Source: Actinomycetes bacterium | GTDB lineage: Bacteria > Actinomycetota > Thermoleophilia > Miltoncostaeales > Miltoncostaeaceae | Direction of reading: 5' to 3' | DNA length: 42,305 nucleotides | Assembly (NCBI GenBank): GCA_024639225.1 | Contig: JAHEIS010000005.1 | Span: 1-42,305 of the forward strand | Shown here: positions 1-42,305 of the stretch, piece after piece | Layout: each line of letters starts with the position of its first letter | How positions within the stretch are numbered: position 1 is the first letter of the stretch | The notes under the pieces: generated by a model | The model's input: the letters and a program-made list of their open reading frames with translations, nothing else | What the model was told of the DNA's origin: nothing | Databases searched by the model: none | Translations under genes and position numbers: made by a program

Positions 1-64
1 TCGCCCGCCGTGGATGTTCTCACCCGCACACGCTACGCCGAACCAGACGGAGCGGCCGCGGACC

Positions 65-370
65 TCAGTCGGTCGGGCGCACCGCACCCTGAACCGCGGC
101 CATCGCCCGGGCGAACATCAGCCCCATGGCGTCGGCGGCCTCGTCCGGCGTCGCCTGAGGCGCCAAGGTCGAGAGACCGGCGTTGGCCAGCGTGACGGCC
201 TGACCGATGACCTGCCAGGTCTCGGCACTGCCCATCTGGCCGCCGGCCTCGGACTGCATCTCCTCGAACGCCTCTTTCTGGGCGCGCATGAGCTCCTTGA
301 GGCGCTCCTTGAACTCGTCGCCGGCGCCTTCGCCGAACGCGAAGTTGAAGGGAAAATCGTCGTCACTCAC
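65..370 (-). CDS. Small acidic hypothetical protein (101 aa)
   Basis: I do not recognise this protein. It starts at a GTG eight bases after the glpX stop, with AGGAG seven to eight bases upstream inside the end of glpX, so it is likely the last gene of the tal-glpX operon. The N-terminus is aromatic (DFPFNFAFGEG), followed by a charged helix rich in Lys and Glu (residues 17-45) and an Ala-rich C-terminal helix. No signal peptide or membrane segment is visible, so it is probably cytoplasmic. A longer in-frame reading runs back into glpX in another frame and is not believable. The start is fairly secure because of the ribosome site; the function is unknown. Confidence 0.7.
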   Translation of the reverse strand: MSDDDFPFNFAFGEGAGDEFKERLKELMRAQKEAFEEMQSEAGGQMGSAETWQVIGQAVTLANAGLSTLAPQATPDEAADAMGLMFARAMAAVQGAVRPTD

Positions 371-378
371 TGGGTCTC

Positions 379-1398
379 CTAGAGCCGGATTTCGCTGATC
401 AGGGTCCGGGACTGGACGTGGATAGTGTCGATGAATCGCACGGTCCCCGTTGTGAGGTCCATGACGATCGAGTGGGTCCGGGCGCCATCGGCGAAGAAGC
501 GGACGCCCTTCAGCAGGTTGCCGTCGGTGACGCCCGTCGCCAGGACGTAGCGAGGGGCCGAGGCCAGGTCGCCGTTGGTCATGATCTTGTTGGGGTCGAC
601 GATCCCGAACTCGGCGCACATCTGGCGCTGTTCTTCGTCCTTGGGCCACATGTGGGCCTGGATCTCGCCGCCGAGCGCTTCCAGGGCGGCTGCGGTGATC
701 ACGCCCTCGGTGGACCCGCCGATGCCGACGTAGAGGTGGTCACCCGTCCCGCGGACCGCCGCGGACATGCTGGCGGTGATGTCACCGTCGGCGATGAGCC
801 TGATGCGAGCGCCGGCTTCGCGCACCTCTTCGATGAGCTCCGCGTGGCGCGGGCGGTCAAGGGCGATGACGGTGAGGTCGCGGACCCGCCGCTCGTAGCA
901 GCGTGCGACGACCTCGAGGGTCTCCTCGAGCGGCGCGTTGATGTCGACGCGGCCCTTGCAGGACGCACCGACGCAGAGCTTGCGCATGTAGATGTCCGGC
1001 GCGGAGAAGATGCCGCCCGGGTCCGCGACGACGCAGACCGCGATCGCGCCGGAGTCGCCCCGGGCGACGAGGTCCGTGCCCTCCAGCGGATCGACGGCGA
1101 TCTCGCAGGGCATTCCGCCGGTGCCGAGCTCCTCGCCGACGTACAGCTCGGGCGCCTCGTCCTTCTGCCCCTCGCCGATGACAACCGTGCCGTTGATGGG
1201 CATCTCGTTGAAGACGGTGCGCATCGCGTCGACCGCGGCCTGGTCTGCGGCGTGGTTGTCGCCGCGCCCGAGCCATCGCGAGGAGGCGAGGGCAGCTTTC
1301 TCGGTCACGCGGAGGAACTCCATCGCGTGGACTTCGGTGGTCTCGGAATCGGTTACCACGGGCAGTTCGTTCCTTTCAGCGGGAGAAGCCTCACTCAT
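379..1398 (-). CDS. glpX: Class II fructose-1,6-bisphosphatase GlpX (339 aa)
   Basis: This enzyme hydrolyses fructose 1,6-bisphosphate to fructose 6-phosphate in gluconeogenesis. The GlpX signatures are clear: ASSRWLGRGDNHAADQAAVDAM near the N-terminus (metal and substrate region), NGTVVIGEGQKDEAP, the metal-binding DPLEGTDLVARG, and GIGGSTEGVITAAAL for substrate contact. Length matches the family. The ATG overlaps the transaldolase stop as ATGA, so the two are translationally coupled. The pairing of a transaldolase-family enzyme with FBPase suggests a sugar-phosphate module linking the pentose phosphate pathway and gluconeogenesis. The family is certain; the physiological direction is inferred. 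Confidence 0.96.
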   Translation of the reverse strand: MSEASPAERNELPVVTDSETTEVHAMEFLRVTEKAALASSRWLGRGDNHAADQAAVDAMRTVFNEMPINGTVVIGEGQKDEAPELYVGEELGTGGMPCEIAVDPLEGTDLVARGDSGAIAVCVVADPGGIFSAPDIYMRKLCVGASCKGRVDINAPLEETLEVVARCYERRVRDLTVIALDRPRHAELIEEVREAGARIRLIADGDITASMSAAVRGTGDHLYVGIGGSTEGVITAAALEALGGEIQAHMWPKDEEQRQMCAEFGIVDPNKIMTNGDLASAPRYVLATGVTDGNLLKGVRFFADGARTHSIVMDLTTGTVRFIDTIHVQSRTLISEIRL

Positions 1399-2051
1399 GA
1401 GGCGGCCCGCTCGGCGCGCGCGGCGGCGTCGGCGTTGAAGGTCTCGATCCCCGCGGCGGTCAGTGGGTGGTTGAGCATCTGGTAGAGGATCTTCGGCGGA
1501 ATGGTCGCGATATCTGAGCCCATCCGCGCCGCTTCGACGACGTGGACCGGGTTCCGAATCGAGGCGGCCAGCACCTCGGTGTTGTAGTCGCTCATCGCCA
1601 GCGCCTCCACGATCTCGCGCAGGCTCTCGATCCCGTCTTGGCCGATGTCGTCGAAGCGGCCGAGGAATGGCGAGACGAACGCCGCCCCCGACGCCGCCGC
1701 GAGCAGCGCCTGGGCGGCGGTGAAGACGAGGGTCATGTTGACGCGGATCCCCACGGCCCGAAGGCTCGCCGTCGCGGCCAGGGCCTCGGCCCCCATCGGC
1801 AGCTTGATGACGATGTTGTCGTGGATGGCCGCCAGGCGCCGGCCGTCGGTCACCATGTCGCCGCGCGCGTCGGCGACGACTTCGGCGGAGATCGGCCCGT
1901 CCACCAGCTCGCACACGCGGCGGTAGATGTCGTCGGGGTCACCCTCGACCTGGTTCAGCAGCGTCGGGTTGGTCGTGACACCGGCCACGACGCCCCACGA
2001 GGCGATGGTCTCGATGTCGTTCAGATCGGCAGTGTCGACGAACAGCTTCAT
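1395..2051 (-). CDS. tal: TalC/FSA-type transaldolase (218 aa)
   Basis: This is a short transaldolase of the TalC/fructose-6-phosphate aldolase type, transferring dihydroxyacetone units between sugar phosphates. The N-terminus MKLFVDTADLNDIE and GVTTNPTLL are diagnostic. The Schiff-base lysine lies in NIVIKLPMG, and SPFLGRFDDIGQDG near the middle is the phosphate-binding region. I chose the ATG of MKLF, which has GGGAGAG just upstream and matches the family start; an ATG/GTG five codons earlier is possible. It is the first gene of a tal-glpX unit with an ATGA overlap. Sequence alone does not separate transaldolase from F6P aldolase activity. Confidence 0.93.
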   Translation of the reverse strand: MKLFVDTADLNDIETIASWGVVAGVTTNPTLLNQVEGDPDDIYRRVCELVDGPISAEVVADARGDMVTDGRRLAAIHDNIVIKLPMGAEALAATASLRAVGIRVNMTLVFTAAQALLAAASGAAFVSPFLGRFDDIGQDGIESLREIVEALAMSDYNTEVLAASIRNPVHVVEAARMGSDIATIPPKILYQMLNHPLTAAGIETFNADAAARAERAAS

Positions 2052-2165
2052 TGCCTCTCCCGTCACAATAACTCGGCGTATGGCACCCGGCGGACGGGCC
2101 GTTTCAGGCTAGCAGCAGGGCACGGGGCAACCGGGAGGCGCGGGCCGGATGCGACGCGCCGCGGT

Positions 2166-3029
2166 CTACTTGATGACGTCGTGCCAGGCGCGCGGAGCGC
2201 CCTCGATGAGCGCCTCGGCCATGAGCAGCGTCTGGCGCAGGAACGCGACGTCGTGCACCCGGAAGATCCGCGCGCCCCGGGTGAGGCACCAGGCGATGCC
2301 GGCGGCGTTGCCCGCCAGGCGGTCAGGCGCCGCGGCGCCGGTCACCGCGCCGATCACCTTCTTGTTGGAGATCGGGACGAAGACCGGGCGACCGACCGCC
2401 ACGATCTCATCGATCCGGTGGAGCAGCTCGAGATCCTGCGCCGGCGACTTCCCGAGACCGACTCCCGGGTCGATGACGATCCGGTCCAACGCAATCCCGG
2501 CCTCGGCCGCCGTCGCGATCTCGGCCCGCGCCCACTCGGCCACGACGGCCGGGACGTCGATGTCGGGAAAGCTCGTCGGGCGCACCTTGGGCGGTCCGAA
2601 GAAGTGGGTGAGCACCACGCCGACGCCCGCCTCGGCCACCGCCTGGCGCATGGCGGGCTCCCGGAGACCGGTGGGGTCGTTGAGGATTCGAGCACCTGCG
2701 CGGAAGGCCGCCCTGGCGACCTCAGGCTTGTAGCTGTCGACGGCCACCGGGACATCCAGCTCCGCGCTCAAGCGCTCGATGACGGGGACGACGCGACGGA
2801 TCTCCTCGTCGACCGGCGTCGGCTCGGAGAAGCGCAGGCTCTCGCCGCCGACCTCCACGACGCTCGCGCCGGCGGCGGCCAGGCCGAGGCCGTGCTCAAC
2901 GGAGCGATCGGTCCCGAAGTGTCGACCCTCGTCCGTGAAGGAATCGGGCGTGGCGTTGACGATCCCGACGAGATGGCCGCGCGCGCAGTCGAGCGCGCCG
3001 CCCGGGTAGCGCCACGCCGCCGCGCTCAA
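2166..3029 (-). CDS. Dihydropteroate synthase family protein, divergent (287 aa)
   Basis: The fold is that of FolP, which joins p-aminobenzoate to hydroxymethyl-dihydropterin diphosphate. Visible family motifs are NATPDSF (25-31), GGES (61-64), N117-D118, DPGVGLGK (187-194) and RVHD (257-260). Several normally invariant positions differ: GGES is followed by LRF rather than TRP, the MHM loop reads THFF (141-144), and the SRK loop reads SNK (221-223). The pterin-binding Lys, Arg and His equivalents remain. The start is a TTG overlapping the thrB stop as TTGA, which couples it to the threonine genes. It could be a true folate enzyme or a FolP2-like paralogue with another role. Confidence 0.85.
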   Translation of the reverse strand: MSAAAWRYPGGALDCARGHLVGIVNATPDSFTDEGRHFGTDRSVEHGLGLAAAGASVVEVGGESLRFSEPTPVDEEIRRVVPVIERLSAELDVPVAVDSYKPEVARAAFRAGARILNDPTGLREPAMRQAVAEAGVGVVLTHFFGPPKVRPTSFPDIDVPAVVAEWARAEIATAAEAGIALDRIVIDPGVGLGKSPAQDLELLHRIDEIVAVGRPVFVPISNKKVIGAVTGAAAPDRLAGNAAGIAWCLTRGARIFRVHDVAFLRQTLLMAEALIEGAPRAWHDVIK

Positions 3030-3955
3030 CCGATGGCCCGCTCGAGCTTGGTGCTCTCGTTGCCGGCCCATCGGGCCCGCACGCCGGTCGGCGCGAGCTG
3101 CGAGATCCGCGCGCGGGTCCCCCCGCTGAGGAGCTCCTCGATCCGACCCGACAGTGGCGGCGCGGCGTCCCTGCGACACCACACCAACGCGGCCGGCCCC
3201 GAGCCCGAGATCGTGACGCCCAGGCAACCGTCGGTGCCGGTCAGGCTGCGCAGGTCGGCCAGACCGGGCATCGCCTGACCACGGTAGGGCTCGTGCAGGC
3301 GGTCCTCGAGCAGGGCCGGCAGATCCTCGAGGCGGGATTCGGTGAGCGCCATGACCAAGCCGATCCCATGGCAGAGCGTCGTCGCCGCGTCCTCCAAGGG
3401 CACCTCGCGCGGCAGGGCGCCGCGTGCGTCAGAGGTCGAGACCTGACCGTCGGGGATCACGAGGATGAAGCCCAGGTCCTCGGGGACCGCAACGGGCATC
3501 GCACGCGGCCCCGGTGCGACGGCGACCAGGCCGCCGCTCAGACAGGCGGCGGCGTTGTCGGCGTGCCCCTCGAAGCGGGTTGCGCGTTGGAGCAGGTCAT
3601 CGGGCGTCCAGCGGAGGCCGCCGATGGCATTCGCCGCGACGAGCCCCGCGCACACCGCGGTCGAGCTCGAGCCGAGCCCTCGACGGAGCGGGACCCGGTT
3701 GGTGCAGACGATCTCGAGATCCTCGAGCGGGCCGATGCCCGACTCGAGCGCCCGGCAGAAGAGGTTCGACGCGTCGGCGGGCAGCTCGCCGGCGCCCTCT
3801 CCTTCGACCGAGACGGCGAGTGGTCCCGGTCGTGGTGTGATGCGCACGACATTCGACAGGTCGAGGGCGAGAGCCAGGACATCGAAGCCCGGGCCGAGGT
3901 TCGCCGACGTCGCCGGGGCGGTGACGACGAGGGTCTCTCCAGGACGCTCAGCCAA
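3026..3955 (-). CDS. thrB: Homoserine kinase ThrB (309 aa)
   Basis: A GHMP-family kinase that phosphorylates homoserine for threonine synthesis. The N-terminal [18 protein letters not shown] and the ATP-binding [13 protein letters not shown] are typical, and [13 protein letters not shown] near the C-terminus is the third GHMP motif. The start is taken as TTG, with GAGG upstream, overlapping the end of thrC by 8 bases; no ATG or GTG in the right place gives a better fit. It sits between thrC and the folP-like gene, consistent with co-translation of the whole lysA-thrC-thrB-folP run. Confidence 0.93.
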
Positions 3956-5003
3956 GGATGGCCGCCTCAATGGATGCGTAGTCGGCGGGCAGCCGCTGGA
4001 CCGCGCCGCCATCGCCGATCGCGGTGTCGGGGTCCTTGAGGCCGTGGCCGGTCAGAACGCAGACGACCGTCTCACCGGCGGTGATGAGTCCGCTCTCCAC
4101 CCTGGCGATGATGCCCGCGACCGAGGCCGCCGAGGACGGCTCACAGAACACCCCGTCGCCGGAGGCGAGACGGTGATAGGCGGCCAGGATCTCCTCATCG
4201 CTCACCGCGGCGACGTCGCCGCCGGAGTCGTTCATGGCGGCCAGCGCCTCCTCGCCCCGGGCGGGATTCCCGATCCGGATCGCGGTGGCAATCGTCTCCG
4301 GCGCGTCGACGACGTGTCCATGCACCAGCGGCGCGGCACCCGCCGCCTGGGTGCCATAGGCCCGCGGGAGTCGGGTCGAGCGGCCCGCGTCACGGTAGGT
4401 CTGGAAACCACGCCAGTACGCGGTGATATTCCCGGCGTTCCCGACCGGGATCCCGAGGACGTCGGGGGCGTCGCCGAGGGCGTCGCAGATCTCGAAGGCC
4501 CCGGTGGTCTGGCCGTCGATGCGGTAGGGATTGACGCTATTGACGAGCGCGATGGGCGTCTTGTCAGCCAGCTCGCGCACCATGCGCAACGCGTCGTCGA
4601 AGTTGCCATCGAGCGCGATGACGCGGGCGCCGTGGACGATCGCCTGGGCGAGCTTCCCCGTCGCGATCTTGCCGTCGGGGATCAGAACGGCGCAGCGCAT
4701 GCCGGCGCGCGCGGCGTAGGCCGCCGCCGAGGCGGACGTGTTGCCGGTCGAGGCGCAGATGACCGCCTCGGCGCCCTCCTCGGCCGCCTTGCTCAGGGCC
4801 ATGGTCATGCCACGATCCTTGAAGCTGCCCGTCGGGTTGGCCCCCTCGAACTTGCCATGAAGATCGATGCCCAGCTCGTCCGACAGGCGTGGCAGGGGCA
4901 CGAGTGGGGTCGCGCCCTCGCCGAGGGTGACGATCGGCGTCGCGTCGCTGAGCGGCAGGAACTCGGCGTAGCGCTCGATCAGCGCTGCGGAACGGGCGCT
5001 CAC
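3948..5003 (-). CDS. thrC: Threonine synthase ThrC (351 aa)
   Basis: This PLP enzyme converts O-phosphohomoserine to threonine. The lysine that carries PLP is K62 in [11 protein letters not shown], followed by the phosphate-binding [25 protein letters not shown]-type [11 protein letters not shown] and VPVGNAGN-like [13 protein letters not shown] are also family signatures. The length of about 350 residues matches the short bacterial (type 2, plant-like) threonine synthases without the N-terminal extension. The GTG start overlaps the lysA stop as GTGA. Confidence 0.95.
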
Positions 5004-6301
5004 AGCTCGCGGGCCACGAGTTCGGAGTAGTGCTCGCGACGCGCCACCAGACGCGCCTCACCCCCGTCGACGAAGACCACGGGCGGGCGCAGCTGACCGT
5101 TGTAGTTGGATGCCATGGAGATACCGTAGGCGCCGCTGGCCGGGAGAGCGAGGAGATCTCCCGCAATCGGCTGGGGGAGTTTCACCGAGGCCGCCAGGAC
5201 GTCGCCGCTCTCGCAGTGCTTACCCACGACCCGCACCTCTTCTCCGCCGTTCTCTGCGGCACGGTTGGCGACGATCACCTCGTACTCGGCGCCGTAGAGC
5301 ATCGGGCGCAGCAGATCGCTCATCCCGCCGTCGACCGACACGTAGGTGCGGACGTCGGGGATCCTCTTGACCGCACCCACGGTGTAGAGATGGAGTCCGG
5401 CCCGACCGACGATGCTCCGACCGGGCTCGACGAGGACCCGGGGTGCCGGCAGGCCCACCCGCTCCCATTCGCGGCGGACCGCGCCGACGATCGTTGCGGC
5501 GTACTCGGCGATGGGCGGGACGATGTGCTCGCGCGTGTAGGCGACGCCCAACCCGCCGCCCATGTTCATCACCGCGATGTCCTCGCCTCCCACCTCCGCT
5601 GCGAGGTCGGCCATCACCGCCGCCGCGGAGGCGAGGCGGGAGAGGTCCAGCAACTGCGAGCCGATGTGGGCGTGGAGACCGATGAACTCGAGACCCGGGG
5701 CTTCTCGCGCCGCGGCAATGGCGGTGGCAGCTTGGCCGTCGGCCAGCGGGAAGCCGAACTTGGAGTCCACCTGCCCGGTCGAGATGTACTCGTGGGTGTC
5801 TCCGCGGACGCCGGGGGTCACGCGCACGAGGACCCGCTGGCGCATGCCCCGCTCGGAGGCCAGGCGCGAGAGCAGGCCGATCTCCTCATGGGAGTCGAGG
5901 ATGACGGTACCGACGCCCACGTCGAGCATCTCGGTCAGTTCCCCGGCATCCTTGTTGTTGCCGTGCATATAGATTCGCTCAGGCGGGAAGCCCGCCTCGA
6001 CTGCCACGTACAGCTCGCCACCCGATGCGACGTCGATCGAGAGGCCCTCGGCCTCGATGAGCCGCAGCAGCGCCCGACCCCAGTAGGCCTTGCTCGCGTA
6101 GACGACCTCGGTCTCGCCGGGCTCCGCGGCGAAGGCGTTGCGGTAGGCCGTGATGTTGGCGCGGAGCAGCCCCTCGTCGTAGATGACCAGGGGAGTGCCG
6201 AACTCCGCGGCCAGCTCGACCAGATCGCAGCCGCCAACGCTCAGGTGCCCCGCCGGGGACACCTCAGCCGACGGCGGCAGAACCTCGGAAAACAGCGACA
6301 T
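5000..6301 (-). CDS. lysA: Diaminopimelate decarboxylase LysA (433 aa)
   Basis: This fold type III PLP enzyme makes lysine from meso-diaminopimelate. YASKAYWG carries the PLP lysine (K71), HIGSQ (in [11 protein letters not shown]) and NMGGGLGV are typical, EPGRSIVG binds the substrate, and [11 protein letters not shown] holds the active-site Cys and Glu; [12 protein letters not shown] is near the end. The start ATG at 6301 shares its bases with the ATG of the divergent gene at 6300 (both inside CATG). There is no clear ribosome site; a TAGCGT element lies 11 bases upstream, so a short or absent leader is possible. It heads the lysA-thrC-thrB-folP run. Confidence 0.95.
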
Positions 6302-6824
6302 GAGCGCGCGGGACGCTAGCACGCCGGGCGACGACAAACCCCTGCAGAGCAGCGGGCACGAGACCCCTGAGGTCGTGATCCGCGGACGCGTTCTCGGCAG
6401 CCTCCTCGAGTTGGTGATCATGCTCGGCGGCTGCCTGGCATTCGCCGTCGCCGGAGCCTGGCTCGTGGACACCGGGCGGCTCTGGGGCATCGCCGTGCTC
6501 CTGCCCGCGGCCGTCGGCGTCGTGCTCACCATGCTGATGGGGCTGATCCCGGTCGAGCTGGTGCGCACCGACCGGGTCGGCGTGGCCGTACGCGGATCTC
6601 TCCGCCCGGCGCGGACGGTCGCCTGGGCCAACGCGCGGCACTTCCGCGCGGCCCCGGACGGCGGCCGGCGGATCGTCTACGACTACGGCGGGAACGAACC
6701 CATGCCGGGCCCGGGCAACCCGTGGTTCACCCCGTTCGTTCCGGGGCACATCGACCTGAGGGGGACCCGCCGCGATCCGGCCGAGGTCGCGCGCGCCATC
6801 GAGGCGCGGAGACCCGCTGTCTGA
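6300..6824 (+). CDS. Small membrane protein, possibly PH-like C-terminal domain (174 aa)
   Basis: Two hydrophobic helices (about residues 32-55 and 62-84) follow a short polar N-terminus. The C-terminal half (about 88-170) is a soluble beta-rich segment with a VAWANARHF stretch that loosely resembles bacterial PH domains found in small actinobacterial membrane proteins; that match is a guess. The ATG shares bases with the divergent lysA start. Later starts such as the GTG at 6375, just before the first helix, are possible and would free the lysA leader. Its stop codon lies inside the palindrome shared with the convergent carbonic anhydrase gene. Confidence 0.72.
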   Translation: MSARDASTPGDDKPLQSSGHETPEVVIRGRVLGSLLELVIMLGGCLAFAVAGAWLVDTGRLWGIAVLLPAAVGVVLTMLMGLIPVELVRTDRVGVAVRGSLRPARTVAWANARHFRAAPDGGRRIVYDYGGNEPMPGPGNPWFTPFVPGHIDLRGTRRDPAEVARAIEARRPAV

Positions 6825-6836
6825 GTCGACTCAGAC
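6819..6836. terminator. Perfect 18-bp palindrome containing both convergent stop codons
   Basis: GTCTGAGTCGACTCAGAC is a perfect inverted repeat. It contains the TGA of the plus-strand membrane protein gene and the TGA of the minus-strand carbonic anhydrase gene, so one hairpin could end transcription from both sides. There is no U-run, so termination is inferred from position and symmetry. Confidence 0.55.
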
Positions 6837-7448
6837 GGGCGCGAACGCCCCGTCGTCATCGATTGCGTGGAGCGTGCCCGAGGCGATGTCGATCCAGGCG
6901 CCGTGCAGAACGAGCGCGCCGCGGTCGACGGCCTCCGCGACGGCCGGGTACCCGAGGAGATTGCGCAGCGACAGCCGCACGGCCTCGTGGCCGAGCGCTA
7001 CCGGGTCAGCGGCCCCCGCGCCTTCCCACGCCGGCCGCAGGTGGCTGACCCATTCCGTGATCATCGGGTCGCCCAGATCCTGACCCGCGCAGAGATCGGC
7101 ACACGCCGCGACGCCACCGCAGCCGGAGTGCCCGAGCACGACGATGTGGCCGACGCCGAGCACGCCCACGGCGTAGGCGATCGCCGCGGAAATCCCGTCT
7201 CGGGCCTCGGCCGGAGGCACGAGGTTGGCGACGTTACGAACAGCGAACAGTTCCCCGGGCGCGGCGCCGAACAGCGCGACGCCGTCAACGCGGCTGTCGC
7301 TGCACTGCACGAGAAGCGTCGGTGGACGCTGCCCCTCGCTCGCGAGGCGCGCGTAGAGCTCCCGGTCCTGTTCGAAGCCGACGCCGCGCCAGGCGAGATG
7401 ACCCTCCACCAGGGACGGGGGCAGGGCGACGATCGGAGCCGGCGTCAT
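6831..7448 (-). CDS. Beta-class carbonic anhydrase (205 aa)
   Basis: The protein interconverts CO2 and bicarbonate using a zinc ion. The zinc ligands are visible as C49 in CSDSR (with the D51/R53 dyad) and H107/C110 in GHSGCGG. AVRNVANLVPP is another strong family motif. Length fits beta carbonic anhydrases. The ATG overlaps the stop of the upstream methyltransferase as ATGA, so the two genes are coupled, though no functional link is evident. No signal peptide is seen, so it is cytoplasmic. Confidence 0.95.
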   Translation of the reverse strand: MTPAPIVALPPSLVEGHLAWRGVGFEQDRELYARLASEGQRPPTLLVQCSDSRVDGVALFGAAPGELFAVRNVANLVPPAEARDGISAAIAYAVGVLGVGHIVVLGHSGCGGVAACADLCAGQDLGDPMITEWVSHLRPAWEGAGAADPVALGHEAVRLSLRNLLGYPAVAEAVDRGALVLHGAWIDIASGTLHAIDDDGAFAPV

Positions 7449-8272
7449 GCGACGCCTACCGTCGGCCGGCGTGCGATCACGAAGAGCTTGCTGAAGGTGT
7501 ATTCGTAGCGGCCCTGGGCATCGGAGGCCGCCTTCGTCGCCTCCCAGACCCGCCGGCGATGCCCCTCGAGGATCTCGGGATCGACGCCCTCGTTGAGGTG
7601 ACCACCGATGACCTCCATCCGCTTGAGGAAGTCTTCGAACGGCGTCTGGCGACGGCGCACCTCGAGCCAGATGTCGATGGGCTCGAGGCCGGCCTGCTCC
7701 AGGTGGTCCTGCATCTCGGCCAGGCCCGTCGGCCCGCGGTCGTAGGTCGCGATCCAGCGCTCCGGCACGGCCGGGGTGAGCGACTCCAGCAGCTCGCGAT
7801 ACTCCCGCTCGACGCCCTCACCGCCGGCCAGCAGGGCGAAGACTCCGCCGGGTCTCAGCGTGCGCGCCATCGCCCTGGTGGCCGCGGCCTTGTCGACGAA
7901 CCAGTGGAACGCCATCGTCGAGATCACGGCGTCGACGCTGCCGTCGGCGACCGGCATCTCGAGGACGTCGGCCGCGTGGGTCTCGGCGGTGACGCCGACG
8001 GCCTCAACCGCGGCGGCGTACTTTTCGAGCATGCCTCGGCTGGGATCTACGCCGATGGCGCGGCGGGTGCCGAATCGCTCCGCCACCGCGAGGGTGGCCC
8101 AGCCGGTCCCGCATCCGACGTCCAGCAGCTCCTCGTAGGACCCGTCCGGCAGCGACGCCACGAGACGGCGCACTCCATCGAGGTTGTACCGCAGGGCCCC
8201 CTCGTACTGTTCGACCGTGGCGGTGAATCCCGCCCCGACCCGTTGCGCCGCTTGCGCGCTCGTCTCACCCAT
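7445..8272 (-). CDS. Class I SAM-dependent methyltransferase (275 aa)
   Basis: The SAM-binding motif I is ELLDVGCGTGWATLAVAER (about 57-75), with an acidic GVDPS at strand 2 and LRPGGVFALL later, so this is a class I (Methyltransf_11-type) enzyme. SFHWF-like MAFHWFVD after motif III is seen in small-molecule methyltransferases of the trans-aconitate methyltransferase type. The substrate cannot be read from the sequence. The start ATG is preceded by GGGGAGA about four bases upstream; an earlier in-frame ATG nine codons upstream is less likely. Confidence 0.88.
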   Translation of the reverse strand: MGETSAQAAQRVGAGFTATVEQYEGALRYNLDGVRRLVASLPDGSYEELLDVGCGTGWATLAVAERFGTRRAIGVDPSRGMLEKYAAAVEAVGVTAETHAADVLEMPVADGSVDAVISTMAFHWFVDKAAATRAMARTLRPGGVFALLAGGEGVEREYRELLESLTPAVPERWIATYDRGPTGLAEMQDHLEQAGLEPIDIWLEVRRRQTPFEDFLKRMEVIGGHLNEGVDPEILEGHRRRVWEATKAASDAQGRYEYTFSKLFVIARRPTVGVA

Positions 8273-8358
8273 CGATCTCCCCTTTTCGACCGGGCCCATG
8301 CGCCGGCGGCTGCCACCCTAGCGCCGCCCGGTCCCCCCGCGTCCGCCTCCCCCGCCGG

Positions 8359-8364
8359 TACCCT
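8359..8364 (+). promoter_or_regulatory. Candidate -10 element of a leaderless promoter
   Basis: TACCCT lies six bases before the GTG of the hydrolase gene, the spacing expected if transcription starts at the start codon. No ribosome site is seen before the GTG. The call rests on spacing alone. Confidence 0.45.
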
Positions 8365-8370
8365 CGCCCG

Positions 8371-9018
8371 GTGGAGTCGGAGCGTCTGAGCATCACCTCT
8401 GCCGACGGGACCCGTTTGGCCGGAGCGGTCTTTTCTTCCGGGCCGGGTCCGGCGGCGCTGATCGTCCACGGGCTCGACAGCCGGGGTGACAACCATCACG
8501 ACTTCGCCCGCCTCCTCGCCGGCCGCGGTCTCACGGCGATGACGATCGATCTACGCGGACACGGCGACAGCGCAGGGCGGCTGGACGCCGGAACGCCGGG
8601 CGATGTGAGCGCGGCGCTGGACCACCTCGCCGAACTCGGCCACGGGCCGCTCGGCCTGCGCGGTTCGTCGCTGGGTGGCTTTCTCAGCGTCCTGGTCGGC
8701 GGTACCGACGAGCGGGTCCGCGCGATCGTGGCCATCGCCACCGCCCGGGGCGCGTCGATCGCCCGGCGCCTCGGAGAGGACTGGCCGGCCGAGGCAGACC
8801 TCGGTGCCGCCGCCCGGTCAACCGGTCGCGCGCGGCTCTACATCCATGCGCGGGGTGATGAGGTCGTCCCCTGGGGGCAGAGCATGCAGCTCGCCGGCAT
8901 GAGCCCGTCACCCGTCCGGCTGCGCATCGAGATGGGCGGCGATCACCGCAGCCTCCAGCACGATCCGGCGACCCAGCGACGCAGCGCGGATTTCCTCGTG
9001 GAGCACCTCCGCGCATGA
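8371..9018 (+). CDS. Alpha/beta hydrolase (215 aa)
   Basis: A small alpha/beta-hydrolase. The oxyanion region is [13 protein letters not shown], the nucleophile Ser100 is in GSSLGG (98-103), the acid is probably Asp in HARGDEVVP and the base is His in GGDHRSL. The N-terminus reads as a beta-strand pair around SADGTRLAG, as in serine aminopeptidase S33-type enzymes. There is no signal peptide. The ester or amide substrate is unknown. The gene ends in an ATGA overlap with the uracil-DNA glycosylase gene. Confidence 0.88.
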
Positions 9019-9677
9019 GCGACCTCGCAGCCCTCGACGCCGAGATCATCGACTGCCGCCGCTGCCCGCGCCTGGTCGACTGGCGTGAGCAGGTCGGACG
9101 CGACAAGCGTGCCGCCTTCGCCGATCAGGACTACTGGGCGCGGCCGGTGCCCGGCTTCGGCGTGAACGAGCCCGCCATCCTGCTGGTGGGCCTCGCGCCC
9201 GCCGCACACGGGGCGAACCGCACGGGGCGCATGTTCACCGGGGACCGTTCCGGCGATTTCCTGTTCGCCGCGCTCCACCGGGCGGGCCTGGCGAACCAGC
9301 CCGAATGCGTCGATCGGGACGACGGTCTCGAGCTGATCGGCTGCCGGCTCACCGCAGCCGTGCGCTGCGCTCCCCCACAGAACACGCCGACGCGAGACGA
9401 GCGGCGCGAGTGCGCCGACTACCTGCGCCGCGAGCTGGAGCTGTGCCGACGGGCCGGCGTCGTCGTGGCGCTCGGCGGGATCGCCTGGAACGCGACTGTC
9501 GATGCTCTCGGCGGCCCACGACCGAGGCCGACGTTCGGCCACGGCGCCGAGACCGAGGTGGCCGGCCGAACGCTGCTCGGCTGCTACCACCCCAGTCAGC
9601 AGAACACGTTCACCGGCCGGCTGACGCCGGAGATGATGGACGCGGTCTTTGGGCGAGCTCGCGAGCTGGCGGGCTGA
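9015..9677 (+). CDS. Family 5 uracil-DNA glycosylase (UdgB type, 220 aa)
   Basis: This enzyme removes uracil and some other deaminated bases from DNA. The active-site motif [19 protein letters not shown] is diagnostic for family 5 (UDGb), as is the C-terminal [13 protein letters not shown]. An N-terminal CRRC pair together with later cysteines (AVRCAPP, ELC) fits the 4Fe-4S cluster of families 4 and 5. Family 5 enzymes lack the usual polar catalytic residue in motif A, as here (GLAPA). It overlaps the hydrolase stop by four bases and ends just before a strong terminator. Confidence 0.93.
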
Positions 9678-9687
9678 GCCGGCCCCG

Positions 9688-9720
9688 AGGGCCCGCGCCG
9701 GGTTCGGTGGCGCGGGCCCT
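9688..9720. terminator. Bidirectional hairpin terminator
   Basis: A perfect 12-bp stem (AGGGCCCGCGCC pairing with GGCGCGGGCCCT) with a nine-base loop lies between the convergent glycosylase and Spondin-protein genes. There is no long U-tract, as is common in high-GC actinobacteria. Confidence 0.75.
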
Positions 9721-9734
9721 GTGAGGAGGGGCGC

Positions 9735-10508
9735 CTAGCCCTTGGGCGTGATCGTGATCTTGATCAGGTCCGTCGGAGAGGGAATCTCCCACGGGTCACC
9801 GGTATAGGCCTGAGGCACGACCGGCTCGCGCGTGCTCGGACCGTAGTTGGTCTGCTCCGGGCCCTGGTTGGGCTTCTGGAAGCGGCCGTTGCCGGGCTCC
9901 TCGTCGAGCTCGGTGCCCGCGTCCCAGACGTTGACGTACTTCGTCACGTCGCCGGAGATCGGGGTGCCGTCGGGTGAAAACAGCGGAATGCCGTCGCCGC
10001 CGAGCGCGTAGAAGTAGTCGTTGGACTGGACGAACATCGCCTCGAACTGGAACCAGTCGCCGTCCCTGGCGGTGATCTCCGCGGTGGCGCTGGAGCCCGG
10101 CTCGAAGGCCGGACCGAGCGGGCCGCCCTCCTGGAGGATGACGCCGCTGGAGCTGACCCGCTTGGTGCGGGAGAGCATCTTGACCTTCTTCTCCGGGAAA
10201 CCGTCCTCGGCGATGCGGGCGGTGCCCTGATCGGCGCGGCGGTAGGCGGTGAAGAGCGGGTTCGTGCCGCGGTAGACCGCCCAGACCGGCGGTGAGAGCG
10301 GGTTCGGAACAGCGGTGCCCGCCGACGTCGTGATGGCGTCGGGGCCGCTGAGGTTCTCGACGGTGATCTCGAACGTGGTCGGGCCGTGCGAGGCTGCGTC
10401 GTCGTGCGACTCGGCGCCGGCGAAACCGGCGAAGGCGAGACCGCCGGCGACGACCGCCGCGGCGCCGCCGAGTGCAACCTTCGACTTCATGGAATTCATG
10501 CGTGTCAT
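9735..10508 (-). CDS. Secreted Spondin_N-domain protein (257 aa)
   Basis: An N-terminal signal peptide (KSK, then an Ala/Gly/Val-rich core, cleavage probably after AGA near residue 32) precedes a single Spondin_N-like domain. The motifs VYRG, FVQSNDYFYA, PDGTPISGDVTKYV and WDAGTELDEEPG are those of bacterial Spondin-domain proteins. These are exported proteins of unclear function; in animals the domain is adhesive. The start ATG has GGAG seven bases upstream; a second ATG six codons later is also possible. It lies downstream of the large Ig-like gene on the same strand, separated by 143 bases. Confidence 0.87.
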   Translation of the reverse strand: MTRMNSMKSKVALGGAAAVVAGGLAFAGFAGAESHDDAASHGPTTFEITVENLSGPDAITTSAGTAVPNPLSPPVWAVYRGTNPLFTAYRRADQGTARIAEDGFPEKKVKMLSRTKRVSSSGVILQEGGPLGPAFEPGSSATAEITARDGDWFQFEAMFVQSNDYFYALGGDGIPLFSPDGTPISGDVTKYVNVWDAGTELDEEPGNGRFQKPNQGPEQTNYGPSTREPVVPQAYTGDPWEIPSPTDLIKITITPKG

Positions 10509-10651
10509 GTGGCGCTCCAGGGGTGATGCGTTCAGATGCGCCCACGACGGTAGGTCCGGGAGGTGTCGAGTCCCTTGCCCGGTTCTTACGAGTCTCTGAC
10601 GCGACACCGCCTGACAGTCGGCGTAGCCCCAGAACCTCCTGGAACTCCTGC

Positions 10652-13054
10652 TCAGGGGCGTACTCGGACAGTGATCGGCCTCGCGACACCGGGGGTGAAC
10701 GGCCAGTTGGCCTGACGCAGCATCACCGCCCGGATGCGCACGCTGTATCCGCCCGCTCGACGGAAGCGGTAGGTCAACCGATAGCGGCCGTTCCTGCCGA
10801 TCCGCGCGTTGGCGAACGGCCGCCAGCGGCGCCCGTCGCGGAACTGGAGCTGAACCATCTTGGCGTAACTGCCGCGCCGCGGCCGCACCGACCCACGCAG
10901 GACCACACGCCCGCCCGCGGGGACCTCGCGCCGGTTCGCGCTGAGCCGCAGGCGGGGCCGGACCCGGAGCGCGAAGCGGCTCACCAGCCGGCCTCGGCCG
11001 ATCGCCTCGGTCGACCAGATGCCGCCCCCGGTCGCCCGGTCGCTCAGGGCGAAGCCGCCGCGAGGTCCGGTCGTGGTTCGCGCGACGGTCCGACGCTGCG
11101 GATCACGCAACAGGACGACCACGCCCTCGAGTCCGGCGCCGGTCGGTCCGGCGACCCGGCCCGCAACGCGGACCGGTCGCCCGACGACCGTGCGCTTCAG
11201 GGGGATGCGACGGCCCCGGAATCGCTGGGTGCGTCGCGCTCCCGCGACCCGCAGGCGCGGCAGGGCGAGTGCCTCGAGATCCCACACGAGGAAGCGCACT
11301 CCCCCGGGAGAGGCCACGTCCCAGAAGTGAATGCCGCTCGTGGGATCGAGCCGCGCCCCCGCCACGCCGGTCTTCGGGATGCCGAGAGCGCGGTAGTCGA
11401 CGCCGTCAAGGTCGAGCAGCACACGGCGTGATCGGGTCACGCCGCGCAACGCCGCATGGTCGGCATCCATCGCCACGACGCGCACGTCCGCCGGCCCGCT
11501 CCTGATGCCCGGCACGTCGAGATCAATGGTCAGGAAATGGGCACCCGCCCGAATGCGCGGCGCCCCGGCCTCGTTGTAGCGGTCCACGACCTTCCAGCCC
11601 GCCCGCTGGCGGAGCTGGACCTGAACCGGGCCGATCCCGCTCTCGCCGGTCCCGTCGGACAGCTGGATGCCGAGCCGGTTGTCGCGCCTGCCGACGACGC
11701 GGAAGCCGTCGATCCAACCGGACGGCACATGCGAGATACGCACGCTCGGCGCCCGATCGTCGAATCGCACCGGAGACGACCACGCGTGGCCGACATTGCC
11801 GGCCTCATCCTCGACCCGGAGGTGGAAACGGTGGGTCCCGTTCGGGGCGCGGACCTCGCGGAGAGCCCGCGGATCGGAAGAGCGGGCGACAACGGTACCG
11901 TCCGGCCCCCCGCGACGGACGGTCCACCGGGCGACGCCGCTCGATCGGTCAGTCGTTCCTGACACGTCGAGCGTGGCCGTCCCGGGACCCGACGTCCGCG
12001 CCACGATCCGCGCGATCGGCGGTGTCGTGTCGACGCGAAAGGTGCGCTCGACGGGCGCTGAGGCGTTTCCCGCGACGTCGACCGCCCGCAGGGCGACCCG
12101 GTGGATACCGTCCGGGAACAGCGAGCGCGAGGTCAACCGCTCCCAGCCCCCGCCGTCGACACGCAACTGGATCTCCCGAAAGCCCGAGAGTGCGTCCTGG
12201 GTGGCGTCGACGCGAAGACCAGGGGCGCGAGACCAGCCCGCGAGCGGGCCCGGGGTCGGGACGCCCGGCGGGGTGCGATCGATCTTCAGACGAACATGCG
12301 ATGTCACGGTGGGCCAGGATGCGCCGCGCCGCCAGACGGTCGCCACGTGGCCCTCGCCGTCGCCGAGGTGCGAGAGATCGAGGGTCGCGCTGACGGGACC
12401 GTTCGGTGCATCGCCGCGTGAGACCTCTCGACCCCCGACGGTCACACCTGTGGCACCGCGGAAGAGCCGGTTGTCGTCCGAGCTCCAACTCACCGTGGTG
12501 CTCGGGCCTGTGACCCAGCCCGTCGGCCCCCGTACGGCACTGATGAGCGGGCCCCGGAGGTCCTCGATCCGCAGGTGGGTCAGTTCCGCGGTGAAGATCG
12601 GATTCCAGCCCGGGCCGCCCGAGCTGCGGCCGGTCTGGTGCCACTCGATCGCGACGCAGCCCGCGGACGTCGCGGGCGCCCAATTGGTGAAGGTGACCCC
12701 GTGCGCCAGGTCGTTGTTCGTGCGGGCCCAGGCCTCGCCCGCCTCGCCCAAAATGCGGAGCCGACCCGTGATGTGCTGCGTGTGCCACCGCCGCGCGAGG
12801 TACTTCGCGCCGACGATCCGGGTGCCCGGTCCGTAGGCGTTGCAGTAGCTGTGCCCCGCGCGGTCACCGGCCTGGAACACCACATTGGCCCCGCGCGCGC
12901 CCTTGATCGCCCCGGGCTCGGTGTAGAAGGCGCCCACCCGCGCCGACGGGGCCGGACTCGGCGCCGCGACGTCGACGGTCGGACCCGCCAGAGCGGGCGC
13001 GGGCAGAACGGCCAGTCCGCAGCCGACAAGACCCATCGCACGCCACTTCGCCAT
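10652..13054 (-). CDS. Large secreted protein with Ig-like domains (800 aa)
   Basis: A signal peptide (cleavage near ALA at residue 23) is followed by an unassigned N-terminal domain (about 30-165, with several Cys, including YCNAYG and GCVAIEW). Then come repeated bacterial Ig-like modules marked by DRTPPG, DTTPPIA, DDRAPS and by VDVAGN/EDEAGN strand pairs. A Pro/Arg-rich C-terminal region carries a carboxypeptidase-regulatory-like module (GLEGVVVLLRDPQRR) and a final beta-domain. No sortase signal or membrane anchor is seen. The ATG is preceded by GGAGAT; an earlier in-frame start seven codons upstream is weaker. It is likely a cell-surface or extracellular structural protein; the ligand is unknown. 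Confidence 0.85.
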   Translation of the reverse strand: MAKWRAMGLVGCGLAVLPAPALAGPTVDVAAPSPAPSARVGAFYTEPGAIKGARGANVVFQAGDRAGHSYCNAYGPGTRIVGAKYLARRWHTQHITGRLRILGEAGEAWARTNNDLAHGVTFTNWAPATSAGCVAIEWHQTGRSSGGPGWNPIFTAELTHLRIEDLRGPLISAVRGPTGWVTGPSTTVSWSSDDNRLFRGATGVTVGGREVSRGDAPNGPVSATLDLSHLGDGEGHVATVWRRGASWPTVTSHVRLKIDRTPPGVPTPGPLAGWSRAPGLRVDATQDALSGFREIQLRVDGGGWERLTSRSLFPDGIHRVALRAVDVAGNASAPVERTFRVDTTPPIARIVARTSGPGTATLDVSGTTDRSSGVARWTVRRGGPDGTVVARSSDPRALREVRAPNGTHRFHLRVEDEAGNVGHAWSSPVRFDDRAPSVRISHVPSGWIDGFRVVGRRDNRLGIQLSDGTGESGIGPVQVQLRQRAGWKVVDRYNEAGAPRIRAGAHFLTIDLDVPGIRSGPADVRVVAMDADHAALRGVTRSRRVLLDLDGVDYRALGIPKTGVAGARLDPTSGIHFWDVASPGGVRFLVWDLEALALPRLRVAGARRTQRFRGRRIPLKRTVVGRPVRVAGRVAGPTGAGLEGVVVLLRDPQRRTVARTTTGPRGGFALSDRATGGGIWSTEAIGRGRLVSRFALRVRPRLRLSANRREVPAGGRVVLRGSVRPRRGSYAKMVQLQFRDGRRWRPFANARIGRNGRYRLTYRFRRAGGYSVRIRAVMLRQANWPFTPGVARPITVRVRP

Positions 13055-13121
13055 CTCGATCTCCACGCACGTCATCCATGTCGGACGCTCGTGGCACCCG
13101 ACTCGCTAGTAGCTTTTCGGG

Positions 13122-13150
13122 CTTCTATGCCCAAAAAATACGATAGTCAA
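13122..13150 (-). promoter_or_regulatory. Sigma70-type promoter of the Ig-like protein gene
   Basis: On the minus strand a TTGACT -35 (13145-13150) and a TAGAAG -10 (13122-13127) are separated by 17 bases, in an AT-rich island about 70 bases before the start codon. The -10 sits in a small GGGC-loop-GCCC inverted repeat that could be an operator. Confidence 0.6.
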
Positions 13151-13259
13151 GACCAGATATGTGACAGGTGTGTGACGATGCTCGGGTCGAGTGGTCAGGA
13201 GCCTGTGCGGGGAGAGTGATCAGTCAGGTCGTCCCCGTGGTTGGAGACCCAGACGGGCC

Positions 13260-13298
13260 GCAGCCCACCCGATCACCAGTGGCGATCGGGTGGGCTGC
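13260..13298. terminator. Long GC-rich hairpin, likely terminator of the M23 operon
   Basis: A perfect 15-bp stem (GCAGCCCACCCGATC and its complement) encloses a nine-base loop about 175 bases after the stop of the M23 gene. No U-run follows on the minus strand. Confidence 0.6.
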
Positions 13299-13471
13299 CC
13301 TCTGTGCCTGCCGTCCATGGCGGCGAGCTTGGCACCGTATTCCGACGCGGTGGCTGTGGCGGGTGCGATCTCCGCGCCGCCCGACATCGGCCGAGGCCGA
13401 TCAGCTCTGGGCGTCGTCACCTCGCAGAGCCCGTCCGACCTGTCGGCGACGTGACGAAGAAGCTGCCCGGC

Positions 13472-14662
13472 CTAGAGGTAGCCGAGCGGGTTGACCGCTT
13501 GTCCGCCCAGGCGCACCTCGAAGTGGAGGTGGGATCCGGTGGAGTTGCCCGTCGAACCCATACCGCCAACGACCGAGCCCTGGCCGACGGTTTGCCCCAC
13601 CGAGACGCCGATCGACGAGAGGTGGGCGTAGCCGGTGGTGACGTTGTTGCCGTGGCTGACGACGACCATGTTCCCGTAACCGCCCTGCCAGCTGGCGATG
13701 ATCACGGTGCCCGAGGCGGACGCGACGATCGGGGTGCCGATGCCGTTGGCCAGGTCGATGCCCTCGTGTGGCCGGCCCCAGCGCCAACCGAAGTGCGAGG
13801 TGAGAGTGCCGGCGGTCGGCCAGACGAAGCCCGAAGATGACGCGGCGCCGACCGCCGGGGCGGCGCTGGTGGCGACCGGGGTTGCGGCCACGATTTTCGC
13901 CCGCAGCGCGTCGGACTCACGCTGGAGAGCGGCGGCGTGGCTCTCGGCTTCCTCACGGGTGGCGGAAGCGGACTGCAGCAGCTTGCGGCGCGCCGAGAGC
14001 GCCTTGTCGTAGGCGGCCTTTTCGGCCCGCACCTTCTCAGCGGCGTCGCGGGCGGCCGCGGTCGCGCTGCGCACCCGCTTTTCCGAGGCGGACACGTTGT
14101 CACGGACCTCGGCGATCTTCTCGCGGGTCGCGCGTACATCGGCGACCCGTTCGCGGATGGTGATCACCATCGAGCGATCCTGCTCGGCGGTCAATTCGAT
14201 CAGCTCGTTGACCTCGAGGGCGTCACTGATCGAGCCCGACTCGAGCAGGACGAGCACCGGGTCGGGTTCAGGTGAGACGTACAGATCGCGCAGGCGGCGG
14301 CCGAGGACGATCCGACGCGAGCGCAGGTCATCCTGCGCCTTCTCGAGACGCTTGCGCTCGATCAGCAGGCGATTCTCGAGACGTTGGAGCCGCGTCCGGA
14401 GATCCTTGAGCTCACGCTCCAGCCCGGACAGGCGGGCAGCGAGCGGCTCCAGGCGAGCGGCGACGGCCTTCACCCTGTTGTGCGCGGCCTCGACCTCGGC
14501 CACCCGGGCCGACTCTTTGGCCCTCGCGTCGGCGACACTGCTGTTCGCCTCCGACAGTTTGCTGTCGATCTGAGCCTTGCGCTCCGCATCGGTGACGGCC
14601 AGGACCGTGCCGCTCGCGGCCAGGCCGACGATGACCGCGGTGGCGAGGATGCGACCGCGCAT
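13472..14662 (-). CDS. Secreted coiled-coil M23 metallopeptidase (396 aa)
   Basis: This is an EnvC/NlpD-like cell-wall hydrolase or regulator. A signal peptide (cleavage near residue 22) is followed by a long coiled coil (about 25-255, rich in heptads of Leu, Ala, Arg, Glu) and an M23 domain (279-396). The zinc ligands are intact: H299 and D303 in HEGIDLANG, H380 in HLHFEV; H347 is in YAHL. It is therefore likely an active endopeptidase. Its ATG overlaps the stop of the preceding M23 gene as TGATG, so the two are translated together. The coiled coil with a C-terminal M23 resembles peptidoglycan-splitting factors acting at division. Confidence 0.93.
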   Translation of the reverse strand: MRGRILATAVIVGLAASGTVLAVTDAERKAQIDSKLSEANSSVADARAKESARVAEVEAAHNRVKAVAARLEPLAARLSGLERELKDLRTRLQRLENRLLIERKRLEKAQDDLRSRRIVLGRRLRDLYVSPEPDPVLVLLESGSISDALEVNELIELTAEQDRSMVITIRERVADVRATREKIAEVRDNVSASEKRVRSATAAARDAAEKVRAEKAAYDKALSARRKLLQSASATREEAESHAAALQRESDALRAKIVAATPVATSAAPAVGAASSSGFVWPTAGTLTSHFGWRWGRPHEGIDLANGIGTPIVASASGTVIIASWQGGYGNMVVVSHGNNVTTGYAHLSSIGVSVGQTVGQGSVVGGMGSTGNSTGSHLHFEVRLGGQAVNPLGYL

Positions 14663-15546
14663 CAGGAGGCGCTCCGCGCCAGGCTCGCGCCCAGAGGATC
14701 GACCGCGGGGTCCAGGGCCCGGAGCTCGGGATACGGGTTGATCGACGGCCCGTCGCCGGGATGGATCTCGAAGTGGAGGTGGTGCACGCCCCCGCGGGCG
14801 TCTCCCGTGTTGCCGACGCTGCCGATCCGCTGGCCGGCCCGGACGGGGTCACCCGCGCTCAGGCCCGTCACGATGCCATCGAGGTGGGCGAAGAAATAGC
14901 TGTTGCCCTCCTCGTCCAGTTGCCAGACGGAGATTCCACCGCGTGAGGTCTCGATCGGGGTCACGCGCTGAATGGTGCCATCGGCCACGGCCACCACGGG
15001 CGTTCCCTTCGGGGCAATGATGTCGTTGCCGTCGTGTCGGCCCTGTGGGCGTGGCGCTTCGTAGTCGTCGCTGTAGCGGTACTCGCCGATCACCGGGAAT
15101 TCCCGCAGATAGCGGGCCCCCTCGAGCACGTCGGCAGCCCCGTCGCGGTACGTCGGCGCCAGGCCGAGACGCTGCTGGAAGCCGGCGCTCGCCACGCCGC
15201 TCGCCCGCACTCCGAAGCGGTTCTGCTGGATACGCACCCCCCGACGCGTGCCCGGGCCGAAATCGCCGTCCGCCGCGACGCTGATCTGCCTGCGCGCCAG
15301 CTCCCGCTGCAGCGCGGTGACATCCTGACCCCTCATGCCCTCCCTCAGGATCCGGAAGCGGGCCGGTTCGTCCGACCGCGATGCCAGCGGTGCAGCGGCG
15401 GACGGAAGGAGCGGGCGTGGTGGGTCCGGAAACTCCAACGCCGCCGCGCTCGACGCGGCGATCACGGATGCCACGGCGATCGACAGACCGGCCGCGACGC
15501 GACGGAACCTCACGGGTGTGTGGTGCTGGGACGTGGTGGGCTCCAT
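14662..15546 (-). CDS. Secreted peptidoglycan-binding M23 metallopeptidase (294 aa)
   Basis: An N-terminal signal (Arg-rich, then an Ala/Val core, cleavage near residue 37) precedes a PG_binding_1-like domain (about 66-128, GMRGQDVTALQRELARR and DGDFGPGT) and an M23 domain (about 150-275). The ligands are H171 and D175 (HDGND) and H258 (HLHFE), with H221 in FAHL, so the site looks intact. The start ATG at 15546 is the family-like choice, but no ribosome site precedes it; an in-frame GTG 11 codons earlier is possible. The gene is first in a two-gene unit and has a good promoter upstream. Confidence 0.9.
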   Translation of the reverse strand: MEPTTSQHHTPVRFRRVAAGLSIAVASVIAASSAAALEFPDPPRPLLPSAAAPLASRSDEPARFRILREGMRGQDVTALQRELARRQISVAADGDFGPGTRRGVRIQQNRFGVRASGVASAGFQQRLGLAPTYRDGAADVLEGARYLREFPVIGEYRYSDDYEAPRPQGRHDGNDIIAPKGTPVVAVADGTIQRVTPIETSRGGISVWQLDEEGNSYFFAHLDGIVTGLSAGDPVRAGQRIGSVGNTGDARGGVHHLHFEIHPGDGPSINPYPELRALDPAVDPLGASLARSAS

Positions 15547-15626
15547 GGCGGCCAAGGAGCCGCGCTGCGCGTTCTCCACGCGCGTGGGGTGAGGCCGACG
15601 CCGGGAGGCGTGGTTCCGTAACAGGG

Positions 15627-15656
15627 ATCTTATGCACGCCTCGCGCCGATGGTCAA
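15627..15656 (-). promoter_or_regulatory. Sigma70-type promoter of the M23 pair
   Basis: A TTGACC -35 (15651-15656) and TAAGAT -10 (15627-15632) lie 18 bases apart on the minus strand, about 80 bases before the gene. The match to the consensus is good for a high-GC genome. Confidence 0.6.
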
Positions 15657-15768
15657 CGGTCCGGGTATGCCTCTGTTGCAGGTCACATCAAACGTTTCTC
15701 ATACGATCTGGCGCGGCGCGCTCCCGATTGTCGATCCATACGCTCGGCCCCGTCTCCAGCCCGGGACA

Positions 15769-16062
15769 TCAGGCGTCGTCGGACGCCGACGGGTCGGCCG
15801 CGTCGCGTCGCCGGATCAGCTCCACCGCGCGCTTCTTGGCATCGGCGGCGAGTTCGGAGAAATCCTCCTCGGAGAGGTGACCGCTCGCGCGGTCGAATTC
15901 GATCTCCTCGATCTCGGCGAGAGCGCCGGCAACCTGGGCGTCGATCTCGCTGACCTCCTCGGCGGCCGGTGCCGGCGAGGATTCCGCGCGCGCCACCAGT
16001 GGGCGAGCGAGAGCGAGCACCAGCAGCAGTGCCAGCACCGCGACCAGGATGGCCGGCAGCAC
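15769..16062 (-). CDS. Small CcmI-like membrane protein (97 aa)
   Basis: A single N-terminal helix (about 2-22) is followed by a charged coiled segment with EIEFDRASGHLSEEDFSEL, the typical CcmI linker motif just after its membrane segment. It lacks the TPR domain of full-length CcmI. It starts with GTG three bases after the ccmF stop, which supports a role in cytochrome c maturation, perhaps holding apocytochrome or CcmH near CcmF. The partner and role are inferred from context. Confidence 0.75.
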   Translation of the reverse strand: MLPAILVAVLALLLVLALARPLVARAESSPAPAAEEVSEIDAQVAGALAEIEEIEFDRASGHLSEEDFSELAADAKKRAVELIRRRDAADPSASDDA

Positions 16063-16065
16063 GGG

Positions 16066-18063
<1,998 letters not shown>

Positions 18064-18067
18064 GGGC

Positions 18068-18514
18068 TCAGGAGGCGGGAGAGATCTCGGGGATGTCGAG
18101 CTCCCCCTTCTGGTCTCCCGGCGCGTCGTCGAACTTCGACGGGCAGAAGGTGACCAGGGTGTTGCGCTCGGCGACGAACACGCCGTCCGCGCCGAGCTCG
18201 CCGGTGATCACGACCTCGCGACCGACCTTGAAGGTGTCGGGAATCGACCCGCGGTAGAGCACCTCGACCCGCTGGCCGGCGTTCTCCTTGTCGATGAGCT
18301 GGAAGCGCAGACCCTCGGAGGACGCGGCCCGCTCGGCGGCGTCGACGGGTGCGCCCGGCGCGACCTCGCCATTGAGCCGGTAGGTCGTGCCCGCTTCGAG
18401 CTCCCCGGGGCCGGAGTAGGTCTCCAGAGCGCCTCCGAGGGCCGTCCAGACGAGGACGATACCCAGCGCGGTAGCGAGGGCGAGGGCGATTCCGAATCGC
18501 AGTCGCGAGGCCAT
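18068..18514 (-). CDS. ccmE: Heme chaperone CcmE, Cys-type variant (148 aa)
   Basis: CcmE carries heme covalently and passes it to CcmF. The protein has an N-terminal helix (about 7-27) and an OB-fold domain, with VLYRG and FKVGREVVITGEL typical. Most CcmE proteins bind heme through His in HxxxY; here the equivalent segment reads TFCPSKF, with Cys124 in place of His and Phe128 in place of Tyr. Cys-type CcmE (CxxxY) is known from archaea and some bacteria. The Phe is confirmed by a TTC codon. The ATG at 18514 is family-like; an in-frame ATG six codons earlier would overlap the -10 element. Confidence 0.9.
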   Translation of the reverse strand: MASRLRFGIALALATALGIVLVWTALGGALETYSGPGELEAGTTYRLNGEVAPGAPVDAAERAASSEGLRFQLIDKENAGQRVEVLYRGSIPDTFKVGREVVITGELGADGVFVAERNTLVTFCPSKFDDAPGDQKGELDIPEISPAS

Positions 18515-18522
18515 CGCGTCAG

Positions 18523-18528
18523 ATGGTA
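18523..18528 (-). promoter_or_regulatory. Candidate -10 for the ccm operon
   Basis: TACCAT on the minus strand ends eight bases before the ccmE ATG, a spacing that fits a leaderless or near-leaderless transcript. There is no convincing -35. Confidence 0.4.
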
Positions 18529-18656
18529 CCAACGCCGCGGGGCGCCGCGGGTGGGCCGGGTGTCACCGGTACATCCGTGTCGGCCCGAGCCCTGTGGAAA
18601 AGCCGACGAGTTATTCACTGGACATGGACGGGGCCGGTTGTGGTAAAAATCCTCTT

Positions 18657-18692
18657 GGCGGTGCGGCCGCTCTTCGGAGCGACCGCACCGCC
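18657..18692 (-). terminator. Hairpin with UUCG loop, likely terminator of the lysE/yjbQ operon
   Basis: GGCGGTGCGG pairs with CCGCACCGCC and CGCTC with GAGCG around a TTCG tetraloop, with one mismatch. On the minus strand the stem is followed a few bases later by a TTTTT run (AGGATTTTTACC), which fits termination of the minus-strand gene ending at 18853. Confidence 0.6.
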
Positions 18693-18852
18693 CGTAAGGG
18701 TTAAAGGGGGCATTCACCGCTCGGTGCAGGTAGATCGTGTCCGGAAGGCCCATCCGAGGTGACGGAGTCAACGCGCCCCGAGCGCCCGATTCGGCCCGCC
18801 CACGGACCGGATCGGTTCTCAACAGAATCCGGCATCGCGATCCCCACATCCG

Positions 18853-19464
18853 TTATGAGACGGCGCCGCCCGCCAACGCGACGGCGAGGCCGATCATGAT
18901 GGTCGCGATGACCGCGTCGAGCACCCGTACGGACCGCGGCGTCCGCAACAGCGGCGCGGTCACGGAGGCGGCCAGCGCAACGCCGAAGAACCACACCGCG
19001 GACGACATGACGGCTCCGGCGGCGAAGAGGGTTCTCCCGTCCCCCGAGTACTGCGCGCCGATGCCTCCGAGAAGGACGACGGTGTCCAGATAGACGTGGG
19101 GATTGAGCAGGCTCAGGGCGAGCGCCGTGGCGAGCGCCGGACCCAGCCGCTCAGAACCCGCCGGGCCGTCATCCAGCGAGTGCCCGCCACGCCGCGAGCG
19201 TCGCGCGGCCCGGAGCCCGAGGATCAGCAGAAAGGCGGCGCCACCCCAGGCGGCGGCGCGGGTGAGCGTGTCCGAGCCGGCGATCGCCGCTCCCAGCCCC
19301 GCCACGCCGACCGTGATCAGCGCCGCGTCGATCACGAAGCAGAGCGCGGCGATGGGGAGATGGTGGCGCCTGAGCAACCCCTGGCGGATCACGTAGGCGT
19401 TCTGGGCGCCGATCGCGACGATCAGGCCCAACCCGGCGAGAAAGCCGGTCAGAAGCGCGGCCAC
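18853..19464 (-). CDS. LysE/ArgO-family amino-acid exporter (203 aa)
   Basis: A six-helix membrane protein of the LysE superfamily. The N-terminal GFLAGLGLIVAIGAQNAYVIRQG and the NPHVYLDTVVLLG segment are typical of LysE/ArgO, which export basic amino acids such as lysine and arginine. The start GTG overlaps no gene but follows the yjbQ stop by nine bases. The specific substrate cannot be read. No LysG/ArgP-type regulator is adjacent. Confidence 0.9.
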   Translation of the reverse strand: MAALLTGFLAGLGLIVAIGAQNAYVIRQGLLRRHHLPIAALCFVIDAALITVGVAGLGAAIAGSDTLTRAAAWGGAAFLLILGLRAARRSRRGGHSLDDGPAGSERLGPALATALALSLLNPHVYLDTVVLLGGIGAQYSGDGRTLFAAGAVMSSAVWFFGVALAASVTAPLLRTPRSVRVLDAVIATIMIGLAVALAGGAVS

Positions 19465-19473
19465 GGAGCCCCG

Positions 19474-19893
19474 CTACTCACCCCAGAGCGTCAGCGTCAG
19501 CCGTCGGGAACCCGCGCGGTCGCGATGCTCACCCAGATGGATGCCCTGCCAGGTGCCGACGTCGAGGCGCCCATTGGCCACGGGCACCGAGACCGCGTGG
19601 CCGAACAGACCACTCTTGACGTGAGCGGGCATGTCGTCGGGACCCTCTGACGTGTGTGTCCATGCCGGGAAGGACTCCGGGACCGCCGCATCGGCCCAGG
19701 ACTCCATGTCCGCTCGTACGCCAGGGCTGGCGTTCTCGTTGAGTGACAGCGAAGCCGACGTGTGGCGGATGAACACGTGGAGCAGACCGACGCGCACGCC
19801 GGACAGCTCCGGGAGAGCCGCGACGACCTCGCCCGTGATCAGATGAAAGCCCCGGGACCGCGGGTCCAGCGCAATCTCGCGCCGGACCCACAT
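19474..19893 (-). CDS. YjbQ/UPF0047 family protein (139 aa)
   Basis: The conserved core of this family is plain: FIRHTSASLSLNEN, GPDDMPAHVKSGLFG and WQGIHLGEHRD. Homologues include E. coli YjbQ, described as having weak thiamine-phosphate synthase activity; the true role is unsettled. Conserved His residues suggest metal binding. Its ATG overlaps the stop of the small membrane protein gene as TGATG, and the lysE gene follows, so the three probably share a transcript. Confidence 0.93.
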   Translation of the reverse strand: MWVRREIALDPRSRGFHLITGEVVAALPELSGVRVGLLHVFIRHTSASLSLNENASPGVRADMESWADAAVPESFPAWTHTSEGPDDMPAHVKSGLFGHAVSVPVANGRLDVGTWQGIHLGEHRDRAGSRRLTLTLWGE

Positions 19894-20006
19894 CAGGGCC
19901 CGAGTGGCGCGGCGGCGCCGGACAGTTCGAGGGCGAGCAGAATGGCCAGCAGGACGCCGGCCAGCGCGTACCAGTGCCAGGCAGGTCGGGGCGTCTGACT
20001 CTTCAC
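19893..20006 (-). CDS. Tiny single-pass membrane protein (37 aa)
   Basis: A short basic N-terminus and one hydrophobic helix (WYALAGVLLAILLALEL) are all that is present. I chose the GTG at 20006 because TAACAT lies seven bases upstream, as in leaderless actinobacterial genes. An ATG at 20048 (51 aa) with GGAGG ten bases upstream is the alternative. Overlap with yjbQ supports that it is translated. No function is suggested by the sequence. Confidence 0.5.
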   Translation of the reverse strand: MKSQTPRPAWHWYALAGVLLAILLALELSGAAAPLGP

Positions 20007-20013
20007 CCGAGGA

Positions 20014-20019
20014 ATGTTA
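20014..20019 (-). promoter_or_regulatory. Candidate -10 for the small protein-yjbQ-lysE unit
   Basis: TAACAT on the minus strand lies seven bases before a GTG, leaderless spacing. It faces the divergent -10 at 20043-20048. Confidence 0.45.
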
Positions 20020-20042
20020 CGCGCGGCCGGCTCCGGCGTCGC

Positions 20043-20048
20043 TAGCAT
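20043..20048 (+). promoter_or_regulatory. Candidate -10 for the PPOX-family gene
   Basis: TAGCAT sits about 55 bases upstream of the ATG at 20104, which has its own ribosome site. No clear -35 is seen. Confidence 0.35.
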
Positions 20049-20103
20049 CCGCTTGACGCCTCCTTCGCGAGAGCGCCCCGCGCAACACGACCACTGGAGA
20101 CCG

Positions 20104-20544
20104 ATGCCACCTGCACCCGTTCCGCCCGAGGTGTCGGCGTTCCTCGAGCAGGTGAACAACACCGTGATCGCGACGCTGCGGCCGGACGGCTCTCCGCACA
20201 CGACGGCGACCTGGTACCTCTGGGACGGCGATCGCATCCTCGTGAACATGGACGACGTGCGTCCCCGTCTGGGCTGGATGCGGCGCGACGGCCGGGTGGC
20301 GATGACGATGATCGACCCCGAAACCTTCTATCGGCACGTCAGCATCATGGGACGGGTCGTCGAGATCTACGAGGACGAGGATCGCGTGGACATCGACCGG
20401 CTCGCCCGGCGCTACACCGGCAAGCCCTACCCGAGGCGGAAGCTTCCGCGCGTGAGCGTCTGGATCGAGATCGATCGCTGGCACGGATGGGACCGCGATC
20501 CCCGAGAGAAGGCGAAACCTGACCGATCGAGGCTTCCGGTATGA
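20104..20544 (+). CDS. Pyridoxamine 5'-phosphate oxidase-fold protein (146 aa)
   Basis: A split-barrel flavin or F420-binding protein. The pattern VIATLRPDGSPHTTATWYLWDGDRI is that of actinobacterial Rv1155-like PPOX proteins, many of which bind F420 rather than FMN. MTMIDPETFYRHVSIMGRV and a C-terminal WIEIDRWHGW complete the fold. The ATG has GGAGA seven bases before it. The reaction and cofactor cannot be settled from sequence. The photolyase gene follows 39 bases later. Confidence 0.88.
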   Translation: MPPAPVPPEVSAFLEQVNNTVIATLRPDGSPHTTATWYLWDGDRILVNMDDVRPRLGWMRRDGRVAMTMIDPETFYRHVSIMGRVVEIYEDEDRVDIDRLARRYTGKPYPRRKLPRVSVWIEIDRWHGWDRDPREKAKPDRSRLPV

Positions 20545-20583
20545 ACGGGGCGCCAGCAGTCGACCGCGGCTCGCGGTAACGCT

Positions 20584-21981
20584 GTGACGCAGGTCATCTG
20601 GTTCCGCCGCGATCTCCGCCTGGCGGATCACCCGGCCCTGCACGAGGCCGCCGCGGCCGGTCCGGTGGCATGCGTCTTCGTGGTCGATCCGACGATTCTC
20701 GGTCGTCGCCACCACGACAGCCCCAACCGCCTCGCGTTCCTGTCCGCCGGTCTCCGAGCGCTGGACCGGGCCCTGCGCGAACGCGGCAGCGGGCTCGTCA
20801 TCCTCCACGGAGATCCCGCCGAGCGCCTCGCCCAGTTCGCCGGCGAGCACGGCGCCGAGCGGGTACGGGCACTCCGCGAGATCACCCCTCTCGGTCGCGA
20901 CCGAGACGAGCGCGTCCTCCGGGCCCTGACCGCGGCGGGAGTCGCGTTTGACCCCGAGCCCGGCGATCTCGTGGCCGAACCCGAGGACATACCCGGGTCT
21001 GCCGACGAGGGGTACCAGGTGTTCACACCGTTCAGCAAAGCCTGGTTCGAGGTGCCGCTGCCGGACCACCTCCCCGCGCCGGAGCGGATCGATGGGCCGG
21101 CGCTGCCGGAACTCGACCTCGGGGACCTGCCCCGCGACGAGCCACTCCTCCCTGCCGGACCCGACGCCGCCCGGCAGCGACTGGTCGCGTTCATCGCCGA
21201 CGGCCACGCCGACGCCTACGGAGACGCCCGGAACGATCTGTCCGGCGATGCGACGTCGGTCCTGTCCCCCTACCTGCGCTTCGGCATGACCACCGCCGCC
21301 GCGATCGGACGCGCCCTCGGTCTGCCCGGGAAGATCTCCACGGGCCGCATGTCCTTCTGGCGCCAGGTCGCCTGGCGGGAGTTCGCTCACCACCTGATGG
21401 CGCGACGGCCGATCGTCGCGACGGCGGCCATGCGGCCGGAGCTGCGAGACATTTCCTGGGAGAACGATGAGGCCGGATACGAGGCCTGGTGCGCCGGTCG
21501 CACCGGGTACCCGCTGGTCGACGCGGGCATGCGACAGCTCGTCGAGTCCGGCTGGATGCACAACCGGGCCCGGATGGTCGTGGCCTCGTTCCTGGTCAAG
21601 GATCTGCTGATCGACTGGCGCCGAGGCGAGAGCTTCTTCATGCGTCACCTGATCGACGGCGACCCCGGGGCGAACAACTTCGGCTGGCAGTGGACCGCCG
21701 GCACGGGCGCCGACGCCGCCCCCTACTTCCGCGTCTTCAATCCCATCCGTCAGTCCGAACGCTTCGATCCGGATGGCGACTACATCCGGCGCTGGGTGCC
21801 CGAACTGGCCGGCGTGACCGGTAAGAAGATCCATCAGCCCTGGACCCTCGACGCCGACGAGCAGGCCGCGGCGGGATGCGCGATCGGCACCGACTACCCC
21901 GAGCCGATCGTGGACCACGCGATGGCCCGCGAGCGCGCGCTGGCGCGCTACGCCGAGGCGAAGGACGCCGCCGGGCGCTGA
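20584..21981 (+). CDS. phr: Deoxyribodipyrimidine photolyase (465 aa)
   Basis: A flavoprotein that repairs UV pyrimidine dimers using light. The N-terminal WFRRDLRLADHPAL, the FAD-binding WREFAHHLM, GYPLVDAGMRQL, WMHNRARM and GDPGANNFGWQW, and NPIRQSERFDPDGDYIRRWVPEL are all class I photolyase motifs. Length is as expected. The N-terminal alpha/beta domain would bind an antenna such as deazaflavin or folate. The start GTG has no ribosome site. It sits next to the PPOX gene, and with the uracil-DNA glycosylase forms a DNA-repair component of this window. Confidence 0.96.
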   Translation: MTQVIWFRRDLRLADHPALHEAAAAGPVACVFVVDPTILGRRHHDSPNRLAFLSAGLRALDRALRERGSGLVILHGDPAERLAQFAGEHGAERVRALREITPLGRDRDERVLRALTAAGVAFDPEPGDLVAEPEDIPGSADEGYQVFTPFSKAWFEVPLPDHLPAPERIDGPALPELDLGDLPRDEPLLPAGPDAARQRLVAFIADGHADAYGDARNDLSGDATSVLSPYLRFGMTTAAAIGRALGLPGKISTGRMSFWRQVAWREFAHHLMARRPIVATAAMRPELRDISWENDEAGYEAWCAGRTGYPLVDAGMRQLVESGWMHNRARMVVASFLVKDLLIDWRRGESFFMRHLIDGDPGANNFGWQWTAGTGADAAPYFRVFNPIRQSERFDPDGDYIRRWVPELAGVTGKKIHQPWTLDADEQAAAGCAIGTDYPEPIVDHAMARERALARYAEAKDAAGR

Positions 21982-21983
21982 CT

Positions 21984-22005
21984 CCCGTCAGCCGGACGGG
22001 TTTCT
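21984..22005 (+). terminator. Intrinsic terminator after the photolyase gene
   Basis: CCCGTC-AGCCG-GACGGG forms a six-base-pair GC stem followed by TTTCT, starting three bases after the photolyase stop, at the end of the convergent lipoprotein gene. Confidence 0.6.
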
Positions 22006-22286
22006 CAGTGGTTGAGTTTCGTCGAGCAACGCTGCCAGCACTCGACGAGCTCCGCCGTCTCGCTCGCTGAGGCCCGACTGCCCGCGGCCGCCGGGGCAAC
22101 CGGGTGGTCCACTTCGCACTGGCGGATGCACATCGCGATCGCGCTCCCACTCGGAGCCGATGGCATCGTCTCGTCCCCCCCTGGGCCGGTCGTCTCGCCG
22201 CCATCCGCGCAGCCGGCAGCCGCGACCAGCGCAACGAACAGGATGAGCAGGCACCCGCGCCCGGCACCCGCGCCCGGTCGGGGCAT
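22005..22286 (-). CDS. Small lipoprotein with two CxxxC motifs (93 aa)
   Basis: The N-terminus is a lipoprotein signal: Arg, a hydrophobic core, then VAAAGC with lipobox Cys26. After a Gly/Thr-rich linker the mature part contains two CxxxC motifs, C53-C57 (CIRQC) and C83-C87 (CWQRC), 25 residues apart. I do not recognise the family. It converges on the photolyase gene and lies 34 bases after the nirS fragment on the same strand. The lack of a longer intact alternative and the clear lipobox support it. Confidence 0.68.
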   Translation of the reverse strand: MPRPGAGAGRGCLLILFVALVAAAGCADGGETTGPGGDETMPSAPSGSAIAMCIRQCEVDHPVAPAAAGSRASASETAELVECWQRCSTKLNH

Positions 22287-22320
22287 GCCGACGTGGTGAG
22301 TCGGCAGCCCCGTCGCCTCC

Positions 22321-23127
22321 CTAGTAAACGTCCTTGGCGGTGTTGTTGACGTTGAACTTGCCCGTCGGGGTCTCGAGGCCCGTGACGCGCCCCACCTCCT
22401 CGAAGGTCTTGTCGTCGTAGATGACGACCTCTCCGTCCTTGTCCCAGTTGGAGATCCAGAGCTGGGTCCCCTGCTTGTTGTACTCGAAGTGGGTTGCTCG
22501 CCCGTGGTCACTGATCGGGAAGCACTTCTCGAGCTTTGCCTCGGCTTTCGAGTAGGCGCAGATCGTCCGCGAGGCCTCGGGGTCGGTGCTCACGGTCGCG
22601 TCGGTCCACACCCAGGGTGATTTCGGGTGCGTCTTGACGAACAGCGTGCCCGCCGACGGCAACTCGACCTCGCGCACGACCTTCCAGGCGTGCTCGGGCC
22701 TGTTCACCGGGTCGGAGCCGTAGATGGTCAGCTTCCCCTCACCGATGTGGGTCGTCGCCATCACGTGGCCGAACTCCGGGTCCTCCCAGTTCGCGCCGCG
22801 CCCCGGATGAGGCTTGATGCCCGTGTCGATCCGGGCAACTCGCTTGCCCTCCTTCACGTCCACGATCACGATCTGGTTCCGGTCATTCGCGGCAATCGCG
22901 AAGTAGCGGCCGGTGTGATCGAAACCGCCGTCATGGAGGAAACGCTGAGCCTCGATCATCTTGGTGATCGGGAAGTCCTCGGCCGAGTAGTCCACGAGGG
23001 CGATGAAGCCCGACTCCTTGAGCGCGACGACCCACTGGGGGGCGTCCTGGCTGGCGACGATCGCCGCGACGCGGACCTCCGCCAGCTCCTCGCCGGTGTC
23101 ATACGTCTCGGTCGGGTACTTGGCGTT
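22321..23127 (-). pseudogene. nirS: 3' fragment of cytochrome cd1 nitrite reductase nirS
   Basis: About 268 codons match the C-terminal half of the NirS d1-heme domain: FLHDGGFDHTGRYFAIAANDRN, KPHPGRGANW, LFVKTHPKSPWVW and the conserved end TPTGKFNVNNTAKDVY before a normal stop. The protein family is about 560 residues; the cytochrome c domain and half of the d1 propeller are missing. Homology ends at about 23127, exactly where a plus-strand fragment begins, and no other frame upstream restores it. It is therefore truncated, not frameshifted. Even if expressed it would form only part of a propeller. Confidence 0.82.
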
Positions 23128-23349
23128 GTGAGCGCGACCCTCATCACGTGCGTCGCCGTCCAGAGCACCTGGCTGCTGCCCGAACTGAATGAGCGTGTTC
23201 AGACGGTGATCGACGGGGCGCCGCTGCGCGACTCGCCGGTGCATGCGGCCTACGCCGCGCTGGAAGGTCTGAAGTTCCTCGCCCTGGTGCTCCTCGCCGT
23301 CCGCCCCTTCGAACACGCCGATTCCGAGGAATCGCCCCTGCTCGACTGA
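23128..23349 (+). pseudogene. C-terminal fragment of a small membrane protein
   Basis: The 73 codons from 23128 encode WLLPELNERVQTVIDG, then SPVHAAYAALEGLKFLALVLLA and a charged tail. This is the usual C-terminal arrangement of four-helix DUF4149-like membrane proteins (LLPxLDxR, then a helix with LYVALEVLK). The first helices are missing. A GTG stands at the very edge, so a short protein could in theory be made, but the position at the end of the nirS homology argues for a break. The family name is tentative. Confidence 0.6.
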
Positions 23350-23374
23350 CCCGAGTCACCGGCAGCGGGAGCCG

Positions 23375-23533
23375 GTGGCTCGGTGGGGATACTTCAGCGT
23401 CGTGAAGCTCACCACCGTGGGGTACGGCGATCTCTCGCCGACGACCGACACCTCGAAGCTGTTCACCGTGGTGTATCTCGCGATCGGTGTGTCGTTGCTC
23501 GGCGCGACGTTCAACGAGATCCTTAAGCGTCGT
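23375..23533 (+). pseudogene. Fragment of a potassium channel (pore and last helix)
   Basis: The frame reads YFSVVKLTTVGYGDLSP, the potassium-channel selectivity filter with TVGYGD, followed by TSKLFTVVYLAIGVSLLGATFNEILKRR, the last helix of Ion_trans_2-type channels. The first membrane helix is missing, and after NEILKRR the frame loses any resemblance. Both ends are thus damaged. Confidence 0.72.
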
Positions 23534-23690
23534 CGCCGAACACATCTGCCGCATCGGCTGGTGAGTTGTCCGAATCCGCCGAGTCGCCCAATGGACCAGC
23601 GGGTGTTTCATCGTCGTGGTCGCCGTCGGTTGCGGGCGCCTCACCCGATTCGACGTCGACCGCGTCGGCGATGGACAGGGCGAGGATCAA
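23523..23690 (-). CDS. Possible small acidic protein (55 aa) or fragment
   Basis: A TTG-initiated frame gives a short hydrophobic start (LILALSIADAV) then a strongly acidic Asp/Glu/Ala tail ending FGDDA before TAA. It is in the same frame as the OmpA-type gene just after that gene's TGA, and its end overlaps the potassium-channel fragment. Codon use is plausible, but there is no ribosome site and no family match. It may be a relic. Confidence 0.25.
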   Translation of the reverse strand: MILALSIADAVDVESGEAPATDGDHDDETPAGPLGDSADSDNSPADAADVFGDDA

Positions 23691-23702
23691 GAGGAGGACG
23701 CT

Positions 23703-26597
23703 TCAGCGCGGCAGATCCGCCGCGCTGAGCGAGCCGTCGCGGAAGTCCTCGCTGGTGAGGCCCTTCTCGAAGCGAGCGATCGCGAGGTTCAGACGCCGGA
23801 TGGCCGCCTGCGACACACGCTGGTTGATGATGAGCTGCTCCTGGGTCGCCTTCACCCTGCCGCTCGCGACGGCCGCGATCCTCAGTGCCGGCAGAACGAA
23901 ACCACCCTGAGCGGGAGCCTCACCGTCGCGCACGGCCGAGATGTTCGGAGCGAGGTCGTCATCGCTGAGGCCACCGTCGCGGATGGCCGCCCCGGTGAGT
24001 CCGGCATCGAGGACCTCGTCGAGGCGATTGACCCGCCGCACGGCGGCCTGGGAGATGCGCTGGTTGATGAGCAGCTGCTTCTTGGAGACCTCAAGGCGCG
24101 TGCGGCTCCGCTTGGGAGCCTTGACCACGAGGCGGGGCGGGGCGGTGGCGGCACCGGTGGGAAGCTCGGGATTGCCGGCGATCGCAACCGAGGGGCCGAA
24201 GTCCTGCGGCATGAGCGAGCCGTCACGGATGTCGCGCGAGCTGAGACCCGCGGTCAGGCGCTTCTCCAGCGCGTTCGCGCGGGCGATCGCCGCCTGCGAG
24301 ATGCGCTGGTTGATGAGCAGCTGACGGGCAGTGAGACGGATCCGCGTGTCACTCCGGTCGATACGCAGCTCGACCCGGCGGTTGCGCTGGCGCCCCAGGG
24401 GCGTCGCGTTGGAGTGCAGCGGTCGTGTCTCGCCGTAGCCGATCGCCGTCAACAGACCCCGCGGGACCTTGCCCTTCCTGATCAGGAAGTCGCGCACGGC
24501 CCGTGCCCGCTCGGTGGACAGCCGCTGGTTGAACTCGAACGAGCCGGAGCTGTCGCTGTGGCCACCGACCTCGGTGCGGCGGCCGACGCGCTTGACGAGC
24601 GCCGAGAGCCGGAGCAGGTACGGCCGGCTCTCGGGCCGGAGCGTGCTCGAGCCGACATCGAAGACCACTCTCGACGGGACCGAGAAGTTGACCGGCGGCG
24701 GAGTGGCGACGAGGCGCCCGCCGCGCGTGCGGCGCACAACGACGGTGCCAGCCGTGACCGTGGAGGTGCGGCCGTCGGTGGTCGTGACCGTGACGGACGG
24801 CCGGTAGGTGCCGGGCTCGCTGTAGGCCCGGGTCGGGGCGACCGCGCTCGATGTCGACCCGTCGCCGAATCGCCACAGAATCGCGGCGATCCCGGTCAGC
24901 CCGACGGCGTTCGCCCGGTTGTCACCCGGGGCTCCGGCTCCGGTCGCGGGGTCGAGCGCGATCGTCGCGTCGAACGTGATGCTCGCGTCCGCACCCGGCA
25001 GCAGGACGGGGTTCCCGATCGGCGGAGCCACCGGCTCTTCGGCAACGATCAGGGGTGCCTCGACCTGGCCCATCACGGTGCGCACGACGATGCTCGTCGG
25101 ACCTTCCGGCAGGTCGGGAACCCGGATGTCGATACGGGAGTCGCCCCACTCGCCGGCCAGCTCGGCGGGGACGCCGCCGACCAGAACCTCGGCATCGCCC
25201 TGGAGGCGGCCGAAGTGGGCGCCGACGATGCTCACGACCTCACCGGGAACGATGCCGTCGTCGTCGACCTGGTTGATGACGGGTGGCTCGAGCGGAACGG
25301 CGGGAACCACGGGCTCGGGTGCCAGCTGCACGACAAGGGTCTTCGCCGCGCTCACGCCACCCTTGCCGGCCGGGTTGACGACCCGCACGGCGATGGCGCC
25401 GGGTGCGGTGAGCTGGGCCGGGCCGATGATCGTCGTGAGCGTCCCGGCATTCGCGGCGCTCGTCGGGACGGCGATGCCGTCCAACTGGATGGTGGCCCCG
25501 GGCTCGAATCCGACGCCGGTCACGGCGAGCCGGTAGCTGAAGCCGTCGATCTGAACGGTCCCCGGGGTCAGCGACAGGATCTCCGGGCGGGCAATCACCA
25601 GGAAGGTCCGCGAGCCGGTGGCGCCGCCCGCCGAGCCGACGACGGTGACCGCCTCTGGTCCGGCCTTGGCCAGAGCGGCGGCCGGTAGGCGGGCGATGAG
25701 CGTCGACGCGTTGACGAACGTCGTCGAGCGGAGGATCCCGTCGAAACGGACGCGGCTCGAGGCATCGAAGCCGGACCCCTTCACGGTCAGGTCGAGCGCA
25801 CCGGAGCCCGCGGCGACCGATGTCGGCGCGAGACCGGTCAACGTCGGCGCCGACGGAGCCGGCTTCTTCGACGTGACGCGCAGGTTGATGCCGTTGCTGA
25901 TCCCGCCCAGCTTCGGAGCGTTTCTGACGCGGACACGCACGCGCCCCGCCACGTCGATGTCCTCGGGGCCCAGCTGCGCGCGGAGCCGAGTGGGACTGAC
26001 GAACGTCGTCGGGCGGGAGGCCCTGGCGAGCTCGACGGTGCTCGAGGCGTTGAAGCCGGTGCCCGTTATGACCAGACGGGGGGGCTTGCTGCCGACGCGC
26101 ACCTTGGCCGGCGTGATGGCGCTGATGACGGGGATCGGCGCGGGCGTCAGAGTGAAGGTGGCCGACTCGCTCACCGGCGTGCACGCTCCGTCAGCGAAGC
26201 AGTTGGCCGCGACGACCGACCGGGGGCCGGGCTTGCCGTCGAGGCGACGGGCCTTCACGGTCGCCGTGAACGTCGTGAGCTCGCCGGTGATCGCCTTGCT
26301 CGCGGTGAGGGCCCTACCGTTCCAGAGCAGCGCGAAGGACGTCACGCCCTGGTTGATCTGATCGTCGACGGGCGGTAGTTCCGCCGTCTTCACGCGCAGG
26401 GTCAGCGAGAGGCTCGGGCTGCCCGCGGGCGCGGACGCGGGCGTGAGCGCCTCCACGGGCGCGGCGGCCCGGCTGGGCGCGGCCGCGAGGATCAGCGAAA
26501 CGGCGGTGACCAGCGCGAGAGCAGCGAGGATCCGAGCGATGGAAAGAGCGCTCGGCGGGACGATCCCACGAGCCATGGGAGCGACAAGAATCTGCAT
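23703..26597 (-). CDS. Secreted TIG/PKD/OmpA protein with C-terminal repeats (964 aa)
   Basis: A signal peptide (to about residue 45) is followed by four IPT/TIG-like domains (about 155-240, 250-335, 338-425, 438-520; each begins with P-x-I/L-x-x-x-x-P and contains a GxGF-type turn), a PKD domain (about 565-622, WRFGDGSTSS) and an OmpA-like peptidoglycan-binding domain (about 640-746; GGHSDSSG, NQRLSTERARAV, YGETRPLHSN, RRVEL). Three copies of an unrecognised repeat fill residues 753-964. It probably sits at the cell wall, held by the OmpA domain. The start ATG has no ribosome site; an ATG seven codons later is possible. Upstream is a CCAGTACTGG palindrome (26647-26656) that might be an operator. 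Confidence 0.9.
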   Translation of the reverse strand: MQILVAPMARGIVPPSALSIARILAALALVTAVSLILAAAPSRAAAPVEALTPASAPAGSPSLSLTLRVKTAELPPVDDQINQGVTSFALLWNGRALTASKAITGELTTFTATVKARRLDGKPGPRSVVAANCFADGACTPVSESATFTLTPAPIPVISAITPAKVRVGSKPPRLVITGTGFNASSTVELARASRPTTFVSPTRLRAQLGPEDIDVAGRVRVRVRNAPKLGGISNGINLRVTSKKPAPSAPTLTGLAPTSVAAGSGALDLTVKGSGFDASSRVRFDGILRSTTFVNASTLIARLPAAALAKAGPEAVTVVGSAGGATGSRTFLVIARPEILSLTPGTVQIDGFSYRLAVTGVGFEPGATIQLDGIAVPTSAANAGTLTTIIGPAQLTAPGAIAVRVVNPAGKGGVSAAKTLVVQLAPEPVVPAVPLEPPVINQVDDDGIVPGEVVSIVGAHFGRLQGDAEVLVGGVPAELAGEWGDSRIDIRVPDLPEGPTSIVVRTVMGQVEAPLIVAEEPVAPPIGNPVLLPGADASITFDATIALDPATGAGAPGDNRANAVGLTGIAAILWRFGDGSTSSAVAPTRAYSEPGTYRPSVTVTTTDGRTSTVTAGTVVVRRTRGGRLVATPPPVNFSVPSRVVFDVGSSTLRPESRPYLLRLSALVKRVGRRTEVGGHSDSSGSFEFNQRLSTERARAVRDFLIRKGKVPRGLLTAIGYGETRPLHSNATPLGRQRNRRVELRIDRSDTRIRLTARQLLINQRISQAAIARANALEKRLTAGLSSRDIRDGSLMPQDFGPSVAIAGNPELPTGAATAPPRLVVKAPKRSRTRLEVSKKQLLINQRISQAAVRRVNRLDEVLDAGLTGAAIRDGGLSDDDLAPNISAVRDGEAPAQGGFVLPALRIAAVASGRVKATQEQLIINQRVSQAAIRRLNLAIARFEKGLTSEDFRDGSLSAADLPR
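23706..24341 (-). repeat. Three protein-level repeats (NQRxSQAA) of about 80 residues
   Basis: Units begin near residues 753, 833 and 913 of the OmpA-type protein. Each has the core Q-L-(L/I)-I-N-Q-R-(I/V)-S-Q-A-A, then a helix, G-L-(T/S) and (I/F)-R-D-G-(S/G)-L-x-x-x-D. The core Gln positions are 759, 841 and 921. Confidence 0.85.
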
Positions 26598-26675
26598 GTT
26601 TTGGTGACTATCAGGACTCGGATGGGGGGCGCCTCTCCCCAGAAGTCCAGTACTGGCCGACCGGGGACCAGATCT

Positions 26676-26690
26676 GCGCGCTCAGCGCGC
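26676..26690 (-). terminator. Small hairpin after the FAD oxidoreductase gene
   Basis: GCGCGC-TCA-GCGCGC lies three bases after the stop on the minus strand. There is no U-run, so termination is uncertain. Confidence 0.3.
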
Positions 26691-26693
26691 GAA

Positions 26694-27695
26694 TCAGGAG
26701 CCTGCGAAGGCGGCCAACAGGCCGTTCGCGGCGGCGATTCCCGAGGCGTAGACGGCCTCGGCACCGTCGGCAGTCGTGGCGTCGCCGCACACCATGAGCC
26801 GGCTGCCCGGGGGGTTCAGCGCGGCGAAGTCCCGGGTGCCCTCGGGCCGGGCAAAGCGCCACCGCTTGACCTGGACCCACTCGGGCTCACGGGCCGACTC
26901 ACCGATGATCTCCTCGATCTCGGGAAGGGCGACCTCGAGCACGGTGTCCTCGCTGACGTCGTAGAGGTCGCGGCTGATCCGGGGAGACAGGTGGGCGACC
27001 ACCGGAACGATCCCGTCGACGGCCTCACGACCCTTGGCCGTCTCGACCCCGACCCAGGACAGCGCATCGTCGGGTCCCCCGCGAACGCCGAACCAGGGAG
27101 GCCGGGCGGGAAGATCAACTCCGAGGGCGACGACGAGCGCCGGCGCATAGCTCACGTCGCCCAAGAGCGTCGCGGCAGCCTGACCGTCAGGGTGGGTCGC
27201 CAGCAACTCCGCGGCCTGGGGCGCCGGAGCGGACACCACGACCGCGTCGAATACTCCGCGGCCGTTGCCTTGCTCGTCCCCGAGCTCGATTCCGCCCGAG
27301 GCGGGTCGCATGATGGCGATGCGCGCCGAGAGCACCGGCGAGATCCCCGCGTCGGAGAGGATCATCTTCGCCAGCGTCGTCAGGCCGGGCCGGTAGGCGA
27401 CGGGTGGCGCTCCTGAGTCACATGTGACCCCTTCCCCCCGGCCGCCCACCGGGAGACTGATCTCCACCAGAGCCTGCGACGGCAGCGAGCGCACCCGCTC
27501 CGAAAGAGCCCCCCCGTCGAGCCAGAGCGCCGGCAGGCCGTGATCGATGACGGTGTCACCGACCCGCCGGGACGCCATGCGGCCTCCGACTCCGCGGCTC
27601 TTCTCGAAGACGGTCACGGTGTGGTCCGCCCGCACCAGTCGACGGGCTGCCCCCATACCCGACAGTCCGGCTCCGATGACCGCGATGTGCGCCAC
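26694..27695 (-). CDS. FAD-dependent oxidoreductase, renalase/amine-oxidase-like (333 aa)
   Basis: The N-terminal dinucleotide-binding motif IAVIGAGLSGMGAARRL and FEKSRGVGGRMASRR match the renalase-like branch of the flavin amine oxidase family; the C-terminal MVCGDATTADGAEAVYASGIAAANGL closes the FAD site. The substrate is unknown. The GTG start directly follows the MMPL stop (TGAGTG), so it is co-transcribed with the transporter. It is likely cytoplasmic. Confidence 0.88.
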   Translation of the reverse strand: MAHIAVIGAGLSGMGAARRLVRADHTVTVFEKSRGVGGRMASRRVGDTVIDHGLPALWLDGGALSERVRSLPSQALVEISLPVGGRGEGVTCDSGAPPVAYRPGLTTLAKMILSDAGISPVLSARIAIMRPASGGIELGDEQGNGRGVFDAVVVSAPAPQAAELLATHPDGQAAATLLGDVSYAPALVVALGVDLPARPPWFGVRGGPDDALSWVGVETAKGREAVDGIVPVVAHLSPRISRDLYDVSEDTVLEVALPEIEEIIGESAREPEWVQVKRWRFARPEGTRDFAALNPPGSRLMVCGDATTADGAEAVYASGIAAANGLLAAFAGS

Positions 27696-29762
27696 TCACA
27701 CCCCTCGTGGCTCGACGTCGGCGGGGCGCCACACCGGGGGGCCGATGTCGCGGACCAGCGCGGGCACGAGGATCGAGCGGACGATGAGCGTGTCCAGCAG
27801 GACGCCGAAGGCCACGACGAAGCCGATCTCGGCGAGAGAAACCAGAGGCAGCGAGCCGAGCACGCTGAACGTGCCCGCGAGCACGATCCCGGCAGCCGTG
27901 ATGACGCCGCCGGTCACCGCAAGCGCGCGTAGTACGCCGTCGCGGGTACCTGAACGGGCGGATTCCTCCCGCGCACGCACCATGAGGAAGATGTTGTAGT
28001 CGACGCCGAGGGCGACGAGGAAGACGAATGCGTAGAGCGGCAGGGCCGTGAAGACGCCTTCGAACTCGAAGAGGAACTCGAACACCAGAACGCTGATGCC
28101 CAGCGCAGAGGCGAAGGAGAGCACCACGGTCGCCACGAGCAGCAGCGGGGCGACGAGGCTTCGCAGGAGCACCGCGAGGATCAACAGGATCACCAGGAGC
28201 ACGAGCGGGATGATCAGCAGATTGTCCCGGGCGGCGGCGCTCCGGGTGTCGGCGTCTTCCGCGGTGGTCCCGCCGATCAGCGCGATGTCGTCCCCACCTG
28301 CGGCGTCGTCGGCGAGATCGCGCAGGTCGGAGATCGCCTCGGACGCCTCCGAGGACAGCGGATCGGCGACGAGGGTCACATCGATCAGTGAACCCGGCGG
28401 CCCCGGGACGGGCGCTCCGACTCCGGCGACGGCAGGATCGGCTGCGAGCGCGGCACGCACCGGTTCGACCGCGGCCGGATCGCGGACGAGGACGGTCGCC
28501 GGGTTCGAGGTCCCGCCGGGGAACCCGGCTGCGACCAGCGCCTGCCCGTCGATGGACTCTGCCCCGGTCCGGAAGTCGTCCGCGGCGGTGAGACCCGTGT
28601 CGAGGCGCAGAAGCCCGAGCGCGCCGATGCCCAGGAGAATGGCCGTGATGATCCAGACGGGGCGTGGTCGGGGTGCGATGAACTCGCCAAGACGGGCGAA
28701 GATGCCGCTCTCCTCGCCCACGCGGCTGCCCTCGCGCGGGATGAAGGGCCAGAAGACCCAGCGACCGAAGATCACCAGCAGCGCGGGCAGGAGCGTCAAG
28801 GCTGACAGCATCGCCAGCAGGATCCCGAGCGCCCCGAGCATGCCGATCCCGACCGTGCCGTTGAGCGCGGCGAGCAGCAGAACCAGGAGGGCCGCGATGT
28901 TCGTCCCCGCCGAGCCCGCAATGGCGGGCATCGCGTGGGGTAGCGCCGCGGCCATGGCGTCGTGGTGATCGGCGTGGCGGCGGAGCTCCTCACGGTAGCG
29001 GGCGGTCAGCAGCAACGCGTAGTCGGTGCCCGCGCCGAAGACCAGCACCAGCATGATCCCGGCGGACTGCCCGTTGACCGTGAAACCCGCCTCGGCGATG
29101 CCGCGCGCGACCGCCTGGCTGCACAGCTCAGCCCCGACCACGGCCAGGAGGGGCAACGCCCAGAAGATCGGCGAGCGGTAGATCAGCAGGAGGAGGATGA
29201 ACACGAGCAGACCGGTCGCGAGGAACAGCGTGGTGTTGATGCCGTTGAACACGACGATCGAGTCCGCGGCGACGCCGGCGCCGCCGGTCACCGCCGTCGC
29301 CAGGCCGCCGTCATCGTCAGCGGGCAGGCGGTCCCGGATCTCCTCGACCGCGTCCACCAGGACATCGTTCTCGCCGTCGGCCGTGATCGGAACCGAGAGG
29401 AGGACGGTGGTGCCGTCGTCTGACGGGACCGGGAGACTCGGGTCACCGGCACCCTCCGGCGGATCAGAGCTGAGTCCCTGGAGCACCTCGAAGATGAGCG
29501 CGCGGTCGGCGGGCGTGAGCCCCGCATCGCGCCGGAACACGATGACCGCGTCGGCGACCCGACCCCGCGGGAACTCCCGCACCGCATCGAGGACCTCCAC
29601 CGACTCCGCGCCGGCCGGAAGGAAGCTGTCGGGGGAGTTCTCCTGGGCGTCCTCGAAGCCACGGGCGTAGCCGGCCGCGAGGATGATCGCGACGAGCCAG
29701 ACGCCGAGCACGAGCCATTTGCCGCGTCGGCCCGCGGGAAGGACCTGGAGTTTTCTCACCAC
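27696..29762 (-). CDS. MMPL/RND-family transporter (688 aa)
   Basis: Two repeats of an N-terminal helix, a periplasmic-type loop and a five-to-six helix bundle are visible. GAGTDYALLLTARYREEL and GVDYNIFLMVRAREES are the matched helix-4 motifs of MMPL proteins, which carry the proton-relay Asp-Tyr pair. In actinobacteria the family exports lipids or envelope precursors; the substrate here is unknown. A short N-terminal cytoplasmic stretch precedes helix 1. A TAGACT element stands six bases before the GTG, suggesting a leaderless message. An FAD enzyme gene follows without a gap. Confidence 0.93.
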   Translation of the reverse strand: MVRKLQVLPAGRRGKWLVLGVWLVAIILAAGYARGFEDAQENSPDSFLPAGAESVEVLDAVREFPRGRVADAVIVFRRDAGLTPADRALIFEVLQGLSSDPPEGAGDPSLPVPSDDGTTVLLSVPITADGENDVLVDAVEEIRDRLPADDDGGLATAVTGGAGVAADSIVVFNGINTTLFLATGLLVFILLLLIYRSPIFWALPLLAVVGAELCSQAVARGIAEAGFTVNGQSAGIMLVLVFGAGTDYALLLTARYREELRRHADHHDAMAAALPHAMPAIAGSAGTNIAALLVLLLAALNGTVGIGMLGALGILLAMLSALTLLPALLVIFGRWVFWPFIPREGSRVGEESGIFARLGEFIAPRPRPVWIITAILLGIGALGLLRLDTGLTAADDFRTGAESIDGQALVAAGFPGGTSNPATVLVRDPAAVEPVRAALAADPAVAGVGAPVPGPPGSLIDVTLVADPLSSEASEAISDLRDLADDAAGGDDIALIGGTTAEDADTRSAAARDNLLIIPLVLLVILLILAVLLRSLVAPLLLVATVVLSFASALGISVLVFEFLFEFEGVFTALPLYAFVFLVALGVDYNIFLMVRAREESARSGTRDGVLRALAVTGGVITAAGIVLAGTFSVLGSLPLVSLAEIGFVVAFGVLLDTLIVRSILVPALVRDIGPPVWRPADVEPRGV

Positions 29763-29768
29763 GACCCA

Positions 29769-29774
29769 AGTCTA
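29769..29774 (-). promoter_or_regulatory. Candidate -10 of a leaderless promoter for MMPL
   Basis: TAGACT on the minus strand lies six bases before the GTG start. There is no ribosome site. Confidence 0.5.
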
Positions 29775-29993
29775 GGTCGGCGATCGGCGCCGAGGACCGC
29801 CGTTCTTCCCTCGGTTCCTGTGGATCCTTCTGTCGGGAGCATCGATTCACCACACCTTCGGACAGCTGTGGGGTCCGGAACCACGACTTTTGCGGGATTT
29901 CCCTACGACCACCCGGGGCGCATAGTGGCGTCCAACCCCGTGCCGGGCTCCCCCATGCCCCGGCCCAAGCCCACAATCTGATGAAGGCGCCTC

Positions 29994-31415
29994 ATGGATG
30001 ATCCCGTCGCCATCGCACTGATCCTCTCCGGCTCGAGCGCCGTCGTGGCGCTCGCGCTGATCGGACGGCGCATGCTGAAAGAGCGCGAGCAGCGCGCGGC
30101 CGTCGTCGGCGGGGATGTCTTCGCATCCCACGTCAGCCCGGAGCCCACGGCAGCGGCCGCCGCGGCGGAGGCACCGGCCGAGTTCGCTACGCCGGCAGAC
30201 GATGTCTTCTCCGCCCGGATCAGCGGCGAGGCGTCCGCGCCGACGCCGGCCGTCGACGAGCCGACCCCGGTCGAGCCGCCGGCGCCCGCCGTGGCCGGCC
30301 CGGATGTCTTCGACGCCCGCATCTCGGCGGACGCCGGCTCGGCCCCGTCCGACCCCGAGCCCCGGGTCGCGACCCCCGCGGACGCCGATGTCTTCGCGTC
30401 GCACCTGAGCGCGCCCGTCGACGAGCAGGCGACGGAGGCCGTCATCGAGGAGGAGGCCGTTCCGGCGCCGGAGCCAGAGTCGATCGAGGCTCCTCAACCC
30501 GCCCCGGCCACGCCGGGCGACGATGTCTTCGCCGGCCGGATCAACCCCGCGGCGGAGGTCGAGGAGAGCCCCGCGCCGGACGAGGAGGACGAACGCGCGA
30601 CGGAGCCCGCGCCGTCCGTACCGGCCGTCGCCGGCTCCGACGTCTTCGATGCCCGCATCTCCGCGGCTGCCGAGCCCCCTCCCGTCGAGGAGAGTGCATC
30701 CGACCCGTTCGGCCGCTTCATCGGATCGGACGAGCCGGCCGAGGTCACCTCGCCGGGGAACTCGATCTACCCCGACGACACCTGCCGGGCGTTCGCCCAG
30801 GGCCTCAAGGACGACGTCCTCGACCGGGCCCTCACGCTCTTCTGGGCCCTGGCGCGCGAGGGTTCGATCGACTCGAACGATCTCGGCGCCCTGCTGGGTG
30901 CGCGTTCCCGCCAGGCGGGCGCGCTCGTGAGCACGCCCATGAAGCGCCGGTCCGAGGAGATGGACCTTCCGCTGCCCTACGTCATCGGACGCAGCAGCCC
31001 GAGCCGCCTGCGGACCTGGTCAGATCAGTTCGGTATCGCCGAACGGATGGCGGCCGCCCTGCTCGATGAGCAGCAGGCCCGCGACACGGTGGCCGACGAC
31101 GACCCCGAAGGGTTCTCCGGGCTCACGGCCTGGCTCGCTCAACAGGGCGACGCTGTCTTCACCATGAGCCTCGAGGAGATCGACGCCCTCGGCCCGGTCC
31201 CGCTTCCGGAGCACGCGGCGAGCCAGCGCAACTGGTGGGCCAACCGCAGTGGCGGCCCCGGCCACGGCCACGCCGAGGCGTGGTTGAGCGCCGGCCGACT
31301 CGCATACCCCGACCTCAAGGCGGGATCGGTCGTGTTTGAGCTGCTGCCGGGTCTCCAGGATGCCGAGCCGAGCGAAGCGGAGACCGCGCCCGACGAGGCC
31401 GAGCTCACGCGATGA
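29994..31415 (+). CDS. Membrane-anchored protein with DVF(D/S/A)ARIS motif array and DUF7662-like C-terminus (473 aa)
   Basis: An N-terminal helix (about 5-23) is followed by KERE, so the rest is probably cytoplasmic. Residues 41-245 are a Pro/Ala/Glu-rich disordered linker carrying six copies of D-V-F-x-(A/S/G)-(R/H)-(I/V/L)-(S/N), starting at residues 41, 70, 104, 132, 177 and 216, and a degenerate seventh at 237. Residues about 258-345 look like a winged-helix region (LTLFWALAREG, DLGALLGA). Residues about 373-450 resemble DUF7662: WLAQQG, LPEHAASQRNWWANR and AWLSAGR, then VVFEL. The start has GAAGG upstream. It is coupled by ATGA to the next gene. The function is unknown; the array looks like a scaffold of short binding motifs. 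Confidence 0.82.
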   Translation: MDDPVAIALILSGSSAVVALALIGRRMLKEREQRAAVVGGDVFASHVSPEPTAAAAAAEAPAEFATPADDVFSARISGEASAPTPAVDEPTPVEPPAPAVAGPDVFDARISADAGSAPSDPEPRVATPADADVFASHLSAPVDEQATEAVIEEEAVPAPEPESIEAPQPAPATPGDDVFAGRINPAAEVEESPAPDEEDERATEPAPSVPAVAGSDVFDARISAAAEPPPVEESASDPFGRFIGSDEPAEVTSPGNSIYPDDTCRAFAQGLKDDVLDRALTLFWALAREGSIDSNDLGALLGARSRQAGALVSTPMKRRSEEMDLPLPYVIGRSSPSRLRTWSDQFGIAERMAAALLDEQQARDTVADDDPEGFSGLTAWLAQQGDAVFTMSLEEIDALGPVPLPEHAASQRNWWANRSGGPGHGHAEAWLSAGRLAYPDLKAGSVVFELLPGLQDAEPSEAETAPDEAELTR

Positions 31416-32074
31416 GGTACGACCGGCGGGCGGACCGGCTGATCGGCATCATCGCCGGCGCCGCGGTGGTCCTCGCTCTCGTCGCGGGTGTCGCCTGGGG
31501 CCTCGCCCGCGACGATGCCGATGACCCGGCCGCGCGCGCGGACACAACGGCCAGTGGACCGATCGATGACCGCTGCGCCCTCGAGGTGCAGCGGGCGACC
31601 CTTGCGATGCGCGCGGGGGCCGTGGACCGGCTGACGTCGTCGGGCGCGACGATCGCCGCCCTCCCGCCCGGGGGCGACCTCGGGAAGGGCGCCGCAACCG
31701 TGCCCGTCGACAGCGCCACGATGATCAGCTGCCGGCTGACGACCGGCCGCATCGTCACGGACGGCGGCCTGCGATTCGACGTGGCCGGTCAGGCGACCGA
31801 CATCACCGATCTCGTCGTCGACTTCGACTCACAGACGGTGGTCGCCGAGACTCGCTCACCCGGGTTCGAGGGAGTGGTCAGCAGCGTGATCGACACCGGG
31901 GCCATCGATGGTCTCGACCGTGGCGGCGAGGTCATGTACATCATCCCGATCAGCCTGCTGAGCAACGAGGCCGGCACCCTCGACGACGCCCTCCAGAAAG
32001 CTGTGCTGTCCGACGGCACTCTGCCCACAGACGCCACCCTGACCATCGTCGGAGCCAAGCGGCCCCTCGAGTAG
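31412..32074 (+). CDS. Membrane-anchored protein, paralogue of the next gene (220 aa)
   Basis: Helix at about 9-30, then a short linker and an extracytoplasmic domain. Two cysteines, C55 and C107, may form a disulfide. The domain (about 105-215) has DGGLRFDVAGQATDITDLVVD, a beta-sandwich-like pattern seen in secreted proteins with HtaA-like domains of Thermoleophilia; this match is from memory and weak. ATGA overlap with the motif-array gene shows coupled translation. Confidence 0.78.
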   Translation: MRYDRRADRLIGIIAGAAVVLALVAGVAWGLARDDADDPAARADTTASGPIDDRCALEVQRATLAMRAGAVDRLTSSGATIAALPPGGDLGKGAATVPVDSATMISCRLTTGRIVTDGGLRFDVAGQATDITDLVVDFDSQTVVAETRSPGFEGVVSSVIDTGAIDGLDRGGEVMYIIPISLLSNEAGTLDDALQKAVLSDGTLPTDATLTIVGAKRPLE

Positions 32075-32131
32075 GTCGGGCTTCGACCCGCCTCGGAGGC
32101 CGACGCCGCCGGGCCCACCAGGAGACACATG

Positions 32132-32914
32132 ATGAGCAAGGATCCGAACCTCGATCGCCGCATCGCGACGGTCGCCGCCGGCGCGGCGATCATCTTCCTG
32201 GGAGCGGCCGTTCTGTTCTGGGCGACGGGCGCCGGGTCGGGAAGCGACGGGTCGGATCCCGACCCGGCTCAGCCGGCGGAGTCGACCGAGCGGACGCGCG
32301 CGCCGGAGCCCACGGACGCCAGCCCCAAGTCGCCGATCGATGACGCGGGCGACCGCATGGTCGAGGCGGCCCGGAAGCTGCCCCTCCCCGAGGACTGCCA
32401 CGTGCACGTGAACCAGGCCATCATGGCGTCCGACCCGGCGACGGGAGAGGCCTTCGCGGCGATCGGCATCGCGACAGACTCAATCCGTCCCGCTCAACCG
32501 GCGGGTACCGGCGCACACGCGCTGATGGTGCGCAACACGACTCGGGTGGACTGCGATCTGAGCCAGGGGGTCATCGGTACACGGGGCGGCATCCGCTTCA
32601 GCCGTGGCGACCGCAGTGTGGAGCTGCGCCGTGCCCGCATCGACCTGACAAGCGGCTCGATGGCGGTGTTCCCGGAGTCGACCGGCTCGGCTTCGTTCAT
32701 CGGCTCGCGGATCGACCCGGCGACGATCGAGCGCATTGACCAGCCGGGCGAGATGACGGTGGTCATCCCGATGGTGTTCACCGGCGAGCTGTCGCGGCAC
32801 GTCAACGAGCAGCTCGGCATCACGCTGACCGAGACCGGCGAGGTCGTCGGCTCGCTGACGATCACCGCCTCGACCCACCCCATGCCTCTGGCGACCCCCG
32901 ACGCCCACAGCTGA
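32132..32914 (+). CDS. Membrane-anchored paralogue with the same Cys spacing (260 aa)
   Basis: Helix at about 10-30, then a Pro/Asp-rich linker to residue 75 and a domain like that of the previous gene: CHVHVNQ, RVDCDLSQGVIGTRGGIRFSRGD and VELRRARIDL. The two cysteines, C89 and C141, are 52 residues apart, exactly as in the upstream paralogue. I start at the second of two adjacent ATGs because GGAG then lies seven bases upstream. It is the last gene of the three-gene plus-strand set; its stop is 12 bases from the convergent gene. Confidence 0.8.
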   Translation: MSKDPNLDRRIATVAAGAAIIFLGAAVLFWATGAGSGSDGSDPDPAQPAESTERTRAPEPTDASPKSPIDDAGDRMVEAARKLPLPEDCHVHVNQAIMASDPATGEAFAAIGIATDSIRPAQPAGTGAHALMVRNTTRVDCDLSQGVIGTRGGIRFSRGDRSVELRRARIDLTSGSMAVFPESTGSASFIGSRIDPATIERIDQPGEMTVVIPMVFTGELSRHVNEQLGITLTETGEVVGSLTITASTHPMPLATPDAHS

Positions 32915-32915
32915 G

Positions 32916-32947
32916 GCGTTGGGCGCTCAGCGCGTTGGAGCGCTCAG
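32916..32947. repeat. Short tandem duplication of a 15-16-base unit
   Basis: GCGTTGG-GCGCTCAG and GCGTTGGAGCGCTCAG occur in tandem between the two convergent stop codons. On the minus strand this duplicates the last codons and stop of the RskA-like gene, so it seems a recent slip event. Confidence 0.7.
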
Positions 32948-33418
32948 TACCACCGGGCCCGAGCGGGTCGGGTCGCCGTCGTCCGGTTCGCGGCTGATCT
33001 CAAGCCGCCGGTAGTCCGCGGGGGCGCCGGGAAGAGGCACCGAGACCTCCGCCTCCCCTGAATCGCCGGCGCGGAAGGCGGCGAGCGGAAGGAGGTCGTC
33101 GTCGCTGTTCGCCAGCCAGAGCGCATAGTGCTCGCCGGCGCGCGTGGGGTCGAGCCCCTCGACCGACAGGCGGATCACGTCCTCGTCCACCACGGCCGAG
33201 CCGGAGCCTGAATCGCCTGCCCGGCCGGAGAGGACCAGGGCCGCCGTGTCGACCGGCGCCGCGGCGGGGTCGGAGCCGGCTGGTCCATCATCAGCCGTGA
33301 ACTGTGAGACGGCCAGCACGATCGCGACCGTGACAATCATGACGACCAGGAGGCCCGCCACCACGCCCCGACCCGGGATGATCCCGGAGAACAGTCCGGG
33401 TGCGTACTTGTCGGTCAC
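32927..33418 (-). CDS. Membrane protein with RskA-C-like domain, no zinc anti-sigma domain (163 aa)
   Basis: A short cytoplasmic N-terminus and one helix (about 17-39) lead to an extracytoplasmic domain with LSVEGLDPTRAGEHYALWLAN, AGDSGEAEVSVPLPG and a final SREPDDGDPTRSGPVVLS. This resembles the C-terminal domain of RskA, the anti-sigma factor for SigK, but the N-terminal zinc-binding sigma-binding part is missing and no sigma gene is near. The GTG start overlaps the stop of the upstream gene as GTGA. The role is unknown. Confidence 0.75.
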   Translation of the reverse strand: MTDKYAPGLFSGIIPGRGVVAGLLVVMIVTVAIVLAVSQFTADDGPAGSDPAAAPVDTAALVLSGRAGDSGSGSAVVDEDVIRLSVEGLDPTRAGEHYALWLANSDDDLLPLAAFRAGDSGEAEVSVPLPGAPADYRRLEISREPDDGDPTRSGPVVLSAPTR

Positions 33419-34089
33419 GTCTCGAGCGCGACCTCGAGGCCTTCGATCAGGAAGCGCAGATTGGCCCACTGGACCGCCGCCTCCGACTGGCGAGCGGTCT
33501 CCGGCGAGCGTTCCCACAGGAGCTCGATCTCCGTGGTCGCCTCGACCTCGATCCCGGAGGCGGTCAACGCCTCGAGCTGGAGCTCCCGAAGCCGGTCGTT
33601 CTCGCCCCAGCCCCACGCGGAGATCTCCCGACCCAGGGTTGGGCCGTCGCGGTCGTCCGTCGCCGTCGCGGTCCCCACGGCCTCGGCGAAGAATCGCCGC
33701 TGGGCAGCGAGGGCGAGCCGGCGCTCGTCGGCTTCCGCATCGCCGCTTCGCCCGAGGCGTTCGAGCTGGGGCTCCTCGTCGATGCGTATGGCCTCCAGGC
33801 GCTCCTGGTTGACCACGAGCCACGCCTCGATCGTCTCCCCGAGCCCGTCCGGCGCATCGGCCCACTCCGCGCCGATCGCATGGGCCAGGTGCCGCAGCCA
33901 AGCGCGGGCGCTGGCGCCGCGGGCCCGCTCCACCCGCTCATCGCGCCCGGGCATCGTCCCGCCCTCGGCGAGGATGAACTCCTCGTGGATGGCCTTCGAC
34001 CCCTCCTGGGCCATCAGCTCATCGAGTCGCGGTTTGTTCTCGATCATCCAGGCGATCACCCGATCGCCGAATGTCTGATCCTCGCTCAT
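33415..34089 (-). CDS. Soluble acidic protein with three AW-x6-RL repeats (224 aa)
   Basis: I do not recognise this protein. It has no signal or membrane helix and is mostly helical. Three 18-residue segments align without gaps at residues 8-25, 84-101 and 153-170: Gly first, a hydrophobic residue at position 4, Ala-Trp at 6-7, Arg-Leu at 14-15 and Leu/Ile at 18. The start ATG is preceded by a GGGGG run. It is translationally coupled (GTGA) to the RskA-like membrane protein, so the two probably act together. Confidence 0.78.
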   Translation of the reverse strand: MSEDQTFGDRVIAWMIENKPRLDELMAQEGSKAIHEEFILAEGGTMPGRDERVERARGASARAWLRHLAHAIGAEWADAPDGLGETIEAWLVVNQERLEAIRIDEEPQLERLGRSGDAEADERRLALAAQRRFFAEAVGTATATDDRDGPTLGREISAWGWGENDRLRELQLEALTASGIEVEATTEIELLWERSPETARQSEAAVQWANLRFLIEGLEVALET

Positions 34090-34250
34090 GTCCCCCGCTT
34101 CCGACCGCTGTGGGGACACGGTACGACATGTCGCGGGCGTGAGCCCGGGTGAGATCGCGGGGCCCGGCACGCCACATCGTCCCGGACCCTGCGATTCGTG
34201 TACGAGGCGGCCGACGGGTGCGATGTCGCCTCCTCACGATGTAAGACGCC

Positions 34251-34280
34251 GGGGAAGAGGATGGCGTTGCCGTCTTCCCC
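34251..34280 (-). terminator. Hairpin after the propeller-argG operon
   Basis: GGGGAAGA pairs with TCTTCCCC across a 14-base loop, about 20 bases after the minus-strand stop at 34299. Confidence 0.5.
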
Positions 34281-34298
34281 CATTTTCTTAGAGAACGC

Positions 34299-34919
34299 TC
34301 ATGTTGCGGTCCGGGTGGCCAGAACCAGACCCCAGTCCCCTCCGATGGCGATCTGGGTGCCATCGGCGGACCAGCCGGCGCACCGGCACCCGCGCATCCA
34401 CCGCGCGACGGACATGTCGGCAGTCCGGATCAGAGCCACGACGACCGCGCCCCGTTCGGCGACGGTGACGGCGCGCAGCAGGCCGTCCGGGGACAACGAG
34501 CCGGCTTCGGTGTCTCCCGCCAGTTCAGCGAGCGGCACCGGCTCCGGCACGTCGGCCGCGGGGTCGGTCGCCGGCCGCTCCTCGATGAGGTCATCCAGAC
34601 CGGGCAGCGCGTAACTACGCGCCACCAAGGGCGAGACCGTCGTGAGCCGGTCGCCCTCGAACTCGAGAGCGCGGGCGGGCTCGCGTACACCGAGGGAGAA
34701 CGTGAGTGGCCCCGCTCCCACCGTCGTCGCCTCGGGGTCGAGTCCGGACATCTCGAGGCCCGTCTCCGGCGGCGGAGCGAGTGTGAATCCCAGTGGGGGC
34801 ATGGCGCGGCGCCGGTCGGCCCGACCGGAGCGCATGCGAAAGACCGGGATGGCAACGGACCAGGGCCCCGGATCCTCGGCCATCACGGTGTCCGGTCCGC
34901 TGCGTGGTCCTTGGAACAT
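34299..34919 (-). CDS. Beta-propeller-like protein, shorter partner (206 aa)
   Basis: The C-terminal third reads like propeller blades (SPDGLLRAVTVAERGAVV, then GWSADGTQIAIGGDWGLVL), closely resembling the end of the preceding protein. The N-terminal part has no recognisable fold. No signal is seen. The ATG overlaps the stop of the longer propeller gene (TGATG), so the two are translated together. It is the last gene of the argG operon. Confidence 0.72.
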   Translation of the reverse strand: MFQGPRSGPDTVMAEDPGPWSVAIPVFRMRSGRADRRRAMPPLGFTLAPPPETGLEMSGLDPEATTVGAGPLTFSLGVREPARALEFEGDRLTTVSPLVARSYALPGLDDLIEERPATDPAADVPEPVPLAELAGDTEAGSLSPDGLLRAVTVAERGAVVVALIRTADMSVARWMRGCRCAGWSADGTQIAIGGDWGLVLATRTAT

Positions 34920-35884
34920 CAGTCCTCCTCGATCTGTGTCAGCCAGGCAACACCCCAGTCGCCACCCACCGCGCAGGAGATCCCGTCCGGGCCGAGCGCG
35001 ATCGCCCGAGCGCCGTCGATCCGGCGCACGAGAGCGCCGTCAGCGGTCCGGGCCACGATCACGAACGGTGACTCGTCCTTCGCGTCGTTGGGGTATGCCA
35101 GGGCGAGGTACTCACCGTCGAGGCTGAGCGAGATGGCGCGTGGCCCCGCCGGCCAGCTCTGGACCGCGACCTGTCGCAGAGCATCGCCGTCGGTGCTCCA
35201 GAGGGCGATGCTGCCATCGGCGTGGTCGGCGGCCAGGAGCTCCGCGCGCCCGGCGGACACCAGGGCGTGGATCGGAGAGCCTTCACCGGCGGGGATGCCG
35301 GGCATGCCGAGGTCGGATCCGCGCGCCACGACGAGGCGACCCCCGGCGGTGTAGGCCAGCGCATCGGCCGCGCCGTCGTGGTGAGCCGGGTCGCCCCCGG
35401 AGGGGAGCGTCACCTCGTCGACGCCGTCGGCGACCGCGACGGCGATCCGCCGTCCGTCCCCGCGCAGTGCCACGGGGCCCGGGCCGAGATCGGCGGCGAT
35501 GTCGCCGAGGCTCGGCATGACGACGGCCCGCCAGCCGTCATCAGCGTGGAGCAGGGCGGCGTTGGCCAGGCCGGTCGCCCGGCCCGCGTCGAGACCGGCG
35601 GGCCGCCGGTCGTGGATGACCGACAGGTCGACCGTTCGGATCGACCAGGCGACACCGGCGCTGATCGCGAGCAGGAGCTCACCGGCGGCTGCCGCACTCA
35701 GCGTCTCGACGCCGATAGGTGCACCACGCTCGACGCGGACGGGCGGTGCGGGTGCGAGTTCGTACCCCTCGGGCGCAGGTGCCTCGGCCAGTCGCAGGCC
35801 GTTGGGGCCACCGACGACCTGGGCCCAGGCGGGAATGTTCCCGCGGTCGATCCGGAGCCCGGGAGGCGGCCCTCCCCGCCTCAT
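34919..35884 (-). CDS. Beta-propeller-like (WD40-type) protein (321 aa)
   Basis: Repeated blade-like units are visible, such as HADGSIALWSTDGDALRQVA, SLSLDGEYLALAYP and LGPDGISCAVGGDWG, with AHHDGAADALAYTAGGRLVV earlier. The N-terminus (about 1-60) is Pro/Gly-rich and unlike the rest. There is no signal peptide, so it is probably cytoplasmic. Its ATG overlaps the argG stop as ATGA and its own stop overlaps the next gene. The ligand or partner is unknown. Confidence 0.78.
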   Translation of the reverse strand: MRRGGPPPGLRIDRGNIPAWAQVVGGPNGLRLAEAPAPEGYELAPAPPVRVERGAPIGVETLSAAAAGELLLAISAGVAWSIRTVDLSVIHDRRPAGLDAGRATGLANAALLHADDGWRAVVMPSLGDIAADLGPGPVALRGDGRRIAVAVADGVDEVTLPSGGDPAHHDGAADALAYTAGGRLVVARGSDLGMPGIPAGEGSPIHALVSAGRAELLAADHADGSIALWSTDGDALRQVAVQSWPAGPRAISLSLDGEYLALAYPNDAKDESPFVIVARTADGALVRRIDGARAIALGPDGISCAVGGDWGVAWLTQIEED

Positions 35885-37143
35885 CCCTGGGACCGCCCCT
35901 TCGAGATCTGGTGGGCCATGCGGCTCTGGAGGCTGAACAGCTCGATGAACCCGGGCGACGCGTTCTGACTGAAGGTCGGGTCGGCATCGAAGGTCGCGAG
36001 GGCCTGGTCGTACAGACCGTTGGGCGAGGTGCGCTGCGACACGACAGCCGAGCCCTTGTAGAGGCGGACCGTCACCTCACCGTCGACCTTCTCGTTCGAG
36101 CGGTTCATGAAGGCGTTGAGGCTGTCGAGCAGCGGCTCGTACCACAGGCCCTCGTAGGCCAGCTGCGCCCACAGCAGGTCGAGCTCGGCCTTGAGAGCGT
36201 TCTCCCGACCCGTCATGACCAGCTTCTCGAGTTCCTTGTGCGCCGTCAGGATCACCTCGGCGGCGGGCACCTCGTAGATGTCGCGGACCTTCAGGCCCAC
36301 GACACGGTCCTCGATGTTGTCGAGGATGCCGACGCCGTTCCGACAGGCAGCGTCGGCGACCCGACCGATCAGCTCCACCGGCTCGAGCTCCTCGCCGTCC
36401 AGGCTGACCGGCAGACCCTCGCGGAAGCCGATGCGCAGCTCCTCCACGACGTCGGGGGCCCGGGTGGGAGGCGTCACGAGTTCGTAGACATCGTCCGGGG
36501 GTGCGTTGGCGGGATCCTCGATCACACCACCCTCGCTCGAGCGCCCCCAGAGGTTGTCGTCGATCGAGTAGGGACGGGCCACGGTCGTCGAGACCGGGAT
36601 CCCGTGCTCCTTCGCGTAGGCGATCTCCTCGTCGCGACCCATTCCCCACTCCCGGACCGGGGCGATCACTTTCAGCTCGGGAGCGAGCGTCGCGACGACC
36701 GCGTCGATCCTCACCTGGTCGTTCCCCTTGCCGGTACAGCCATGGGCGACCGTGTCCGCGCCATGCTCGCGAGCGACGTCACAGGCGATCTTCGCCAGCA
36801 ACGGGCGCCCGAGGGCGGTGAACAACGGGTAGCTACCCTGGTAGCGGGCGTTGGCCTTGATCGCGGGGGCCACGTAATCGCGCACGAACTCCTCGCGGGC
36901 ATCGACGACGAGGCTCGCCACGGCTCCGAGGTCGATGGCCTTCTGTTTCACCTCGTCGAAGTCGTCGTCGGGCTGTCCGAGATTGATGCACAGCGCGACG
37001 ACCTCAGCCTCATAGTGGTCCTGGATCCACTTCAGCATCACCGAGGTGTCCAGCCCGCCCGAGTAGAGCAGGACGACCTTGTGGACCTCATGCGGCTCGG
37101 CGAGGTAGTGGGCGGTGGCGGCGGGTGCGGAGAATTCTGTCAC
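35881..37143 (-). CDS. argG: Argininosuccinate synthase ArgG (420 aa)
   Basis: This enzyme joins citrulline and aspartate using ATP in arginine synthesis. The N-terminal ATP-binding VVLLYSGGLDTSVML, then YPLFTALGRPLLAK, HGCTGKGNDQVR, and SIDDNLWGRSSEGG are all standard. The GTG start at 37143 has no strong ribosome site and begins a short N-terminal extension before the conserved core (core begins near residue 20). The end overlaps the propeller gene by ATGA, an unusual neighbour; argH and other arg genes are not here. Confidence 0.95.
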   Translation of the reverse strand: MTEFSAPAATAHYLAEPHEVHKVVLLYSGGLDTSVMLKWIQDHYEAEVVALCINLGQPDDDFDEVKQKAIDLGAVASLVVDAREEFVRDYVAPAIKANARYQGSYPLFTALGRPLLAKIACDVAREHGADTVAHGCTGKGNDQVRIDAVVATLAPELKVIAPVREWGMGRDEEIAYAKEHGIPVSTTVARPYSIDDNLWGRSSEGGVIEDPANAPPDDVYELVTPPTRAPDVVEELRIGFREGLPVSLDGEELEPVELIGRVADAACRNGVGILDNIEDRVVGLKVRDIYEVPAAEVILTAHKELEKLVMTGRENALKAELDLLWAQLAYEGLWYEPLLDSLNAFMNRSNEKVDGEVTVRLYKGSAVVSQRTSPNGLYDQALATFDADPTFSQNASPGFIELFSLQSRMAHQISKGRSQG

Positions 37144-37320
37144 GGCTGATGTCGATCCCGGGTCGTTGGCGGCGCGGGACACGATACCCGCGGGCGGGCG
37201 CGAATGCGCCGGTCGGCGCCCCTGGCTCACCTCGCCGGCCCGTCCCGGCCGCCCGGGAAGACAACACCCGTGCGGGGGATTGGGAAAGGGCTCAGACGTG
37301 CCGATTACCCTGGTATCACC

Positions 37321-37767
37321 ATGCAGACACCAGGCCTTCTCCGCGCCTTCGCGATCCCCGCCGACGTCAGCGCCCTGGCCGGGGCACGGCGGGAGATGAC
37401 CGCCGCGCTCGACGCGATCGGCTGGGACGAACAGGAGGCCGGGCGCATCCTGCTCGCCGGTTCCGAGGCCGTGTCGAACGCGATCGAACACGGTTCGCCC
37501 GAGGCGGGCTCGGTGGAGATCGCCCTGGAAGCGACCGGCGATCAGCTCGTCGTGCGGGTCCGTGACCACGGGCGCCCTGGCAGCGCGACCCCGGTCGCAT
37601 GCGATGAGGAGCCGCCGTCGACGCACATCCGCGGGCGCGGCCTGCTCATCATGGAACGGCTCGCCGACTCGTTGGCATTCACCGCGTGCGATCCGGCCGG
37701 CACCGAGGTGGTGCTGGCCTTCACGCCGGTCAGCGCGATGCTCACCGCACCGCGCCAGGCGGCCTAG
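37321..37767 (+). CDS. RsbW-like HATPase_c_2 anti-sigma kinase (148 aa)
   Basis: A small GHKL-fold kinase. The N box is SEAVSNAIEHG (N53), the G1 box is VRDHGRPG (D82) and the G2 box is RGRGLLIMERLAD. Such proteins bind a sigma factor or phosphorylate an anti-sigma antagonist, but many actinobacterial homologues are orphans; no STAS or sigma gene is adjacent. The ATG has no ribosome site; a TACCCT at 37306-37311 lies nine bases upstream and may be a -10. Its stop is four bases from that of the convergent permease. Confidence 0.88.
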   Translation: MQTPGLLRAFAIPADVSALAGARREMTAALDAIGWDEQEAGRILLAGSEAVSNAIEHGSPEAGSVEIALEATGDQLVVRVRDHGRPGSATPVACDEEPPSTHIRGRGLLIMERLADSLAFTACDPAGTEVVLAFTPVSAMLTAPRQAA

Positions 37768-37771
37768 ACCC

Positions 37772-40360
37772 CTACTCGGTCGAGACCGCCTCGAGGACGT
37801 TCATCTTTCCCGCGCGACGCGCGGGAAAGATCGCCGCGATCACCCCGACCAGCGCGCTGAGAGCGACGAAGACCCCCAGGGAGATCCAGGGAATGGCCAG
37901 AACCTGGATGAACTCCTCGAGACGACTGATGATCACCCAGCCCAAGAGGGTCCCGATCACCACGCCGACGAGTCCGCCGAGGACCGCCACGAGGACGGAC
38001 TCCCACCGGATCATGCGGCTGACCTGGCGCCGGCCCATGCCGATCGCCCGCAACAACCCGATCTCACGCGTCCGCTCGAACACCGCGAGGGCGAGGGTGA
38101 TGATGATTCCGAACAGCGCGATGATGATGGCCAGCACGAGCATCGCGTAGATGATGACCAGGAGCTGGTTCAGCTGAGCCTCCTGATCGTCGCGGAACTC
38201 CTGATTGTTGAAGGAGTCCACCTGCGGGAAGTCGGCCGCGACCGCCTTGAAGGCCGCGTCCGCGATGGCGATGTCGACGCCGTCCGCCGCGCGTGCCAGG
38301 ACGATGTCATCTCCCTCGATCGGGATGTCCCGCGACAGTGTCGCGAGCGACACGAAATAGTCGCCCCAGGTGGTGTCGTCGTAAATCCCGACCACCGTCA
38401 GCGTGCGCAACGGGTTGGCGGCGGGACCGTCGTCGCCGAGCAGAACCACATCGATGGTGTCGCCGACCGAAAGATCTCGATCATCGGCTTCCGACTCCTG
38501 GACCATGATCCCGTCGTCGGCGAGCCCGTCGAATCCGCCGTCGACCAGCGCCGGGTCGTAGATGTCCTCGACGATCGCGGCATCGATGCCGACGACTTCG
38601 AAGGTGTCGACGGAGATCTCCTCTCCCGGGGCGGGGGGCTCCAGGGCGGCGCGGTCCTCGCCTCTCACCGCGTCGGCGAATCGCCAGCGCGCGACGGTGC
38701 CGATTTCCGGCGTCGCCTCCAGTCGGTCCGCGAGATCACCCGTGAACGTGTCGCCGGTGTCGGCGCGAAGTGAGATGAAATCAGCGCGGAAACGCTGGTC
38801 CAGCGTGTCGGTCAGCGACGCGTTCAGCGAGGTGGTGAAGATCGCGAAGAACGACACGAGCGCCACGCCGATGGTCAGAGCGGCGGCGGAGATCGCGGTG
38901 CGCCCCGGATTGCGGACGGCGTTCTCGCTTGCCAGCCGGCCGGACACGCCCGCCAGCCTCCGCGCCGGTGCCCCGATCACGGCCACGATCGGCCGCGCCA
39001 GGATCATGGTCAGAAAGGCGGAGCCGACGAAGATGATCAGCGCACCGAAGGCCAGGACGGTGATGCGCGGAGCGAGGCTGCCGAAATCACCCCAGAGGCC
39101 CCACGCGAGAATCGCGAGTCCGATGATCGGGAGACCGACTCCGAGGATGCGCCCCATGGTGGAGATCTCACCGTCCTCGGCCTGGCTGTCGCGCATCGCC
39201 TCCACCGGAGAGACGCGACTGGCGCGCCACGCCGGGACGAGCGCCGCGACCAGCGTCACGAGCATTCCGACGAGCAGGGCAGCGAGGACGGTGCGTGGCA
39301 GGAGCTGGACACCCGCCGCGGGGAGCTCGTTCCCGGTGGCTTTGAACAGCTGAAGCAGTCCGATGGCCACGAGGACTCCGGCGACGATGCCGGCGATCGA
39401 CGCCAGCAGTCCGACGATCAGCGCTTCGATCATGACCTGAAAGCGCACCTGCCAGCGCGAGGCGCCCATCGCCCGGAGCAGTGCCAGCTGCTTTGAGCGC
39501 TGAGCCACGATGATCAGGAACGTGTTGAAGATGACGAAGCTCGCCACCAGCAGCGCCACGGCCGCGAACCCGAGGAAGAAGTTGCGGAAGAAGCCGAGAT
39601 CGGACTGGATGCTGGCGATCGTGTCCTGGGTCGACTGGATGCCGGTGACCGCTTCGAGGTTGTCGGGGAGCACCTCCGCGATCCGCCGGGTGAGGACCTC
39701 TTGTGAGATACCGTCGTCGGCGCGCGCGGAGATCGTGTTGAACTGACCCGGCGAGTCGAGGATTTCCTGACTGGCTGTCGTCTCGAACAGGGCAAAGGTC
39801 GCGCCCTGGATCTCGGCCGCGAACTCCGCGGTGCCGACGAGGGTGAACTCGCGGGCGGCATCGGTCGGGGCGACCTCGATGGTGTCGCCGATCGTGAAGC
39901 CGGCGTCCTCCGCCGAGGCGACGTTGATGACGACCTCGTCCGGAGCCTCCGGCGGACGCCCGTCCACCATGCTGAACGCGTTGATCTCGGCATCGGTCGC
40001 CCAGTTCGCGCCGAACTGGGGCGGCCCGTTGCCGCCGAGGCCCTCACGGCTCTTGTCCAGGATCACGACCTGATCCTTGAAGACCGAGCCCTCAGCGGCG
40101 GCGACCCCGTCGATACCGCGGATCGTGACGAGGATGTCGTCGTCGAACAACGGCTGGTCGTCCGGTGTCGCCCCGACCACCTGCACGACCGCGTCCGTGC
40201 CGGCGCCGGCCTCAGTGAAGATATCGTCGAATGCTTTGTTGATCATGTCGCCGAGGACGAAGGCCCCGACGACGAAGGCGACGCCGAGCATGACGGCGAG
40301 CCCCGTGAGGATGCTGCGCCCGGGGTTGCCCCGCAGACTGCGGAGCGCCTGCTTGAGCAT
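37772..40360 (-). CDS. ABC transporter permease, MacB/FtsX type (862 aa)
   Basis: Two FtsX modules are present: each has a first helix, a large extracytoplasmic loop and three helices. The N-terminal RSLRGNPGRSILTGLAVMLGVAFVV and ENAVRNPGRTAISAAALTIGV are the matched starts of the two halves, and PARRAGKMNVLEAV is the usual end. Such permeases with a MacB-type ATPase move lipids, peptides or antibiotics, or act as sensors. The ATG overlaps the ATPase stop as TGATG. A perfect hairpin lies within the last codons. The substrate is unknown. Confidence 0.92.
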   Translation of the reverse strand: MLKQALRSLRGNPGRSILTGLAVMLGVAFVVGAFVLGDMINKAFDDIFTEAGAGTDAVVQVVGATPDDQPLFDDDILVTIRGIDGVAAAEGSVFKDQVVILDKSREGLGGNGPPQFGANWATDAEINAFSMVDGRPPEAPDEVVINVASAEDAGFTIGDTIEVAPTDAAREFTLVGTAEFAAEIQGATFALFETTASQEILDSPGQFNTISARADDGISQEVLTRRIAEVLPDNLEAVTGIQSTQDTIASIQSDLGFFRNFFLGFAAVALLVASFVIFNTFLIIVAQRSKQLALLRAMGASRWQVRFQVMIEALIVGLLASIAGIVAGVLVAIGLLQLFKATGNELPAAGVQLLPRTVLAALLVGMLVTLVAALVPAWRASRVSPVEAMRDSQAEDGEISTMGRILGVGLPIIGLAILAWGLWGDFGSLAPRITVLAFGALIIFVGSAFLTMILARPIVAVIGAPARRLAGVSGRLASENAVRNPGRTAISAAALTIGVALVSFFAIFTTSLNASLTDTLDQRFRADFISLRADTGDTFTGDLADRLEATPEIGTVARWRFADAVRGEDRAALEPPAPGEEISVDTFEVVGIDAAIVEDIYDPALVDGGFDGLADDGIMVQESEADDRDLSVGDTIDVVLLGDDGPAANPLRTLTVVGIYDDTTWGDYFVSLATLSRDIPIEGDDIVLARAADGVDIAIADAAFKAVAADFPQVDSFNNQEFRDDQEAQLNQLLVIIYAMLVLAIIIALFGIIITLALAVFERTREIGLLRAIGMGRRQVSRMIRWESVLVAVLGGLVGVVIGTLLGWVIISRLEEFIQVLAIPWISLGVFVALSALVGVIAAIFPARRAGKMNVLEAVSTE
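37803..37831. terminator. Perfect 13-bp hairpin inside the permease gene end
   Basis: ATCTTTCCCGCGC pairs with its exact complement across a three-base loop (GAC). It lies 36 bases after the stop of the plus-strand kinase gene, so it could end that transcript, while encoding the IFPARRAGK part of the permease. No U-run follows. Confidence 0.5.
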
Positions 40361-41106
40361 CAGGCGCCTCCCAGCTCTTTCATGGCGTCGAAGATGGCGC
40401 CGGCCTCGGGATCCTCGAGCTCGCGTACGACCTTGCCGTCGTTGAGGAAGATGACGCGATCGGCATGCGAGGCCGCGTTCGGGTCGTGGGTGACCATCAC
40501 AACCGTCTGGCCGTACTCCTTGGTGGCCGTCTGGAGGAACGCCAGCAGGGCCGAACCGGTCTCCGTGTCGAGCGCGCCGGTCGGTTCGTCCGCGAAGATG
40601 ATCTCAGGGCGACTGGCGAGCGCCCGGGCGGCGGCCGCCCTCTGCTGCTCACCGCCGGAGAGCTCCGACGGCCGGTGCGTCAGTCGATCGCCGAGACCGA
40701 CGGCGTCGACGACGGTGTTGAGCCACTCGCCATCGGCTTTGGCGCCGGCGATGTCCATCGGCAGCGTGATGTTCTCGCGGACGTTCAATGTCGGAACGAG
40801 GTTGTACGCCTGGAAGATGAAGCCGACTTTGTCGCGGCGCAGCTGGGTGAGGGCCCGATCATTGAGGCTGGTGATGTCCTGCCCCCCGAGGAACGCCTGG
40901 CCGTCGGTGAAGTGGTCCAGGCCCGCCATGCACTGCATCAGCGTGGACTTGCCCGATCCGGACGGGCCCATGATCGCGGTGAACTCCCGTGCGGGAAAGT
41001 CCATCGTGACCCCGTCGAGGGCGCGGACCTCCGCGTCGCCTTCGCCGTACACCTTCGTACCATCGACCACTCGGGCCGCAGGGCCCTCGCTTGCCGGGCT
41101 CGTCAT
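40360..41106 (-). CDS. ABC transporter ATPase, MacB/LolD type (248 aa)
   Basis: The Walker A is GPSGSGKST, the signature is LSGGEQQR, the Walker B is IIFADEPTGALD, and the switch His is in VMVTHDP. FIFQAYNLVPTLNVRENITLPM is typical of the LolD/MacB family. The ATG is preceded by GAGGACAGAG. It is the first gene of a two-gene unit with the permease and energises it. Confidence 0.95.
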   Translation of the reverse strand: MTSPASEGPAARVVDGTKVYGEGDAEVRALDGVTMDFPAREFTAIMGPSGSGKSTLMQCMAGLDHFTDGQAFLGGQDITSLNDRALTQLRRDKVGFIFQAYNLVPTLNVRENITLPMDIAGAKADGEWLNTVVDAVGLGDRLTHRPSELSGGEQQRAAAARALASRPEIIFADEPTGALDTETGSALLAFLQTATKEYGQTVVMVTHDPNAASHADRVIFLNDGKVVRELEDPEAGAIFDAMKELGGA

Positions 41107-41168
41107 CTCTGTCCTCCATCGCCTGGGACGATCGCGAACCGCGAACCGGGCTCGTCGATCCGGGAGAG

Positions 41169-41198
41169 AACCTACGGAAATTCCCGGCGCACCGGCAA
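41169..41198 (-). promoter_or_regulatory. Sigma70-type promoter of the ABC operon
   Basis: TTGCCG (41193-41198) and TAGGTT (41169-41174) are spaced by 18 bases on the minus strand, about 60 bases before the ATPase start. Confidence 0.5.
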
Positions 41199-41214
41199 TG
41201 GGGGCTGTCCCCCA
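41199..41214 (-). terminator. Small GC hairpin between glycosidase and ABC operon
   Basis: TGGGGG-CTGT-CCCCCA lies 30 bases after the minus-strand glycosidase stop, adjacent to the -35 of the next promoter. Confidence 0.4.
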
Positions 41215-41243
41215 ACCACCGGGGAGTCACCCGGGTCGATCCG

Positions 41244-42305
41244 CTAGTTGTTGCGATCCCAGTGCTGGGCGACCGCGTCGGCGACCTCATTCTCGACCGG
41301 CGTGTGGTTGCCCTGGCTCGGCCCGTTGAGGATGTCGAAGGCGTCGAGCCGGCGGGTCGCGGGCCAGGCAGGCCGCCATTCCCACAGCGCGGTGTTGAGG
41401 CCGGCGCGCTCGAACTCGGCGTGGAGATCCCGCAGGTAGCGGCCGCCCCCGGGCGCCCAGCGGGGCACCCCGTAGCGCGAGATCGCGACCGGGGCGTCGA
41501 GGCGCCTCGACTGCGCTGACAGCTCGCTCACCAACTCCGCCAGCCAGACCTCGTCGACCAGCTCACGGTCGCCGTCACCGTCGGCGTCGTAGCGCGCCGG
41601 ATACGCGGGGCCACTCCGCGGCTGCTGGCTGGTGAACGCCGCGGGCTCGTCCGCCTGGGCGACATAGACGATCCCCTCGCCCGGGACCTCGTCGATGAGG
41701 CTCATCCAGGCGATCCGACCGCCTCCCGGTCCGCTGACGAGAATCGGGGTGCCGCCATCGACGGCGCGGATCTCGCGCACGCTCGCTGAGTGGATCGCCT
41801 GCCACGTCTCCATCGCCTCGGGACTGCGGGCCTCCAGGGTTGCGGGAGTGTCGCCGGGGTAGGCCGTCTCGGGGTCAGGCGCGACCATCACCTCGTATCC
41901 GACGACGGCCGACTCGTCGGCGTAGCGGGCAGCGGTGTAGCGCCACATCGCGGCCCACGCGTCCTGGGCGGGCTCGCTGCGCCAGATCCGCCGGTTGATG
42001 AGCGCCTTCGGCACCTTGCGCGGGGGGCGCGAGCGTTCGAGCGACCATTCGCTGCGGCCCGGCCCGGACCGGATCCCGATGACCACCTTGAGCCCGGCGG
42101 CGGTCGCATGGGCGATGATCTGATCGAGGTTCGACTGCGCGCCGCGATCCAGCCCGAACGGGGCACGCTCCCGATACAGCCCGGGGTGGGAGATGTGGAC
42201 ATAGTTCGCGCCCGCTGCCTTCAGGCGGACGAGATCGTCGGCGATGATCGGCGGGCCGAAGGAGGTGTCACCGTATGACTCGCCGGCGTCGAGAGCCGCG
42301 TAGAC
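41244..42305 (-). CDS. GH5-like cellulase-family protein, 5' end outside the window
   Basis: The frame stays open from the stop at 41244 to the window edge (353 codons) and has no start here. The beginning contains GANYVHISHPGLYRERAPFG, then LDQIIAHATAAGLKVVIGIR and SGPGRSEW, the TIM-barrel strand pattern of GH5-type glycosidases. GYEVMVAPDP in the middle sits where the acid/base Glu is expected, and TALWEWRP near the end where the nucleophile Glu is expected. Any signal peptide would lie outside the window. Substrate is unknown. The assignment is by pattern. Confidence 0.72.
   Translation of the reverse strand, partial: VYAALDAGESYGDTSFGPPIIADDLVRLKAAGANYVHISHPGLYRERAPFGLDRGAQSNLDQIIAHATAAGLKVVIGIRSGPGRSEWSLERSRPPRKVPKALINRRIWRSEPAQDAWAAMWRYTAARYADESAVVGYEVMVAPDPETAYPGDTPATLEARSPEAMETWQAIHSASVREIRAVDGGTPILVSGPGGGRIAWMSLIDEVPGEGIVYVAQADEPAAFTSQQPRSGPAYPARYDADGDGDRELVDEVWLAELVSELSAQSRRLDAPVAISRYGVPRWAPGGGRYLRDLHAEFERAGLNTALWEWRPAWPATRRLDAFDILNGPSQGNHTPVENEVADAVAQHWDRNN

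What the first reader, a model, noticed from the sequence alone, without database searches (positions are those of the whole stretch)
30114..30728. Array of six DVFxARIS-type motifs in a disordered linker
In the 473-residue protein the octapeptide D-V-F-x-(A/S/G)-(R/H)-(I/V/L)-(S/N) recurs at residues 41, 70, 104, 132, 177 and 216, with a decayed seventh, separated by 20-37 residues of Pro/Ala/Glu linker. The motif is held while linkers drift, which suggests docking sites for a repeated partner on a membrane-anchored scaffold, joined to a winged-helix-like region and a DUF7662-like domain.
Basis: partly seen in the sequence, partly recalled or inferred. Interest (0 to 1): 0.7.

Follow-up and report, generated by a model that had tools for sequence, protein, structure and literature searches.

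The report
Repeated docking motif on membrane-anchored scaffold
A membrane-anchored protein of an uncultured actinobacterium (apparently class Thermoleophilia) carries seven copies of a short peptide motif on a floppy arm, and the same motif recurs on unrelated proteins of this bacterium and its relatives, which suggests an undescribed bacterial docking code that gathers proteins at the membrane.

Summary
The 473-aa protein (window 29994-31415, +) has a DVFxxRIS-type octapeptide at residues 41, 70, 104, 132, 177 and 216; the 'decayed seventh' (237, DPFGRFIG) is an intact variant. The array is far above chance and looks like a duplicated three-motif block, ABC-A'B'C'.

The new point is that the motif, D-[PVL]-F-[AS]-x-[RH]-[IV]-[SAGD], is not private to this protein. 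In the same genome it forms independent arrays in two unrelated disordered proteins (6 and 4 copies), with one copy in an FhaA homologue. In a sister genus it sits in the disordered N-terminus of the type IV pilus ATPase PilB, in a DUF7662 protein beside an actin-like gene, and in the cytoplasmic tail of a relative of the window's downstream gene, each kept between two species. In the two other arrays synonymous codons are randomised between copies, so the peptide is selected.

Most likely: a multivalent, membrane-anchored docking scaffold. Recurrence and selection are shown; docking is inferred; the partner is unknown. The C-terminus is a MarR/ArsR-like winged helix plus DUF7662. It works like Eps15's DPF arrays without homology.

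The parts
29994..31415 (+). gene of the 473-aa scaffold protein; ATG at 29994 with a GAAGG ribosome-binding-like site at 29984-29988
   Evidence: homology of its C-terminal half to a family in other genomes
30006..30107 (+). N-terminal membrane anchor (hydrophobic aa 5-23, predicted helix aa 15-38), acidic N-flank and basic C-flank (RRMLKEREQR): C-terminus predicted cytoplasmic
   Evidence: sequence; AF2 helix; topology by the positive-inside rule (inference)
30114..30137 (+). motif copy 1 (type A) DVFASHVS, aa 41-48
30201..30224 (+). motif copy 2 (type B) DVFSARIS, aa 70-77
30303..30326 (+). motif copy 3 (type C) DVFDARIS, aa 104-111
30387..30410 (+). motif copy 4 (type A') DVFASHLS, aa 132-139
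30522..30545 (+). motif copy 5 (type B') DVFAGRIN, aa 177-184
30639..30662 (+). motif copy 6 (type C') DVFDARIS, aa 216-223
30702..30725 (+). motif copy 7 DPFGRFIG, aa 237-244, an intact DPF sub-type rather than a decayed copy
   Evidence: same sub-type in the C92 protein (DPFGRFID, DPFSRFVS)
30774..31094 (+). winged-helix domain, aa 261-367, lineage-specific family
   Evidence: AF2 pLDDT 93-97; PDB MarR/ArsR folds; family
31113..31343 (+). DUF7662-like domain, aa 374-450
   Evidence: PF24698, alignment
31412..32074 (+). downstream gene, 220 aa, membrane-anchored, predicted extracytoplasmic domain; overlaps the scaffold stop codon by 4 bases
32129..32914 (+). downstream gene, 261 aa, paralogue of the 220-aa protein; distant relative of an HtaA-domain protein
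   Evidence: blastp E=1e-15 to the 220-aa protein; relatives L085/L122/L291

Best explanation
The protein is a membrane-anchored, multivalent docking scaffold. A single N-terminal helix holds it in the membrane. A disordered Ala/Pro/Glu arm of about 220 residues in the cytoplasm displays seven copies of a short linear motif, D-[PVL]-F-[AS]-x-[RH]-[IV]-[SAGD], and the arm ends in a winged helix and a DUF7662 domain. I propose that the motif folds into about two helical turns on binding (Asp/Pro as N-cap, Phe and Ile/Val four residues apart on one face, Arg/His beside them) and is recognised by one shared cytoplasmic receptor, so that seven weak sites concentrate that receptor, and other motif-bearing proteins through it, at the membrane beside the two co-transcribed extracytoplasmic-domain proteins. 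Shown: array, anchor, domains, recurrence of the motif in unrelated disordered proteins of the same genome and of a sister genus, and selection on the peptide in the other carriers. Inferred: cytoplasmic side, helical binding mode, a single receptor, scaffolding. The receptor was not identified.
For: Array far above chance. In about 841 kb of this genome the motif occurs 21 times against 3.4 +/- 2.0 for 300 scrambled orders of the same residues, and 11 against 0.13 +/- 0.36 (max 2) in A/P/E-rich flanks (this sample includes contigs chosen for hits). Genome-wide, one degenerate DNA pattern gives 10 hits in G000 against 0 for the reversed control, and all 8 forward hits lie in four proteins with A/P/E-rich disordered segments. 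Independent arrays: C92 protein, 354 aa, 6 copies; C95 protein, about 1045 aa, 4 copies. Codon identity between copies equals that expected from codon usage in C92 (0.53 vs 0.55) and C95 (0.63 vs 0.58), so peptide selection rather than recent DNA duplication keeps them alike. Sister genus: DPFAAHISA is 9/9 identical in a badly drifted PilB N-terminus; DPxAGWVSGHP and AAGEDPFAGRF are kept in drifted linkers of a DUF7662 protein; DPFARHVT sits just before the membrane helix of a relative of the window's own downstream gene. PilB is cytoplasmic, which fits a cytoplasmic motif. The AF2 model leaves the arm as coil with pLDDT about 40-65 and no motif docked on the protein's own domains.
Against: No binding partner found and no direct evidence of binding. 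No orthologue with the array is held, so conservation of this particular array could not be measured; its own copies keep some DNA similarity from block duplication (same codon 0.72 vs 0.63 expected). Carriers have no single common pathway: PilB of G000 and FhaA of the sister genus lack the motif. The helical binding mode is only inferred.
Confidence: 0.6

Rival explanations
1. Recent internal duplication without constraint: the array is a neutral by-product of repeat expansion in a GC-rich disordered linker.
For: Copies pair as 1-4, 2-5, 3-6 with 71-83% DNA identity over motif and near flanks in the best two pairs; GAT is used for Asp in 5 of 6 DVF copies although GAC prevails (28 to 12) in the protein.
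Against: The same motif occurs in unrelated proteins with no DNA similarity and with randomised synonymous codons, and is held in drifting orthologous linkers of the sister genus. Linkers between paired copies have drifted apart while the motif has not.
Confidence: 0.1
2. Homotypic stickers: Phe and Arg/His of each motif stick to other copies and drive condensation at the membrane, without a dedicated receptor.
For: Evenly spread aromatic and basic residues in an otherwise A/P/E-rich arm (Phe of the linker lies almost only in the motifs) is the sticker-and-spacer pattern; three proteins of one genome carry arrays.
Against: The order of residues is specific (D first, R/H at +5, I/V at +6) and scrambled orders are absent; single copies in PilB and the HtaA-like relative would be poor stickers on their own.
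Confidence: 0.15
3. Intramolecular or self docking: the motif binds the protein's own winged helix or DUF7662 domain (in cis or in a neighbour), regulating DNA binding or building a polymer.
For: The winged-helix family and the conserved motif carriers were both found in the same two genera; the motif-bearing DUF7662 protein of the sister genus has both parts.
Against: The AF2 model shows no docking (weak test with 11 sequences); most winged-helix paralogues lack the motif, and motif carriers C92, C95, FhaA and PilB lack the winged helix and DUF7662.
Confidence: 0.12
4. The motif is a processing or modification site (protease or kinase target) rather than a docking site.
For: Repeated short sites in flexible cytoplasmic linkers can be protease or kinase targets.
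Against: No Ser/Thr/Tyr is invariant in the motif; seven equal cleavage sites in one linker have no obvious use; the conserved D, F and I/V fit binding better.
Confidence: 0.05

Closest known systems
Eps15 and other eukaryotic endocytic scaffolds with DPF/DPW/NPF arrays (PMC4731787)
   Same: Many copies of a D-P-F-type short motif in a disordered region; there, shared receptors (AP-2 alpha appendage, FCHo/SGIP1 mu homology domain) bind them and gather at the membrane.
   Different: Eukaryotic and non-homologous; the motif there is DPF alone, here eight positions with R/H and I/V at fixed places; no AP-2-like receptor is known in bacteria; here the scaffold has its own membrane helix.
CsoS2 and other bacterial disordered scaffolds with repeated motifs (PMC10484944)
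   Same: A disordered bacterial protein with repeated short motifs that binds many copies of partners.
   Different: Different motifs, no shell or Rubisco here, no membrane anchor in CsoS2; not homologous (from general knowledge and the abstract only).
Membrane-anchored winged-helix proteins such as ToxR/CadC
   Same: One membrane helix and a winged-helix domain on the cytoplasmic side.
   Different: Reverse order here (anchor first, winged helix near the C-terminus), a long linker, and a separate lineage-specific family without a Pfam entry; DNA binding not shown.
DUF7662 (Pfam PF24698)
   Same: C-terminal domain of the window protein and of two sister-genus proteins.
   Different: Function unknown; no paper in the held library names it.
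HtaA-domain proteins (PF04213)
   Same: The downstream 261-aa protein is a distant relative of a G017 protein with an HtaA domain.
   Different: The window proteins themselves do not score against PF04213; haem binding untested.

Membership tests
Eps15-like DPF scaffold (works like) | multiple DPF-type motifs in a disordered region | tested here: met
   7 copies, arm predicted as coil with low pLDDT
Eps15-like DPF scaffold (works like) | recognition by an AP-2 appendage or mu homology domain | not testable with these tools
   no receptor identified; none known in bacteria
Eps15-like DPF scaffold (works like) | homology to Eps15 (EH domains) | tested here: not met
   Pfam finds only DUF7662 in the protein
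DUF7662 (PF24698) | profile match over the curated cut-off of 26 bits | tested here: inconclusive
   22.7 bits in hmmscan, 26.5 bits in the genome search; conserved residues present
Winged helix of the MarR/ArsR type | helix-turn-helix followed by a two-stranded wing | tested here: met
   AF2 order H-H-E-H-H-E-E-H with pLDDT 93-97; best PDB matches are MarR/ArsR proteins, E about 4e-3 and probability 1.0
Winged helix of the MarR/ArsR type | sequence membership in a known Pfam HTH family | tested here: not met
   only weak matches to HTH_IclR, PheRS_DBD1 and FeoC in a few members
Winged helix of the MarR/ArsR type | DNA binding | not testable with these tools
   none
HtaA (PF04213), for the downstream genes | profile match of the window proteins | tested here: not met
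   no match at E<10 for either window protein
HtaA (PF04213), for the downstream genes | homology to a protein with the domain | tested here: met
   tblastn E=4e-6 to L291:869-2074, which matches HtaA at 2.8e-7
Type IV pilus system | encoded in or next to pil genes | tested here: not met
   the window locus has no pil gene among the proteins scanned; only the sister-genus PilB carries the motif
Phage defence system | match to PADLOC models | tested here: not met
   no match

The most novel reading that the evidence does not exclude
A lineage-specific bacterial docking code: one unknown cytoplasmic receptor in these Thermoleophilia recognises the D-[PV]-F-[AS]-x-[RH]-[IV] peptide on the pilus ATPase PilB, on membrane proteins and on dedicated disordered multi-copy scaffolds, and organises them at the cell envelope, much as AP-2 does with DPF arrays in endocytosis.
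Probability: 0.4. Interest if true: 0.8.

Novelty: new variant of a known kind. Interest (0 to 1): 0.62.

Why it matters
Short linear motifs with many-copy scaffolds are common in eukaryotic membrane traffic and signalling, but few families of such motifs are described in bacteria. Here one motif can be followed across several unrelated proteins of one genome, with valency from 1 to 7, and between two genera, with selection on the peptide visible in the codons. If the receptor is found, it gives a defined bacterial case of multivalent docking and a handle on envelope and pilus organisation in a class of actinobacteria known mainly from metagenomes. The finding is testable with peptides alone.

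Tried and rejected
Orthologues of the whole protein: none in 42 genomes of the order, 399 of the class or the named genome collection; the two Streptomyces hits align over 43 residues inside very long unrelated frames and were rejected. FhaA as a general carrier: 42 genomes have FhaA-like matches, but of the twelve loci read only G000 carries the motif, with a looser DPFSPFVP in G007, so the single FhaA copy may be chance (about 0.4 such hits expected per genome for the broad pattern, 0.1 for the narrow one, scaled). Other genera: hits in a DUF948-like protein of G007 (DPFAKHVA) and in an anchored A/P/E-rich protein of G022 (DVFAQHIA) look alike, but about 3-4 such hits are expected by chance over those genomes, so no claim is made; most other hits there lie in folded enzymes or antisense frames. 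PilB of G000 lacks the motif. Tandem-repeat origin: Tandem Repeats Finder sees nothing in the array. DNA-level function of the repeats was not pursued, because codons vary while the peptide is held. The structure of the 261-aa neighbour was too poor (pLDDT 49.5) to search. No plasmid record encodes a relative. No paper names DUF7662; the papers listed for a bacterial 'DPF motif' describe eukaryotic endocytic proteins or unrelated uses, judging by titles and abstracts.

Full report
1. The observation. The open frame 29994-31415 (+) encodes 473 residues, with a plausible ribosome-binding site (GAAGG, 29984-29988). A score for the best six-copy array in the linker is 97.5 against 43.6 +/- 3.4 in 120 shuffles. 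The linker is 22% Ala, 16% Pro, 13% Glu, and its Phe residues lie almost only in the motifs.

2. Internal structure of the array. Comparing copies with their flanks as DNA, the best pairing of the six at every flank size is 1-4, 2-5, 3-6 (one of 15 possible pairings). The types are A = DVFASH[VL]S, B = ATP-D-DVF[SA][AG]RI[SN], C = PAVAG-DVFDARIS. The array is therefore probably a three-motif block that was duplicated. Between paired copies the motif residues agree well while the linkers differ in length and sequence (spacings 29, 34, 28, 45, 39 residues). The 'decayed seventh', DPFGRFIG at 237, is not decayed: the same sub-type occurs in another protein of the genome (DPFGRFID, DPFSRFVS).

3. 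The C-terminal half. Residues 261-367 fold with high confidence as a winged helix (pLDDT 93-97), closest in the PDB to MarR and ArsR regulators, but no Pfam HTH family claims it. The family occurs in G000 (2 copies) and in two genomes of sister genus g9 (12 and 6 matches), in no other of 42 genomes of the order, and in one further genome among 399 of the class. By matching contigs, the g9 genomes are metagenome-assembled Thermoleophilia (L065 and L066 have the same lengths as G017:C35 and G008:C145). Most g9 members read in full share an architecture: membrane helix, basic stretch, disordered linker, winged helix. None of them has the DVF array. Residues 374-450 resemble DUF7662. The arm is predicted as coil throughout, with low confidence, and no motif docks on the protein's own domains.

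4. The motif elsewhere. The first lead came from relatives: the DUF7662 protein of g9 has DPLAGWVS/DPFAGWVS and DPFAGRF in its linker; the relative of the window's downstream gene has DPFARHVT before its membrane helix; and a type IV pilus ATPase (PilB; MshEN plus T2SSE domains) has DPFAAHIS near its N-terminus. A degenerate DNA pattern then gave 21 hits in G000 against 3 for the reversed control, 15 against 1 in G008 and 10 against 2 in G017. A second pattern gave 10 against 0 in G000; all eight forward hits are in four proteins with A/P/E-rich segments: the window protein, the C92 protein (L112:5917-6981; DPFARHVG, DPFSRFVS, DLFAGRID, DPFGRFID, DPFASRIA, DPLAARID), the C95 protein (L272:3452-6589; DPFAGAIA, DPFSSRIA, DPFSDRIL, DPFSDHIS) and an FhaA homologue (L111:5554-6756; DPFAAHVA).

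5. Is it more than chance? In 721 frames from 841 kb of G000 (this sample includes contigs chosen for hits) the motif occurs 21 times against 3.4 +/- 2.0 for scrambled orders of the same residues, and in A/P/E-rich flanks 11 times against 0.13 +/- 0.36. Single copies should be judged more strictly: about 0.4 such hits per genome are expected for the broad pattern, so the FhaA copy alone is only suggestive. The arrays cannot be chance.

6. Is it selected? In C92 and C95, copies of the motif use synonymous codons no more alike than expected from codon usage (0.53 vs 0.55; 0.63 vs 0.58), so they are not recent DNA duplicates and the peptide has been kept. The window copies are a little more alike (0.72 vs 0.63), in keeping with block duplication. 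Between the two g9 species, DPFAAHISA is 9/9 identical in a PilB N-terminus where the alignment is otherwise poor and gapped (a second conserved island, ARFVVPxDGIA, lies further on), and DPxAGWVSGHP and AAGEDPFAGRF are kept in otherwise gapped linkers of the DUF7662 protein.

7. Surroundings. The scaffold stop codon overlaps the start of a 220-aa gene, followed by a 261-aa paralogue (blastp 1e-15); both have a membrane helix and a predicted extracytoplasmic domain, distantly related to a G017 protein with an HtaA domain. In g9 the relative of this gene carries the motif on its own cytoplasmic side and lies next to a winged-helix paralogue. The motif and this pair of families thus travel together. 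In g9 the motif-bearing DUF7662 protein lies beside an actin-like gene in both species. The C95 protein lies upstream of a GGDEF protein.

8. Mechanism. The simplest account is a membrane-anchored multivalent docking arm. The position pattern (Asp, Pro or Val, Phe, small residue, any, Arg or His, Ile or Val, small or polar) suits a short helix formed on binding, with Phe and Ile/Val on one face; this is inference. The receptor is unknown. Eps15 is the nearest functional parallel: fifteen DPF motifs in a disordered region bound by the AP-2 alpha appendage and mu homology domains (PMC4731787). There is no homology. In Rubrobacter, a sister class, type IV pilus genes are under c-di-GMP control through the WhiG/RsiG switch, and RsiG homologues also occur in Thermoleophilia (PMC8325347); the presence of the motif on PilB and next to a GGDEF gene is suggestive but does not place the window protein in that pathway.

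9. Limits. The genomes are fragmented, metagenome-derived assemblies; true orthologues of the scaffold are not held; the enrichment sample is partly chosen; docking, topology and receptor are not shown by experiment.

Noticed in passing
window 23703-26597 (-): A 964-aa TIG/PKD/OmpA protein ends in three copies of an 'INQRISQAAIxRxNxLexxLxxGLxxxDIRDGSLxxxD' repeat; the repeat recurs (34% identity, E 1e-16) in a 717-aa protein at G000:C99 (L082:8482-10635), right after the genome's only other winged-helix paralogue.
   Followed up: partly
L272:3452-6589 and L074:2917-4050: Two motif carriers of different genera (C95 protein; g9 DUF7662 protein) share a second short N-terminal signature, LPD[IV][DE]xVDxx[ED][TD], which may be another docking peptide.
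   Followed up: no
L079:9866-11188 (G008:C68): A soluble protein with winged helix, DUF7662 and a second winged helix, encoded near the pil genes whose PilB carries the motif.
   Followed up: no
G008 and G017 (loci L002-L020): A winged-helix family without a Pfam entry, mostly membrane-anchored, expanded to 6-12 copies per genome in one genus and almost absent elsewhere in the class.
   Followed up: partly
L064:1492-1953 (G230): A 153-aa stand-alone member of the same winged-helix family next to an integrase gene, which hints at mobility.
   Followed up: no
L298:1213-1989 (G007) and L148 (G022), minus strand: Single motif-like peptides (DPFAKHVA; DVFAQHIA) in disordered parts of two membrane-anchored proteins of other genera; not above chance expectation.
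   Followed up: partly
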